From positions 372,001-436,000 of the forward strand of contig NZ_LXYU01000002.1 of assembly GCF_001952075.1 (NCBI RefSeq): a DNA stretch of 64,000 nt. Direction: 5' to 3'. The notes beneath the pieces are model-generated. The model was not told the origin of the DNA. It saw only the letters and a program-made list of their open reading frames with translations, and did no database searches. Position numbers and translations under genes: made by a program. This DNA is from Ditibartonella apis (GTDB lineage: Bacteria > Pseudomonadota > Alphaproteobacteria > Rhizobiales > Rhizobiaceae). Below, one piece after another: positions 1-64,000 of this stretch (the first letter of the stretch is position 1; each line of letters starts with the position of its first letter).

Positions 1-310
1 CAAAAGGCGTTACCCCCTTTTCAACCCCAAGTACCGTCGCATCCATATCGCGCCAGCTCACAGATGACACCTGATAAACTTCTGTTTGTTTGAGCTTTTG
101 TGAGCCACTCGAACCGAGCGAGACAACAAGGTCGGGCAAGCGATTCTCGTTTTTCATAGCACTTAAAATTTTTGTTGTATTGATTGCGGCCTCAATCGGC
201 CCAACACCGATAATGTGCGGTTTAATGAGCTTTTTGAGGTGCTCGCCATATTCCAGTTCGGTTGCCATCAGAAAAAGAACCGATTTTTCACCCCACATGC
301 TTGACCTCAT
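1..310 (-). CDS. 5'-methylthioadenosine/S-adenosylhomocysteine nucleosidase, 3'-truncated by window edge
   Basis: Reads on the minus strand from ATG at 310 (alternative in-frame ATG at 298) off the left end, so only about 103 N-terminal residues are visible. They contain LMATELEYGEHLKK, HIIGVGPIEAAINTT and a WRDMDAT stretch, which match the phosphorylase-fold MTA/SAH nucleosidases of Rhizobiales. These enzymes cleave the glycosidic bond of methylthioadenosine and SAH, recycling the by-products of SAM-dependent reactions. It starts 8 nt after the stop of rsmB, so the two are probably cotranscribed; an SAH-clearing enzyme beside a SAM-dependent methyltransferase is a sensible pairing. The C-terminal half with the catalytic aspartate is outside the window. 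Confidence 0.72.
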   Translation of the reverse strand, partial: MRSSMWGEKSVLFLMATELEYGEHLKKLIKPHIIGVGPIEAAINTTKILSAMKNENRLPDLVVSLGSSGSQKLKQTEVYQVSSVSWRDMDATVLGVEKGVTPF

Positions 311-318
311 AACTATGT

Positions 319-1602
319 TTAACGTTTTTCAAGGACCGATATAAAAAAGCCGTCCGTATCTGTACTTGCCGGAGATAAAACCAGTCCGTGTTCAGGGAAT
401 ACCGGTCTTGGTGCATCTTTCCCGAAATGTTGCTGCCACAAATTTTTCATGTCGATTTCTTTGAATTGCGAATTTTCCTTGAGAAAAGCCGCTATCTGTT
501 TGTCATTTTCGGAAGAAAGCAACGAGCATGTAATATAAACGAGATGACCGCCGGTTTTAAGATAAGGCAAAGTTGCATTCAAAACGGTTTTCTGTTCTGC
601 AATACGGCGTTCAAGCTGGCCATCTGTCAAGCGCCATTTGGCATCCGGACGGCGGCGCCATGTTCCCGTACCCGTGCAAGGTGCATCAAGCAGCACAATA
701 TCCATTTGCCCTTTTAATGCGTCAAGTTCACTTATATTGACGTGCGGTTGAACATTGCGCACACCGGAGCGGCGAAGACGTTCAAAAATTGGAGCAAGAC
801 GGGCTTTTTCCGCGTCATAACAGTGAATTTGACCACGGTTTTCCATATCCGCCGCCATAGCCAATGTTTTTCCACCAGCGCCGGCACAATAATCAAGCAC
901 TTGCATACCGGCTTTTGCTCCGGCAAGTCTTGCCACGATTTGCGATCCGAGATCCTGCACTTCAAAATAGCCTTTTTGGAAGGCCGGCTCTGCCTGTACA
1001 TTGGGGTGCCGTTTCAATTTCTCGATCGGTGGAATGCGTAAAGCACTGTCGAACCATGAGACCGGTTTGGCACCTGTTCCGGAAAGCTCACGCACAATCT
1101 TTTCGGGTTTTGCCTTCAAGCGGTTCACTCGTAAATCAAGTGGTGGGCGTTTTGCCAATGCGACAGCTTCATCAAGCCAATGAGAGCCGAAAATATCCTG
1201 AAATAGAGGTACACACCATTGCGGCAAATTTCCCCGAATATAATCGGGCGCTTCGTCACTGTTTTTTGTGAGCCACATATTGCGGCTATGTTCACTTAAT
1301 GGTTCCGGTGCAAAACGGTCACCTTCCAGAGCACGATCAAGTTCATCAAGCGAAAGTCCGCCATCTTCCAACAGTGCACCGAATGCCGTGTCATGAGGAT
1401 CATCGCTATCCATACGCCATTCAAGCAAATAACGTCCCCGCAAGGCGTCATAAACAATATTGCCGATTGCAGCCCTATCACCAGCGCCGGCAAATCTATG
1501 TGAAAGCCCCCAATCTTTGAGTGCTTCCGCAGCCGGACGCCGACGCGATTTGATATCCTGCAATACTTCAATTGCCGCCTGAAGGCGCCCACCCAGTCGC
1601 AT
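319..1602 (-). CDS. rsmB: 16S rRNA (cytosine-C5) methyltransferase RsmB/Fmu family
   Basis: 427 residues. An N-terminal NusB-like helical region (roughly 1-140) precedes a SAM-dependent Rossmann methyltransferase domain. Visible motifs are the SAM-binding VLDYCAGAGGKT, the catalytic LLDAPCTGTGTWRRRPD with its PC cysteine, and YITCSLLSSEND with the second, product-releasing TC cysteine. Both cysteines of the m5C two-cysteine mechanism are therefore present. The family methylates C967 of 16S rRNA in the cytoplasm. I chose ATG 1602 (MRLGGRLQ) over an upstream GTG at 1635 because homologues begin there; the Shine-Dalgarno site is weak at both. The nucleosidase gene follows after 8 nt. Confidence 0.9.
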   Translation of the reverse strand: MRLGGRLQAAIEVLQDIKSRRRPAAEALKDWGLSHRFAGAGDRAAIGNIVYDALRGRYLLEWRMDSDDPHDTAFGALLEDGGLSLDELDRALEGDRFAPEPLSEHSRNMWLTKNSDEAPDYIRGNLPQWCVPLFQDIFGSHWLDEAVALAKRPPLDLRVNRLKAKPEKIVRELSGTGAKPVSWFDSALRIPPIEKLKRHPNVQAEPAFQKGYFEVQDLGSQIVARLAGAKAGMQVLDYCAGAGGKTLAMAADMENRGQIHCYDAEKARLAPIFERLRRSGVRNVQPHVNISELDALKGQMDIVLLDAPCTGTGTWRRRPDAKWRLTDGQLERRIAEQKTVLNATLPYLKTGGHLVYITCSLLSSENDKQIAAFLKENSQFKEIDMKNLWQQHFGKDAPRPVFPEHGLVLSPASTDTDGFFISVLEKR

Positions 1603-1866
1603 AGTTTTTTCAATTCCTGCTTGATGTTCCAGCACAGGGAATAAACGAATTTATTAAAAAGGAAAACCGTTCATGAAAAAAAAGATGATGTTGATAGCTT
1701 TATTTATATCACACGTTAGAAAAACGGGATCCGGCAGCTTTGTGGAATAGAAAAATAGCAGGGCTTGACCAGCCCGGACTTAAGCACACAAAAAATGTCC
1801 AACATTGATAAGGATTTTTCCAACGGAATATGTTGAAAAATTGCGCGATCATAGGGTGCCTTGAAT

Positions 1867-2322
1867 TCAGGCCTTTTCAATAGTGAAAACACCGTTTTCG
1901 AAGGCAACGATTTTGACTTCAGTGCCTTCAGAAAGATCGGGCCCTTTGATACGCCATATCGTGTCATCTATGCGTATGCGCCCTTTGCCATCATGAACAG
2001 GTTCCTCAAGAACAACTATTTTTCCGATAATCTGGTCGGTTCTCCTGTTTAATAATGGCTCGTCCGTTTCACGGTCGCGGCGAAAAAAATTACGACCTAT
2101 CAACACCATGATGATGGAAAATATCAGGAAAAAAATGACTTCAACTTCCCAGAAAGCGATCCATGGCAAGTTATAAAAAAGCAAAGAAACAAGTGCCGTT
2201 AAAAGAGCACCCAGACCGAACCAGACGAAAAATACGCCCGGAAAAACGAGTTCAAGAAGGAGAAGGATAAATCCTAACACAACCCAGTTCCATGCTCCCA
2301 AGGCCATCAATAAATCAAACAT
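1867..2322 (-). CDS. NfeD-family membrane protein
   Basis: 151 residues from ATG 2322, preceded by an AGAGGG ribosome-binding site. Three or so hydrophobic segments occupy the first 90 residues (WNWVVLGFILLLLELVFPG, then two more), followed by a soluble C-terminal OB-fold region with GRIRIDDTIWRIKGPDL and a GTEVKIVAFENGVFTIEK ending, the hallmark of short NfeD proteins. These are inner-membrane partners of stomatin/SPFH proteins in membrane microdomain organisation and quality control. The SPFH gene lies 209 nt upstream on the same strand, the usual pairing. Exact biochemical role unknown. Confidence 0.85.
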   Translation of the reverse strand: MFDLLMALGAWNWVVLGFILLLLELVFPGVFFVWFGLGALLTALVSLLFYNLPWIAFWEVEVIFFLIFSIIMVLIGRNFFRRDRETDEPLLNRRTDQIIGKIVVLEEPVHDGKGRIRIDDTIWRIKGPDLSEGTEVKIVAFENGVFTIEKA

Positions 2323-2531
2323 CCTTGTTCCCTCTGAACACCAGCTTTTAACGCTCACTTTTTGAAGTATCACTCACCATATGAAGCTTGGCAGTTTGTT
2401 TAAAAATTCAACCTGTTACAAGCGACGAAGTTTCTTAGGGATTTTACCATATGCCAACTGGTTAAAACCGCTTTTCAAATCCGCATATAACAACCACGAC
2501 AGAAACATCGTCTCCGGTTCTGCTTGCAACT

Positions 2532-3461
2532 TTATTTTTTCTGTTGTGAGGAACCGAAAACTTCTTTTGCAATGGCACCGATACCACCAAGAGAGCCGAT
2601 GAGTGACGAAGCTTCCATTGGCATCAAAACCACCTTCTGGTTGTTTGCTGTCCCGATAGAAGCAAGGGCATCGGTATATTTCTGTGCAACAAAATAGTTG
2701 ATTGCCTGTACATTTCCCTTGGCAATGGCTTCGGACAAAACCAATGTTGCTTTTGCCTCGGCTTCTGCCAGACGCTCACGCGCTTCCGCCTGCCGATAAG
2801 CGGCCTCACGCTTGCCCTCTGCTTCCAAAATCTGTGCCTGTTTAAAACCTTCAGCCCGCAAAATATTGGCGTTACGGTCACCCTCGGCTTCAAGAACTTG
2901 TGCGCGTTTGTCGCGTTCGGCTTTCATCTGCCGCCCCATAGCATCAACCAGATCACGCGGCGGCTGGATATCTTTTATTTCGATACGAGTCATCTTCAAG
3001 CCCCATGGATGGGCAGCTTCATCAACCACATGCAAAAGCTTTTCATTGATCGTGTTGCGGTTGGATAAAAGCTCGTCAAGATCCATTGAGCCGACAACGG
3101 TACGAATATTCGTCATGTTGAGGTTTAGCACCGCATAATTCAAATCCGATACCTGATAGGCAGATTGGGCAGCATTCAGCACCTGAAAAAATGCTACTGC
3201 ATCAACCGAAACAGTTGCATTATCGCGCGTAATCACTTCCTGAGTGGGAATATCAAGCACTTGCTCTTTCATATTGATACGTGCACCAACGCGGTCAAAA
3301 AACGGAACGATCAGATTAAGTCCCGGCATCAAGGTTTTTGTATAACGGCCGAAACGTTCGATTGTATATTGATAGCCTTGGGGAACCTGTTTAATTCCGG
3401 CAAACAATGTTGCAACAACCAACAAGACCAACAACAGTAAAGCGATATTAAAACCGACCAC
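2532..3461 (-). CDS. qmcA: SPFH/stomatin-like membrane protein (QmcA family)
   Basis: 309 residues. One N-terminal membrane anchor (residues 4-22), then the SPFH/band-7 domain beginning KQVPQGYQYTIERFGRY, with PGLNLIVPFFD and a central VVGSMDLDELLSNRNTIN, as in E. coli QmcA (YbbK) and paraslipins. The region about 170-235 is a charged Ala/Glu-rich coiled coil (AERDKRAQVLEAEGDR and following) that drives oligomerisation. Such proteins form large rings on the inner membrane and modulate proteases such as FtsH. NfeD downstream on the same strand supports the assignment. Confidence 0.87.
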   Translation of the reverse strand: MVGFNIALLLLVLLVVATLFAGIKQVPQGYQYTIERFGRYTKTLMPGLNLIVPFFDRVGARINMKEQVLDIPTQEVITRDNATVSVDAVAFFQVLNAAQSAYQVSDLNYAVLNLNMTNIRTVVGSMDLDELLSNRNTINEKLLHVVDEAAHPWGLKMTRIEIKDIQPPRDLVDAMGRQMKAERDKRAQVLEAEGDRNANILRAEGFKQAQILEAEGKREAAYRQAEARERLAEAEAKATLVLSEAIAKGNVQAINYFVAQKYTDALASIGTANNQKVVLMPMEASSLIGSLGGIGAIAKEVFGSSQQKK

Positions 3462-3523
3462 ATTCCTCTCCTTGGGTAAATCTTAAGAATAGTGGCGGTA
3501 TCGTTGCAGTTTTACCTGATCAA

Positions 3524-3558
3524 GGAAAGCTGCAAACAGCAGTGCTAGCCAGCTTTCC
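3524..3558. other. Hairpin between hemH and the SPFH gene
   Basis: GGAAAGCTG (3524-3532) pairs perfectly with CAGCTTTCC (3550-3558). It sits in the 142-nt gap between the hemH stop and the SPFH start. There is no T-run on either side, so it is not a classical intrinsic terminator; it may be a processing or attenuation element. Confidence 0.3.
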
Positions 3559-3603
3559 CCCGTTTAATGATCAATGCAAGTGTTTCAAAATGTCAGCAAT
3601 ACT

Positions 3604-4599
3604 TCAAATCCACCCCTGAAGTTCTCTTCGTACAAGATGGGCAATGACTTTCATGCCGTCTTCACTGTCGTTAAGACAAGGAATATGGACAAAATTCACT
3701 CCGCCATTTTCTTTGAAAGTCTTTTGCGCTTCGTGACCCATTTCATCAACGGTTTCCAGACAATCAACGACAAATCCCGGATTGAAGACTGCGATAGACT
3801 TGACACCTTCTTTCGCCAGTTTTTCAACGGTCGCGGCTGTATAAGGCTGCAACCATTCCTCAGGTCCGAAGCGTGATTGGAATGACATAATGAGCTTGTT
3901 CTCATCCATCCCAAGCCGTTTACGCAAAGCTTCCGTTGTACGCACACACTCTTCCGGATAGGGATCGCCGCGTTTTGCGTAGGATTGCGGGATGCCGTGA
4001 TAGGATGCAATGATCTTTTCCGGAACAAATTCAAGTGTCTTCAAGTGCGTTTCGACAGAATGGGCAAGTGCATCAATATAAACCGGATCATCGCTATAGG
4101 GCGGAACAGAGCGTATAGCCGGTTGATAACGACGTTTCTCAAGGCTTGCAAAAACCGCGTCGAGCACGGTTGCCGTTGTTGTGGCAGAATATTGGGGGTA
4201 AAGCGGGAAAAACAGAACTTTTTCGCACCCCTTCTCGATCATAGTGCCGAGCACTTCATCAATCGAAGGCTTGCCATAGCGCATAGCCCAATAGACGTCG
4301 ACATTCGGTTCATTAAGAAGTGGACCGAGCTTTTCAGCCTGAGCACGCGTATAAGTGCGCAAAGGCGACTCATTCAATTCATAATTCCAGATACGCTTAT
4401 AAAGTGCACCAGACTTTTTCGGACGTACGTTGAGAACTATTCCATAAAGAATCGGGTACCATAAAATGCGTGGCCATTCTATTACCCGTCGATCAGACAA
4501 AAATTCACGCAAATATTTGCGTACATTTGTTGAATCGGTACCTTCCGGCGTCCCAAGATTAATCAGGAGGACGCCAACTTTACTTTTTTTATTTTCCAT
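3604..4599 (-). CDS. hemH: Ferrochelatase
   Basis: 331 residues, normal for a bacterial ferrochelatase. It inserts Fe2+ into protoporphyrin IX in the last step of protohaem synthesis. Visible landmarks: VGVLLINLGTPEG at the N-terminus, FFPLYPQYSATTTATV, SYHGIPQSYAKRGDPY with the conserved metal-handling histidine, FQSRFGPEEWLQPYT, and the C-terminal NPGFVVDCLETVDEMGHEA with the acidic residue cluster. It lies 33 nt downstream of omp10 on the same strand and may share its transcript. Haem made here would serve catalase KatA, encoded in the same window. Confidence 0.95.
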   Translation of the reverse strand: MENKKSKVGVLLINLGTPEGTDSTNVRKYLREFLSDRRVIEWPRILWYPILYGIVLNVRPKKSGALYKRIWNYELNESPLRTYTRAQAEKLGPLLNEPNVDVYWAMRYGKPSIDEVLGTMIEKGCEKVLFFPLYPQYSATTTATVLDAVFASLEKRRYQPAIRSVPPYSDDPVYIDALAHSVETHLKTLEFVPEKIIASYHGIPQSYAKRGDPYPEECVRTTEALRKRLGMDENKLIMSFQSRFGPEEWLQPYTAATVEKLAKEGVKSIAVFNPGFVVDCLETVDEMGHEAQKTFKENGGVNFVHIPCLNDSEDGMKVIAHLVRRELQGWI

Positions 4600-4632
4600 T
4601 AAATCTCAATCTGTAAATTCTGTATTACTAGC

Positions 4633-5007
4633 CTAAATTTTTCTATTAAGCGAGAATTGCGAACCGTTACTTGATGTACACAAGAGTTGCATCGTGCTGT
4701 TCGAAACCGCGCAGTTAACGCGGGAAACTGTGCCGCGGACAATCGAGCGCATTTCGATTTCTACAAGTTGCGGATTGCGGAAGCGGTAATTTCCTTCAGA
4801 AAGCTTTTCTTTTGTATCGGAAGAACGAGTCTCGAAAATACCGTTTCTGAACGATGATACGATACCGTTTTTATCAACCCATTGGCCATCTATTCCGGTA
4901 GGAATGTTCTGCACCGAAGGGCGCTGACCGTAATTTTGTGAAAGATTACAAGCTGAAAGGGCAAATGCCATTGCAGTGAGACAAAGAGTGGGCGCAATAC
5001 GTTTCAT
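4633..5007 (-). CDS. omp10: Omp10-type outer-membrane lipoprotein
   Basis: 124 residues. A lipoprotein signal peptide ends in the lipobox LSAC (cysteine about residue 20), so the mature protein should be lipidated and carried to the outer membrane. The mature part (GIDGQWVDKNGIVSSFRNG, FETRSSDTKEKLSEGNYRF, EIEMRSIVRGTVSRVNC) closely matches my memory of Brucella Omp10, a surface-exposed minor lipoprotein, including the conserved internal cysteines. It is divergent from the regulator at 5261 and directly upstream of hemH. Function in the family is poorly defined; in Brucella it is an antigen with a role in fitness. Confidence 0.85.
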   Translation of the reverse strand: MKRIAPTLCLTAMAFALSACNLSQNYGQRPSVQNIPTGIDGQWVDKNGIVSSFRNGIFETRSSDTKEKLSEGNYRFRNPQLVEIEMRSIVRGTVSRVNCAVSNSTMQLLCTSSNGSQFSLNRKI

Positions 5008-5260
5008 CTGGTTTGCTCCAATAAACCGCGACCAAGCGGAAAAACAACAACTGAAAAAAGCTGTAACAACATGTTATGGTTCTATCAATATGTCGGTTTT
5101 GATGGAAATCAACGGAAAACCATTTTTTTTGAAAAAAATTCTCTTTTCTGTTGCATGTAATCACCAGATTGATAGTAGTTTTCCGCTTGCGGGGCAAACG
5201 AGGTATACCTATGTTTTGCAACCAAACTCCTATCCATGCGTTTTCGTCATCACAAAGGAG
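5008..5260. promoter_or_regulatory. Divergent control region of omp10 and the degenerate NtrC-like regulator
   Basis: About 250 nt between divergent starts. AAAGGAG at 5254-5260 is the ribosome-binding site of the plus-strand gene. I cannot assign a convincing promoter hexamer pair. The plus frame stays open through this stretch, but the translation does not look like protein. Confidence 0.35.
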
Positions 5261-6676
5261 ATGATGAAAGCAATGATGGGTCCTATACTAGTAGCAGCCG
5301 AAGACTATGGTAAACGAGCCAACACTTCTTCCATACTTCGCGCCCTCGGTTATCGTGTAATTGAAGCGGAAAACGGACTGCGCACACTTGATCTGTTGCG
5401 TAGACGCCGTAACATTTCATTTGCATTGGTCGATTTGATGATGAGTGACCTTGGCGGAACCGATCTCATTTCTACAATTCGGGTTACCGGATTTGCCGCA
5501 CCACTCGTTGTTATGTCGGATGTCGAGAATGAAGAGCTTCTTCAGAAAAGTCTGAAAGCTGGCGCTGTCGATTATCTCGTTTATCCAATTACATCGCTCA
5601 GACTGAGTGTGACACTGGGCAATCTGTCGATCAATAATACCTATGAGCGCGAAGTGCATTACATTCGTCGCCAGCAGGAAAATCATTTGCGATTTTCGGA
5701 TCTTTACGCAAACAGTGAAGCGATGAAAGAGCCTTTCGAGCAGGCAAAGCAAGCTGCTTTGTCAACCAAAAATCTTCTCATCGAAGGTGAAAAGGGAACC
5801 GGAAGAGAAACACTTGCCCGCGTTATTCACCATGAAAGTCCTTATGCAACGGGCAAATTTGTTCGCATCCAATGCGTGCCGATTTCCGATCCTGCTCAAG
5901 ATAGTAAAAAGTGGGAGACAAAAATTCTGCCACACATCCATTCGATTGATCATGGGACAATTTGTCTTTGCGAAATAGACCGTCTGGAAATCAATCAGCA
6001 GAAACGGTGGATCGATTTCCTGAAACAGCGCAAGGAAGTGGAAAAAGACAGCGAACCCAAGTTCCGTCTGACGGTTATTTCGACGTCCCGTCTGCAAGGG
6101 TTGGTGGAAGACGGTCTGTTTTTGAAGGAGTTTTATGATCTCTTGCGAGAGTGTCACGTTATCGTGCCTCCTCTTCGTGAGCGGCGTGATGATTTTTCCG
6201 ATATTGCCCAGCGCGCTATCGAACATATTGTTGTTGAAAGTGGTCAACCGCATGTGCATGGCGTAGCAGGTTCGGCATTGTCACTTTTGCTGCAACATGA
6301 TTGGCCAGGAAATGTTGGTGAATTGGAGAATGTGCTCTTTCGCGCAGTCCTGTTAAGTCAGGGGCCATTATTGACAATCCGTGATTTTCCGCAACTTACG
6401 GGAAATCAGGTCACGGATTTCAGAAGTAATGTGCCAATTGATACAGCCGAAAAAAATAGCCGTTATAGTATCCAGCTTATTGATGATAACGGGCAAATCC
6501 GTGCTTATAACGAACTCGAACGTGAAATTATAGAACGCACAGTTCACCATTATCGTGGTCGGATGAGTGAGGCAGCCCGGCGTCTCGGCATTGGTCGTTC
6601 AACTCTTTATCGGAAACTCGACGAATACCACGCCGAAAACCAGAAGGGGTCAGAAGCACTGCGTCGTGCCAGCTGA
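5261..6676 (+). CDS. Response-regulator/Fis-type regulator with degenerate sigma54-activator AAA+ domain
   Basis: About 471 residues. The reading frame is open much further upstream, but AAAGGAG abuts a cluster of ATGs (5261, 5264, 5273, 5276), so the start is in that cluster. N-terminal receiver-like domain (about 6-120) with ALVDLMMSDLGG around the phospho-acceptor aspartate. A middle region (about 150-370) aligns to NtrC-type AAA+ but is broken at every catalytic site: Walker A is GEKGTGRE (Lys to Arg), Walker B is ICLCEIDRL (Asp to Cys), the GAFTGA loop segment is missing, and the arginine-finger stretch is GLFLKEFYDLL. The C-terminal Fis-type helix-turn-helix (SEAARRLGIGRSTLYRKL) is intact. 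Likely a DNA-binding regulator that cannot remodel sigma54 holoenzyme. No sensor kinase is adjacent. Confidence 0.8.
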   Translation: MMKAMMGPILVAAEDYGKRANTSSILRALGYRVIEAENGLRTLDLLRRRRNISFALVDLMMSDLGGTDLISTIRVTGFAAPLVVMSDVENEELLQKSLKAGAVDYLVYPITSLRLSVTLGNLSINNTYEREVHYIRRQQENHLRFSDLYANSEAMKEPFEQAKQAALSTKNLLIEGEKGTGRETLARVIHHESPYATGKFVRIQCVPISDPAQDSKKWETKILPHIHSIDHGTICLCEIDRLEINQQKRWIDFLKQRKEVEKDSEPKFRLTVISTSRLQGLVEDGLFLKEFYDLLRECHVIVPPLRERRDDFSDIAQRAIEHIVVESGQPHVHGVAGSALSLLLQHDWPGNVGELENVLFRAVLLSQGPLLTIRDFPQLTGNQVTDFRSNVPIDTAEKNSRYSIQLIDDNGQIRAYNELEREIIERTVHHYRGRMSEAARRLGIGRSTLYRKLDEYHAENQKGSEALRRAS

Positions 6677-6735
6677 ACGGGGCACGAAAGTCGTGTTGAT
6701 CGATAGATCCTACGGCCTCACTTATAATCTATCTG

Positions 6736-6771
6736 TATGGCGGCAGTTGATTGACTGTCGCCATATTTTTT
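6736..6771 (+). terminator. Intrinsic terminator after the NtrC-like regulator
   Basis: ATGGCGGCAG (6737-6746) pairs with CTGTCGCCAT (6755-6764) with one mismatch, followed by a TTTTTT run (6766-6771). Confidence 0.75.
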
Positions 6772-7650
6772 CTGTCCAGTTATCTTAATGAAAAGCCAAT
6801 AGATATCTCTATCCGGTTCAAACTAAGTATTAAGTAGAGCAAGTTGCAGGCTTTTAGTGCCCACACATGAGAAAAAACTGTTTCTCTGACAAACGAAGCA
6901 GTTCGCCAGTTCCATAGTTCTTTCATTGACTGAAAAAAACGAATTGCATCCTGCATTCGACAAACAAAATAAATTTTGAAGAAAGTCTACACGGCCTTTT
7001 AATTGATAGTCGGCCTCAATTTCTCATTTTATTGCGAAGTGCCGATTTTTATCGCGAATATAAAAAAACATAGGTAATCCAGCTGATCGGATCATTTTTT
7101 AACAATGAAGAAATCCTGAAGAATTTAAAAAGTCGAAATTCGGAAAATATAAAATCGGATGGTCTGAAATTTCTTATTCATCTATTTTTATCATCTGCAA
7201 AATTCCAAACCCCTTTTTACTCACGGCGCGTAGTGTTTGGCCTTTTTTTTAAGAAAAATTCGTTTTGACCACGAAATTCTCCTGCTATTAGCTAACCGGA
7301 TAAAAGACAATGAAGCTTTATCCGAATTCTGTTGAAAATTCTTCGCCCTGTCAAAAACAAGTCTGTCAACGTGTGCAAGACTTGTTTTCAGCCTATTCAA
7401 TCCCAATATTCAACTTGAAGCGGCAAGATGCTGCGCAGGAATATGTCAATAAAAAGAAAAAATTAACCATCGTAACAAAATGTTACTGAATTTTTGATAT
7501 TTGTTCTCTTCTGTGGCATTTTTGCCATGGTATAGTCGTATTTGATCAGCATCATTGTTTGCTGGATCACATATAAAGCTGCTGTTAACCATTCTGGGTT
7601 AGGCTTTGCTAACTATAAAGCCGATTTCAGATGGTCGGGGAGCGAGTTAA
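6772..7650. other. Long AT-rich intergenic region
   Basis: Nearly 880 nt without a credible gene. It holds the small-RNA candidate described at 7297-7390 and, near the downstream gene, small hairpins (TGGCATTTTTGCCA around 7514; GTTAACC...GGGTTAG around 7583) that could be part of the 5' leader of the DUF882 gene. The first 480 nt show nothing I can interpret. Confidence 0.5.
7297..7390 (+). ncRNA. Candidate small RNA with two hairpins
   Basis: An extended -10 element (TG-C-TATTAG, 7283-7291) with TTGACC 15 nt before it (7265-7270) would start transcription near 7297. The predicted transcript begins with CGGATAAA...TTTATCCG (8-bp stem, about 7297-7324) and ends with a perfect 11-bp hairpin, AAAACAAGTCT (7354-7364) with AGACTTGTTTT (7378-7388), whose final T-run makes it terminator-like. 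The terminal hairpin also carries a T-run in the opposite direction, so strand is not certain. No coding potential seen. No family recognised. Confidence 0.4.
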
Positions 7651-9258
7651 TTGAACACTACGTTTTTGATTAACGCGTCTCATCCGCGGGTAACAGGGCA
7701 GGTTTTACGAATGGTGGTTGACGGTTTGAAAAAATCATTTTGGACATTTCGTCGTTTGTCATTGGCCTTTATGGCAATGGGTACAGCTTTGTCCTTTATG
7801 TTGGCACCGGTAGCAGCAAAGGCTGAAACAAGGTCTTTGAAACTCTATTACGTCCATACAGGTGAAAAAGCCGAAATCGTTTTCAAACGTGATGGCAAAT
7901 ATGATCCGGCCGGTTTGAAGCGGCTGAACGTTTTCTTGCGCGATTGGCGTCGTAACGAGCCGACAAATATGGATCCACGTCTGTTCGACCTTATCTGGTC
8001 TGTCTACCGCACCAGCGGATCGCGCGAATACATCAATGTCGTATCGGCATACCGTTCACCGGCTACCAACAATATGTTGCGTTCTCGCTCGCCCGATAGT
8101 GGCGTTGCCAAAAACAGCCAGCATACACTTGGCCATGCAATGGATTTCTATCTACCTGATGTCAATCTTGCCAAATTGCGTGCTATCGGTTTAAAACAGC
8201 AAGTTGGCGGCGTCGGCTATTATCCTCGTTCAGGCTCGCCTTTTGTCCATATGGATGTGGGCAATGTTCGCCATTGGCCACGTATGAGCCGCAGCGAATT
8301 GATGGCTTTGTTCCCCGATGGAAAAACCATGTATATCCCGAGCGATGGCAAACCGCTTGCCGGCTACGACCAGGCAAAGGCCGAATGGCTCGCCCGTCGC
8401 GGTGCACCGGTTGTCTATGCCAGTGCAACAACCTCAACACAAAAACATGGGTTTTTCAGTTCTCTGTTCGGACGTAAAAACTCCGACGAACAAGTTCCTT
8501 CTCAACCGTCAAGAGTACAACCTAAGGCTCCGGCTGTAGCAGAGGAACCACAAACAACAGTCGTTTCGTTACCTAAAAAAGATGCTCCGCTTCCTGAATC
8601 TTCACCATTGCGTGCCAATGGTTTGAAACCGGCACCCGAGGAAGAAAAGACAAACGAAGCACCGGTTATGGCCTATGCCAATGTGCCTGTACCGACGTTC
8701 AAGCCTGATGAAGGTGAGGAAGAAGAAGGCGCTGTCAAGGTTGCAAATATTCCTTTACCCGAAGCAAGACCTTTGCGTCAGGATGAAGCCGACAAGGTTG
8801 CTCTTGCTATTGCCAATAATGGTGCAGGATCGGGTAAACCAACCGATAACGTCCCCGGTGATGATCTGACAGCGCTCATTGAAGCCAACGAGATCATAGC
8901 TGTACCGGATGATGATTATGAGGAAGATGATGATTATGCCGATGCCGATGAAGCACAATCACCCGATAAATCCACGGTTGCGGCAGTAGAGACGGAAAAA
9001 GCTGCCGAAACACCTAAAACTGCCCCGAAGGTCGATCGTCCGGCGACAGATGACCTCAAAAATATTATTGCTGAAAACAAAGCACCGATTACTGTGAAGG
9101 ATGCCAGTTCTATTGCTCCTGACGAGGAATTGCGTAAAGTGCCGAATGTGGTCTTTGTTTCTGGTCTTGAGAAAAAGCAGGAAGTCTCCCGGGTTGCAGA
9201 ACTCAGCGGTCGTGCAATCGACTTCCATGCTGTTGCACGTATCAACGACACATATTAA
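7651..9258 (+). CDS. DUF882 / YcbK-like peptidoglycan endopeptidase (M15 fold) with long acidic tail
   Basis: 535 residues. A TTG start at 7651 is supported by CGGGGAG eight nt upstream. A signal-anchor lies at about 33-60 (LAFMAMGTALSFMLAPVAAKA). The catalytic DUF882 domain (about 62-215) resembles E. coli MepK/YcbK: VVSAYRSPATNN, SQHTLGHAMDFYLPD with the histidine and aspartate zinc ligands, and FVHMDVGNVRHW with the third ligand. This fold cleaves peptide cross-links in the periplasm. The remaining 300 residues are low-complexity, Pro/Glu/Asp-rich (for example DDDYEEDDDYADADEA), with no domain I recognise. Monocistronic, followed by a strong terminator. Confidence 0.85.
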   Translation: MNTTFLINASHPRVTGQVLRMVVDGLKKSFWTFRRLSLAFMAMGTALSFMLAPVAAKAETRSLKLYYVHTGEKAEIVFKRDGKYDPAGLKRLNVFLRDWRRNEPTNMDPRLFDLIWSVYRTSGSREYINVVSAYRSPATNNMLRSRSPDSGVAKNSQHTLGHAMDFYLPDVNLAKLRAIGLKQQVGGVGYYPRSGSPFVHMDVGNVRHWPRMSRSELMALFPDGKTMYIPSDGKPLAGYDQAKAEWLARRGAPVVYASATTSTQKHGFFSSLFGRKNSDEQVPSQPSRVQPKAPAVAEEPQTTVVSLPKKDAPLPESSPLRANGLKPAPEEEKTNEAPVMAYANVPVPTFKPDEGEEEEGAVKVANIPLPEARPLRQDEADKVALAIANNGAGSGKPTDNVPGDDLTALIEANEIIAVPDDDYEEDDDYADADEAQSPDKSTVAAVETEKAAETPKTAPKVDRPATDDLKNIIAENKAPITVKDASSIAPDEELRKVPNVVFVSGLEKKQEVSRVAELSGRAIDFHAVARINDTY

Positions 9259-9295
9259 TTTTTCCTCTTCGGCATTTCACACTTGATCAATATGA

Positions 9296-9341
9296 GCCTT
9301 ATCCGTTTTATTCCGGATAAGGCTTTTTCTTTTTCATCTTT
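9296..9341 (+). terminator. Intrinsic terminator after the DUF882 gene
   Basis: GCCTTATCCG (9296-9305) pairs perfectly with CGGATAAGGC (9314-9323), followed by TTTTTCTTTTTC. Confidence 0.9.
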
Positions 9342-9345
9342 TTCT

Positions 9346-9377
9346 CTTGACCTTCCCATGAGGGTAACCATTATCTC
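9346..9377 (+). promoter_or_regulatory. Probable MerR-family (CueR/HmrR-type) promoter of copA
   Basis: CTTGACCTTCCCATGA begins at 9346: a -35 TTGACC (9347-9352) fused to the ACCTTCCC half-site typical of CueR/HmrR copper promoters. The expected right half (GGGAAGGT) is only partly kept as GGGTAACC. A 19-bp spacer would put the -10 at TATCTC (9372-9377). The same CTTGACCTT-N-CC string precedes the metallochaperone gene at 51421. Inference from motif likeness; the regulator is not adjacent. Confidence 0.45.
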
Positions 9378-9398
9378 TTGATGTGAAAGGTGCGTTTC

Positions 9399-11885
9399 AT
9401 GACAACAACTTCACAAACGGAAGAAAACAGTCAATCTCCGGCAAAAGACAAATTTCATATAGAGCTTGATATTGAAGGGATGACGTGTGCATCTTGTGTT
9501 CGCCACGTCGAAAAAGCGCTCAAAAAAGTTGAAGGCGTAGACAATGCTGTCGTCAATCTGGCAACAGAAAAGGCTGACGTTACGAGCCGGAATAAACTTG
9601 GCATTGACGAGCTTGTGCATGCTGTCGAAAAAGCCGGCTATGAAGTGGGTTACCAACCGGTTGATCTTGATATTGATGGGATGAGTTGCGCTTCTTGTGT
9701 GCGGCGCGTTGAAAAGGCACTTCTCTCTGTAGACGGGGTGAAGACTGCTGTTGTTAATCTCGCAACAAACCGCGCCCACGTCGAGATGCTCAAAAATGTG
9801 ACGACAATTGATGCGCTGGAAAAAGCGGTAGCCAAAGCCGGTTATGGTGCAAAGCCGGTTAATAATCATGAAGAAGTCGACAGACAAGCTGTCGAGGCGC
9901 ATAAACTTGGCCGCTCTCTGGTTATTGCTCTTATTCTGACCGTTCCGGTTTTTGTTCTTGAAATGGGCGGCCATATCATACCGCCCTTCCATCATTTTGT
10001 TATGACCACCATCGGCATGTTCCCTTCCCGCCTCGTCGAATTCATTTTGACAACGCTGGTTCTGTTCGGCCCCGGTTGGCGGTTTTTCAAATCCGGCATT
10101 CCCAATCTCTTTCGTGCGACTCCGGATATGAACTCGCTTGTTGCTGTCGGCTCCTTTGCTGCATGGTCCTATTCTACCGTTGCAACCTTTGCAGGTGCTT
10201 ATATGCCGGAAGGCACTAACAATGTTTATTTTGAGGCAGCGGCCGTTATCGTTACCTTGATCCTGCTTGGCCGTTATCTTGAAGCGGGCGCACGTGGACG
10301 CACCAGTGAAGCTATCCGTATGCTTGCCGGTTTGAAACCGAAAACAGCACGCGTTTTAAGAGATAACGAAGAAAAAGATGTTGCGCTTGATGATGTTGCT
10401 GTCGGCGACATTATTGTAATGCGGCCGGGAGAAAAATTCCCTGTTGACGGCGCGGTCACAAGCGGTAACTCGAATGTTGATGAATCCATGATGACGGGCG
10501 AACCTTTGCCCGTTGCCAAAAAAGAAGGCGACAAGGTTTATGGCGGAACTGTCAATGGCAATGGCTCCTTGACGTTTCGTGCCGAAAAGATCGGTGGCGA
10601 TACACTTATTGCACAAATCCAGAAAATGGTCGAAGACGCACAAAGTGCAAAACTACCCATTCAGGCTCTGGTCGATAAGGTAACCGGCTGGTTTGTCCCC
10701 GCTGTTTTTGCAGCCGCAATTGTTACGTTTTTTATCTGGTTTTTTGTCGGCCCTGCCCCGCAATTTCCGCATGCTCTTATTGCCGGTGTATCGGTCCTCA
10801 TCATCGCTTGCCCTTGTGCAATGGGTCTTGCAACCCCGACATCCATTATGGTGGGGACAGGTCGGGCAGCCACTCTCGGTATTTTGTTCCGTCGCGGCGA
10901 TGCGTTACAAACCTTGCGTGATACTAATGTTGTTGCCTTTGACAAAACGGGCACACTGACGGTGGGCAAACCGGTTTTGCATAAAATAATCACAGCCAAG
11001 GGATTTGATGAAAGACAAACATTGGCAGATGTTGCAGCGGTGGAACTACGCTCCGAACACCCGATTGGCGAGGCTTTGAATGAAGCTGCAAAAAAGGCCG
11101 GAATAACCCTCTCGACTGTTGAAGATTTCAATTCCAAACCCGGATATGGTATTTCCGGCAAAGTTGATGAACGGGAAGTCATTATCGGCGCCGACCGTTA
11201 TATGAACGAGATAAATGTTGATATTTCGGGCTTTGCCAAAGATGCCGAGATTTTCGGCAATGAAGGTATGACGCCCTTTTACGCTGCGATAGACAATAAA
11301 GCCGCAGCAATTTTTGCCGTTGAAGATCCTGTCAAACAGAATTCGGGAAAAACGATTGCCGAACTTCAAAACATGGGCGTCGCAACAGCGCTTGTCACAG
11401 GCGATAACCGTAACACAGCAAAGACAATCGGCTCAAAACTCGGTATTTCAGAAATCGTCGCTGAAGTGCTTCCGGCAGGGAAAGTGGATGCTGTGAAAAA
11501 AATACGTGGGTCTGAACGGCGGGTCGCCTTTGTTGGTGATGGCATCAATGATGCACCGGCACTTGCCGCTGCCGATACCGGTATTGCCATTGGCACCGGT
11601 GCCGATGTTGCTATTGAAAGTGCGGATGTTGTATTGATGTCGGGCGATCCGACAGGCGTTGTCAATGCAATTGCCATTTCAAAAGCAACAATTCGCAACA
11701 TCAAGCAGAATTTGTTCTGGGCATTCGGTTATAACGTTTTGCTCATTCCTGTTGCTGCCGGAATTTTCTATCCCGTCTGGGGCGTACAATTATCGCCAAT
11801 GTTGTCAGCAGCGGCTATGGCAATTTCAAGTGTGTTTGTGCTTTCCAATGCATTGCGTTTGAAACGTTTCAAACCCCGTTTGTAG
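9399..11885 (+). CDS. copA: Copper-exporting P1B-1-type ATPase
   Basis: 828 residues from ATG 9399 with GAAAGG eight nt upstream. Two N-terminal heavy-metal-associated domains carry GMTCASC (residue 27 on) and GMSCASC (about 97 on). Eight membrane segments follow, including the transport-site CPC ([12 protein letters not shown]), the TGEP actuator motif, the phosphorylation site DKTGTLT, the SEHP histidine of the P1B nucleotide domain, and [10 protein letters not shown]. Two CxxC HMA domains plus CPC and the C-terminal FWAFGYN...[12 protein letters not shown] helices point to Cu+ export across the inner membrane. It is transcribed alone from a MerR-type promoter; a small HMA chaperone at 51421 could deliver copper. 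Confidence 0.93.
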
Positions 11886-12311
11886 GCTTAACGGTGTTTT
11901 CGCCAATCTTCTTGCAAAATCCGGTCGCTCTTGACCGTTCATCATATCGGATGAAAAGTTTTCAAGCGAATTAGATGATGACGAGAGCATTGACAAGAAG
12001 CACTGGGATAGATGCGAATTAAGTCTGTCACTCGCATTCTGTTCGTACAGCCAAAATAATCATGCCGGAATGACGGGTGAAGTTATCATTCACTAGAAAA
12101 TTTTGTCCTCGAACCGAGGTGAATTAACAGAATCGGTTTCACAACAGACAAACAATTGCGCTTATTTCTTTGGAATAAATTTTCAATCCTTTAAAAAAAT
12201 TATCGCAAAAACTCATTATCAATGATAATATTTTGAAATATCGTTGCAATTTCTATTGCTTGGCGCGAAAGTGGCAAAAAAAATTGCCCACCCATAGAGA
12301 GAGTAAAAAGA
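11886..12311. other. Intergenic region copA to first D-lactate dehydrogenase
   Basis: 426 nt. Only a small inverted repeat ATGCGA...TCGCAT (about 12013-12038) stands out. No gene or terminator recognised; the last 130 nt are AT-rich and presumably carry the promoter of the dehydrogenase gene. Confidence 0.4.
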
Positions 12312-13709
12312 ATGGCAAAACACTGCGATGAAGCAACAATAGATCGTGTTTGTGAAGAATTGAAAGCGGCTTTCAGAGATAGGTTCAGCCGCAATCTTTC
12401 TGTCCGTCAGGCTCATTCCCATAATGTGACCGCACTTTATCAACAAGCCCCTGATGGCGTTGTTTACGCGACCAACAAAGACGATGTTGTAAAAATCGTA
12501 AAAATTTGCGCAAAACACAAAATGCCCATTATTGCCTTCGGAGCCGGCAGTTCCATTGAAGGGCAACTCAATGCGCCCAAGGGTGGCATCAGCATCGATT
12601 TTTCAAAAATGGATCAAGTTGTATCGTTTTCACCTGAAGATATGACCATTACTGTCCAACCCGGCATTACCCGTGAAACATTAAACAGCTGGTTGCGCGA
12701 CAGCGGTCTGTTCTTCCCGATTGATCCCGGTGCCGATGCATCTATCGGTGGGATGGCTTCGACACGTGCATCCGGAACCAATGCCGTACGCTACGGCACG
12801 ATGAGAGAAGCTGTTTTAAGTGCTGAAGCGGTTATGGCAGATGGAAGGATTATCCGCACAGCAAGCCGCTCAAAAAAATCGGCTGCAGGCTATGACTTGA
12901 CGCGGCTTCTCGTCGGCTCTGAAGGGACACTCGGCATTTTCACTGAAATTACATTGCGTCTGCATCCGGTTCCGGAAGTCGTTTCGTGCGGTGCTTGCAC
13001 TTTCCCGACTGTAACCGATGCCTGCAATGCGGTTATTGAGGCAATTCAATGCGCCATTCCTTTAGCCCGTGTTGAACTTCTCGATGAATTTATGACAAAA
13101 GCCTGCAATGCCTATTCTGGATTAACTCTTGATCCTCTTCCCACACTTTGTGTCGAATTTCATGGAGATAAAACCAGCGTTGCAGCACAAGTTTCACTCT
13201 TCGGTGAGATAGCAGCAAGTCATGGATCAAAAGATTTCAAACATTCGACCGATCCTGACAAACGCGCCGAACTCTGGAAAGCGCGCCACGAAGCCTTCTG
13301 GGCAGCGCAGGCAAGCTTGCCAGATTGCGATGTTTTTTCAACAGATGCCTGTGTGCCTATTTCTAGGCTCGCAGATTGTGTGGGCGAAACACAAAAAGAT
13401 CTTCAGGAGCATCACCTTATCGGGCCAATGGTCGGTCATGTGGGGGATGGAAACTTCCATGTTCTTCTTGCCTATCACAAGGGAAACAAAGAAGAAGAAA
13501 AGAAGGTCTACGAATTTTCCGAAAGATTGTCCGAACGGGCAATTTCGATGGACGGAACTTGTACAGGTGAACACGGCATCGGGCAGAGAAAAGCAAAATA
13601 TTTGAGGCTGGAACTGGGAGATGCTGTCGATTACATGCGAGCTATCAAAAAAGCTCTCGACCCCGATAATATTTTCAACCCCGGAAAATATGGATTTGAA
13701 GACTATTGA
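12312..13709 (+). CDS. FAD-linked D-lactate dehydrogenase (cytochrome type), copy 1
   Basis: 465 residues, GlcD/LDHD family. The PCMH-type FAD-binding domain (about 45-225) contains IIAFGAGSSIEGQLNAPKGG, TVQPGITRETLNSWL and FPIDPGADASIGGMASTRASGTNAVRYG. The C-terminal oxidase cap has HVGDGNFH with metal/substrate-binding histidines and GTCTGEHGIGQRKAKYL. The family oxidises D-lactate, and sometimes glycolate or other D-2-hydroxyacids, to the 2-oxoacid and passes electrons to the respiratory chain. Start ATG 12312 is preceded by AGAGAGAG. It is followed 585 nt later by a paralogue about 80% identical by eye. Substrate is inferred from the family, not proven. Confidence 0.85.
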   Translation: MAKHCDEATIDRVCEELKAAFRDRFSRNLSVRQAHSHNVTALYQQAPDGVVYATNKDDVVKIVKICAKHKMPIIAFGAGSSIEGQLNAPKGGISIDFSKMDQVVSFSPEDMTITVQPGITRETLNSWLRDSGLFFPIDPGADASIGGMASTRASGTNAVRYGTMREAVLSAEAVMADGRIIRTASRSKKSAAGYDLTRLLVGSEGTLGIFTEITLRLHPVPEVVSCGACTFPTVTDACNAVIEAIQCAIPLARVELLDEFMTKACNAYSGLTLDPLPTLCVEFHGDKTSVAAQVSLFGEIAASHGSKDFKHSTDPDKRAELWKARHEAFWAAQASLPDCDVFSTDACVPISRLADCVGETQKDLQEHHLIGPMVGHVGDGNFHVLLAYHKGNKEEEKKVYEFSERLSERAISMDGTCTGEHGIGQRKAKYLRLELGDAVDYMRAIKKALDPDNIFNPGKYGFEDY

Positions 13710-14294
13710 TATTAAACGGTGAAGTGGCAACTTTTACGAAGACTTCAAAACGGCAGTCATAAGCGTCACTTCATTCCGGTATATTAGGGAACAAATCCTT
13801 TCATGTCGGCTGCCTATTTTTAATTAAATGGGCAGCTTTCCTCTATTTTATAAGGTTATTTTTTCGGAATTTTATTCTGGTTTGGTGATCTTTGAAATTT
13901 CAAAATCTATATAACGCAATCTAATACCGGCTATTAAAACTCGTTATCATCTTAAGCTACCTCAAATGTTTCTGTTTTTCATTCTTCATGAATAGTAACA
14001 AAGCGATGTTTCGATAAGCGCACCATCTCATTACTCCAGCGTCGTGCAAAATATGACGATAGCGGCACTTGATCGAATTTTCGGAACAAAAATATTTTTC
14101 ACTTAAATATATGATATTAAACGATTTTATAAAATTTTATAATGTATTTTAATGTAAAGAAAAAATACAATAAAAATATATTATGATAAATTTGAATATT
14201 AAATCATGTAAAAGAATATTTTTATTGAAAAATGATATTAAAACGTGCGAACTTATCACATTAGCTATCCAATACAGGGAGAGGAGTGTAGAGA
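13710..14294. other. Intergenic region between the two D-lactate dehydrogenase genes
   Basis: 585 nt. A possible terminator for copy 1 lies at 13809-13842 (GCTGCC / GGCAGC stem with a pyrimidine-rich tail). The remainder, especially 14090-14260, is extremely AT-rich. Its length, with separate leader sequence and RBS for copy 2, suggests each copy has its own promoter. Confidence 0.45.
13809..13842 (+). terminator. Possible intrinsic terminator after D-lactate dehydrogenase copy 1
   Basis: GCTGCC (13809-13814) pairs with GGCAGC (13831-13836) across a 16-nt AT loop, followed by TTTCCTCTATTTTAT. Weak, because the stem is six base pairs and the T-run is interrupted. Confidence 0.4.
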
Positions 14295-15689
14295 ATGGCT
14301 AGACTAGATCAGAAGACCGTAGATCAAGTGTGTAAAGAATTAGAAACGGCCTTTGGCAATCGTTTCAGCAACAATCTTTCAGTTCGCGATACCCACTCGC
14401 ACAATGAAACAAAATTGCGGCACGAAGTGCCTGATGGCGTTGTTTATGCATTGTCAAAAGATGATGTGGTCAAGACGGTCAAAATTTGCGCCCGTTATAA
14501 AATGCCGATTATCGGTTTTGGCGTTGGCAGTTCTCTTGAAGGACAATTGAATGCTCCTGTAGGTGGTATCAGTATCGATTTTTCAAAAATGGATCAGGTT
14601 GTATCTTTTTCGCCTGAAGATATGACCGTCACAATACAACCGGGTATTACACGAGAAACACTGAACAGCTGGTTGCGTGATAGCGGTTTGTTTTTTCCAA
14701 TTGATCCCGGCGCGAATGCATCAATCGGTGGTATGGCATCAACCCGCGCATCGGGTACCAGCGCTGTTCGCTATGGAACAATGAGAGAGGCTGTTTTATG
14801 TGCTGAAGCAGTTATGGCTGATGGTCGCCTCATCCGCACAGCAAGTCGCGCAAAAAAATCTGCCGCCGGTTATGATCTGACACGGCTTCTCGTTGGCTCG
14901 GAAGGCACACTCGGGCTTTTTACCGAACTCACAATAAGGTTGCATCCGATACCTGAAGTTGTCTCAAGTGGCATTTGCACCTTTGCAACAATTGGAGACG
15001 CATGTAATACCGTCATCGAATCCATCCAGTGCGCTATACCCTTTGCACGTGTCGAATTGATGGACGAGTTCATGGTCAAGGCGTGCAACGCCTATTCCGG
15101 TTTAACTTTGGAGCCACGCCCGACGCTTTGCGTCGAGTTCCATGGCGACGAGGCAAGTGTTGCAAGCCAGGCTGCCACGTTTAGCGAAATTGCCTCGGCC
15201 CATGGTTCGAGCAATTTTCAGCAATCGACCGACCCGGAAAAACGGGCCCAACTTTGGAAAGCCCGCCATAGTGCGTTATGGGCTGCCGAGGCAAGCTTGC
15301 CCGAATGCGATGTATTTTCTACAGATGCCTGTGTGCCTATTTCGCGCCTTGCCGATTGTGTCACCGAAACGCAAAAAGACCTGAAAGAACATAATCTGAT
15401 CGGCCCCATCATCGGTCACGTCGGTGACGGTAATTTTCATGTGTTTGTGGGGTACCCGAAAGATAACGAGAGGGAAGAAAAACGCATCTATGAATTTACC
15501 GAAAGGCTATCGGAACGGGCCATATCAATGGGAGGCACTTGCACAGGTGAACATGGCATAGGACAACGCAAGATAAAATATTTGCGTATGGAACTTGGAG
15601 ATGCTGTCGACTTCATGTGGACAATTAAACAGGCTCTCGATCCTGACAATATTCTCAATCCCGGGAAATATGGTTTTCCAGAAAATTGA
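14295..15689 (+). CDS. FAD-linked D-lactate dehydrogenase (cytochrome type), copy 2
   Basis: 464 residues, paralogue of the gene at 12312. All family motifs are retained: GFGVGSSLEGQLNAPVGG, PIDPGANASIGGMASTRASG, HVGDGNFHVFV and GTCTGEHGIGQRKIKYL. Differences concentrate in the first 50 residues and the 240-300 cap region, with the FAD-binding core nearly identical, as expected for two active enzymes that may differ in substrate or regulation. The start is preceded by GGGAGAGGAG. Its 3' end overlaps the convergent DUF488 gene by 35 nt. It lacks an adjacent lactate permease; the nearest carboxylate transporter is ActP 1.3 kb on. Confidence 0.85.
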   Translation: MARLDQKTVDQVCKELETAFGNRFSNNLSVRDTHSHNETKLRHEVPDGVVYALSKDDVVKTVKICARYKMPIIGFGVGSSLEGQLNAPVGGISIDFSKMDQVVSFSPEDMTVTIQPGITRETLNSWLRDSGLFFPIDPGANASIGGMASTRASGTSAVRYGTMREAVLCAEAVMADGRLIRTASRAKKSAAGYDLTRLLVGSEGTLGLFTELTIRLHPIPEVVSSGICTFATIGDACNTVIESIQCAIPFARVELMDEFMVKACNAYSGLTLEPRPTLCVEFHGDEASVASQAATFSEIASAHGSSNFQQSTDPEKRAQLWKARHSALWAAEASLPECDVFSTDACVPISRLADCVTETQKDLKEHNLIGPIIGHVGDGNFHVFVGYPKDNEREEKRIYEFTERLSERAISMGGTCTGEHGIGQRKIKYLRMELGDAVDFMWTIKQALDPDNILNPGKYGFPEN

Positions 15690-16017
15690 CAAGCACGACA
15701 GCATTGTTGTGCTCTTCATCATGCGCCGCATACAATAAAGTCACTTGCGGATGTTTCTTCAGGGAAGAAAGAAAAAGCTCGATCGCTTCCAATTGACCAT
15801 CGAGTTCGGAAATATATCTGCTTTTGAATTCTTCCCATTTGGCAACATCATGGTTGAACCAATGACGCAACTCATTGCTCGGTGCCAATTCCTTTTGCCA
15901 ATCATCAATATGGGCTTTCTCCTTGGAAAGCCCCCTTGGCCAGAGGCGATCAATCAAAACCCGCCAACCATCATTTTCCGAATATGGTTCATAAACCCGT
16001 TTGATAGTTATCGTCAT
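15655..16017 (-). CDS. DUF488 family protein
   Basis: 120 residues, full length for the short DUF488 family. Characteristic strings are IKRVYEPYSENDGWRVLIDRLWPRGLSKE, the WFNHDVAKWEEFKSRY segment and VTLLYAAHDEEHNNAVVL. The fold is known from structural genomics but no enzymatic activity is firmly established. It is transcribed toward the second D-lactate dehydrogenase gene, with tail-to-tail overlap of 35 nt (15655-15689), so both proteins use the same DNA at their C-termini. Function unknown. Confidence 0.85.
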   Translation of the reverse strand: MTITIKRVYEPYSENDGWRVLIDRLWPRGLSKEKAHIDDWQKELAPSNELRHWFNHDVAKWEEFKSRYISELDGQLEAIELFLSSLKKHPQVTLLYAAHDEEHNNAVVLVNFLENHISRD

Positions 16018-16638
16018 TCTGTTTTATTCCGGTAGTGTTTTGAATACCATTATTCAAAATAGTGCATCTTCAAAAAGATCAAAAGCTTTAAATATTATAA
16101 GACGCTTAACGATATTCCTCTACTAGAATTTTTCTTGACCGACAACACAGTTGAATCGGCTTATCAAGAGCCATTGGAATTGCGCAATTTTCCCTCACAT
16201 TAGACACAGCGGCACATCTCTTACTGCTTTTCATAAAAGCGACAAAACATCCAAAGCAAAATTTTTATTTTATATATACGAAAAATTGAATACGAAAATC
16301 ATCAAAAAACATAATTTAAATCATGACAATATTGACATAACATATCGCTTGCATGATTATTTTAAATCGAATGAAATTTATTTCATGGAGGTGTCAAATA
16401 AAAATCATTTTTTAAACCTAAGATAGTCATATTAGTTACTTTAATTCAAAGTAAATCATGTGAAATATGATCATTTTACTAGGTCTGGAACGGCGGGGAT
16501 AGCTATTGGCCTGAAATTGGAACGGTATCAGAGGAGAGCAACCGTTTCGCGCCTTCTGCTCCGGTGAGTGACACGGATTACAAGTAACAATATCTGACTG
16601 AATTTGAAAACCATTCCTGTCACGGAGGAGGAGCCGTC
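16018..16638. other. Intergenic region and leader upstream of the DUF485-actP operon
   Basis: About 620 nt, mostly AT-rich. An open frame at 16151-16426 begins with TTG, has no ribosome-binding site and a composition typical of noncoding AT-rich DNA, so I do not call it. In the last 120 nt, GGAACGGT (16519-16526) pairs with ACCGTTTC (16541-16548), one G-T wobble, leaving a purine-rich 14-nt loop (ATCAGAGGAGAGCA). This could be a leader structure of the transporter operon. Confidence 0.4.
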
Positions 16639-16947
16639 ATGGATAAAGAAACTATTGCCCGGATAGAGGCAAGCCCTGCCTATGTTACGTTGAGAAAAAA
16701 GCGCAACAGGTTGGGCGGCATTCTTACTGTTATTGCCCTTATTGTTTATTATGGCTGGATTGCACTCATTGCCTTTGACAAACAGTTCCTGAGTTTACGC
16801 ATCGGTACCGGCGTCACAACGATAGCCATCCCGATTGGCATAGGTGTGATTGTTGTCATGGTGCTTTTAACTGCAATCTATATTCTGATCGCAAATAGCA
16901 GTTATGACCATTATATCGATGAGATTAAAAAGGAGGTTAAGCAATGA
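16639..16947 (+). CDS. DUF485 membrane protein (YjcH-like)
   Basis: 102 residues with two membrane segments (about 27-47 and 58-85) and a short N-terminal helix containing [12 protein letters not shown], the DUF485 signature. An ideal GGAGGAGG ribosome-binding site precedes ATG 16639. In proteobacteria this small protein is almost always encoded just before actP, as in yjcH-actP of E. coli, and is assumed to assist the symporter. Here the stop codon and the actP start overlap as ATGA, indicating translational coupling. Confidence 0.9.
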
Positions 16948-18689
16948 ACCTCTTTTGTTTTTTAAAAAGGCAGCACGTCTTCGGGATAGGTACTTTCCTC
17001 ATCTTTCTCTCGAACAACATCAATGCGAAAGCCGATGCCATTGGTGGAGAACTTCCCAAACAAGCCACGAACTGGTCAGCAATTATCATGTTTTTCGTGT
17101 TTGTCGCTCTAACCTTGTGGATTACCAAATGGGCTGCAAACAGAACCCGGTCACGAGCGGACTTCTATACCGCTGGCGGCGGTATAACCGGTTTTCAGAA
17201 CGGTTTGGCTATTGCCGGTGACTTTATGTCTGCCGCTTCCTTTCTTGGAATTTCGGCTATGGTCATGAGCGTCGGTTATGACGGATTGATCTATGCCGTC
17301 GGCTTTCTTGTCGGTTGGCCTATTGTCATGTTTCTTGTGGCGGAAAGATTACGCAACCTCGGTCGCTTCAATTTTGCCGATGTCGCAGGGTTCCGTTTTG
17401 CAACCGCCCCGATACGGATATTCGCTGCCTGCGGGACACTTGCCGTTGTCGCTTTTTATCTGATCGCACAAATGGTCGGTGCCGGCCAGCTTATCAAACT
17501 CCTGTTTGGACTGGATTATCTTTATGCGGTAATTCTTGTCGGTGTTTTAATGATGATTTACGTGCTCTTTGGTGGAATGACAGCCACAACATGGGTGCAG
17601 ATTATCAAAGCCGTATTACTTCTTATCGGCGTCACTTTTATGGCATTCATGATCTTGTTGAAATTTAACTTCAGCTTCGAAAATTTCTTTCAGGCCGCAG
17701 TAAACGTCAAAGCAACATTGTTTGCTCAAAAAAACTCTGTTGACGTCACTTCGCCTGAAGCGATTTCTGCCGGACAATCGATCATGTCTCCCGGTGGTTT
17801 TATAAAGGATCCGGTTTCGGCTATTTCCTTCGGCATGGCATTGATGTTCGGAACCGCCGGACTGCCACATATTCTGATGCGTTTTTTCACTGTCCCGAAT
17901 GCAAAAGAAGCCCGAAAATCTGTTTTGTGGGCAACGATCTGGAACGGATATTTCTATATCGTTATCTTTATCATCGGTTTTGGTGCCATTGCACTTGTTC
18001 TCTCCGATCCGGTACTTTCAGCGCCCCTTTCAAGTGGTGCGGGGGCAGCAAATATGGCCGCGGTTATGGTCGGAAAGGCGGTCGGCGGAAATATGTTCTA
18101 CGGTTTTATTTCTGCTGTGGCTTTTGCGACTATTCTGGCTGTTGTCGCAGGCCTTACTCTTTCCGGTGCAACAGCAATATCCCATGATATTTTCAATATG
18201 GTCTTAAAAAAAGGCACGGCAGCAAGCGACGTCGAACTGCGGATATCACGCATTGCTACGGTCGTCATCGGCATCATTGCCATTCTACTTGGCATTGTTT
18301 TCGAACAGCAGAACGTGGCCTTTATGGTTGCACTTGCTTTTGCTATTGCAGCATCTGCAAACTTTCCTGTTCTGCTGCTTTCCATCCTGTGGAAAAAATG
18401 TACCACACGGGGAGCAGTGATCGGGGGCTTCCTTGGACTCATATCTTCTGTCGGCCTCACAATTGTCTCGCCGGCCGTATGGGTTTCGACATTCGGTTTC
18501 TCACCGGATACGGTGCTCTTCCCCTATACCTCACCTGCCCTCTTCTCGATGATATTGGGCTTTGGCGGTGTATGGTTGTTTTCAATTACCGACAACAGCA
18601 ACCGTGCACAGGAAGACCGCTCCGGCTTTCCTGCCCAACAGATCCGTTCTGAAACCGGCATCGGTGCGTCAGTTGCTTCTGACCATTAA
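16944..18689 (+). CDS. actP: Cation/acetate symporter ActP (SSS family)
   Basis: 581 residues, slightly longer than E. coli ActP (549). A cleavable signal-like N-terminus (ending near NNINAKADA) is followed by about 13 membrane helices of the sodium:solute symporter family. Landmarks: [35 protein letters not shown], the [16 protein letters not shown] segment, [25 protein letters not shown] and [26 protein letters not shown]. It takes up acetate and related short monocarboxylates driven by a cation gradient. Translation is coupled to the upstream DUF485 gene, and a strong terminator follows. Confidence 0.93.
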
Positions 18690-18756
18690 AATGGTTCAGA
18701 TTCAACTGGCTTTTATTAAAAGTTCACTATTTGAAAAGGCATATAATGCTTTGTAA

Positions 18757-18783
18757 AAAAGGCGGTCTCTGACCGCCTTTTTC
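18757..18783 (+). terminator. Intrinsic terminator after actP
   Basis: AAGGCGGTC (18759-18767) pairs with GACCGCCTT (18771-18779) across a TCT loop; T-run on the plus strand and A-run upstream, so it may also act on the convergent MFS gene. Confidence 0.9.
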
Positions 18784-18874
18784 TATCAATATTGGTATTT
18801 GAATTCACCGCCTCCGGTTTTCTTGGCACGTTTCAAGCTGTGACAATAAATATATTGTCGATATTTGTGTGGCC

Positions 18875-20101
18875 TCACGCCTTTTCGTGATGTCGATAAA
18901 GTTTCAGGTTTATGACAACGGCGACGAAAATAACCAAGGCGGTTACAAAAAAGACTGGACGAACGCCGAACCACCCGCCAATAAAACCACCGCAAACAGG
19001 CCCCAGAACCTGCCCAACATATTGGGACGAAACAGAAAGCCCCAAGACAGTTCCCACAGCATCATCCGGTACGATATGACGCAAAATAGCAGTTACACAA
19101 GGAATCAGTCCACCAAGTGCCAGACCGAGCAGAAAGCGCAGTACAACCAACATCCATGCGGATGTCACAAATGCTTGCGGCACGACGAGAATAATAGCTG
19201 CAATCATTGCACAGACTAACACTTTCCAATGCCCGACGCGATCAGCGAGCCGGCCGAGTTGGGTCGCCGATAACGCACTTCCTAATGCTGTCATTGACAT
19301 AACAAGACCTGCCCAGAAAGTTACACTCGCTCCCCCTTTGGACAGAGTATTTACAAAAATTGTTATAATCGGCTCGATTGACAGATTGGCAAATGTTAGA
19401 AGCGCTCCGGTTAGCAACATTGCGCTAACATTGCGGTTAAAGAGACTTAGCGTGAGCATGCCCTTGTTTTTTTTGCGACGCCGGTCAACAAATACCTTAT
19501 GATTTTCACTGATCGCAAATGTCGTAACGATAAAAGTTATAAAAATCAAAATACCGATGGCGACAAAACACGTTCTTATGCCGATATAATCCGGTAAAAT
19601 ACCGCCAATCAAAGGACCAATAAAATTGCCAGCCATAACACCGGACGAAATAACGCCCAGTGCCCATCCGGTTTTATCTTTCGGCGTTTGCGTGGCCGCT
19701 AGAATAGCCGCTCCCGAGGCATAACCTCCGGCGAGTCCTGTCAATAAACGCAATAAAACCAATTGTGAAACGCTGGTAACAAAGCCCATCAATCCGATCG
19801 AAATTGCCATGCCGAAACTTGCACGAACCAACATAAGCTTACGTCCGTAACGGTCGCCCAAACGGCCCCACAAAGGCGCGACAAGAGCTGCAGAAAAAAA
19901 CGTCGCTGCATATGCAATTCCTGACCATTCCGAAATGGCTTTCGGATCACTCACTCCGATTTCTTCAACAAAAAGTGGCAAAAAAGGCAAAAGAACAGTC
20001 ATTCCGACAATCGTCGTAAAGGCACCGAAAGCCGATATGATGAGATTTCGCCGCCAATGAGGCGACAATTCTTCAGTTTGTTCAACCATTTGAACGCCCA
20101 T
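18875..20101 (-). CDS. MFS multidrug efflux transporter, MdtG-like
   Basis: 408 residues with 12 predicted membrane helices. The loop 2-3 motif GRLGDRYGRKLMLVRASFG and its second-half counterpart GRLADRVGHWKVL are typical of drug:H+ antiporters; the motif-C region GVISSGVMAGNFIGPLIGGIL marks an exporter of the DHA1 group. The order of conserved segments recalls E. coli MdtG (YceE), but substrate cannot be read from sequence. It converges on actP, separated by the shared terminator. Alternative start ATG at 20089. Confidence 0.8.
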   Translation of the reverse strand: MGVQMVEQTEELSPHWRRNLIISAFGAFTTIVGMTVLLPFLPLFVEEIGVSDPKAISEWSGIAYAATFFSAALVAPLWGRLGDRYGRKLMLVRASFGMAISIGLMGFVTSVSQLVLLRLLTGLAGGYASGAAILAATQTPKDKTGWALGVISSGVMAGNFIGPLIGGILPDYIGIRTCFVAIGILIFITFIVTTFAISENHKVFVDRRRKKNKGMLTLSLFNRNVSAMLLTGALLTFANLSIEPIITIFVNTLSKGGASVTFWAGLVMSMTALGSALSATQLGRLADRVGHWKVLVCAMIAAIILVVPQAFVTSAWMLVVLRFLLGLALGGLIPCVTAILRHIVPDDAVGTVLGLSVSSQYVGQVLGPVCGGFIGGWFGVRPVFFVTALVIFVAVVINLKLYRHHEKA

Positions 20102-20606
20102 TCAATTTTGTTGTGACGATACTTCTATTGCAACGTTTAAAAGACAGAAACATTAGACATCATAGGGTGAAATCCGCTTCGCCATTTATTTCTATCGTTC
20201 ATCTTCCGTTCACCGGATCCTTTATTTTATCCATTATTTTATCAAAGGCAGCAAAATCAAATTATTTTTTGAGATCAATAGAGGTTTGCCTTTTTACATC
20301 GGACAACAAGTCTTCATGGCTGGCCCCGAAAAGGAACAGGCCATTGCGATTTTTTCCCTTGTTGATAAAAAGGGTTTTCAAAATTGGCAAAACCTCCGGG
20401 AAAGTCATCAACCATAAAACCGGAAAGCCGAAAAAACTGTTTTCCCAAAAAAGGATAGCGTTATTGTTACCTGTTACTGTTTGTCGCCTATAATGAATCG
20501 AGACACTATCAATTATTTTTTAAAATAGCGAATTCAGGAAATGAATAGACGACATTAGCCGATTATATTAGATTACATCGTTTTCTGGAACAAGAGAGCC
20601 CTTTCT
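20102..20606. other. Intergenic region between the MFS gene and the phospholipase D gene
   Basis: 505 nt between divergent genes. An open frame at 20113-20493 (plus) has no ribosome-binding site, no homologue I recognise, and a Lys/Arg/Ser/Leu composition typical of chance translation. Probably promoters for both neighbours. Confidence 0.4.
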
Positions 20607-22178
20607 TTGAATATTCTACATTTAGTCATCGCAATTGTTATCGTGTTTGCGTTAGCCTCTATGCTGGCTGTCTATGCTTACGGACGCTTTGCAAAAAGTG
20701 CGCGCGGCGAACGTTCTTTTGCGCTGAGAATAGGTGGAAAAAGCACAAAAATAGACCAGAAAATCGAAGATTTGGCAAAACGTGAAAACGGGTTGGGTGT
20801 TGAAAAAGACGGGCTGTCACTTTTCATCAGTAATCTTGATGCTTTTGCCGGACGCGCTGTCGGAACCGGACTTGCCGGACGCAGTCTTGATCTTATGTAT
20901 TATATCTGGGATGATGACCTCACGGGTCGCCTTCTTTTGAAAGAGGTGATGGACGCTGCCGATAGAGGCGTTCGCGTCCGTATGTTGCTTGACGATATTA
21001 ATGCACAGGGGCGTGATCCGGCCTATGTTGCGCTTGATAAACATCCGAATATAGAAATACGGATGTTCAATCCCGGACGGGCGCGAAACGGTGGTTTAAG
21101 ACGCGGTCTTGAAATGGTGTTACGTGCATTAACAGTCACCCGCAGAATGCACAACAAAGCTTTTATCATTGACGGGCGCATTGCTTTTGTAGGCGGGCGT
21201 AATATTGCCGACGCCTATTTCGGAGCGGGCAAGGCCTCCAATTTTCGCGATCTTGATTTGATGCTTGTCGGACCTTCTGTCAAAAAAGTGGAAACGATTT
21301 TCGATTCATTCTGGAACAGTGCTGTGGCACTGCCCATCCATGCCTTGGCAGTACCCAAAAAAGCCCGTGATATCAATTATTGGAAAAACAAACTCACCCA
21401 ATTTCACGACTCGGAAAACGCAAAACCTTATCTTGATTATGTCCGCACTCATATGAATTTCGAACATTTCATCAAACCGCAACATAAGCTTTTTCCGGTT
21501 GTTGCGGTTGATGTTGTATCGGATCCCCCCGAAAAAGCTCTTGGGCATAGGCCTGAAAACTGGTTGATGACAGTGTTTTCACCATTAATCGATAGCGCAA
21601 AAACCGAGCTGCAGATTACATCTCCCTATTTTGTTCCCGGAAAAGCGGGAACCGAACGGCTTTGCAAGCTCGTAAAAAATGGTGCCGATGTCCGGATACT
21701 TACAAATTCTCTGGCAGCAACCGATGTTGCAGCAGTCCATGGTGGATATGCGCCTTATCGCAAGCCACTTCTTAAAGGTGGAGCAAAACTTTATGAACTG
21801 AAGCCAGATGGTGGGCCTCATCGCTTGCGCCTGTTTGGTTCCGGTCGTGCGAGTCTTCATACCAAGGCGTTCCTGATCGACGGTAAAACAGCATTTATCG
21901 GTTCTTTCAATTTTGACCCCCGTTCAGCTTCACTTAACACTGAAATGGGAATTCTGTTTGAATGTCCCCCCATATCCGACAGATTGAACAAGCTTTTTGC
22001 TGCAGAAACAACAAAGGAAATGAGCTATCATCTTCATCTTGATAGCAGAAACCGGATTTACTGGGATTTTGTTGAAGGCGCAAAACCATGCCTCACAAAA
22101 CGTGAACCGGAAAGTCGCATATGGCGAAGGGCTTTTGCCAAGCTGATTAGCTGGTTGCCTATCCAATCACAATTGTAA
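20607..22178 (+). CDS. Phospholipase D family protein / ClsC-like cardiolipin synthase
   Basis: 523 residues. One N-terminal membrane segment (about 2-24), then two PLD domains, each with an HKD motif: HNKAFIIDGRIAFVGGRNIADAY (first) and HTKAFLIDGKTAFIGSFNFDPRS (second). The pair of HxKxxxxD motifs forms one active site. The arrangement, and SPYFVPGKAGTERL between them, resembles E. coli ClsC/YmdC, which makes cardiolipin by phosphatidyl transfer. Starts at TTG 20607 behind a weak AGAGAG; an ATG at 20661 lies inside the membrane segment and is less likely. Could instead be a phospholipase D. Confidence 0.82.
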   Translation: MNILHLVIAIVIVFALASMLAVYAYGRFAKSARGERSFALRIGGKSTKIDQKIEDLAKRENGLGVEKDGLSLFISNLDAFAGRAVGTGLAGRSLDLMYYIWDDDLTGRLLLKEVMDAADRGVRVRMLLDDINAQGRDPAYVALDKHPNIEIRMFNPGRARNGGLRRGLEMVLRALTVTRRMHNKAFIIDGRIAFVGGRNIADAYFGAGKASNFRDLDLMLVGPSVKKVETIFDSFWNSAVALPIHALAVPKKARDINYWKNKLTQFHDSENAKPYLDYVRTHMNFEHFIKPQHKLFPVVAVDVVSDPPEKALGHRPENWLMTVFSPLIDSAKTELQITSPYFVPGKAGTERLCKLVKNGADVRILTNSLAATDVAAVHGGYAPYRKPLLKGGAKLYELKPDGGPHRLRLFGSGRASLHTKAFLIDGKTAFIGSFNFDPRSASLNTEMGILFECPPISDRLNKLFAAETTKEMSYHLHLDSRNRIYWDFVEGAKPCLTKREPESRIWRRAFAKLISWLPIQSQL

Positions 22179-24415
<2,237 letters not shown>

Positions 24416-24433
24416 TTGCGGTTTTCGGATTTA

Positions 24434-24471
24434 CCCCCTTGCCTGCCCAAAAAGCAGGCAAGGGGTTTTAT
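24434..24471 (+). terminator. Intrinsic terminator after guaB
   Basis: CCCCTTGCCTGC (24435-24446) pairs perfectly with GCAGGCAAGGGG (24454-24465), then TTTTAT. Confidence 0.92.
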
Positions 24472-25043
24472 AAACAGTTTTGCCACGGAAAACTTGTTGG
24501 CATTTCTATGTCATTGATAGCCGAGATAGCCGGTTTGATAACAAAATGGTCGCCAACTTTATGCGTATTATGGCACCAAATTATTGATCACGAACACGAT
24601 AATCATCCAGTTATGGCAAGCGTACAAGCATCGTCCCTCAAAACATTATTAATTTTATCAGTGAACACACTCTCCATCCTTGAAAGCCAGATCGGGAATT
24701 GGATGAGGATTGCGTCTCGAGGTTCACCTACCGACTGGCAATCACTCTGCAAAACAGTTTTCCGCTTTTACACTTTGAAGTTTCAGCAATGCCGTTTTTT
24801 GCTGAAACCATGGTAAAAATAGCAATCCATATCAATTGATGAACAACAAAGCACCGGGCACGATTTGAATTAGCGGCTCAACAATATTTCACATGGAATT
24901 CCAGTGCGGTCGCTCTTTATCTTCGACAATTGTTACCGGTTTTGCAATTCACAGCCCTTTTGTATCGTGACGCCTCCCTCCATCCAGCTTGACGAAAGGC
25001 GAGCAGAACCATCCTTAATGACAAAACGGTTTCCTGCAATCAA
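24472..25043. other. Intergenic region between guaB terminator and oxyR
   Basis: 572 nt. A frame at 24439-24816 starts inside the guaB terminator and is not credible. A perfect 10-bp inverted repeat, GTTTCAGCAA with TTGCTGAAAC, lies at about 24780-24808 without a T-run. Nothing else recognisable. Confidence 0.4.
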
Positions 25044-25958
25044 TCACATTATAAAATTCCGCGCCTGATCAAGAATTGGCACAGCCAGTGATTTTAAAAG
25101 ATCAGCCAACAACTTGAAGTCTTTGCTCCGGCGTGATCGCCTTCTCCAGAAAAGACAAATATGCCGTTTCGGTGTTTCACCTTCAAAAGCAACAACGCTG
25201 ATATTATCCAAACGGGCTTCCGTTGAAACAGCAATTTGCGGAATGATTGTTATGCCGATGCCATTAGCAACAAGTTGCATCAATGTTGTTAATGAGGATG
25301 CCGTAATGTCGTGACGATATCTTTTTGTCTGGCAGGCCTCAAGGCTTTGGTCCCTCAGGCAATGACCTTCTTCCAAAAGCAACAACTTGCCGGTGTCAAC
25401 ATCGCCTGCACGAACGTTTTTATAAACCGATTGCGGGTCATCACGAGGCAGCGCATAATAAAAATCGTCGTCGAAGAGCAATTCCGACACAAATTCATCT
25501 TCATCAAGCGGTGTTGCAGCAACAACCGCATCAATATGGCCATTGCGCAGCAGCTCAACAAGTCTATCGGTTTTTGCTTCCTGAATTTGCAGCGTAAGAG
25601 AAGGGTACAAATGGCGTACCTTTGGTAATACAGACGGCAATATATAAGGTGCGACGGTCGGAATGATACCAAGTTTGATAGGATAGCTGAGCGGCGATTC
25701 ATGCGCTGCTACAATGTCTCCAAGCACGGTAAGCCGCGCCAGAATATCGTTGATAATCGGAAGAAAGTTACATCCGAGCGGCGTTAATATGATGCGTTTC
25801 GATGTCCTTTCAAAAAGCGGCGAACCGGCTATTTTTTCCATCTCGGCAATTTGTACGGAGAGTGCAGGTTGCGAAATGCCCAATTTTTCGGATGCTTCAC
25901 CAAAATGGCCCGTGCTGGCCAGAATCTGAAAATAACGAAGTTGTCTTACGGTAAACAT
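25044..25958 (-). CDS. oxyR: LysR-family peroxide sensor OxyR
   Basis: 304 residues. N-terminal winged helix-turn-helix (FTVRQLRYFQILASTGHFGEASEKLGISQPALSVQIAEME) and a C-terminal periplasmic-binding-protein-like sensing domain. The redox motif GHCLRDQSLEAC has both cysteines, matching the Cys199/Cys208 pair of E. coli OxyR that forms a disulfide on H2O2 exposure. In rhizobia OxyR controls catalase, and katA is 1.9 kb away here. Divergent from the structured RNA candidate at 26032; the shared 70-nt promoter interval probably carries its operator. Confidence 0.93.
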   Translation of the reverse strand: MFTVRQLRYFQILASTGHFGEASEKLGISQPALSVQIAEMEKIAGSPLFERTSKRIILTPLGCNFLPIINDILARLTVLGDIVAAHESPLSYPIKLGIIPTVAPYILPSVLPKVRHLYPSLTLQIQEAKTDRLVELLRNGHIDAVVAATPLDEDEFVSELLFDDDFYYALPRDDPQSVYKNVRAGDVDTGKLLLLEEGHCLRDQSLEACQTKRYRHDITASSLTTLMQLVANGIGITIIPQIAVSTEARLDNISVVAFEGETPKRHICLFWRRRSRRSKDFKLLADLLKSLAVPILDQARNFIM

Positions 25959-26031
25959 GATAACTTTTTCTTATACAACAAAAAACAAAAAGCAATTGGA
26001 TTTTATTTGATCAATTGAATACGATACCAAG
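25959..26031. promoter_or_regulatory. Divergent promoter/operator region of oxyR and the RNA candidate
   Basis: A plus-strand promoter can be drawn as TTGGAT (25996-26001), 18-nt spacer, TACGAT (26020-26025), giving a start near 26032. The spacer contains the palindromic TTGATCAA within CAATTG-rich sequence, a plausible LysR-type (T-N11-A) binding site. The exact OxyR contacts are inference. Confidence 0.4.
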
Positions 26032-26265
26032 TGTCCTGAAGAAGGACGGGACAGCACCTTGCCGGAGGGTTAGCTGCCCATTACAGAGATTGAGAGCTTG
26101 CTGTTTATTTTTCAACCTGAAATGCTTCAGGGAGGAGATTTAGCGAGCGCTCAATCTGTAACTGTATGGAGCTTTCTTCAGTTTACTTTTCTCTTCGGTC
26201 ATCATGCTAATTCAGATGACCACTTGGAGGCCGAAACATTTCCCCCTATGTTTCGGTCTCTTTGC
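26032..26265 (+). ncRNA. Strongly structured stand-alone RNA divergent from oxyR (OxyS-like position)
   Basis: A series of nested and tandem stems fills the interval: GTCC/GGAC (26033-26047); GGGACAGC (26048-26055) with GCTGCCC (26073-26079); a long arm TTACAGAGATTGAGAGC (26081-26097) with GCGCTCAATCTGTAA (26147-26161), one bulge and one mismatch, enclosing a perfect CCTGAA/TTCAGG hairpin (26116-26131); GGTCATC/GATGACC (26197-26221); and a terminator. No start codon with ribosome-binding site or conserved peptide is visible. A promoter-like sequence lies just upstream and oxyR is divergent. It matches no riboswitch, 6S, tmRNA, RNase P or SRP RNA motif I know. Confidence 0.6.
26228..26262 (+). 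terminator. Intrinsic terminator of the oxyR-divergent RNA
   Basis: AGGCCGAAACAT (26228-26239) pairs with ATGTTTCGGTCT (26248-26259), with one G-T wobble, followed by a short T-rich tail (CTTTGCTTATTT). It faces away from oxyR and is convergent to uspA. Confidence 0.75.
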
Positions 26266-26356
26266 TTATTTAAATTGAGATACTCATCCCAGTCAAAAGA
26301 TTTTCGAAAAATTAAATGTGAAGATGAACTATTGCCTTAAAGTTCCACTTCAAGGC

Positions 26357-27262
26357 TTAATTCCGCTCTATCCAACGATCTTTTTCCAATCCGCTTCCGA
26401 CGATAAGTGTCGGAACTTTCAGCTTTTGTATAAGGCTTCCTGGGATTGAACCATATATCAGGCTCGTTATTTTATCTTTGTTAAAGGCACTCAGAATAAT
26501 CATATCAATATTGTTTTCATCGACAATTCTATTGATATTTTCGGCATCACGGTCATCATCAAGAAGCAACGGCGACACCTGAGTTTTCGCACTCTCGAGC
26601 ACTCTTACCAGCTTTTCAATATCTTCTGATACCGAACTTGAAGCGTATTTTGAACAGGCAAGCACTATAGTTTTACCGGAAAGAAGATGAAAGTGATTGA
26701 AATAATCAGTTATCAGCTTCCATTTGAATTCGCTATCATAGAGAAATAGTGCTTTCTTTATCGGCTTCACATCAATTGTTGCAGCCAATACCGGCACTGG
26801 CGAAGCACGTATAATTGTTTCAAAATTTCCACCTACTTTTGCTACACCTGTTACATTTAATGTTTTTTGCCCTTGCTTGCCGATAACAATCAATGGTGAT
26901 GTTTTTCCATAAAACCTTATCGCGTCAGAAAGGCTATCAAACCGCAAGCGGGTATCAACATCACGCCCGCCACGTTCCTCTATATAGCTTTTCGCGTCTT
27001 CCAACAACGTTTGCCCGAGTTCCTGCATCAACCGAGCATAGGAAGCTGAATGATCATGTATTTTTCCAATGAAATCGGTATAGAACCTGTCATCGATATC
27101 CTTCGCTATATCCGGTGGTATAACTGCGTCGTCCGCCATGTTTTCAAGGACATTCAGCAATCTGATCGGGGCGTCGAATTGTTGGGCAGCCCAAAGAGCA
27201 AGTTCACAAACCGATTTCCAATAAATTGAGGAATCGACCAAAGCTAATATCGGTTCTTTCAT
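26357..27262 (-). CDS. Tandem universal stress protein (UspA family)
   Basis: 301 residues made of two Usp domains (about 1-150 and 155-295). The second domain ends with NNIDMIILSAFNKDKITSLIYGSIPGSLIQKLKVPTLIVG, the typical alpha/beta ATP-binding fold tail (G-2x-G-9x-G type loop is recognisable but imperfect). The first has ILALVDSSIYWKSVCELALWAAQ and SPVPVLAAT. Cytoplasmic stress-response family of uncertain molecular function. It lies between oxyR and katA, divergent from katA and convergent with the structured RNA, consistent with a peroxide or general stress role. Confidence 0.82.
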   Translation of the reverse strand: MKEPILALVDSSIYWKSVCELALWAAQQFDAPIRLLNVLENMADDAVIPPDIAKDIDDRFYTDFIGKIHDHSASYARLMQELGQTLLEDAKSYIEERGGRDVDTRLRFDSLSDAIRFYGKTSPLIVIGKQGQKTLNVTGVAKVGGNFETIIRASPVPVLAATIDVKPIKKALFLYDSEFKWKLITDYFNHFHLLSGKTIVLACSKYASSSVSEDIEKLVRVLESAKTQVSPLLLDDDRDAENINRIVDENNIDMIILSAFNKDKITSLIYGSIPGSLIQKLKVPTLIVGSGLEKDRWIERN

Positions 27263-27813
27263 TCACTTCACCCCGACTCCGATAATAAATATTGATTAAA
27301 TACGATTATATTATATTACATTATATTAACGAATTATTCTAATTAAAAATAACTATATGTATTTTTATAAAAACAACAAAAACAACATGTCATTTATATT
27401 TTATAAAATTATAATTTAAATTAAAGAAAAGGCGAACGTAACAATCGCCACAACTCTTTTTAAAAAAAATCGGGATGTTTATCGAAACGTAAAACTTTAA
27501 TCTACTTTATTAAAAAACATATAGGTGAAAAACCGGGCTTTTCCCGAGCTATAAGGAGGAAATCCATTTTTTAAAACTCCACGTTTTATCAAATTGCTCA
27601 GGCGTCGTGTCAAATCCGTAAAGTGCGTGAAAACGTAATCTTGGTCTGCGAAACGTTTTGTTGAGGATAAAGAAAGAAGCGGTTTTCCGGTTTTTGTTGC
27701 AGAGCTATAATTTAAGCTAATATGATTTTAAACAATTAAAAATTAGAATTAATTTAAACTTGCTCTATCTTATTAAAGTGACCAATTGAAATTGAACAGA
27801 CTTGGAGGCTTTA
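27263..27813. promoter_or_regulatory. Divergent control region of uspA and katA
   Basis: 551 nt, very AT-rich. For katA a promoter can be drawn as TTGCAG (27697-27702), 18-nt spacer, TATGAT (27721-27726), with the inverted repeat AGCT-N8-AGCT (27703-27718) inside the spacer, a possible OxyR or other LysR-type site. A stretch at about 27545-27560 reads AAGGAGG but no start codon follows. TTGGAGG at 27802-27808 is the katA ribosome-binding site. Confidence 0.35.
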
Positions 27814-29271
27814 ATGAGCGAGCGGATTACATTGACAACAACGGCCGGCGCTGCCGTACCAGATAATCAGAACTCCATTACTGCAGGTCCTCGCGGTCCT
27901 GTATTGATGCAAGATTATCAATTATTGGAAAAATTGGCGCATCAAAACCGTGAGCGTATACCGGAACGCACAGTTCATGCGAAAGGTGTTGGCGCACATG
28001 GTGTATTAAAAATCACCGGCGACATTACACGCTATACAAAGGCTGCTGTATTCAAACCCGGCACAGAAACACCCATGCTCGGTCGTTTTTCCACTGTTGC
28101 AGGTGAAAGAGGAGCTGCTGATGCCGAACGCGATGTTCGCGGTTTTGCATTAAAATTCTACACGTCTGAAGGCAACTGGGATCTCGTTGGCAATAATACG
28201 CCGGTATTTTTTGTTCGTGATGCCTATAAGTTTCCAGATTTCATCCATACGCAAAAACGCCATCCGCGAACCAATTTGCGGTCGAACACTGCTCAATGGG
28301 ATTTCTGGTCACTTTCGCCTGAAAGTCTGCATCAGGTAACGATTCTTATGTCGGATCGCGGTTTACCGATCGATACAATGCATATGAATGGTTATGGCTC
28401 CCATACCTATTCCTTGTGGAACGACAAAGGTGAACGCTTCTGGGTTAAATTTCACTTCAAGACGATGCAAGGGCATAAGTTCTATACCAATGCCGAAGCC
28501 AAAGAACTCGTAGGTAAGACCCGTGAAAGCTCTCAGGAAGCACTCTATAATGCCATTGAAAGCGGGAACTTCCCGCGTTGGAAAGTCCAAGTCCAGATTA
28601 TGCCTGAAGCAGACGCGGACAAGACACCTTATAACCCCTTCGATCTGACAAAAGTTTGGCCCCATAAAGATTATCCGCCAATGGATATCGGTATTATGGA
28701 ATTGAACCGTAATCCTGACGATTATTTTGCAGAAATCGAAGAGGCTGCTTTCTCGCCTTCGAACATCGTTCCAGGCATCGGCTATTCGCCTGATAAAATG
28801 TTGCAGGCTCGTATATTCTCTTATGCGGATGCACACCGTTATCGTTTAGGCACCCATTATGAACAAATTCCTGTAAACAAGCCCGTTTGCCCTGTTCATA
28901 ATTACCATCGTGACGGCCAAATGAACACTTATGGCGGCCATTCAACCAATAATGTCGACGCTTATTACGAACCGAATTCCTTCAATGGTCCGGTTGAAGA
29001 TAAATCGGCACAGGAACCGCCGTTAACACTTTCCGGTGATGCTTATCGTTACGATCATCGGGCTGGTAATGACGATTACAGTCAGGTAACGGCACTTTTC
29101 AATCTGTTCGATCAGGATCAGAAAAACCGGTTGTTCTCCAACATTGCCGATGCAATGGAAGGCGTTCCCGATTTCATCATCGAGCGTCAACTTGGACATT
29201 TTGAAAAAGTCCATCCGGATTATGCAGCAGGCGTACGTGCTGCCATAAAACGTAAAAAAGAAAGCAAATAA
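27814..29271 (+). CDS. katA: Monofunctional haem catalase (clade 3, small subunit)
   Basis: 485 residues from ATG 27814 (TTGGAGG six nt upstream). It disproportionates H2O2 in the cytoplasm. Catalytic histidine in [12 protein letters not shown], distal asparagine in [24 protein letters not shown]/haem contacts in [20 protein letters not shown], and the proximal haem tyrosine in [23 protein letters not shown]. Size and motifs place it with the small-subunit, NADPH-binding catalases. oxyR and uspA are upstream; a strong terminator follows. It depends on haem, whose last biosynthetic enzyme is encoded at 3.6 kb. Confidence 0.96.
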
Positions 29272-29285
29272 TTTCTATGCATTGA

Positions 29286-29313
29286 AAAAGCGGGCTTTTG
29301 AGCCCGCTTTTTT
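29286..29313 (+). terminator. Intrinsic terminator after katA
   Basis: AAGCGGGCT (29288-29296) pairs with AGCCCGCTT (29301-29309), TTTG loop, T-run after. Its A-run upstream makes it likely to serve the convergent alcohol dehydrogenase gene as well. Confidence 0.9.
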
Positions 29314-29331
29314 ATAAGTTATCGTACTTGT

Positions 29332-30411
29332 TCAGGCACCGGTTTTGATAGCTATTTTCATAACCCCGTCGCGTTGATGGGCAAACAGATCATAAGCTTT
29401 TTCAATGTCATCCAGCTTATAAGTATGTGTAACGAGCGGGCGCAAATCGACGCTGCCATTTTCTACAACATTCATCAAACGACGCATACGTTCTTTACCA
29501 CCGGGACAAAGGCCGCTGACAATATCAATATCACCAAGACCTGAACGATAACCCGCTAGCGGTATTTTCAGATCGTTGGAATAAACGCCTAAACTGGACA
29601 AGGTGCCACCGGGGCGAAGAACATTAAGACAAGATTCGAAAGTCGGTTGCGTTCCCAAAGCTTCAATAGCAACGTCAACACCACGTCTATCCGTCAAACG
29701 CATAATTTCGTCAACAGCATTGCAAGCTTTGAAATCGACCACATGAGTTGCACCAAGCTTTTTTGCCATCTCCATACGTGTTGGCACCGTGTCAACGCCA
29801 ATGATTGTTGTTGCGCCGCACAATTTGGCGCCGGCAACAGCGCTCAAGCCGATTGGCCCCAATGCCCAGACAACAACAATATCACCGATTTTTACTCCGC
29901 CGCGTTCGGCACCTGAAAAACCGGTCGACATAATATCGGGACACATCAATACTTGTTCATCGGTGAGATTGTCAGGAATGACACATAGATTTGCCGCGGC
30001 GTCATTAACACGCAAAAATTCCGCTTGCGCACCGTCAATAGTGTTACCGAATTTCCAGCCGCCCAACGCTTCAAAGCCATGTTTCGTATGCGGACCATCT
30101 TGCGAACCGCATCCGCACATACATGCGTTTGAAATGCCGCTTGGCGTAATTGCACCTGCAATCACACGTTGCCCTTCTTTAAAACCTTTGACCTCCGACC
30201 CGAGCTTCTCAATAATTCCGACTGGTTCATGACCAATTGTCAGACCTTTTTTGACCGGATATTCGCCTTTAAGAATGTGAATATCGGTTCCGCAAATTGT
30301 AGTGGTTGTAATACGGATCAACGCATCCAACGGACCAATATCCGGGATAGGCTTGTCTTCCAGCACAATCCGGTTTTTTTCTACAAATACTGCAGCTTTC
30401 ATTTTTGGCAT
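29332..30411 (-). CDS. Zinc-dependent secondary-alcohol-type dehydrogenase (MDR family)
   Basis: 359 residues. GroES-like domain with catalytic zinc ligands CGTDIHI and GHEPVG and the third ligand region CPDIMSTGFSGAE, then a Rossmann domain (VVWALGPIGLSAVAGAKLCGATTIIGVD, acidic residue after the last beta strand, suggesting NAD(H)). GGWKFGNTIDGAQAEFLRVNDA resembles the Clostridium beijerinckii/Thermoanaerobacter secondary ADH group. The four-cysteine structural-zinc loop is replaced by a short ACMCGCGSQDG insert. Likely interconverts short secondary or diol alcohols with ketones; substrate unknown. 243 nt downstream of the aldehyde dehydrogenase gene on the same strand. Confidence 0.85.
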   Translation of the reverse strand: MPKMKAAVFVEKNRIVLEDKPIPDIGPLDALIRITTTTICGTDIHILKGEYPVKKGLTIGHEPVGIIEKLGSEVKGFKEGQRVIAGAITPSGISNACMCGCGSQDGPHTKHGFEALGGWKFGNTIDGAQAEFLRVNDAAANLCVIPDNLTDEQVLMCPDIMSTGFSGAERGGVKIGDIVVVWALGPIGLSAVAGAKLCGATTIIGVDTVPTRMEMAKKLGATHVVDFKACNAVDEIMRLTDRRGVDVAIEALGTQPTFESCLNVLRPGGTLSSLGVYSNDLKIPLAGYRSGLGDIDIVSGLCPGGKERMRRLMNVVENGSVDLRPLVTHTYKLDDIEKAYDLFAHQRDGVMKIAIKTGA

Positions 30412-30593
30412 GAAACATCCCTTTCAGCTTTTATCCTAGAGCCTTTCAGTATAGTTTAATATACTGGAAACAAATAAAAAGTGAAATAGTGTTTTTGTAA
30501 TATTTATTTATACTATTAAAATATAATAAAAATTTAAAACGTAAAAAATACAATAAAATATATCAAAATATATTTTATCTATTTCAAATTAAT

Positions 30594-30622
30594 CAGAAAG
30601 CACCTTGGTCGGGTGCTCTCTG
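30594..30622 (-). terminator. Possible terminator hairpin after the aldehyde dehydrogenase gene
   Basis: CAGAAAGCACC and GGTGCTCTCTG can pair over 11 positions with one mismatch. The T-run downstream on the minus strand is poor, so termination is uncertain. Confidence 0.4.
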
Positions 30623-30654
30623 AAAAACTATGCTATTATGCTCTAAATTGCAAA

Positions 30655-32088
30655 TCAATTCTGGATATAGACAACATGGGTATGGGTATATTCGAGAATT
30701 CCATGTTTTCCATCAGCGCCACCAATACCCGATTTTTTAACACCGGCGTGAAAGCCCTGCATAGCCTCGAAATTCTCACGGTTGATGTAGGTTTCTCCGA
30801 ACCGCAATTCGTTCGAGGCGCGCATAGCCGTCGAAAGATCTCTGGTGTAAATGGATGATGTCAGGCCATAGATCGTATCATTTGCCATTTCTATCGCTTC
30901 GTCCATTGTATCAAATGAAACAACGGGAAGAACCGGTCCGAACACTTCGTTCTGGACAATTTCCATTTTCTGTTTGCAATGGGCAAGCAATGTCGGCTGA
31001 TAGAAATTACCATGTTTCATATCGGCGGGCTGACCGCCAACAAGACATTCGGCACCTTCTTTAAGTGCCCGCTCGACAAAACCGGAAACCGAAGACAAAG
31101 CCGACTTATTAATCAACGGCCCCATATCGGCATTGGCCATTTTTTCCGGATCGCCATAACGGACAGCCTTCATGGCCTTGCTCATTCGTTCAAGAAAGTC
31201 TGCCTCGATGGATTTATCAACATAAACCCGCTCTGCACAATTACAAACCTGACCGGTATTGATAACGCGTGAAGCAAGAATTGCCCGCACTGCAAGATCG
31301 AGATCGGCATCTTTGGCAACAATTGCCGGTGCTTTACCACCAAGTTCCAGATTGACTTTGGTGATGTTCTTTGCTGCAGCAGCCATAATACGAACGCCAG
31401 TGTCGACAGAACCGGTAAAGCTTAGCAGTCCGACATCCGGATTTTCGCAAATATTCTGACCGGTGGTCGAGCCACGCCCGAAAACCATATTGAATACACC
31501 CTTCGGCAAATCCGTATTGGCAACGATCTTGGCGAAAATTGAAGCATTGAGCGGAGTTTCGACGCTTGGCTTGATGACAATCGTATTGCCGACAAGAAGT
31601 GCCGGTGCCATTTTCCGGGCAATCAGGAAGAAAGGAAAATTCCACGGCAAAATACCGCCAACAACACCGATCGCCTGTCGCATCAACAAAATCGTTTCAC
31701 CGGGGCGATCGGAAGGGATAATTTCCCCTTCAATGCGACGAGCCCAACCGGCCATATAATCCATGTAGTCGGCGGTAAAATTCGCTTCTACCTTGGCAAG
31801 TGCCTGGGTTTTCCCTTGTTCTCTGACCAGAATATTTGCGACCTCATCCGCATGCTCGCGCACTTTCTGGGCAATCTGCTTTAAAAATTTTGCACGTTCT
31901 ATTGCCGGTAATTTCTCCCATGCCGGTTGTGCTTTTTTGGCCGCTGCAACCGCCCTGTCAACTTCCCCCTTCGGTGTATCATAGATTTCACCAATGACTT
32001 CATCGGTAGAAGGATTGGTAACAGGAATTGTCTTGCAGCCTTTGCAATCAACGAGTTTCCCGTCAATAAAATTAAGTTCTGGTGTCAT
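30655..32088 (-). CDS. aldA: AldA-type NAD-dependent aldehyde dehydrogenase (lactaldehyde/glycolaldehyde)
   Basis: 477 residues, E. coli AldA is 479. The match runs the whole length, with near-identical blocks such as FTADYMDYMAGWARRIEGEI, SDRPGE, GILPWNFPFFLIARKMAPAL and GNTIVIKPS. Catalytic cysteine in NTGQVCNCAERVYVD and general-base glutamate in LELGGKAP. AldA oxidises L-lactaldehyde and glycolaldehyde to lactate and glycolate, linking fucose/rhamnose or glycol degradation to central metabolism. The start has a GGAGGA site. With the downstream alcohol dehydrogenase it may oxidise an alcohol in two steps (inference). Confidence 0.88.
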   Translation of the reverse strand: MTPELNFIDGKLVDCKGCKTIPVTNPSTDEVIGEIYDTPKGEVDRAVAAAKKAQPAWEKLPAIERAKFLKQIAQKVREHADEVANILVREQGKTQALAKVEANFTADYMDYMAGWARRIEGEIIPSDRPGETILLMRQAIGVVGGILPWNFPFFLIARKMAPALLVGNTIVIKPSVETPLNASIFAKIVANTDLPKGVFNMVFGRGSTTGQNICENPDVGLLSFTGSVDTGVRIMAAAAKNITKVNLELGGKAPAIVAKDADLDLAVRAILASRVINTGQVCNCAERVYVDKSIEADFLERMSKAMKAVRYGDPEKMANADMGPLINKSALSSVSGFVERALKEGAECLVGGQPADMKHGNFYQPTLLAHCKQKMEIVQNEVFGPVLPVVSFDTMDEAIEMANDTIYGLTSSIYTRDLSTAMRASNELRFGETYINRENFEAMQGFHAGVKKSGIGGADGKHGILEYTHTHVVYIQN

Positions 32089-32346
32089 AAAAATCCTCCA
32101 CGTATTTCAGACGTCTATATCCATATTATGCAATAACATGGATAATGAAGGATAATCTCAAACTGCAAATTATGCAATTTTCCAAAATAAATGTTTTCAA
32201 TTAGGATAATTCAAAATAATGCATCAACAAAAACCATTTTTATTCAAATAAATTTACAAATAAAAATAAATGTTTTACTTCGTTTAATGGTAAAATAACT
32301 AAACACTTAGCCGACGAATTAACGTTAAAAAATCCAGTAATATTTT

Positions 32347-33342
32347 TTAAATCGCACCAATTCTTAAGAGATCATGGAAATGGACAAGGCCAACCGGTTT
32401 TTTATTTTCGACAACCAGCAATGCACCGATTTTATGGTCATTAATTAAAGCCGTGGCAGCGCCGACCATCATATCGGGAGTGACAGTTTTGGGGTCTTTT
32501 GTCATAACATCGTTGACCGTCAGTTTCGAAAGATCACGATTGATGTTGCGGGCGAGGTCGCCATCTGTGACGATACCTTCAAGATAACCATCCTTATCGA
32601 CAACTGCGACACAGCCGAAATGTTTTTCGGTGAGCACTTGCATGGCATCTTTCATCGGCGTGCCACTTTTTACAATCGGGATACGGTCGCCGCGGTGCAT
32701 GATGTCACGAATGAATTTGAGATTTGCTCCGAGTGAACCGCCTGGATGAAAAATCTTGAAGTCACTTGCTGTAAATCCGCGCATTTCAAGAAGTGCGACG
32801 GCCAAGGCATCCCCCATTGCAAGCTGCATCGTGGTCGATGTTGTGGGAGCAAGTCCATGCGGGCAGGCTTCTTCAACTTTCGGCAAAAGCAACAATATAT
32901 CGGCGGCTTGCCCCAAAGCCGATTGCGCACCTGATGTCAAAGCAATGAGAGGAATACGAAAACGGGCAGCATGGTTCAATATTCCACCAAGCTCGACCGT
33001 TTCACCAGACCAGGAAATGGCAAGAATAACATCCCCCACTTCGATCATTCCCAAATCACCGTGGTTTGCTTCCGCTGCGTGGACAAAAAATGCCGGCGTT
33101 CCGGTCGAAGCAAGAGTTGCCGCGATTTTTGTACCAATATGCCCACTTTTTCCGAGGCCCGTTACAATAACACGGCCTTTGGATTGAAGAATTTTATTAA
33201 CAGCCTCGGCAAAAGGCTTGGCAAGACCATCGTTGAGCGCCTTTTTGATAGCCTCAAGTCCGGCCATTTCGACAGAAATTGTGTGATTTGCAGATAAAAC
33301 TGCGTCTTTAGCGGAAAAATGAACGTCTTTATGGGTCATCAT
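32347..33342 (-). CDS. kdsD: D-arabinose-5-phosphate isomerase (KpsF/GutQ family)
   Basis: 331 residues, normal length. An SIS sugar-isomerase domain (VIVTGLGKSGHIGTKIAATLASTGTPAFFVHAAEANHGDLG) is followed by two CBS domains (about 205-325). It converts ribulose-5-P to arabinose-5-P, the first step toward KDO in lipopolysaccharide. Ends in a short LRIGAI tail. It lies 45 nt downstream of galU on the same strand, so the two envelope-sugar genes are probably cotranscribed. Confidence 0.93.
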   Translation of the reverse strand: MMTHKDVHFSAKDAVLSANHTISVEMAGLEAIKKALNDGLAKPFAEAVNKILQSKGRVIVTGLGKSGHIGTKIAATLASTGTPAFFVHAAEANHGDLGMIEVGDVILAISWSGETVELGGILNHAARFRIPLIALTSGAQSALGQAADILLLLPKVEEACPHGLAPTTSTTMQLAMGDALAVALLEMRGFTASDFKIFHPGGSLGANLKFIRDIMHRGDRIPIVKSGTPMKDAMQVLTEKHFGCVAVVDKDGYLEGIVTDGDLARNINRDLSKLTVNDVMTKDPKTVTPDMMVGAATALINDHKIGALLVVENKKPVGLVHFHDLLRIGAI

Positions 33343-33387
33343 GACCCGATTTGATAAAGCAAATCGGGTCAGACGTCTACTGGAGTT

Positions 33388-34269
33388 TTATTTTTTTACA
33401 TTCGCAAGAAGTGCTGTCAAAGGTGTAAAAACCTTTTCCCGCATATCAGAACGCGCGAGTGCAAAGGCGACATTCGCCTCGATAAATCCGGTCTTGGAAC
33501 CGCAGTCATATGTTGCCCCTTCAAAGCGGTATCCATAAAAACTCTGACGTTCCGCGAGTGTGCGCATGCCATCCGTCAACTGGATTTCGTTTCCGGCACC
33601 TTTTTCTTGCCGTGCCAGAATGTCGAAGATTTCCGGCTGCAAAATATAACGACCATTGATATAAAGGTTGGAAGGAGCGGTGCCCTTTGCCGGTTTTTCC
33701 ACCATTTGGGTTATTTCAAACCCATGGGCAACATTTTTGCCTTTGCCGACGATACCATATTTATGGGCCTCTTCCGGATCACATTCCTGAACAGCAATAA
33801 TATTGCCACCGGTAGCCTCATAGAGACGCACCATTTCCGACAGACATCCTTTTTCAGCCTGCATGACCATATCCGGCAACAAAAGCGCAAATGGCTCATC
33901 GCCGACGAGTTCTCTTGCGCACCAAACTGCATGCCCTAGTCCCAAAGGTTGTTGCTGGCGTGTGAACGAGGTTGTGCCGGGCTGTGGCTGGATATCCTTC
34001 AGATGAGCCAGTTCCTCTTTCTTGCCACGTTCGGCAAGAGTTGTGTAAAGCTCTACTTGTGCATCGAAATAATCTTCGATAACCGCTTTGTTACGACCGG
34101 TGACGAAGATAAGGTGCTCAATGCCGGCTTCCCTTGCTTCATCAACCACATATTGGATGACCGGCTTGTCAACAACCGTGAGCATTTCCTTCGGAACCGA
34201 CTTTGTTGCTGGTAAAAAACGTGTTCCAAGCCCCGCCACAGGGAAGACTGCTTTACGAATTTTTTTCAA
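33388..34269 (-). CDS. galU: UTP-glucose-1-phosphate uridylyltransferase
   Basis: 293 residues. Nucleotidyltransferase fold with the signature [22 protein letters not shown] at the N-terminus, [23 protein letters not shown], and [17 protein letters not shown] near the end. It makes UDP-glucose, the donor for surface polysaccharide, periplasmic glucans and UDP-sugar interconversion. First gene of an apparent galU-kdsD pair. A run of about 290 AT-rich nt upstream, shared with the divergent transglycosylase gene, presumably holds both promoters. Confidence 0.95.
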
Positions 34270-34555
34270 ACTGCTCTCCCGATATAATCGAATTCATATT
34301 TGACTTGGTCGCATTCTATAACGTTAAAGATGATAAATTCATGGCTCTTGCCATCATCTTTTTTCGCAAGATGCAATCTTAAGTGATGACTTTATAAAAG
34401 CCAAAGGCTAAATAAATTATCAATGAGGCTGTGAAAACGCCATTTTTCCTATTTAATTTTTTTCATAAAAAAGTACCATAAAGCATTCATCAAATTATCA
34501 AAATTGGATTATTATGATGAAAGAGTGCGTTTTTTGCAGAAAGCTGACGTTTTAG

Positions 34556-35827
34556 ATGCGCGGAGCACATAAGACCATGAACGGCAATAATATCGAAGAA
34601 AAATCCGGAAAACCGATAAGCAGACGCTCGGCAGTTTTCGGCGGGGTCTGTTTCTTCAGTCTGGTTTATTCTATGCCTGCTTTGGCACTGAATTCTGACA
34701 TTGCCTTCCGCCGCTGGGTTGCCGATTTCAAAAAGACGGCATTGAATGCCGGTATTACACCGGCAACTTTCAATCTCGCCTTCAAGGGAGTTGATTCTCC
34801 CGATCCCGAGGTTTTGAAAAAAGCTGCATATCAGCCGGAGTTTACTGATCCCACCTGGAATTATTTTGACAACCGCGTGCAGGATAATGCGATTGCACTC
34901 GGCCGTGCGCATGGCAAAAAATGGGCAAAATGGCTAAGCGCAATTGAAAAACGTTTTGGCGTCGATCGTAATATTCTTTTGGCAATATGGTCGATTGAAT
35001 CCGATTTCGGAGAGGCTATGGATCGCGATACGGCGATGCGCGATGCCATTCGTTCGCTTGCTACTCTCGGGTTTGGCGACAAACGAAGAGCAAAATATGC
35101 ACAAACACAGTTGATTGCCGCATTAAAAATTCTGCAGTCCGGCGATGTTGACAGGGCACATTTGCAGGGTTCCTGGGCCGGTGCATTGGGGCATACACAA
35201 TTCATTCCAACAAGTTACCTTATCTATGCTGTGGATATGGATGGTGACGGCAAACGCGATATTTGGACATCGGTGCCTGATGCTCTGGCAACTGCAGCCA
35301 ACCTTTTGAAGAAAAATGGATGGCAGGAAGGCCGCGGCTGGGGCTATGAAGTCATTCTGCCTGAAAACGGCAAATTCCCGCCCGGTTCGCTTACACTTTC
35401 CGAATGGGCAAAAATGGGGGTCAAACGTGCCGATGGCAAGCCGTTTGCAAATCCTTCGGATAAAGCAACCTTGAAACTTCCTGATGGGCGCAAGGGGCCG
35501 GTATTTCTGGTCACAAGGAATTTCTTCGTTATTAAACGTTATAACAGTGCCGATCGTTACGCATTGGCTGTAGGTCTTCTGTCCGACCGTATTGCAGGTC
35601 GTCCGGGACTGGTCAAAGATTGGAACCGTCCATTTTCGCCGCTCAGCATTCAAGAACGGCAGGAATTGCAAACGAGATTGACGAAAATGGGGTATTATCA
35701 TGGCAACATCGACGGCAAAAATGGAGAAATAACCAAGAAAGCTATTCAGGCTTTTCAAAGCCGTAACGGTTTGCCAACTGATGGTAACCCGAGCCGTGAA
35801 TTATTGACAATTCTGCGTAGTCGTTAA
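34556..35827 (+). CDS. MltB-type lytic murein transglycosylase with peptidoglycan-binding domain
   Basis: 423 residues. The N-terminal export signal contains SRRSAVFGG before a hydrophobic stretch ending in PALA, so Tat export is possible though the motif is imperfect. The SLT2/MltB domain (about 50-340) has the catalytic glutamate in LLAIWSIESDFGEAMDRD and the substrate-groove SWAGALGHTQFIPTSYL. An EF-hand-like VDMDGDGKRDIW follows. The C-terminal PG_binding_1 repeat (LQTRLTKMGYYHGNIDGKNGEITKKAI...) anchors it to the wall. It cuts glycan strands forming anhydromuropeptides in the periplasm. An in-frame ATG at 34577 is an alternative start. Sixteen nt before the DUF459 gene, likely one operon. 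Confidence 0.9.
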   Translation: MRGAHKTMNGNNIEEKSGKPISRRSAVFGGVCFFSLVYSMPALALNSDIAFRRWVADFKKTALNAGITPATFNLAFKGVDSPDPEVLKKAAYQPEFTDPTWNYFDNRVQDNAIALGRAHGKKWAKWLSAIEKRFGVDRNILLAIWSIESDFGEAMDRDTAMRDAIRSLATLGFGDKRRAKYAQTQLIAALKILQSGDVDRAHLQGSWAGALGHTQFIPTSYLIYAVDMDGDGKRDIWTSVPDALATAANLLKKNGWQEGRGWGYEVILPENGKFPPGSLTLSEWAKMGVKRADGKPFANPSDKATLKLPDGRKGPVFLVTRNFFVIKRYNSADRYALAVGLLSDRIAGRPGLVKDWNRPFSPLSIQERQELQTRLTKMGYYHGNIDGKNGEITKKAIQAFQSRNGLPTDGNPSRELLTILRSR

Positions 35828-35843
35828 ATCCGGAAAACTGTTG

Positions 35844-36908
35844 ATGAAAAAAATACTACGGTTCGTCGTACTACTTTTGCCGCTTGGTATGTTGGCATTT
35901 GCGCCTCAGAGTGCCGACGCGCGTAATCTTTTCGACATTATTTTCGGACGCAAACAACAGGCGCAACCGGCCTATCCTCCGCCCCCGCCACCGGTGAAGA
36001 AAAAACGCGTTGTCAAGTCGCCAGTGCCTCAGAAAACCAATCAGAAAGAGCCGAATGCAAAACGCGTTCTCGTATTGGGTGACTTTGTAGGAAATGCCGT
36101 TGCCGACGGATTGAACCAGCTTTACGCAGAAAACCCGAATATCGTTATACTAACCTCGACAAACTTGTCTTCAGGTTTAGTAAATGACAATCATTATAAT
36201 TGGCTCGATAATATCCCCAAGCTCGTTGCCAAGGACAAACCCGACATTATTGTTATGACACTGGGCGCCAATGATAATCAAACGATAAAATCCGGTGACA
36301 AGACGATCAATGCCGGAGACAAAGAATGGAGTGACAATTATCGCCAACGAATTGTTGCACTCTCTTCAGCGCTCAAACAAACAGGAAAACCGTTTTTGTG
36401 GCTGGGCAACCCTTCGTTCAAAGACCCGCAACTCAGTCAGACCATTTCTTTACTCAACAGGCTTTACAAACAACAAATGGAAGCTGCCGGCGGCCATTTT
36501 GTTGATGTCTGGGAAGGATTTGTCGATGATCAGGGAAAGTTTGCACTTTCCGGTTATGACGTAAACGGGCAAACTGTGCGGCTTCGGGCCAATGACGGAA
36601 TTAACTTTACCAGTGCCGGCAAAAAGAAGCTCGCCTTCTATCTTGAAAAACCGTTGGAAAATATCATCAATTTGAATAGCAACGATGCCTCTGACAAGGT
36701 CAAGGTTGATCCGAACGGTCCAGTCATTTCTATCTTGCCGCGAGATGTTGATCGCGTTGCGCCTATAGGATTTTATGATATGGCAGGGCAAAACAACGGG
36801 TTGTTGGGAGACACAGAAACACCAAAGCCCGAAAAAGCGGAAGACCATTGGGTGCCTAAAAATGGCAAAGAGCTCGGGCGTGCGGATAACTTTTCTTCTC
36901 TCCAGTAA
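35844..36908 (+). CDS. DUF459 SGNH/GDSL-fold periplasmic protein, catalytic residues substituted
   Basis: 354 residues. Signal peptide (FVVLLLPLGMLAFAPQSADA), a proline-rich linker (PPPPPPVKKKR), then the SGNH fold (about 75-275). Block I reads VLVLGDFVGNAV where GDSL enzymes have GDS; block III GANDNQ keeps the asparagine; block V reads DGINFTSAG where a DxxH histidine is expected. Serine and histidine of the catalytic pair are thus absent, so it may bind rather than hydrolyse. Related DUF459 proteins of Rhizobiales accompany cell-envelope genes. Follows the transglycosylase gene closely, supporting an envelope role. Confidence 0.8.
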   Translation: MKKILRFVVLLLPLGMLAFAPQSADARNLFDIIFGRKQQAQPAYPPPPPPVKKKRVVKSPVPQKTNQKEPNAKRVLVLGDFVGNAVADGLNQLYAENPNIVILTSTNLSSGLVNDNHYNWLDNIPKLVAKDKPDIIVMTLGANDNQTIKSGDKTINAGDKEWSDNYRQRIVALSSALKQTGKPFLWLGNPSFKDPQLSQTISLLNRLYKQQMEAAGGHFVDVWEGFVDDQGKFALSGYDVNGQTVRLRANDGINFTSAGKKKLAFYLEKPLENIINLNSNDASDKVKVDPNGPVISILPRDVDRVAPIGFYDMAGQNNGLLGDTETPKPEKAEDHWVPKNGKELGRADNFSSLQ

Positions 36909-37230
36909 AATCGGTCATTAAAATCAACTGAAAAGCGATCGGCAACGTGTGCTAGAATATAATTCACGCATAGAGAATAATTGTTAAAAACAATTGCCGA
37001 TCGAAGGTGCACAGACATCTAAATTCCAGAGCAGCACTTGAACCCGATTTTCAAGTTGTTTGTTAAAAACTTTCAGTAAATTCTTTCCACCTTATCACAT
37101 CGAATTGGCACACAAACAGCCAGTAGAGCCGGATATGTTCGTTGGTAAAGGGATCGAATAAAATAAAAGTTGTGACCGGTTATAATGGGAGCTTAAAAAT
37201 TACCGAAAAACAGAAAGTCCGCTTTTTCTT
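36909..37230. other. Intergenic region between convergent DUF459 and zincin-fold genes
   Basis: 322 nt. One small hairpin (CTTGAA-N7-TTCAAG, about 37036-37056). No convincing terminator or gene. Confidence 0.4.
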
Positions 37231-37680
37231 TTATACGACAGCTTCTTCTATTTCATCCAATGTATCGTCGGATAAGCCGAAATTGCGTCCGATTTCCTGA
37301 ATAAGAACATGGGTGATGATATCACCAAGCGCTTCATCATTTTCTGTCCAATAATCAAGGATTGGCCGTCTGAACAATGTAATCCTGTTGGTCTCGTTAC
37401 CGGTATTCAGAGAAAAGCGTTCGCTAATGCCTTGTCCTTCAAACAGCCCCAAAAGTTCAAAGGGGGATTCCAGTCCCATATCGTCCATCATCTGGTCATC
37501 AGGAAAATCTGTGACCGAAATAACAAGATTGTCGCAGAGAACGCGAAATCTCGATGGCAAATTTGCAAACGCGTTGCGGGCAATTGAATCAATTTCATTC
37601 AGACTTGGAGACAAGCGGGTAGCCCAGTTATGACTATGATCTGTTCTAGCCATATAAATTACATGCTCCGTTTCACTCAT
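37231..37680 (-). CDS. Zincin-fold metallopeptidase-family protein with lost HExxH motif
   Basis: 149 residues, the normal size of the small 'metallopeptidase family' (DUF1025-type minimal gluzincin). The fold-defining parts are present: NLVISVTDFPDDQM, ELLGLFEG, and RITLFRRPILDYWTENDEALGDIITHVLIQEIGRNFGLSDD. In ordinary members the last block reads HEIGHHFG; here it is QEIGRNFG (residues 128-135), so zinc ligands His128 and His132 are replaced by Gln and Arg and the next His by Asn. The protein is otherwise full length without stop or frameshift. Probably a catalytically inactive paralogue or a gene in decay. Neighbours give no functional clue. Confidence 0.78.
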   Translation of the reverse strand: MSETEHVIYMARTDHSHNWATRLSPSLNEIDSIARNAFANLPSRFRVLCDNLVISVTDFPDDQMMDDMGLESPFELLGLFEGQGISERFSLNTGNETNRITLFRRPILDYWTENDEALGDIITHVLIQEIGRNFGLSDDTLDEIEEAVV

Positions 37681-37763
37681 TAAAACACACCAGATCGCCA
37701 GTGTGTGAAAGCGGCAATTTTCAATTGCTGCAAATTAATTTCGATATCTAAGACCTGATTTAT

Positions 37764-38369
37764 TCAAGCCCATGGATGCGCTTTTGCGTTCCTCTTCTCG
37801 AAAGAATCGATTTCGGAAACTTTGCGCATGGTGAGCCCGATATCGTCGAGACCATTCAACAGGCAATGACGACGAAATTCGTCAACATCAAATTTCAAAG
37901 TGCCACCATCAGGACCATGAATTTCCTTTTTTTCAAGGTCGATTGTCATCGTTGCATTGGCACCACGTTCTGCATCTTCCATCAGTTTTTGTAAATCTTC
38001 GGGGCTGACGATGATCGGCAAAATTCCGTTTTTAAAACAGTTATTATAAAAAATATCGGCAAATGAGGTCGATATAACGCACCTTATGCCGAAATCGGCC
38101 AATGCCCATGGTGCATGTTCCCGCGAGGAACCGCAACCGAAATTATCGCCCGCAACAATGATTTTTGCATGACGATAGGCAGGCTTGTTCAAAACAAAAT
38201 CAGGATTTTCCGAACCGTCATCGCGATAGCGCATATCTGCGAAGAGCCCTTTTCCAAGGCCGGTACGCTTGATTGTTTTCAAATAATTTTTCGGAATGAT
38301 CATATCGGTGTCGATATTAACCACCGGCATTGGCGCTGCAACGCCCGTCAGTGTTGTGAACTTTTCCAT
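37764..38369 (-). CDS. leuD: 3-isopropylmalate dehydratase small subunit
   Basis: 201 residues, normal. Swivelling domain of the aconitase family: [27 protein letters not shown] at the N-terminus and the substrate-binding [17 protein letters not shown]. With LeuC, which is not in this window, it isomerises 2- to 3-isopropylmalate in leucine synthesis. Monocistronic here, flanked by short noncoding stretches. Confidence 0.95.
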
Positions 38370-38668
38370 TTTTCAAAATCCGAATTTTAGAGTTTTTCCA
38401 ATGTCTCTTACTACTGCACGATTAAGCTGTCAAAAGCGAAGGAATTCAAGTTTTTCTTAACCCATATCTCCAAGATAAAGCTTGGAAATTGCCTCTAACC
38501 ACCTAATTTTTTAGTTCTCATTTCAATTCTTTTAGCTTTTCCGATTATTCCAATCGAATGTTCCGGTTTTAAATTTTTATACGCGGTTTTTGGATAATAC
38601 CAAAAATCGGATGAGAAGATTTTTCCCCTCATCCGATTGGATAAAATCAAGCCAAACAATATTTCCAA
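38370..38668. other. Intergenic region between dcp and leuD
   Basis: About 300 nt holding the dcp terminator (38602-38638) and presumably the leuD promoter. No other feature recognised. Confidence 0.4.
38602..38638 (-). terminator. Intrinsic terminator after dcp
   Basis: AATCGGATGAG (38605-38615) pairs perfectly with CTCATCCGATT (38628-38638). On the minus strand the hairpin is followed by a T-run (complement of the A-run 38602-38606). Confidence 0.85.
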
Positions 38669-40693
38669 TCAAATTCCGCGTTTTCTCATCAACGCATCAG
38701 GGCTCGGCAAGCGGCCGCGAAATGCCTTGTAGAGTTCTTCGGGATCACGGCTGCCGCCGGCTGAATAAATATATTTTTTCAGTTTTTCCGCCGTTTGCGG
38801 GTCAAAGGCATTGCCGGTTTCTTCAAAGGCCTCGAAGGCATCTGAATCAAGAACTTCCGCCCACATGTAGGAGTAATAGCCTGCCGAATAACCGTCACCG
38901 GTAAAAACATGAGTGAAATGCGGCGGACGGTGACGCATTATAATTGCTTTCGGCATACCCAATTTTTTCAACTCATTTTTTTCGAATTCGGTCGGGTCAT
39001 CAACCTTTCCGCCAGCATGGAAAGCCATATCAACAAGTGCGGAGGCAGTAAATTCGACAGCATCGAAACCGCCATTGAAAGTACGCGCAGCGAGAACCTT
39101 GTCAAGCAGCTCCTGTGGCATAGGTTCGCCGGTTTTGACGTTTCTGGCATAAGTTTTCAATGTTTCAGGAACAGTGACCCAATGTTCGAACAATTGCGAA
39201 GGCAGTTCGACAAAATCTCTTGCCACAGAGGTTCCCGAAACCGATGGCCATTTAACTTCCGATAGCAATCCATGGAGAGCATGTCCGAATTCGTGAAACA
39301 GGGTTCGCGCATCGTCCAATGACAAAAGTGCCGGTTTTCCCTTGGGCGGTTTGGCAAAGTTACAAATATTGTAGATGATCGGTTTACGCCCTTTTCCCAG
39401 ATGATGTTCGGTTTGCAATTCACTCATCCATGCGCCGGAACGTTTGCTCGGGCGCGCAAAATAATCACCAATGAAAAGCCCGCGTAAGCTTCCGTCAGGA
39501 TTTTTTACTTCGAAAAGTCTGGCATCCTGATGCCACAGTGGTACTCCATGTTTTTCTTCGAAAGTTACACCAAAAAGCTTCTTTGCCGTGGCGAATGCGG
39601 CTTCAATCATTTTATTCAGTTCGAAATAGACTTTGACCGAAGCTTCGTCGAAGGAGAACAATTTGGTGCGCAGTTTCTCGGCATAATATCGCCAATCCCA
39701 AGCAGCCAACTCGTCATTGCTCCCCGTTTGCGCTGCCAGTTTTTGTAGCTCTTCTGCTTCTTTCTCAGCCTTTGCAACAGCCCGCTTCCAGACCGGCATT
39801 AAAAGTTTCATCACATTATCGGGCGTTTTAGCCATTGTGTTGTCAAGTTTGAAATCGGCAAAGGATTTGAAGCCAAGAAGCTTTGCCTTTTCATCACGCA
39901 ATGCCACAATCTCGCTGATAATCTTCCGGTTGTCATTCTTATTGCCATTTTCGCCGCGCTTTGCCCATGCTTCAAAAGCAATCTGACGCAAATCCCGACG
40001 GTCGGAAAAAGTAAGAAACGGTTCCACAACAGAACGAGCGAGTGTCAATGCATAGGAATCCGTTTTTCCCCTTTCGTTTGCCGTCTCCTTCATCGTCGCA
40101 ATAAGGTCATCGGGAAGGCCTGCCAGATCCTTTTTTTCTAGATAAAGAACCCACTCGGCTTCATCATTCAACACATGTTGACCGAACTGCGCGCCAAGCA
40201 AGGCCAGTCTCTCGTTTATCTCTGCCAGCCTTTTTTTGTCCTTTTCATCAAGAAGTGCACCGTTACGAACAAAACCTTTCCAAGTAAGCTCGATCACACG
40301 CGTGGTTTCGGCATCGAATGCGTTTTTCTTCGCTTCATCATGAAGGGCATTGATTTTTGCAAAAAGTCGCGGATCCATCATCAATTTTGAAGAATAACGA
40401 GATAACTTCGGTACGAAATCCTGTTCCAATTGCTGAATGAGATCATTGCTATAGGCACCCGAACGGAGAAAGAAAACCGAACATACATGGTCAAGAGGCT
40501 GACCTGCCAGTTCGAACGACTGTAAAAAACCGTCAATCGTGGCAGGTTCCGGAGAGGCAGCGATTTGTTCGATTTCGGCTTCGGCATCTTTTAATGCTTC
40601 TTCGAAAGCCGGCTTGAAATCTTCATCGCGAATCTTTGAAAAATCGGGCAAACCTTCAAAGCCGGACCACTCCAGCAACGCCGTTTTTGACAT
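38669..40693 (-). CDS. dcp: M3-family peptidyl-dipeptidase / oligopeptidase
   Basis: 674 residues from ATG 40693 with TTGGAGA eight nt upstream; the upstream in-frame ATG at 40720 lacks such a site. Thimet-oligopeptidase fold with the zinc motif TLFHEFGHALHGLLS (HEFGH) plus the downstream glutamate region, and the substrate-tyrosine loop HFTHVFTGDGYSAGYYSYMWAEVLD near the C-terminus. Length and order match E. coli Dcp (681), which removes C-terminal dipeptides; oligopeptidase A is the close alternative. Cytoplasmic, used in peptide turnover. Transcribed alone. Confidence 0.9.
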   Translation of the reverse strand: MSKTALLEWSGFEGLPDFSKIRDEDFKPAFEEALKDAEAEIEQIAASPEPATIDGFLQSFELAGQPLDHVCSVFFLRSGAYSNDLIQQLEQDFVPKLSRYSSKLMMDPRLFAKINALHDEAKKNAFDAETTRVIELTWKGFVRNGALLDEKDKKRLAEINERLALLGAQFGQHVLNDEAEWVLYLEKKDLAGLPDDLIATMKETANERGKTDSYALTLARSVVEPFLTFSDRRDLRQIAFEAWAKRGENGNKNDNRKIISEIVALRDEKAKLLGFKSFADFKLDNTMAKTPDNVMKLLMPVWKRAVAKAEKEAEELQKLAAQTGSNDELAAWDWRYYAEKLRTKLFSFDEASVKVYFELNKMIEAAFATAKKLFGVTFEEKHGVPLWHQDARLFEVKNPDGSLRGLFIGDYFARPSKRSGAWMSELQTEHHLGKGRKPIIYNICNFAKPPKGKPALLSLDDARTLFHEFGHALHGLLSEVKWPSVSGTSVARDFVELPSQLFEHWVTVPETLKTYARNVKTGEPMPQELLDKVLAARTFNGGFDAVEFTASALVDMAFHAGGKVDDPTEFEKNELKKLGMPKAIIMRHRPPHFTHVFTGDGYSAGYYSYMWAEVLDSDAFEAFEETGNAFDPQTAEKLKKYIYSAGGSRDPEELYKAFRGRLPSPDALMRKRGI

Positions 40694-41071
40694 ATTTTTT
40701 CTCCAATAATTTTGCTGCAATTCACTTGCAATTGGTCAATACGTTATTCATGTAATGATTAAAACTATGAATGCCAGCATTCCGGGAACACTTTTAGACA
40801 ATTACGAAAACAGTTTAAAACAGGCAATCGATTTCATTAAAGCGATATTGTTACGTCTCCCGATTATCCAACATAGGCTTTCTCACAACATTTTATCGCA
40901 AATAGTGCGTTAAAAATTCGACAGACACATCGTAGGATTTTAAAATTTTTTTGTAGATGCTGTATTTTTAAAAATTAAAATTAGCAAATAACAAAGGGCA
41001 AACCCGAATTACAGTCCATTTTAATGAATTTTCATCTGCCACTCAAAGTTAAGGTAAAAGTCGCCTGCTCT
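40694..41071. other. Intergenic region between the binding-protein gene and dcp
   Basis: 378 nt, AT-rich, no gene or clear terminator recognised. Confidence 0.4.
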
Positions 41072-42667
41072 TCAATCCTTATACATATTTGAAAATCTTA
41101 TCATGCCATCCGGATAAGGATGGAAACCATGGAGTTTTTTGGTGTAGGCATAGATATAATCGGGATGACCCAGATAGATGATCGGCATATCTTCCTGAAG
41201 CACAGATGCAGCATAATGATAAAGATCGGCTCTTTCTGCCGGATCAAGTGTTTCACGGGCAGCCGACAATTTTTTATCAAGGTCGGGATTGCAATATTTA
41301 CCGATATTGTCACCCCCTTCACATGTCACGAACCAATAAACATTTCCATCCGGATCAATTCGCCCGCTCCATTTTTGTGCCGAAACTTCGAAATTGCCTT
41401 GGCTATTATCGGCAGCAAGTTTGGTTTCCTCTTTGGGATGAAGGCTTACATTGAAACCGGCTTCATCTGCCATCAGCTTTATAGCCTGCATCGCTTGAAC
41501 AACAGTCGGTTCATTGCTGTGGGAAATCTGAACGTCGATTTTCTGATTTGCAAAACCGGCTTGTTGAATGAGCTCGCGCGCTTTTTCAAGATTGCGCGGA
41601 GGAACCGGATAGCCTGAATTGAACCAGATTGTATCAGGTGCCCATGGCTGGTTGCCAACAACCATCGCACCGCCATAAACATTATCGCGAATAGAAGCGC
41701 GATCAATGGCAAGAGAAAATGCTTGCCGCAGCAGTTTTTGTTGTCCAAGTGGCGTTGCTGCCCTGCTTCCGTTCGCTATATTGATCGTTAAAGCAATATA
41801 GGCTTCACTTGCCATTCTTTCAGTTTGGAGGCGGGATACTGTTTTTGCTTTAGCAAAATCACCCGAAGAAAGTCTATCGGTCATATCGACAATTCCGGCA
41901 CGCAAATTCGAAAAACGCACGGATGGATCTTCAATCGACAAAAAAGTCACCCGATCAAGTTTGATTTCTTGGCTATTCCAATAACGATCAAATTTTTCCA
42001 GAACAATCCGGTCGTGAGGAACATGCTCGACAAAACGAAAAGGTCCGGCACAAACGGGTTTGAGACCGAAGTCACTTCCCATTTCGCGGGCTGCCTTGGG
42101 AGAAACCATCACCCCTGCCCGATCGGCCAGATGTGATAAAAGTGCGGCATCAGGATATTTCAATTTAATTGTCACTTCAAACGGTCCCGTCGCTTCGATT
42201 CCGGAAACCGAGGACAACTCGTTTTCGCGAACAGAATGCGAAAAACTCATGGCCCGTTTTAAGGAATAAATGGCCGCATCGGCATTAAACGGCGTGCCAT
42301 CGTGAAAGATGACATCTTTTCGTAAGTGCAACTTCAAAGTCTTTCCATCGTCGGAAAAACTCCAACTTTGAGCAAGTTCGGGAACAAAATCCGCTTCTCT
42401 CGAAATATCGATAAGTTTGTCGCACATAGCAGTATAAACAAGCCGCCCTGAAAAAGTTTTGGCTAAAGCAGGATCAAGATTGTCCGGATCATCCTGCAGA
42501 GCAATTTTTAATTCCGAGGCAATTGCCGGTGCACAGAGTAATGCCGGCGCACAGAGTAAAAAAATGCCGCATCCGGATAGAAGGCACGCTAATAAATATC
42601 TTGTTGCTGTTTTGAGCAATAAGACCGATTTTCCGGTCAATCGAGAAAAATCGTTCAAGCGTTTCAC
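41072..42667 (-). CDS. ABC transporter substrate-binding protein, family 5 (peptide/nickel type)
   Basis: 531 residues. Long N-terminal signal peptide in which the segment LLCAPA is directly repeated (LLCAPALLCAPAIAS). The mature part is a DppA/OppA-like SBP_bac_5 protein: LKIALQDDPDNLDPALAKTFSGRLVYTAMCDKL, LKLHLRKDVIFHDGTPFNADAAIYSLKRAM, and PIIYLGHPDYIYAYTKKLHGF. It captures a small solute, likely a peptide, in the periplasm for an inner-membrane permease. No permease or ATPase genes lie next to it, so the rest of the transporter must be elsewhere or it is an orphan. Confidence 0.87.
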   Translation of the reverse strand: MKRLNDFSRLTGKSVLLLKTATRYLLACLLSGCGIFLLCAPALLCAPAIASELKIALQDDPDNLDPALAKTFSGRLVYTAMCDKLIDISREADFVPELAQSWSFSDDGKTLKLHLRKDVIFHDGTPFNADAAIYSLKRAMSFSHSVRENELSSVSGIEATGPFEVTIKLKYPDAALLSHLADRAGVMVSPKAAREMGSDFGLKPVCAGPFRFVEHVPHDRIVLEKFDRYWNSQEIKLDRVTFLSIEDPSVRFSNLRAGIVDMTDRLSSGDFAKAKTVSRLQTERMASEAYIALTINIANGSRAATPLGQQKLLRQAFSLAIDRASIRDNVYGGAMVVGNQPWAPDTIWFNSGYPVPPRNLEKARELIQQAGFANQKIDVQISHSNEPTVVQAMQAIKLMADEAGFNVSLHPKEETKLAADNSQGNFEVSAQKWSGRIDPDGNVYWFVTCEGGDNIGKYCNPDLDKKLSAARETLDPAERADLYHYAASVLQEDMPIIYLGHPDYIYAYTKKLHGFHPYPDGMIRFSNMYKD

Positions 42668-43335
42668 ATCAATCTCTATTCGTGGTTATGCTCTGCCTCA
42701 CACCCTGAAGGTGGCAAATGAAGCAATTCATTCTATTCACCGATTGTTCCTCATCAACAATAGCGTTTTTGTCACCAATTGCCATAGCGGAAATTATTAT
42801 CAAAAAGATACAAAGGTAAATAGTCGTCTTCATTATTACATCTTATTTTGAATTTAAAAAATCAATAAAACAATTTAACTAATTTTCAAAAAATATCTTC
42901 GATGAAAAATATTTCATTTTTTCAATATAAATTATTCAATGATAATAAATTTATATATAATAATATATCTATTTATAATTATCATTAAATATATTATTCA
43001 ACGGATAGGCTGTTGCACTCAGGAATCGCGCCACTACAAAACAAGTTCATTCAATCCGTTCGGCTCTATAAGCCTTTTAAAAAGCAATTCTTTAAATGAA
43101 ACATGCCGCATGAAAAGCAATCGATCGGACTTGAAATTTCCACTGTTTTTTGGCTTTTCAGGAATAAAAGTGACTGATAGCCAAACAGTGCTTGACTTTC
43201 GGTCAAAACATAACAATTGAAACATCTGCGTAGGGAAATGCTCCCCCCACATGATCTGTCGGGATGTCAAACCTGTACGACAGGTTACCCCACAGGTTGA
43301 ATGTCCGTAACGAACTGTCCTTAAGGAGCTCCATC
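42668..43335. promoter_or_regulatory. Divergent control region and mgtE leader
   Basis: 668 nt; 42840-43000 is extremely AT-rich. Just before mgtE, AACCTGT (43270-43276) can pair with ACAGGTT at 43280-43286 or with a second ACAGGTT at 43292-43298; the second copy can also pair (one bulge) with AACTGT (43313-43318), five nt before the AAGGAG ribosome-binding site (43323-43328). This gives alternative structures that could hide or expose the RBS. It does not look like a canonical M-box. A possible -35 TTGACT lies near 43192. Confidence 0.4.
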
Positions 43336-44715
43336 ATGACTGAAAACCAGACTTCAGCATTTGATGTCAAAACGCTGTCTGCTGAGGCGCTTGCCGAGCG
43401 CTTGAGCCGTCTGCATTTTGCCGACGCTGTCGATGTCATCAACGATCTCGACATTGTCGAACGAGTGAACGTGTTCAAATTTTTGCCAATCGAATATGCT
43501 ATCGAGCTGTTCGACAAGCCGGAGCTTGACGAGCCGGGACAAATTCTTGAAATGCTGCCTACAGATCGTTCTGTCATCATTCTTGACGGAATGTCCGCCG
43601 ACCAGGCTGTAGATGTATTTCAGGAAATGGACGAGGCTACGCGTGCCAAACTTTATCCTCTCCTGAAGCCACTAACCCGTGCGGAAATGAAAAAGCTGTC
43701 AAGTTATCCTGATGGCACCGCCGGCGCTTTGATGACAACCGAATTTATTGCCGTTCCTTCCACCTGGACGGTTCGTCAAACACTTGACCATATCCGTGAT
43801 GTCGAACGTACGCGCGAGACAGTTTATGCAAGTTATGTCATTAATCCCGAAACCAGTGTTCTTATCAAAGCAGTTTCACTCAGAAATCTTATCCTCGCCA
43901 ATCCTGACGATACGATTCTTGATGCAGCAACGAATGGCGAACCGATCAAGATTGGTCCTTTGACCGATCAGGAAGAGGTCGCACGCCTGTTCCGGCGTCA
44001 CGATCTGCTCTCGGTTCCGGTTGTTGACGAAACAGACCACGTGATCGGCATCGTGACGGTCGATGACGTGCTTGATGCGATGACCGAAGAAATGAGTGAA
44101 GATGCTTATAAATTCGGTGGTATGGAAGCACTCGACAAGCCTTACATGGATATCGGTTTTATCGATATGATGAAGAAACGTGGCGGTTGGCTTGCCGTTC
44201 TGTTTCTGGGCGAAATGTTGACTGCCAGTGCCATGCAACATTTTGAAGTCGAACTTGAAAAGGCAATTGTTCTTACCCTCTTTATTCCGCTTATCATGAG
44301 TTCGGGTGGTAATTCCGGTTCACAGGCAACATCACTTATCATTCGTGCACTTGCATTGAGAGAACTTGAACTCAAAGATTGGTGGAAAGTTGCTTTAAGA
44401 GAAATACCGGCAGGCGTGTCTTTGGGCGCCATGCTCGGATTGATCGGAGTTATACGTATTATCGTTTGGCAAAAAACCGGAATATACGATTATGGTGAGC
44501 ATTGGGTGCTGGTGGCCATAACCGTGGGATCCGCCCTTATCGGCATTGTTATGTTCGGATGTCTCACGGGCTCGATGCTTCCATTCCTCCTGAACCGTCT
44601 GGGATTTGACCCGGCAAGTGCTTCGGCACCTTTTGTCGCAACACTGGTCGATGTAACCGGTATTGTTATCTATTTTTCTGTCGCTGCACTTATTTTGAGC
44701 GGCACACTTTTGTGA
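43336..44715 (+). CDS. mgtE: Magnesium transporter MgtE
   Basis: 459 residues from ATG 43336 (AAGGAG seven nt upstream; the upstream open frame is leader). Cytosolic N-domain of helical repeats (AEALAERLSRLHFADAVDVINDL, LPIEYAIELFDK), a CBS pair (about 140-260) with TDHVIGIVTVDDVLDAM, then five membrane helices including the pore signature FIPLIMSSGGNSGSQATSLIIRALAL. Mg2+ binding between N and CBS domains gates the channel. Follows a structured leader. A hairpin follows the stop. Confidence 0.93.
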   Translation: MTENQTSAFDVKTLSAEALAERLSRLHFADAVDVINDLDIVERVNVFKFLPIEYAIELFDKPELDEPGQILEMLPTDRSVIILDGMSADQAVDVFQEMDEATRAKLYPLLKPLTRAEMKKLSSYPDGTAGALMTTEFIAVPSTWTVRQTLDHIRDVERTRETVYASYVINPETSVLIKAVSLRNLILANPDDTILDAATNGEPIKIGPLTDQEEVARLFRRHDLLSVPVVDETDHVIGIVTVDDVLDAMTEEMSEDAYKFGGMEALDKPYMDIGFIDMMKKRGGWLAVLFLGEMLTASAMQHFEVELEKAIVLTLFIPLIMSSGGNSGSQATSLIIRALALRELELKDWWKVALREIPAGVSLGAMLGLIGVIRIIVWQKTGIYDYGEHWVLVAITVGSALIGIVMFGCLTGSMLPFLLNRLGFDPASASAPFVATLVDVTGIVIYFSVAALILSGTLL

Positions 44716-44727
44716 GTCCCTGTTTAA

Positions 44728-44760
44728 GGCCGCCGTTCTTTTCAAGATTGAACAGCGGCC
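44728..44760 (+). terminator. Hairpin after mgtE, possible terminator
   Basis: GGCCGCCGTTC (44728-44738) pairs with GAACAGCGGCC (44750-44760), one mismatch. No T-run follows, so it may protect the 3' end or need a factor to terminate. Confidence 0.5.
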
Positions 44761-45146
44761 ATGACTCTAAAAAGGTACAATCGGGATTTACAAGTAAATT
44801 TCGCGCGTGCCGACATAGATTTTTGTGGCAATTTAAAACTAAGGCCTAATAGAATAGTTGCAGCGCGCTTCTCGATTTTCTCTATGAATTACGTGAATTT
44901 TTTAACAATTATTTTGCTTGAGAGAAGGCCTTTGACAGCGAGATATTGATTAGGCAATCGACTATTCTCATATAATGGAAAGAATGCCTTTGAAGGTTCA
45001 AAGTTATGATAATGAGTTTATCTTAGCTAAAAAAGGTTTCCCCCTCTTCCAAAAACCGTAAAAAACTTGTAAGAGGCATGCAACACCATGCGGCAGCTTT
45101 TTGTTGCCGTATTTTCGAAATTTCAGTGAACGAAAAGAAGATTTAC
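44761..45146. promoter_or_regulatory. Intergenic region with likely typA promoter
   Basis: A perfect -10 TATAAT sits at 44971-44976 with TTGATT at 44946-44951 (19-nt spacing, somewhat long). The open frame from 45078 continues into typA but its first 23 residues are not TypA-like. Nothing else recognised. Confidence 0.4.
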
Positions 45147-46976
45147 ATGCAATTGCGCAATATTGCAATCATTGCCCACGTTGACCACGGTAAAACAACC
45201 CTTGTGGATGGGCTACTAAAGCAATCAGGAAATTTCCGCCAAAATCAACGCACTGGCGAGCGTATGATGGATTCCAACGATATTGAAAAAGAACGTGGAA
45301 TTACCATTCTTGCCAAAGTTACTTCTGTCGTATGGAAAGATACGCGTATCAATATCGTTGATACCCCTGGTCACGCCGATTTCGGCGGCGAAGTGGAACG
45401 TATCCTTAATATGGTGGATGGTGCCATTGTTCTGGTAGATGCTGCTGAAGGCCCGATGCCGCAAACAAAATTTGTTGTTGGCAAAGCCTTGAAGGTTGGC
45501 CTGCGTCCGATTGTTGCCATTAACAAGATCGACCGCCCCGACGCACGTCCTGAAGAAGTTATCAATGAAGTTTTTGATCTGTTTGCCGCCCTTGACGCAA
45601 CAGATGAACAACTCGATTTCCCGATCCTTTATGGTTCCGGTCGCGATGGCTGGATGGCCGAAAGCCCCGATGGCCCGAAAGATCAGGGGTTGGCACCTTT
45701 GTTCGATATGGTCGTGCGCCACGTACCGGCTCCGACTGTTGCTCCGGGCCCCTTCACGATGATCGGTACTATTCTGGAAGCCGATCCATTTTTGGGACGT
45801 ATCATCACAGGCAGAATTCACTCCGGTAAAATCAAACCGAACCAGGCTGTAAAAGTTCTCGACCAGCAGGGTAATCTTGTTGAAACCGGCAGAATTTCAA
45901 AAATTCTTGCCTTTCGCGGGCTTGAGCGTCAACCTATCGAAGAAGGTGACGCAGGCGATATCGTTGCAATTGCCGGTCTGCAAAAAGGTACCGTTGCCGA
46001 CACATTCTGTGACCCGTCAGTAACCGAGCCTTTGAAGGCGCAGCCGATTGATCCGCCGACAGTAACAATGAGTTTCCTTGTTAACGACAGTCCGCTTGCC
46101 GGCACAGAAGGTGACAAAGTTACAAGTCGTGTTATTCGTGACCGTTTGCTCAAAGAGGCCGAAGGTAACGTTGCATTGAAAATCGAGGAATCGAAAGACA
46201 AGGATTCCTTCTATGTTTCAGGCCGTGGCGAATTGCAGCTTGCTGTTTTGATTGAAAATATGCGCCGTGAGGGCTTCGAACTTTCGGTTTCGCGTCCGCG
46301 CGTTGTCATGCATACCGACGAGAATGGCAACAAGCTTGAACCGGTCGAAGAAGTTGTCATTGACGTTGATGAGGAATATTCCGGCATTGTCGTCCAGAAA
46401 ATGTCGGAACGTAAAGGCGAGATGATCGAGCTTAAGCCTTCAGGTGGAAATCGTGTCCGCATGGTCTTTTACGCACCTACACGAGGCCTTATCGGCTACC
46501 AATCGGAATTATTGACCGATACGCGTGGTACGGCTGTCATGAACCGCCTGTTCCACGACTATGAACCTTATAAGGGTGATATCGCCGGACGTACCAATGG
46601 TGTCATGATTTCCAATGATAATGGTGAATCGGTAGCCTATGCCCTGTTCAATCTCGAGGACCGCGGTCCGATGATTATTGATGCAGGTGTCAAGGTCTAT
46701 CAAGGAATGATTATTGGCATCCATTCACGTGATAATGATTTGGACGTAAACGTCTTGAAGGGTAAAAAACTCACCAATGTTCGTGCTGCCGGAAAGGATG
46801 AGGCTGTGAAACTCACTCCTCCTATCAAAATGACATTGGAACGTGCGTTGTCGTGGATTCAGGATGACGAACTCGTCGAGGTTACGCCAAAGAACATTCG
46901 TCTGCGCAAGCTTTACCTCGATCCGATTGACCGTAAAAGAAACGGAAAGCCACGTCCGTCGGACAGTGCTGCCTGA
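45147..46976 (+). CDS. typA: Ribosome-associated GTPase TypA/BipA
   Basis: 609 residues from ATG 45147, where TypA homology begins ([24 protein letters not shown]). Translation-factor GTPase with G1 [10 protein letters not shown]3 [15 protein letters not shown] and G4 NKIDRP, followed by EF-G-like domains III and V and a TypA-specific C-terminal domain. It binds the 70S ribosome and assists 50S assembly and stress or cold adaptation. The upstream in-frame 69 nt have no ribosome-binding site evidence and look like leader. ppa follows 68 nt downstream. Confidence 0.95.
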
Positions 46977-47044
46977 TTTTTGTCCATTCAAGCCGGATGC
47001 CGTAACGGTGTCCGGCTCTTCTTATTTCTGGAAAGGATGTCTCT

Positions 47045-47572
47045 ATGAATATCGATTTGATCCCCATCGGCAAAAATCCGCCGGAAGATGTTAATGTTAT
47101 CATCGAAGTGCCGGTCGGCGGGCAACCAATCAAATACGAAATGGATAAAAAGTCCGGTGCGCTCTTTGTTGATCGCTTCCTCTATACCCCGATGACCTAT
47201 CCGGGCAATTATGGCTTCGTTCCGCACACATTGTCCGAAGATGGCGATCCGATTGATGTTCTCGTTCTCAACACTCGTCCGCTTGTTCCAGGCTGCGTTA
47301 TCAATTGCCGCCCGATTGGTGCTTTGATCATGGAAGATGATGGCGGCAAAGATGAAAAAATCATTGCTGTTCCGACACCGAAAATGACACAACGTTATAT
47401 TGACGTGCATGATTATGCCGATATGCCGGAAATAACCTTGAAACAGGTTGAACATTTTTTCCAGCATTATAAAGATCTCGAACCCGGCAAATGGGTGAAG
47501 ATCGGCGGTTGGGAAGACGAAGATTTTGCCCGCGAACTTATCAACAAGGCTATCAAGCGCGCAAAAAAATAG
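47045..47572 (+). CDS. ppa: Inorganic pyrophosphatase (family I)
   Basis: 175 residues, standard for the bacterial soluble enzyme. [44 protein letters not shown] leads to the metal-binding signature [27 protein letters not shown] is the conserved C-terminal block. Hydrolyses PPi with Mg2+ in the cytoplasm, pulling biosynthetic reactions forward. GGAAAGGA site just upstream. May be read through from typA; a terminator follows. Confidence 0.96.
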
Positions 47573-48099
47573 TCCTGAGAAATAATTGATAGTTATCTAT
47601 CAATCTGCATTAAACCCATCTCATTAAAACGCCCGTCAAACTTTGGCGGGCGTCGTTTTTTAATCAATTGTATAAACAATTTTCTCGGGCGTCTCTTATG
47701 TGTTTACTCGACCATCGCAATGACTGGCTGGCTTATTTGCTATCGCCAGTTTTATATTTGAATTGTAACCTACTTTGCGTGGTAGCGCCACTTGCGGCTC
47801 AACGAAATTCAGGGCTGTTCTGATAAGAGAAATTGCCGTCAAAAACATGCCGTTGACAAGCTGTTGATTTGCGATTTCACGTGAGTTTCCTATAAGCTTA
47901 TCGGCGATAATTAATGGAAATCACTGAAAAAATAATATTATTTGCTTATGAAGACGAGACCTCATCAAAATGCCGTCGCGCTTAAAAAAATTTTTTCGAT
48001 GTCTGTGCGCAACCAGTCTTTTTGATTAAAAGGTTGAAAATAGTTGGTGTAAAACGTGCCCCAATTCCGGTAAAAATTGTGCAACGAGATTTTTGACGT
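47573..48099. other. Intergenic region between ppa and the MHS transporter
   Basis: 527 nt with the ppa terminator near its start; the remainder presumably contains the transporter promoter, though I cannot place hexamers confidently. Confidence 0.4.
47628..47661 (+). terminator. Intrinsic terminator after ppa
   Basis: ACGCCCG (47629-47635) pairs with CGGGCGT (47647-47653), followed by CGTTTTTTAAT. Confidence 0.85.
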
Positions 48100-49383
48100 A
48101 TGGATGCAGCAATAAAAGCCCCTGAAAAAAAACACCATATCACCAAGGGTGATGTTGCTGCCGTTGCTATCGGTAATGCCGTCGAATTTTACGATTTTAT
48201 CGTCTACACAACATTTGCAGTCATGATCGGAAAAACCTTTTTCCCGTCTGACAACGCCTTTTCCAGCCTCATTTTGTCGGTTTCAACATTCGGCATAGGT
48301 TTTATAGCCCGTCCGTTAGGTGCGATCCTTATCGGTACATATGCCGACAAAACCGGGCGTAAACCTGCAATGATCCTCACAATGTTGTTGATGGCAGTCG
48401 GTACTGCAGGCCTTATTCTCCTCCCCGGTTATGAGAAAATCGGAATTGCCGCGCCGATATTGCTGGTCGTTGCGAGATTGGCGCAAGGGCTTGCTTGGGG
48501 TGGAGAAGCAGGACCGGCGACAACATTCATCATGGAAGCCGCTCCACAAGGAAAACGCGCTTTTTATGCAAGCTGGCAGATTGTGGCACAGGGGGGTGCA
48601 GCAATAACCGCCGGTTTGATCGGCTATATTCTTAGTTTTTGTCTCAATCCCCAGCAACAGACCGATTGGGGGTGGCGGATCGCATTTGGTCTTGGACTTT
48701 GCATTTTACCGATTGCAATTTTGATGCGTCGTCATCTTGGCGAAACATTAAAGCTTGAAGACAAATCCGAAGATCACTCTACAAAGGGTTTATTGAAAGA
48801 GATATTCGAGCATCACAGCGCTTTGATTCTTATCGGGATATTTGTACTTTCAGGCAGTACCGTTACGCAATATTTTTTGAATTACACAACGACTTACGCC
48901 CTGACCGAGCTCCATTACGGCGAGAATTTTGCGATGCTTGCCACTTTTGTCGTCGGATTGGGTGTTGTGATTTTTGCGCTGATCGGCGGTTATTGTGCAG
49001 ACCGGTTCGGACGGCGGATAACAATCGTTGTTCCACGCATCATATTGCTTGTTATCCTGTGGCCCGGACTTTATCTCGTCAACCAATTTAACAGTATTTG
49101 GGTGTTCTTCGGCGTTATTACAATTTTTACGGCCTTGCAGAACATTAGCGGCGCCGGAATTGTCATATTCTTATGCGAATGTTTCCCTAAAAGATTGCGG
49201 GCCACCGGATTTTCCATCTCTTATGCTTTGGGAATTTCCCTCTTCGGCGGAACAGCCCAAATCATTGTTACGTGGATTTTGGAGCTCACTGGAAATCCAG
49301 CTTCGCCCGCCTTCTACCTCATCTTCACCAATATTTTGTGTTTAGGGGCAGTATTTTTAAGCCGGAACAAAAAGGTCCACTAA
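48100..49383 (+). CDS. MFS metabolite:proton symporter (MHS family)
   Basis: 427 residues, 12 predicted membrane helices. MHS-family signatures: VAIGNAVEFYDFIVYTTFAVMIGKTFFP, the loop GTYADKTGRKPAMILTMLLMAVGT, RLAQGLAWGGEAGPATTFIMEAAPQGKR and CADRFGRRITIV. Citrate/tricarballylate and other organic-acid carriers (CitA, TcuC) and related osmolyte symporters share this plan; the substrate cannot be read from sequence. Transcribed alone. Confidence 0.85.
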   Translation: MDAAIKAPEKKHHITKGDVAAVAIGNAVEFYDFIVYTTFAVMIGKTFFPSDNAFSSLILSVSTFGIGFIARPLGAILIGTYADKTGRKPAMILTMLLMAVGTAGLILLPGYEKIGIAAPILLVVARLAQGLAWGGEAGPATTFIMEAAPQGKRAFYASWQIVAQGGAAITAGLIGYILSFCLNPQQQTDWGWRIAFGLGLCILPIAILMRRHLGETLKLEDKSEDHSTKGLLKEIFEHHSALILIGIFVLSGSTVTQYFLNYTTTYALTELHYGENFAMLATFVVGLGVVIFALIGGYCADRFGRRITIVVPRIILLVILWPGLYLVNQFNSIWVFFGVITIFTALQNISGAGIVIFLCECFPKRLRATGFSISYALGISLFGGTAQIIVTWILELTGNPASPAFYLIFTNILCLGAVFLSRNKKVH

Positions 49384-49478
49384 GGGCAATAAAAACCGTC
49401 ACAGAAATGAAGGATGCCGACCGCGTTCCTTACTATTTTCTTTGACTATTTTTTTAAATCGAAATGCGTCGTCCGGAT

Positions 49479-49772
49479 TTAAAAAAAGACACCAAAATAG
49501 GCGCGCCACATAAAAATACGGATAAAATAGATAATCAGGAATACGACAATCGGCGAAATATCGATTGATCCGAGGTTTGGCAGAATACGTCGGATCGGCG
49601 CGAGCACCGGTTCGGTCGCCCGATAAAGAAAATTGCCGATTGCTGCAATGAGTGGATTGCGCGGATTTACAATGTTAAACGCATAAAGCCAGGAAAATAC
49701 AGCCCCCGCAATGAGAATGAAAATATAGACACTAAAAACAAGATCTATCACAGATAGCAAAGCGAAAATCAT
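49479..49772 (-). CDS. YggT family membrane protein
   Basis: 97 residues with two hydrophobic segments (about 7-27 and 65-90) separated by the conserved [37 protein letters not shown]. YggT proteins are small inner-membrane proteins often linked to osmotic tolerance or cell division-adjacent genes; no defined activity. Its ATG at 49772 is close behind a GGAAT sequence. Flanked by two unrelated MHS transporters. Confidence 0.9.
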
Positions 49773-49902
49773 TCTCTATTCCTTCGAAAGTCGACTAACA
49801 GCGAAATTGCCATTCAAACGTTTGATGGGCAAGGCTTTTTTAACAAGCGCTTAAAACTTATCATGAAAAATCACAAGCGCAGCAAAAGTTTGTGAATTCA
49901 AT

Positions 49903-49966
49903 GCATATTCCGATCGGGGCATATTCCGATCGGGGCATATTCTGGTTAGGGCATATTCCGATCGCG
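49903..49966. repeat. Four tandem 16-bp units downstream of the MHS transporter gene
   Basis: The unit GCATATTCCGATCGGG occurs twice perfectly (49903-49918, 49919-49934), once diverged (GCATATTCTGGTTAGG, 49935-49950) and once with a single change (GCATATTCCGATCGCG, 49951-49966). Each good unit contains the palindrome CGATCG. It starts four bases after the transporter stop on the minus strand. Noncoding; likely slippage-prone. Confidence 0.85.
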
Positions 49967-49970
49967 GCAA

Positions 49971-51308
49971 TCACAAATCCTTTGTTTCGAGCTCCTCTAT
50001 CCCTATCGGCATTTGTTTCTTTTCTCCGAAAAAAATGAGGTAAAGCCCGACAAGGCTTGCAAGAAGAGAAATGATAATCAGATACCACATATGAAACATA
50101 GGAAAAACCGGTTGCATCAAATTGATTGCCCATGGCGTCAAGCCACCGAAAACGGCATAGGCAATATTATAAGAAAAAGACAATCCCGAAAACCTGACTG
50201 TGGCCGGAAAACTGCGAACAATCACATAAGCAACCGAACCGACATAACCGGCAAAAAAACCGAGAAAGGCCGAAAGCACGAAAAACACGCCCGTTGAATA
50301 TCCTGCACAGTGATAAAAAACGTAAGAGATGACCGCAAAAACAATTCCCGAAAAGGTAAAAAACTTGCCACTGCCAAAACGGTCACAAAGAAATCCTGCA
50401 ACCGGCGTTCCAAGAATAAGGAAAAAACTGGTAATCGAATTGGCAGCAAGAGTGACGTCACCTGAATAATAATAAGGCGCAGCTTTCATATAGTTCGGGG
50501 TGAGCAAGGTACTGATCATAATCGTTGCGGATAATGTCCATGTTAAAAGAACAGCAACGACAACACTTCCCAGATATTTCGTCAAAACCACTTTCAAAGG
50601 GATTTCTTTGGATAGAGCTTTTTTCCTTTTCAATTCTTTGAAAATTGGCGTTTCCTCCAGAAACCGCCGGAGCCAGACAGCAATCAGCCCGAAAATCCCG
50701 CCAATGATGAAGGCAACCCGCCAGCCCCAAAAATCGGTAACATTTTCAGGCCACGGCAAAACATTGTTATGAACAATGTGATTGATTGCAAACGCGATAA
50801 AAGAACCGATCAGAATGCCAAGGGACAAACCGGAGGTAAGAACGCCTGTAGACAACCCGACATGACGCTCGGGAACATGTTCGGCTACGAATGTCCACGC
50901 ACCGGGAACTTCGCCGCCGACGGCTAACCCCTGCATCATCCGGCAGGCCAAAAGAATAAGCGGAGAAAGAATACCGAAATGGTTATAGGTCGGTACAAAA
51001 GCCATGCCCAAGGTTGCAAGCGACATCAAAAGGACCGAAAAAGTAAAAATACGCTTTCGTCCGAGTTTATCACCAAGATGTGCCATGACGACTCCCCCTA
51101 TAGGGCGCATCAGATAACCGGCGGCAAATATGCCATAGGTCCATGTTGTGGCGAGCCAAGGCGACATTTCCGACGGGAGAACCGTATGAGAAATTTCGGC
51201 TGTAAAGAACACAAATATAATGAAGTCATAAAACTCGAGTGCTCCCCCCAGAGAGGCAAGTCCCAAAGTGCGTATGTCATCACCATTCAAATTACGTGCA
51301 GACTTCAT
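49971..51308 (-). CDS. MFS metabolite:proton symporter (MHS family), second copy type
   Basis: 445 residues, 12 predicted helices. LGGALEFYDFIIFVFFTAEISHTVLP, HLGDKLGRKRIFTFSVLLMSLATLGM, CRMMQGLAVGGEVPGAWTFVAEHVPERHVG and the RRFLEETPIF loop identify the MHS group (ProP/KgtP/ShiA relatives). It is clearly diverged from the transporter at 48100, so not a recent duplicate. Substrate unknown. A tandem repeat follows its stop codon; the metallochaperone promoter region lies upstream, divergently. Confidence 0.84.
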   Translation of the reverse strand: MKSARNLNGDDIRTLGLASLGGALEFYDFIIFVFFTAEISHTVLPSEMSPWLATTWTYGIFAAGYLMRPIGGVVMAHLGDKLGRKRIFTFSVLLMSLATLGMAFVPTYNHFGILSPLILLACRMMQGLAVGGEVPGAWTFVAEHVPERHVGLSTGVLTSGLSLGILIGSFIAFAINHIVHNNVLPWPENVTDFWGWRVAFIIGGIFGLIAVWLRRFLEETPIFKELKRKKALSKEIPLKVVLTKYLGSVVVAVLLTWTLSATIMISTLLTPNYMKAAPYYYSGDVTLAANSITSFFLILGTPVAGFLCDRFGSGKFFTFSGIVFAVISYVFYHCAGYSTGVFFVLSAFLGFFAGYVGSVAYVIVRSFPATVRFSGLSFSYNIAYAVFGGLTPWAINLMQPVFPMFHMWYLIIISLLASLVGLYLIFFGEKKQMPIGIEELETKDL

Positions 51309-51354
51309 CTTTTTCCTGTTTTGCGGGCTTTATGAAAATAAACTACTCCCCGCC

Positions 51355-51390
51355 CTTGACCTTACCCTATAGGAACCCCTCATATTATAG
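51355..51390 (+). promoter_or_regulatory. Probable MerR-family copper-type promoter of the HMA chaperone
   Basis: CTTGACCTTACCC starts at 51355, giving a -35 TTGACC (51356-51361) and the same CTTGACCTT-N-CC string as the copA promoter. The -10 region is CATATTATAG (51381-51390), 19 to 21 nt downstream depending on the hexamer chosen. The long spacer is a hallmark of MerR-family targets. Inference. Confidence 0.45.
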
Positions 51391-51420
51391 TAAATAGTCA
51401 ATAGGCAAAGGAATATAAAA

Positions 51421-51633
51421 ATGTCTGATCAAAACACAAGCTTGTTCAAGGTAGAGGATATGACATGCGGGCATTGTGTAAAAACAATCACCAACGCTAT
51501 CAAAGAAAAATATCCGTCTGCCGATGTCAATATCGAACTCGACAAACATCTCGTCAAAGTCAAAGGTGTGGCCGACAAGGCAAGTTTGGCTGACATTATG
51601 AAGGAAGAGGGCTACACGCCTCAAGCCTTGTAA
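51421..51633 (+). CDS. Heavy-metal-associated domain protein, CopZ-like chaperone
   Basis: 70 residues, one HMA domain of ferredoxin-like fold with the metal site MTCGHCVKTI (CxxC). AAAGGA lies about eight nt before ATG 51421. Single-domain HMA proteins carry Cu+ to CopA-type ATPases; the promoter resembles that of copA 42 kb away, favouring copper, whereas the adjacent zinc/cadmium ATPase gene would suggest zinc. I prefer copper because GHC-type CxxC chaperones normally bind Cu+. Confidence 0.85.
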   Translation: MSDQNTSLFKVEDMTCGHCVKTITNAIKEKYPSADVNIELDKHLVKVKGVADKASLADIMKEEGYTPQAL

Positions 51634-51646
51634 AAATCAACAGAAT

Positions 51647-51677
51647 TCTCTCTTCAAGCTGTCATGCTTGAAGAGAG
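51647..51677. terminator. Hairpin shared by convergent chaperone and MerR genes
   Basis: CTCTCTTCAAGC pairs perfectly with GCTTGAAGAGAG across a TGTCAT loop. It covers the last codons of the MerR gene. T-runs are poor on both sides. Confidence 0.5.
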
Positions 51678-52081
51678 CTTATATCTGCGAGGCTTTCAAT
51701 AACCTTGCATTCATGTATTTTATGGCCGCTGCATGGCTTTGTTATTCTCTCCAGCTCTTTTTCCAGAATTTTCAGGCGTGAAATTTTCATGCGCGTTTCT
51801 GCAAGTTGCTTTTGTGCAATCGTATCTGCTTCCCCGCATGGATCATCCGGATGTTTGGAAAGCGTTATAAGCTGGCGGATGGCTTCGATAGAAAAGCCGA
51901 GATTTCTAGCTCTTAAAATAAACAACAGACGCTTGTAATCAGCTTCGACATAACGGCGCTGATTTCCTTCTGTGCGCTCGGCCTCGTCCAGCAGGCCGAT
52001 TTTCCCATAATAACGGATTGTTTCAATGTTACATCCGGTATGTTTTGAAAGTTCGCCGATTGAAAAATAGATTTTCTGCAT
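51662..52081 (-). CDS. MerR-family metal regulator (ZntR/CadR/PbrR type)
   Basis: 139 residues from ATG 52081; the 17 upstream in-frame codons overlap its own operator and are excluded. N-terminal MerR helix-turn-helix (YFSIGELSKHTGCNIETIRYYGKIGLL, ERTEGNQRRYVEADYKRLLFILRARNLGFS), a long dimerisation helix, and metal-site cysteines: DDPCGEAD at its start and CSGHKIHECKVIESL at the end. This cysteine pattern is that of divalent Zn/Cd/Pb sensors rather than Cu+ sensors. It is divergent from the zntA-like ATPase and sits beside a MerR-type operator, so it is the predicted activator of that gene. Confidence 0.87.
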   Translation of the reverse strand: MQKIYFSIGELSKHTGCNIETIRYYGKIGLLDEAERTEGNQRRYVEADYKRLLFILRARNLGFSIEAIRQLITLSKHPDDPCGEADTIAQKQLAETRMKISRLKILEKELERITKPCSGHKIHECKVIESLADISSLQA

Positions 52082-52089
52082 TTTTTCTC

Positions 52090-52120
52090 TTGAACCTGTA
52101 GTTACTACAGGAATTATATA
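52090..52120 (+). promoter_or_regulatory. MerR-type operator/promoter of the zinc/cadmium ATPase gene
   Basis: -35 TTGAAC (52090-52095) and -10 TATATA (52115-52120) are separated by exactly 19 nt, the lengthened spacer of MerR-activated promoters. The spacer holds the perfect dyad CCTGTAG-TTA-CTACAGG (52095-52111), close to CadR/PbrR operators. Orientation is toward the ATPase gene; the regulator gene starts on the other side. Confidence 0.8.
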
Positions 52121-52281
52121 GTTATTCGACAATGAATTCCACCGTCGGAAATATCATTTTCGGGAATTTCAGTTCGCGGATTTCGAGAGTCAGATTTTCA
52201 AAAATGAAATTCGAGATTCTGCAATTTTGGTGTTGAAGTTTCCGTTACATGACTGGAAGCCCGAAAGAGGAGAAACGAGCC

Positions 52282-54702
52282 ATGGCTGAAGTCGAAAAGA
52301 AAACCGTTCTACATGCTCATAATCATCAAATAAATAACGATAATGCCGCAAAACCTGTTGAACAGAGCCAAGACATTGTTTCCCATTCTCCAATGGAGAC
52401 CGCACAAAGTAGCAATAAGGTCGAATCGGTGTCCGAAGATGAAAAAGAACATCGTCATGAACATCACTTAAATGCCGGACATCATCATGACGACCACCAT
52501 GAACACACTCATGATCATTGCTGTGGCGGTCATTGCCACGATCATTCCCATGAAGATGATGATGAAGATGAAGAAATCGTCGATGACGACCCGCGGTTAG
52601 AAGCGGGAAACGATTCTTTATGGCGCGTTGAAGGCATGGATTGCGCAGCCTGTGCAAGAACGATTACCACCGCTTTGGAACGCATGTCCGGCGTGGAAAA
52701 TGTTCATGTTTCTCTCACCAGAGAAAGACTGTCTTTAAAAGCGGATAAAAGCCGTGTGAGCCCCGAAGAGATAGAAAAAACAGTCGCATCGCTTGGTTAT
52801 CGCCTTCACAAAATCGACAACGATCAACCTCGGGAACAACAAGAAGAAAAATCCTGGTATCAAACGCAAAAAGGCCAAGCGGCGATCTTTTCCGGCGTTC
52901 TCCTTGTTCTTGCATATGTTGCATCGGCTTTTTTACCAAATTTGTCGTTCTGGTTTTTTACAATTGCCGCACTCGCTGCACTTCTTCCGGTTGCAAAACG
53001 GGCGTTTGCTGCATTGAAAAATGGCAGCCCTTTTACGATTGAAATGCTGATGACAATTGCGGCTATCGGTGCCATTTTCATTAATGCGACACAGGAAGCA
53101 GCTGTCGTTGTTTTTCTCTTTTGTGTCGGCGAAGTGCTTGAGGGGGTTGCAACGGGTCATGCCCGTGCAGGCATCAAATCACTAAGCAAGCTTGCTCCTA
53201 AAACCGCTTGGAAAGAAGTAGACGGCAAGCTTGAAGAAGTCCCTGCCGACAGCCTTCGGATTTCAGATATTGTCCTTGCAAGACCGGGCGATCGTTTGCC
53301 AGCTGACGGCGTTGTTATCGAGGGAACCTCCGGTGTCGATGAATCGCCGATTACCGGTGAATCAATCCCCGTAACAAAAACAATCAACAGCAAGGTTTTT
53401 GCCGGTTCCATCAATAATGAATCGACATTGCGTATCCGTGTGGAAACAAAGCCTTCCGATAATACCATTGCACGCATCATTTCACTTGTCGAAGAAGCAC
53501 AAGACGCGAAAGCGCCGACAGAACGGTTTATAGATGCTTTTTCTAAAATCTATATGCCGATTATCGTCGGTATCGCGATCCTCGTCGCCATCATCCCCCC
53601 TCTCTTCGATGGGCAATGGAGAGAATGGACCTATCGCGGATTGGCGCTTTTATTGATCGGCTGTCCTTGTGCTCTTGTTATTTCTGTTCCGGCTGCAATT
53701 GCATCCGGACTTTCGACCGGCACCCGTCATGGTCTTCTTGTCAAGGGTGGGAACGTAGTCGAGACTTTATCGAAGGTTGATTGTATAACATTCGATAAAA
53801 CCGGCACTTTGACCAAGGGCGCACCAGTTGTCACAGATGTTGTTGCAACCGAATATTCTGAAAATGAATTATTGCAACTTGCCGTTGCTCTGGAACGGGA
53901 ATCTAGCCACCCGCTTGCTGTTGCGATCATCACTGAAAGCGGAAAACGTAAAATAGAAGCAGTTTCGGTAAAAGATGTCAAAGCCGTTGCCGGTAAAGGT
54001 ATTATTGCCGAGTGGAAAGGTAAACCGGTTTTTATCGGAGCCCCAAGATTTTCAAGCGATTACGGAATTATCGGCCAAACATTACAAAAAAGTGCTGAAA
54101 AATTCGAAAGCGAAGGAAAGACGGTCGTCGTTGTTCATCATGATGGTAAGGCAATCGGCGTTATTGCAATGCGTGACGAGCCTAGGGATGATGCTTTTGA
54201 AGCTTTAGAAGAACTCCGCCAGTTAAACATTGAAGCCGTTATGCTGACCGGTGACAATAAACAGACCGGAGAAGCCATTGCAAGAAAACTGGGTATTGCC
54301 GTCAAAGCCGAATTGATGCCGGGCATGAAAGTGGAAGCAATCAATGAACTTGGCAAAAATCATATTGTTGCTATGGTGGGCGATGGTATCAATGACGCAC
54401 CGGCACTTGCAGCCGCGAATGTGGGCATTGCTATGGGCTCGGGAACCGATGTGGCGTTGGAAACAGCCGATGCAGCCATATTGCGCAACCGTGTGAGCGA
54501 TATACCGACACTTATTACGCTTGCCCGAACAACAATGTTGAATATCAAGGAAAATGTCGCCATAGCGCTCGGCTTGAAATTGATTTTTCTTTTAACAACA
54601 ATTTTCGGCATTACAGGACTTTGGCTTGCTGTTATGGCCGATACCGGAGCAACTGTTCTGGTTACACTTAATGCATTAAGGCTTTTATTATTCAAAAAAT
54701 AA
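52282..54702 (+). CDS. zntA: Zn2+/Cd2+/Pb2+-exporting P1B-2-type ATPase
   Basis: 806 residues from ATG 52282 (GAGGAG nine nt upstream, preferred to ATG 52249). Unusual N-terminal 110 residues rich in His, Asp and Glu (HRHEHHLNAGHHHDDHHEH..., HDHCCGGHCHDHSHEDDDEDEE), a probable metal buffer or sensor. One HMA domain (VEGMDCAACARTI), then eight helices with the CPC site (LIGCPCALVIS), TGES actuator, DKTGTLT, SSHP and [10 protein letters not shown]. The C-terminal MADTGATVLVTLNALRLL with its aspartate is the ZntA transport-site signature. Exports divalent soft metals to the periplasm; predicted to be activated by the divergent MerR protein. Confidence 0.93.
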   Translation: MAEVEKKTVLHAHNHQINNDNAAKPVEQSQDIVSHSPMETAQSSNKVESVSEDEKEHRHEHHLNAGHHHDDHHEHTHDHCCGGHCHDHSHEDDDEDEEIVDDDPRLEAGNDSLWRVEGMDCAACARTITTALERMSGVENVHVSLTRERLSLKADKSRVSPEEIEKTVASLGYRLHKIDNDQPREQQEEKSWYQTQKGQAAIFSGVLLVLAYVASAFLPNLSFWFFTIAALAALLPVAKRAFAALKNGSPFTIEMLMTIAAIGAIFINATQEAAVVVFLFCVGEVLEGVATGHARAGIKSLSKLAPKTAWKEVDGKLEEVPADSLRISDIVLARPGDRLPADGVVIEGTSGVDESPITGESIPVTKTINSKVFAGSINNESTLRIRVETKPSDNTIARIISLVEEAQDAKAPTERFIDAFSKIYMPIIVGIAILVAIIPPLFDGQWREWTYRGLALLLIGCPCALVISVPAAIASGLSTGTRHGLLVKGGNVVETLSKVDCITFDKTGTLTKGAPVVTDVVATEYSENELLQLAVALERESSHPLAVAIITESGKRKIEAVSVKDVKAVAGKGIIAEWKGKPVFIGAPRFSSDYGIIGQTLQKSAEKFESEGKTVVVVHHDGKAIGVIAMRDEPRDDAFEALEELRQLNIEAVMLTGDNKQTGEAIARKLGIAVKAELMPGMKVEAINELGKNHIVAMVGDGINDAPALAAANVGIAMGSGTDVALETADAAILRNRVSDIPTLITLARTTMLNIKENVAIALGLKLIFLLTTIFGITGLWLAVMADTGATVLVTLNALRLLLFKK

Positions 54703-54726
54703 AATGGCTCTTTCGAGCCATTTTTC
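54700..54726. terminator. Intrinsic terminator between zntA and ialB (convergent)
   Basis: AAATGGCTC (54702-54710) pairs with GAGCCATTT (54715-54723), TTTC loop, T-run on the plus strand and A-run upstream, so it can act in both directions. Confidence 0.88.
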
Positions 54727-54763
54727 CAAATCAAACTAATCAGACGATTATGCAGTCGACGGA

Positions 54764-55318
54764 TTATTTTTTAAGTGCATTCAAGCGATCAAGAGCCGAA
54801 CCGAAGCCATCAAGTTGCACAAAGAGATTATCCAGCGGCTGTTCATTATTACCGGCCGAAGTTGCTTTGACATTGAGTTGTTTACCAGCGCGTAAGGCTT
54901 GAGTTGACGTTTTGTCAAAGGCAACAGGAACAATGCAACCGACAGGCATACAGGTACGAACGCCTGTTTCAATAACCGCCTTGGTATCATCAACCTGAAG
55001 CTTTACCGGTTTGGAAACCAGAATGCCGAAAGGCACAACAATAACACCGGAAACATCCCCGTTATTATTTGTCGAAACATTCATGCTGATGACCGGCTGG
55101 TTCTGGTTGTTAACTTCCTGGCGAAGCAGAGCACAAGCTTTTTCACCGTTCTGTATGGCACAATTGACCGTCCATAGCCCATAGGTTTCAGTAAGCGACG
55201 AAGCACCATTCGGCAACGTTGCGGCATTGGGTCTGCCGCCCTTATCATTAGCGGCGACGGCTGATAAAGTAGAACAAAGTAATCCAGCCACAAAAAAAGA
55301 ACTGAGCAAACGTTTCAT
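54764..55318 (-). CDS. ialB: Invasion-associated locus B family protein
   Basis: 184 residues from ATG 55318, where a clear signal peptide begins (KRLLSSFFVAGLLCSTLSAVA). The mature domain is IalB: ETYGLWTVNCAIQNGEKACALLRQE, ISMNVS, VIVVPFGILVSKPVKLQVDD and TGVRTCMPVGCIVPVAFD, with the family's two cysteine pairs that likely form disulfides. First described in Bartonella bacilliformis as half of the ialAB invasion locus; homologues are widespread and periplasmic or outer-membrane associated, with unclear biochemistry. rppH/ialA lies 105 nt upstream, preserving the locus. Confidence 0.9.
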   Translation of the reverse strand: MKRLLSSFFVAGLLCSTLSAVAANDKGGRPNAATLPNGASSLTETYGLWTVNCAIQNGEKACALLRQEVNNQNQPVISMNVSTNNNGDVSGVIVVPFGILVSKPVKLQVDDTKAVIETGVRTCMPVGCIVPVAFDKTSTQALRAGKQLNVKATSAGNNEQPLDNLFVQLDGFGSALDRLNALKK

Positions 55319-55423
55319 ATTAAAATTCTTTCTGGAAGTATTTCCCCGATATTTGAAATTCAAACACAACGTATAAAGGAACTGATGCGTTGAAACCAGA
55401 AAAATTTCATTCGTTTGACTGTA

Positions 55424-55954
55424 TCAAGCAATAATATGCCGGAACTCGGCAACAACCTTTTCGTAAACAGCTTGTTTAAACGGCACGACCATCATCGGAA
55501 GAGCTTCCAGATCCACCCACTTCCACTGATCGAATTCTGCAGTATTGTTTGCCGGAGGCGGATTGATCGCAATTTCTTTGTCATCACCTGTAAAGCGGAA
55601 TGCAAACCATTTTTGTGTTTGCCCGCGGTATTTGCCCTTCAACGCAATGCCGACAAGTTCCTCAGGCAAATCGTATGTAAGCCACCCCCCTGTTTCCGCA
55701 ATTAATTCTATCGAACGGACACCGGTTTCTTCATAAAGTTCTCGTTTTGCCGCTTCGATAGGGTGTTCACCCTTGTCAATTCCCCCTTGTGGCATTTGCC
55801 ATATTTTGGAAGCACCTTTGAGCTCGCTTAAACGGTTTGTAATTCGCCGTCCGGCCCATACTTGATTGTCTTTATTAAACAAGGCAATTCCAACGCACTT
55901 ACGGTAAGGCAAATCTGTCTTGTTTTTTTGTTTATCTATATCGTTTTTTGTCAT
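55424..55954 (-). CDS. rppH: RNA pyrophosphohydrolase RppH (IalA)
   Basis: 176 residues. Nudix hydrolase with a complete box, [23 protein letters not shown] (G-5x-E-7x-REUxEExGU), and the RppH-type start [21 protein letters not shown]. It removes pyrophosphate from the 5' end of mRNAs to trigger decay and also cleaves dinucleoside polyphosphates; in Bartonella it is known as IalA. Upstream of ialB on the same strand; separated from ctpA by a terminator, so it starts its own transcript. Confidence 0.93.
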
Positions 55955-56112
55955 CTTTTATTACCAAATGTATTGCCATCCGAAATCATATCAAGATTCT
56001 ATAACGCTTTGATTAAGCCCGCCACCCTTAAGTTATATTTTAAAAATCGGAACCTTTGGCTTCCGGTTTTCTCTTTCCATGGGTAAAACTCCAAAGCCCT
56101 ATTTCGATAAAC

Positions 56113-56137
56113 AAAAAGCGCGTTGAACGCGCTTTTT
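56113..56137 (-). terminator. Intrinsic terminator after ctpA
   Basis: AAAAAGCGCGT pairs perfectly with ACGCGCTTTTT (TGA loop). The A- and T-runs make it functional on the minus strand for ctpA. Confidence 0.9.
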
Positions 56138-56144
56138 ATTTAGT

Positions 56145-57455
56145 TCAATTAGGAACGCCTTTTTGCGGGTTCGGAGGAAAGGCAGCATTTGCCATTTCAC
56201 CACGCAACAATTTATAGGCTTCATTAAGCTGGATATCGTCTTTCGGGTCCTTCGGAACAAAGGCGGCAGAGCCGGATCCCTTATCATCTTCCTGATTGCC
56301 CTTGATATGACCTTTCAACTCGGATTCGCCCAAATTGACGTCATAGCCTTTGTACTCGTCCGGTAATGGCTGATCTACCTTGATATCGGGTGTAATCCCC
56401 TTGCCCTGGATTGAAGAACCCGAAGGTGTGTAATAAAGCGCTGTCGTCAGACGCAAAGCGCCGTTATCTCCAAGCGGAATAATTGTTTGTACCGAGCCTT
56501 TGCCAAAAGATTGCGTGCCAAGAATCGTTGCACGGCGATGATCCTGCAAGGCGCCAGCGACGATTTCGGAAGCACTGGCCGACCCGCCATTGATGAGAAC
56601 AATCAACGGCTTGCCATTGGATATGTCGCCCGGTTTTGCGTCAAAGCGCATGACTTCTGCCTGATCACGTCCACGCGTTGAAACAATTTCACCTTTATCA
56701 AGGAATGCATCCGATACACTGACAGCCTGATCCAGTAATCCACCCGGATTCAAACGCAGATCAAGGACATATCCTTTAAGCTTATCTGCCGGAATCTTCG
56801 ACTGGATGTCTTTAATAGCTGCCTGCAAGTCATCATAAGTTTGTTCAGTAAACTGGATGAGACGTAAATAACCGATATCACCCTCGACACGATATTTGAC
56901 GGCCTTGACTTTGATAATATCGCGAACGACAGTGATTTCGAGTGGTTTATCAACACCGTTACGGATAATTGTCAGTTTGATCGGCTTGCCGACTTCGCCG
57001 CGCATTTTGCTGACAGCATCATTCAAGGTCTGACCACGCACCTGTTCGCCATCAATTTTGGATATCAGATCACCAGCGAGAACGCCAGCTTTGGAAGCAG
57101 GCGTATCCTCCATTGGCGAAACAACCTTGATAAGGTCATTTTCCATTGTCACTTCAATACCCAATCCACCAAACTCGCCTTTGGTGGAAACCCGCATATC
57201 CTTTGCCTCTTCGGCATTCATGTAGGATGAATGCGGATCAAGCGAGGTCAACATACCGTTGATAGCATTTTCAATCAGTTTTTTATCATCAGGCACTGTC
57301 ACATATTGTGCCCGCACGCGTTCAAAAACATCACCAAAAATGGCAAGCTGCTTATAAGTGTCACCATCACTATTTGCTGCAAAAGATTGCATCATGATCA
57401 TTGAACTTGCGCCCAATAATGCTCCGGCAGCCAAAACAGTCAATTTACGAATCAT
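56145..57455 (-). CDS. ctpA: Carboxy-terminal processing protease (S41 family)
   Basis: 436 residues. Signal peptide, PDZ domain (LIKVVSPMEDTPASKAGVLAGDLISKIDGEQVRG), then the S41 protease core. The catalytic Ser-Lys dyad is visible: the serine in GGSASASEIVAGALQD and the lysine in GTQSFGKGSVQTIIPL. It trims C-termini of periplasmic proteins and affects envelope integrity, as in Brucella and Rhizobium. Its start overlaps the envC end by 11 nt, indicating translational coupling. Confidence 0.94.
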   Translation of the reverse strand: MIRKLTVLAAGALLGASSMIMMQSFAANSDGDTYKQLAIFGDVFERVRAQYVTVPDDKKLIENAINGMLTSLDPHSSYMNAEEAKDMRVSTKGEFGGLGIEVTMENDLIKVVSPMEDTPASKAGVLAGDLISKIDGEQVRGQTLNDAVSKMRGEVGKPIKLTIIRNGVDKPLEITVVRDIIKVKAVKYRVEGDIGYLRLIQFTEQTYDDLQAAIKDIQSKIPADKLKGYVLDLRLNPGGLLDQAVSVSDAFLDKGEIVSTRGRDQAEVMRFDAKPGDISNGKPLIVLINGGSASASEIVAGALQDHRRATILGTQSFGKGSVQTIIPLGDNGALRLTTALYYTPSGSSIQGKGITPDIKVDQPLPDEYKGYDVNLGESELKGHIKGNQEDDKGSGSAAFVPKDPKDDIQLNEAYKLLRGEMANAAFPPNPQKGVPN

Positions 57456-58710
57456 TCTGGTTCCTTCCCGACTTACCAGCTACCCACCACGGTGCCGGAC
57501 TTACAGGTTTACCTTGTTTTCTGAACTCAATGTAAAGCATCGGAGTGCTTTTGCCTATATCCAAAGAAGCCGCACTAGCAATTTGTTGAATACCCATTGT
57601 ACCAACCGGCTCACCTGAAAGCAAAAATTGGCCCTGGGTTACATTGATCTTGTCCATTCCGGCAAGCAATATATGATAATTCTGTCCTGTATCAAGGATT
57701 ACTAACTCGCCATATGAACGAAATAGTCCGGCATAGGCAACCACTCCATCAGCGGGGGCTGTTACAATTGCTCCCGGTAGCGTTTCAACTGTATCACCAA
57801 GGGCTGCACCGTTATTGGCTCCGAATTTCTGAACGATCTTGCCCGCTGCCGGTAAAACAAGGCTACCTTTTTTCGCCTCGAAATCAAGATTTTGAAGAAG
57901 CCCCGCATTTTCGCTTGTAATGCCGGTGCTTGCAGTTTGCTGGCGCGATTGCCGCTCGAGTTCGGCAATCAGATCTTCAAGAGATTTTGCTTTTTCGGAT
58001 AGTTCCGCGATATTTTTTCTTTGTGTGGTCAGTTCGCTTTCGGAAGTTTTTTGCAATTTTGCTTTTTCTTCAAGCAACAGGCTCAATCGTTTTTGTTGTT
58101 CAGCCTGTGACTGAACCTGATTTTTCATTTCTTCATGTTCGGTTTTTATTGAATTTTCAACCGCGGTCAGGTCTTTCAAGCTTGCCGAAAGTGCCAATGT
58201 TTTCTCGCGCATTTCCGGCACAAGCGTTCCCAAAAGTGCTGCACTGCGGACAGATTTTAACGCGTCATCCGGCTCGACAAGAATAGCCGGAGGCGGATTA
58301 AGTCCCATTCGTTCAAGAGCTGCAAGGACTTCAGCAAATTCGCTCTTTCGGCTATCGAGATTCTGCTTTACTTTCGACTTTTCATCAAGAAGGTCTTTTA
58401 ACTTGTTCTCGCTTGAAGCAATTTTTTCGGAAGCTTCCCGTTCGTTCTTTGCGGCTTTAACAATTTCGGCTGTCAATGTTCGTTGATCTTTTTTCAAATT
58501 ATCAACCTGACCTGCCAATTCAGCCATTTTCTGTCGTGAAATCGTCATTGTCTGGCGAATATCTTCGAGTGCTTTGGCTGCCGCCTGTCTATTTCCGTTT
58601 TCATCACCGAAAGCAGGGAAGCTCGAATAGATCAAAGCACAAATCGTCACAGCTCCCGCAAATATATGCGAGATAAACTTTGCATCATGTCTGATGACAA
58701 AACTTACCAT
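57445..58710 (-). CDS. EnvC-like murein hydrolase activator (LytM/M23 family)
   Basis: 421 residues. Signal peptide (FAGAVTICALIYSSFPAFG), then a long coiled coil (about 45-270) of Gln/Glu/Lys-rich heptads, and a C-terminal LytM domain (about 285-415): GKIVQKFGANNGAALGD, APADGVVAYAGLFRSYGELVILDTGQNYHILLAGMD. The zinc-ligating histidine pattern of active M23 peptidases is incomplete, as in EnvC, so it probably activates amidases at the division site rather than cutting peptidoglycan itself. Followed by ctpA with an overlap. Confidence 0.87.
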   Translation of the reverse strand: MVSFVIRHDAKFISHIFAGAVTICALIYSSFPAFGDENGNRQAAAKALEDIRQTMTISRQKMAELAGQVDNLKKDQRTLTAEIVKAAKNEREASEKIASSENKLKDLLDEKSKVKQNLDSRKSEFAEVLAALERMGLNPPPAILVEPDDALKSVRSAALLGTLVPEMREKTLALSASLKDLTAVENSIKTEHEEMKNQVQSQAEQQKRLSLLLEEKAKLQKTSESELTTQRKNIAELSEKAKSLEDLIAELERQSRQQTASTGITSENAGLLQNLDFEAKKGSLVLPAAGKIVQKFGANNGAALGDTVETLPGAIVTAPADGVVAYAGLFRSYGELVILDTGQNYHILLAGMDKINVTQGQFLLSGEPVGTMGIQQIASAASLDIGKSTPMLYIEFRKQGKPVSPAPWWVAGKSGRNQNDS

Positions 58711-58809
58711 TTTTCCTGTTGAAGCCGTTTGACGTTTAAAACACAGTTTTAAACAGTTTCCCCCTAAGATCGGGTTAACAAACGCGTTTTTAATATTTTC
58801 AGAACGCCG

Positions 58810-59292
58810 TCACACGCGATGATAGGGATGACCACTCAAAATCGTTGCTGCGCGATAAAGCTGTTCGCTAAGCAAAATTCGTGCAATCTGGTGAGGCCAT
58901 GTCATTGCACCGAATGACAGTAACAAATCGGCCCGTTTACGGACCTTTTCACAATGTCCGTCGGGACCACCCAAAGCAATAGTCAGATGTTTGCTGCTCT
59001 CGTCGCGAAATTTCTGCAACATTCGTGCGAAATGAACCGATGTTACCGATTTTCCGCGTTCGTCGAGAACAATAAGACGGCTCCCCTCTTGCAAGGTGTC
59101 GAGAAGTTTCTCACCCTCGTCTTCCATCCTCTGGTCGGCATTTTGTAACCGGCTTTCGACAATTTCATGAACATTTTGAAAGCTCAGCCCCAAGGAAGGT
59201 GCCAATTTTGAAAACCGGTCGAAATAACGGCTGACAAGTTCCTGCTCGGGGCCTTTTTTCATACGTCCAACGGCAAATACCGAAATCTGCAC
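58810..59292 (-). CDS. rlmH: 23S rRNA (pseudouridine-1915-N3) methyltransferase
   Basis: 160 residues from GTG 59292 (GGAG nine nt upstream), which fits the family length of about 155-160; the longer open frame upstream runs through rsfS. SPOUT fold with knot-forming LIVLDERGKSVTSVHFARML, LTIALGGPDGHCEKVRKRAD and the C-terminal MTWPHQIARILLSEQLYRAATILSGHPYH. Methylates pseudouridine in helix 69 of 23S rRNA on the assembled ribosome. One nt downstream of rsfS, the usual arrangement. Confidence 0.94.
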   Translation of the reverse strand: MQISVFAVGRMKKGPEQELVSRYFDRFSKLAPSLGLSFQNVHEIVESRLQNADQRMEDEGEKLLDTLQEGSRLIVLDERGKSVTSVHFARMLQKFRDESSKHLTIALGGPDGHCEKVRKRADLLLSFGAMTWPHQIARILLSEQLYRAATILSGHPYHRV

Positions 59293-59293
59293 G

Positions 59294-59752
59294 TCAATTT
59301 TCTCCGACCCTGAAAGCAATACCGTTATTGTTGTTCGCCGTTCCCCACATCTTTTCGAGATTATAAAATTCCCGTGTTTCCGGCCGGAACAAGTGAACAA
59401 TAATATCGCCGAGATCAATCAGCACCCAATCACACTCGCTCAAGCCTTCCACCCTGGTTTGACCTTTATTACAGTCTTTAAGGGCATAGAGAAGATGGTC
59501 AGCCAATGCCGAAACATGGCGCTGCGAACTGCCCGAAGCAATCACCATATAGTCGGCTAATGGGGAACGCCCGCGAAGGTCAATCGTGATAACATCCTGC
59601 GCCTTTGAATCATCAAGGCTCGAAAGAACGCACTGCAAATTATTCTCGACAATCAAACCGGCATGATCGTCCGCTAAATTTTGTTGAAGGGCAGCGTCTT
59701 TGCCGATTTTATGCTTCTTTGATGTCTCTATAGTTTTTTTCAGATTATTCAC
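59294..59752 (-). CDS. rsfS: Ribosomal silencing factor RsfS
   Basis: 152 residues. A variable N-terminal extension (about 40) precedes the RsfS/DUF143 core: DLRGRSPLADYMVIASGSSQRHVSALADHLLYALK, EGLSECDWVLIDLGDIIVHLFRPETREFYNLEKMWG. It binds ribosomal protein uL14 and blocks subunit joining under starvation. Encoded between nadD and rlmH, the standard order. Confidence 0.94.
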   Translation of the reverse strand: MNNLKKTIETSKKHKIGKDAALQQNLADDHAGLIVENNLQCVLSSLDDSKAQDVITIDLRGRSPLADYMVIASGSSQRHVSALADHLLYALKDCNKGQTRVEGLSECDWVLIDLGDIIVHLFRPETREFYNLEKMWGTANNNNGIAFRVGEN

Positions 59753-59826
59753 CTTTCAACCCGATATAAATTCTTGTTTTAACACCCGTTTCTTTATTAT
59801 GATGGTTACAGACTTACCGATTTTTT

Positions 59827-60495
59827 TCAAGAAAAATCGGCATGTTTCCTGTTTTCGGTTGCTTTCACGTTCACGCACTCCTTTGCGTTTTTCTGCCTCA
59901 AGCCCGTGGAAGACGCGTAAGAGCGTCGGCCGTGGATATATCCCCATGCAGGAGGTTTTTTATAAGGCAATGCAGCAACATTATATTCTTTAACACGGAA
60001 TTTCCGGAATGTTTCCGCCATAGGTGAAAAAAGTGCCGACATTGAAGCTGACGGGCGGTCAATAATAGCGATCGGGATGGTATTGACGATTTTTTTCCAT
60101 TCCTGCCATTGATGAAATGTCGCAAGACTATCGGCCCCCATGACCCAAACGAAGCGGATATTTCGATGGTGAGCGAGTAAATAGGAAAGCGTTGTAATTG
60201 ACGTATAGGATTTGATTGTTTGTTCAAAGCCGGTAATTTTTATTCGCGGATCGTCAACGAGTTCGGCACTTAAACGCATTCTTTCATGAAGCGGCAAAAG
60301 TCCGCTTCTGTCTTTCAGAAGGTTGCCCGGGGTTACCATCCACCATATTTCATCAAGTTTCAATCGACGAAGAGCAATTTTGGCAACCAGCAGATGCCCT
60401 TCATGAGGCGGGTTGAACGACCCGCCAAAAAGGCCTATCCGATTGCCGTTTTCGCAATGCGGCATTTTGTTTTCATATCGGAAAACGTCATTCAA
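59827..60495 (-). CDS. nadD: Nicotinate-nucleotide adenylyltransferase
   Basis: 222 residues. Start ATG 60495 overlaps the proA stop as ATGA, favouring this start over the internal MPHCENGN methionine. Nucleotidyltransferase signature [19 protein letters not shown] with the HxGH-type motif; [23 protein letters not shown] and [20 protein letters not shown] follow; the C-terminal SSTGLR supplies the ISSTxIR equivalent. Converts NaMN plus ATP to NaAD in NAD synthesis. The last 25 residues are basic and poorly conserved. Confidence 0.94.
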
Positions 60496-61751
60496 GGACG
60501 TATCTGCCCGTTACCGTTGACATGATATTGAAATGTCGTCAATTGTTCGACACCGATCGGGCCACGAGCATGCATTTTGCCCGTAGCAATGCCGATTTCA
60601 CCTCCGAAACCGAATTCTCCACCATCCGCAAATTGTGTCGACGCATTGTGCATAAGAATGGCTGAATCGAGACTTCTGAAAAAGAGGTCGACCGCCTTTT
60701 TATCTTCGGCAATAATCGATTCTGTGTGGTGGGAAGAATAACGATTGATGTGATCGATTGCGCCCTCTACACCATCGACTGTCTTTATCGATACAATGGC
60801 GTCAAGATATTCGGTCGACCAGTCGGCTTCGGTGGCAAGCTTGGCACCCGGAATTTTATCGACAAGATCTTCACTGGCACGAATTTCACAACCGGCTTGT
60901 TGAAGTGCAATAAGAACCGGAATGATCTTATCGGCAATTGCTTGGTCAACAAGAATAGTTTCCACCGCACCGCATATCCCCGTGCGTCGCAATTTGGCAT
61001 TGATAATTATCTTTTTTGCCATGTCGAGATCGGCGGATTTATCAACATAGATATGGCACAAACCTTCAAGGTGGGAGAAAACGGGAACACGTGCTTCCTT
61101 TTGCACACGCGCTACTAAACTTTTGCCGCCTCTTGGAACAATAACGTCGATATTGCCATCAAGGCCGGTGAGCAATTCACCCACCGCATCACGATCAACT
61201 GTGTCGACAAACTGGATAGACTGTTCCGGCAAACCGGCAAACTTCAAGCCTTCAACCATTGCTTCGTGAATCGCTTTTGACGACAGAAAACTATCGGAGC
61301 CACCGCGAAGAATAACAGCATTGCCAGCTTTTAGACATAAGGCGCCTGCATCGGCAGTCACATTGGGCCGGCTTTCATAAATGACACCTATAACGCCAAG
61401 CGGCGTGCGAACGCGCTGGATTTGTAATCCGTTCGGGCGTTTCCATTCACTCATAATTTCGCCTACGGGGTCAGGAAGACCAGCAATTGTATGAACGGCA
61501 TCGGCTATCGATGAAATTCGTTTTTCATCAAGCAACAGACGGTCAACAAGAGCAGCACTCATACCATTCTTTTTGGCTTTCTCTATATCTTTGGCATTGG
61601 CCGACAATATATCATCTTTACGCTCGCGAATATTTTTGGCGATCGCTTTAAGCGTTTGTGTCTTCTTAAGCGAGGGGGCAAGCGCCAATGTCCGGGCAGC
61701 CAAACGGGCATCTTTTCCCATTTTCAAAAGATTGTCGTGCAAACCAGCCAT
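60492..61751 (-). CDS. proA: Gamma-glutamyl phosphate reductase
   Basis: 419 residues, full length. Aldehyde-dehydrogenase superfamily: [36 protein letters not shown] and catalytic cysteine in [17 protein letters not shown]-terminal [28 protein letters not shown]. Reduces gamma-glutamyl phosphate to glutamate semialdehyde with NADPH, second step of proline synthesis. ProB, the first enzyme, is encoded 150 nt upstream; nadD overlaps downstream. Confidence 0.96.
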
Positions 61752-61901
61752 GAAACATTTTCCTTTTAAACCACCACGTGCCGGCAGTTAGCCACATCGC
61801 ATCCGATAACTCAATATATATTATAACTCTACCGACCGCTAAGCTTAAGGAACGATATTTATAACGCAAGCATAACAAAAATTATCGATAATAAATGATG
61901 G

Positions 61902-63026
61902 TTAACTCCGCAAAACCATGTCATTGCGATGGACCATTGCAGATCTTGGTTCATAGCCCAAAACAGCTTCGATCTCGGAATTTTTCAAACCGATAATACG
62001 ATCAGCCTCATCCCTATCATAGCTGACCATTCCCCTTGCGATTTCGATGTTATCCTTGTCAACAATCGCCACAGTATCACCATGGTGAAAATCGCCATCA
62101 AGGGCAACAACACCGGCTGCAAGAAGAGATTTTCCTCTTTTCAATGCGCGCACTGCCCCCTCGTCTATCGTCAATGTGCCTGATGGATCAAGCTGACCGG
62201 ATATCCACGCTTTCCAAGCACTTACAGGCTTTTCGCTCGCTGCAAAAAAGCTTGCCCTTTCACCTTGATCAATAGCGGCCAACGGGTGGAGGCGCTTACC
62301 CGACGTTATAATCATTGCCGTTCCGGATTGATTGGCAATTTTGCCTGCTTCAAGCTTTGTTTTCATTCCCCCACGCGATAATTCGGAAGCGGCAAGACCC
62401 GCCATTTTTTCAATAGCGGGATTGATCGACCGGATATAGGGGATGAATACCGAATGATCGTCAAGATGCGGCGGTGCAGAATAAAGGCCATCAATATCGG
62501 ATAACAGAATAAGGAGATCTGCTCCCATCATTGTTGCAACGCGTGCTGCCAGACGATCATTATCGCCATAACGGATTTCACCGGTTGCAACCGTATCGTT
62601 CTCGTTAATGACAGGAACTGCACCAAAATGAAGTAACGTGTTGATTGTTGCCCTTGCATTGAGATAATGGCGGCGCTCTTCTGTATCAACAAGTGTCAGC
62701 AGAATTTGTCCGGTCATTACGCCATGTTTTAACAATTGGGCTCCATAGGCTTTGGCAAGTTCGATCTGTCCGATTGCCGCACACGCCTGACTTTGCTCAA
62801 GTTTGAGAGAACCCGACGGTAGTTTCAAGAGCGTGCGTCCCAAGGCAATAGCACCGGATGATACCAGAAGCACCTCCACGCCTTTTTTCTCCAATGCAGC
62901 GACATCATTAATCAGGCTTTCAAGCCATTCAACTTTAAGACCGTGTTTGCGATCAACAAGGAGAGCCGAGCCGATTTTGACAACAATACGTTTATATTGA
63001 TCAAGCTTTTTTAATTCCTGCACCAT
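61902..63026 (-). CDS. proB: Glutamate 5-kinase
   Basis: 374 residues. Amino-acid kinase domain ([66 protein letters not shown]) plus a C-terminal PUA domain (about 280-370). Phosphorylates glutamate in the first step of proline synthesis and is normally feedback-inhibited by proline at the kinase domain. Starts 6 nt after the obgE stop. Confidence 0.96.
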
Positions 63027-63032
63027 GAATGC

Positions 63033-64000
<968 letters not shown>

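Follow-up and report, generated by a model that had tools for sequence, protein, structure and literature searches.

The sRNA OxyS of Escherichia coli and Salmonella, about 109 nt long, is transcribed divergently from oxyR and represses targets such as fhlA in trans in an Hfq-dependent manner. The CcsR-type CCUCCUCCC RNAs carry a C-rich loop, are stress-linked and are linked to DUF1127 genes. Among free-standing sRNAs of the Rhizobiales, ar14 (alpha-r14, NfeR1; RF02344) is described as a 123-nt RNA with three CCUCCUCCC loops, and the silencing of ntrB is attributed to these C-rich loops, which block the translation start by anti-Shine-Dalgarno pairing (PMC10746234). The Brt RNAs of Bartonella henselae, structured, Bartonella-specific and about 200 nt long, are presented as a multi-copy family, every copy being followed after 10-18 nt by an HTH gene (PMC5387305). 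In Rhizobiales, oxyR and a catalase gene are reported to share a bidirectional promoter whose catalase side is OxyR-regulated; the regulated gene is named katG in that account ('katA in some studies') and encodes a bifunctional enzyme, and 45 sRNAs are given as changed under H2O2 in Agrobacterium (PMC11975290).

We analysed a stretch of 64,000 nucleotides (the window) from a genome of 2.6 Mb whose nearest relatives are Bartonella, namely the MAG G257/L045, B. apihabitans BBC0178 (L038), Bartonella sp. M0177 (L039) and B. choladocola BBC0122 (L041). We take these relatives to be bee-gut Bartonella. The genes follow one another in the order guaB (22913-24415, plus strand), oxyR (25044..25958, minus strand), the RNA gene studied here (26031..26265, plus strand, about 230 nt), a universal stress protein gene (usp, 26357..27262, minus strand, Pfam PF00582) and katA, which encodes a monofunctional catalase (27814..29271, plus strand, Pfam PF00199). 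The RNA resembles OxyS by its place beside oxyR, its several hairpins with a terminator and its expected control by OxyR. It differs from OxyS in being about 230 nt long instead of about 109 nt, in its five hairpins, in having been detected only in Bartonella, in lying beside a catalase-type promoter and in having no Rfam match. It shares C-rich apical loops and the status of a free-standing Rhizobiales sRNA with ar14, of which this genome has a separate copy; however, it carries one UUCCCCCU loop and other hairpins, and the locus gave no RF02344 match. Like the Brt RNAs it is a Bartonella-specific structured RNA of comparable length, but it is present as a single copy in its own genome and is linked to oxyR, and the next gene is a convergent usp and not an HTH gene. 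The covariance model of the RNA had no match in 58 of the 71 Bartonella genomes searched, among which Brt carriers are presumably found. Unlike the CcsR-type RNAs it stands at oxyR, a CcsR-type candidate being present separately in this genome. The divergent oxyR-catalase promoter of Rhizobiales has the same box and CAATTGGA element at the same spacing, but it faces a catalase there and the RNA here.

The preliminary description of this DNA had claimed five independent stems, the last forming a terminator of the RNA's own, without coding potential. On the plus strand, positions 26032-26265 gave a minimum free energy (MFE) of -97.5 kcal/mol as compared with -64.5 +/- 4.5 for shuffled sequences (z -7.33, none of 200 shuffles as good); on the minus strand z was -3.9, likewise with none of 200 shuffles as good. 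All five hairpins, on the plus strand, proved to be real: H0 (26033..26047, GUCCU/AGGAC), H1 (26049..26078, with a GCCGGA loop in 13/13 copies), the long hairpin H2 (26082..26166, core 26087-26104 with 26140-26157), H3 (26197..26221, GGUCAUC/GAUGACC) and the terminator hairpin H4 (26226..26261), with its C-rich loop UUCCCCCU at 26240-26247. H2 is, however, longer than had been described, and the H4 stem is followed by a T-run of modest size: the 10 bases behind it include 4 to 8 T in the 13 copies and 7 T in the window. The MFE structure of the window includes an additional stem that encloses H1 and H2. This stem has no counterpart in the MFE structures of 8 of the 11 copies compared; the comparison supports five separate hairpins over this single-sequence structure. 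No ORF is conserved in the RNA, an ATG frame of 14-17 codons occurring in just 2 of the 13 copies (frames of at least 12 codons counted), and the 80-codon TTG frame at 26098-26340 matched no NCBIfam family. A small ORF inside the RNA was rejected as its product, being present in these two copies only. The AGGG of the H1 3' strand (26066-26069) could pair with CCCU of the H4 loop or with the 3' arm of the terminator (within 26226-26261). This tertiary pairing was also rejected, a single parallel change, common to three related genomes (the G254-G256 clade), being too little support. When katA, usp, oxyR and guaB were compared with the RNA by BLAST as possible sources of its sequence, the best E was 0.52.

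A DNA search of the 71 Bartonella genomes, the source genome included, gave strong matches in nine genomes besides the source, all with E at or below 1e-13. Eleven copies were aligned in two parts (A2 and A4), since an alignment of the whole RNA (A1) put H3 in the wrong place in the long copies. In H0-H2, 93.5% of 535 cells were paired, and 18 of 49 pairs were changed on both sides (3/5 in H0, 3/11 in H1 and 12/33 in H2, the latter in helices 3-7), compared with a shuffle mean of 6.4; none of 500 shuffles reached 18. When the partner was displaced by 1-3 columns as a control, 2-8 such pairs were counted. The number of further pair types in H0-H2 was barely above shuffles (20/500 as high). H3 and H4 are mostly conserved, with 95.7% of cells paired and 3 of 23 pairs changed on both sides (52/500 shuffles as high); all three changes lie in H3 (3/9 pairs) and none in H4 (0/14). 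Covariation at H3/H4 is weak, and H4 shows no compensatory change. The covariance model found the RNA in 13/71 Bartonella genomes, each time beside oxyR, at E 1.8e-30 or better; the copies of G254 and G256, which were outside model building, were recovered at 1.4e-36 and 1.8e-30. In the model-fitted alignment of all 13 copies, whose identity to the window goes down to 52%, 90.9% of 934 cells were paired and 22 of 72 pairs were changed on both sides, compared with 14.7 for shuffles (1/500 as high), so that the covariation looked for in related genomes was indeed present. Further pair types over the 13 copies were not above shuffles (340/500 as high). G-U cells outnumbered A-C cells, with 94 vs 14 in total (66 vs 13 and 28 vs 1 in the two part alignments), indicating that the selected RNA is most likely that of the plus strand. 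The comparison of the copies thus shows a structured RNA gene with compensatory changes, conserved beside oxyR.

The RNA is directly upstream of oxyR and divergent from it in 13/13 copies, in keeping with the earlier view that it is placed and oriented like OxyS without being homologous to it. This OxyR was found (E 1e-70 or better) in 14 of the 71 Bartonella genomes, which are the 13 RNA carriers and G259. The RNA is therefore present in 13/14 Bartonella genomes with this OxyR and in 0/57 without it. At E 1e-70, this OxyR was thus without a match in most Bartonella genomes (57/71). The G259 OxyR is 66% identical, and no credible RNA match was obtained in G259 even with filters off, the wider stretch L108 included. 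Outside Bartonella, no credible homologue was detected at family level (297 genomes) or at order level (397 genomes), both sets being samples of larger groups searched with strict filters. With filters off, 19 other oxyR loci (L085-L103) and L108 gave best E values of 0.009-0.08, all single-hairpin fragments or composites and none credible; for the 18 family-member loci among them the best E was 0.0098, again with nothing credible. A full-span model match in another family (G675, E 9.6e-8) was rejected, as the matched stretch runs across the 3' end of a protein-coding ORF and the terminator-like hairpin behind it; tblastn over 3.2 kb around this match did not find oxyR, katA, usp or guaB. Matches restricted to H4 in G340, G347 and G737 were likewise discarded, some outgroup model matches being ordinary terminator-like hairpins. 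No Rfam family matched at gathering level in the window, and only chance matches (E up to 5) were obtained in 25900-26420, none to OxyS. The proposed RNA class of alphaproteobacteria, or of Brucellaceae at large, was not supported by these searches, whereas a structured RNA gene of its own, with covariation, was supported. The RNA looks lineage-specific to the bee-gut Bartonella group, and apparently it is young, since neither G259 nor the relatives sampled outside the clade yielded a copy.

The neighbouring oxyR gene encodes a LysR-type peroxide sensor of 304 aa with the cysteine pair GHCLRDQSLEAC, identified by NCBIfam, Pfam and PDB matches, the NCBIfam OxyR models scoring below their curated cut-offs. 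The protein matches OxyR of known structure, and the GHC-N8-C cysteine motif is present in 14/14 Bartonella OxyR loci. An upstream box, GATAACTTTTTCTTATAC (25959..25976), is conserved without gaps in outgroup oxyR/katA promoters. Its ATAA-N7-TTAT palindrome (25960-25974), which we take to be of the LysR T-N11-A type, is centred about -65 from the putative RNA start. A second conserved element, CAATTGGATTTTAT (25993..26006, plus strand), contains the predicted -35 TTGGAT (25996-26001), separated by an 18-nt spacer from a predicted -10 TACGAT (26020..26025, plus strand), and transcription would start at about 26031-26033. This promoter-like pair (25996-26025) agrees with the plausible promoter noted earlier near oxyR, though a generic sigma-70 scan did not list it.

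In 8 of 18 oxyR loci of the family (with 1.5 kb of flank each, as the contig allowed), a catalase gene whose product is 77-82% identical to KatA is directly divergent from oxyR. The catalase of the window is monofunctional, unlike the published katG product, and the eight outgroup genes resemble it. The eight outgroup intergenic starts align almost gap-free with six Bartonella copies, as CATGATA-N7-(C/T)TAT ... CAATTGGA ... TAT, and the aligned segment faces the RNA in Bartonella and the catalase in the outgroups. A matrix built from the eight outgroup promoters was used to scan 3.29 million positions, corresponding to 63% of the source genome on both strands. The RNA promoter ranked 6 of 3.29 million with all 66 columns, and rank 1 with two conserved blocks that were picked after the alignment was seen (22.3, the next position scoring 15.3). 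This comparison shows that the RNA promoter is homologous to the katA promoter of relatives, and it strongly suggests OxyR control of the RNA. Promoter conservation beside oxyR could in part serve oxyR autoregulation alone.

A degenerate copy of the OxyR-type promoter was detected before katA (27706..27771, plus strand), with a box from 27706, TTAGAA at 27743-27748 and, after 17 nt, TATCTT at 27766-27771. When about 90 positions upstream of katA were tried with the two-block matrix, the best position was in the outgroup register in 9/9 genomes; the window copy scored 10.2, with 22 positions genome-wide as good or better. With the full matrix, the register was found in 4/9 genomes (the window, L038, L041 and G259), and the window copy scored -6.3, with 385 positions as good. 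An Irr/iron box was the first reading of this block; it was dropped, as the block is in register with the outgroup OxyR-type promoter. In G259 (L108), about 2.3 kb separate the start of oxyR from that of katA. There katA has a promoter-like copy (8.2 and 10.4), and the conserved box was not seen before oxyR by reading and by pattern, as opposed to matrix. Most simply, a duplication or split of the divergent promoter would have left an oxyR-side copy that now makes the RNA.

The H4 loop contains CCCCC in 13/13 copies, its flanking letters varying: it reads UUUCCCCCUAU in most copies, AUCCCCCCCUU in G253 and UACCCCCUUA in G254-G256. A search of 1.65 Mb of the source genome gave 361 terminator-like hairpins. 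CCC is present in the loop of 11 of these, and CCCC in that of H4 alone; the remaining ten include the ar14 sRNA (RF02344) and a CCTCCTCCC hairpin. The ar14 copy, with CCTCCTCCC-type loops, is located at L121:17539-17656 on the minus strand. At L138:8200-8320, a terminator hairpin with a CCTCCTCCC loop stands behind a small arginine-rich ORF (identified by eye), without an Rfam match at gathering level. We take this ORF to be DUF1127-like and the hairpin behind it to be a CcsR-type sRNA candidate. Given the rarity of such a C-rich terminator loop and the precedent of ar14/NfeR1, base-pairing in trans is favoured for the RNA, with the H4 loop as a candidate anti-Shine-Dalgarno seed. Over 1419 ORFs, 8-nt complements of the H4 loop were observed 13 times, compared with 19.6 for shuffled seeds, and 9 times in the Shine-Dalgarno region, compared with 6.6 (53/200 shuffled seeds as high). 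Complements of the H1 loop were observed 15 times, compared with 6.8 (7/200 shuffled seeds as high), none of them in the Shine-Dalgarno region. Since the H4 loop gave no excess over shuffled seeds, and the H1 loop a weak one confined to sites outside the Shine-Dalgarno region, we name no targets.

We regard it as probable that the locus is a lineage-specific structured sRNA gene, activated by OxyR, whose product acts by base-pairing in trans and represses targets under peroxide stress. We infer the transcription of this gene, its activation by OxyR, its induction by peroxide, the base-pairing and the target repression from the comparisons above. Oxidised OxyR would bind the box beside its own start codon and activate the promoter pointing away from oxyR (-35 at 25996, -10 at 26020). 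An RNA of about 230 nt with five hairpins would then be made, ending at the H4 terminator. Its H4 loop UUCCCCCU, and perhaps its H1 loop GCCGGA, may pair with purine-rich translation start regions, which would be blocked during peroxide stress.

An OxyR-driven RNA might also act through protein binding, as a 6S- or CsrB-like decoy or scaffold, instead of base-pairing. Its length and strong pairing, the highly conserved sequence of the H2 stem and of the loops, and a target scan without usable signal are consistent with such a role; however, no motif repeated across the hairpins was seen (by eye only), and the C-rich terminator loop resembles that of a known base-pairing sRNA of the order, so that we consider protein binding unlikely. 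It appears quite improbable that the RNA is constitutive and merely located beside oxyR, with an upstream block conserved only for oxyR autoregulation: the box does abut the oxyR start codon, and its conservation in outgroups may serve both directions, but the CAATTGGA element and its spacing are common to the katA side of outgroup promoters, and RNA and OxyR co-occur (13/14 vs 0/57).

The region 3' of the RNA bears on two further readings. A convergent usp follows the RNA in 8 of the 13 genomes (the window, G257, G201, G211, G239, G240, G241 and G258), an FAD-linked oxidase gene in G253, other ORFs and then katA in G252, and katA itself, on the same strand, in G254-G256, where it lies 435 bases past the terminator in L106. 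In G252, the space between RNA and katA (L104:9899-11956) is occupied by repeated ORFs of two alternating kinds, one of them of 381 aa without Pfam match. The variation of the downstream neighbour, in four arrangements, indicates that the RNA is a free-standing gene. The arrangement in G254-G256, together with a promoter that is the one facing katA in the outgroups, would suit an RNA that serves the catalase gene behind it as a long 5' leader or attenuator, a remnant of the old oxyR/katA promoter. This is nevertheless very improbable, as usp, the FAD oxidase gene or other ORFs intervene in the other genomes, katA has a promoter-like copy of its own and the RNA ends in a terminator-like hairpin. 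That the locus is just a terminator with structural filler between genes, devoid of RNA function, is hardly credible: H4 lacks compensatory changes and some outgroup model matches are ordinary terminator-like hairpins, but compensatory changes are present in H0, H1 and H2, the loops are constant and the RNA has been retained despite different neighbours.

The trans-acting, OxyR-activated sRNA proposed here and E. coli OxyS are probably counterparts that evolved separately. The RNA is likely to work like OxyS in position and control; it is not OxyS itself, because Rfam similarity and length both fail. We found no earlier report of this RNA in the open-licence literature, a scope outside which most subscription papers fall. 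An origin of OxyS from a peroxidase mRNA has reportedly been proposed by Krieger in 2022, according to the title and to a citing context that identifies the RNA as OxyS, and such an origin would parallel the catalase promoter observed here. We give an even chance to the view that a peroxide RNA like OxyS was invented a second time, independently, in the ancestor of bee-gut Bartonella: the divergent promoter of oxyR and catalase would have been duplicated or split, the catalase would have kept the weaker downstream copy and the oxyR-proximal original would have come to drive a new five-hairpin sRNA. If true, this would suggest that oxyR-facing promoters give rise to peroxide sRNAs repeatedly, and if OxyR does drive the RNA, an RNA arm of peroxide sensing has evolved two or more times at this position. 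The apparently young age of the RNA and the surviving promoter copy at katA would allow the birth of an sRNA gene to be traced, and bee-gut Bartonella gain a candidate regulator of oxidative stress.
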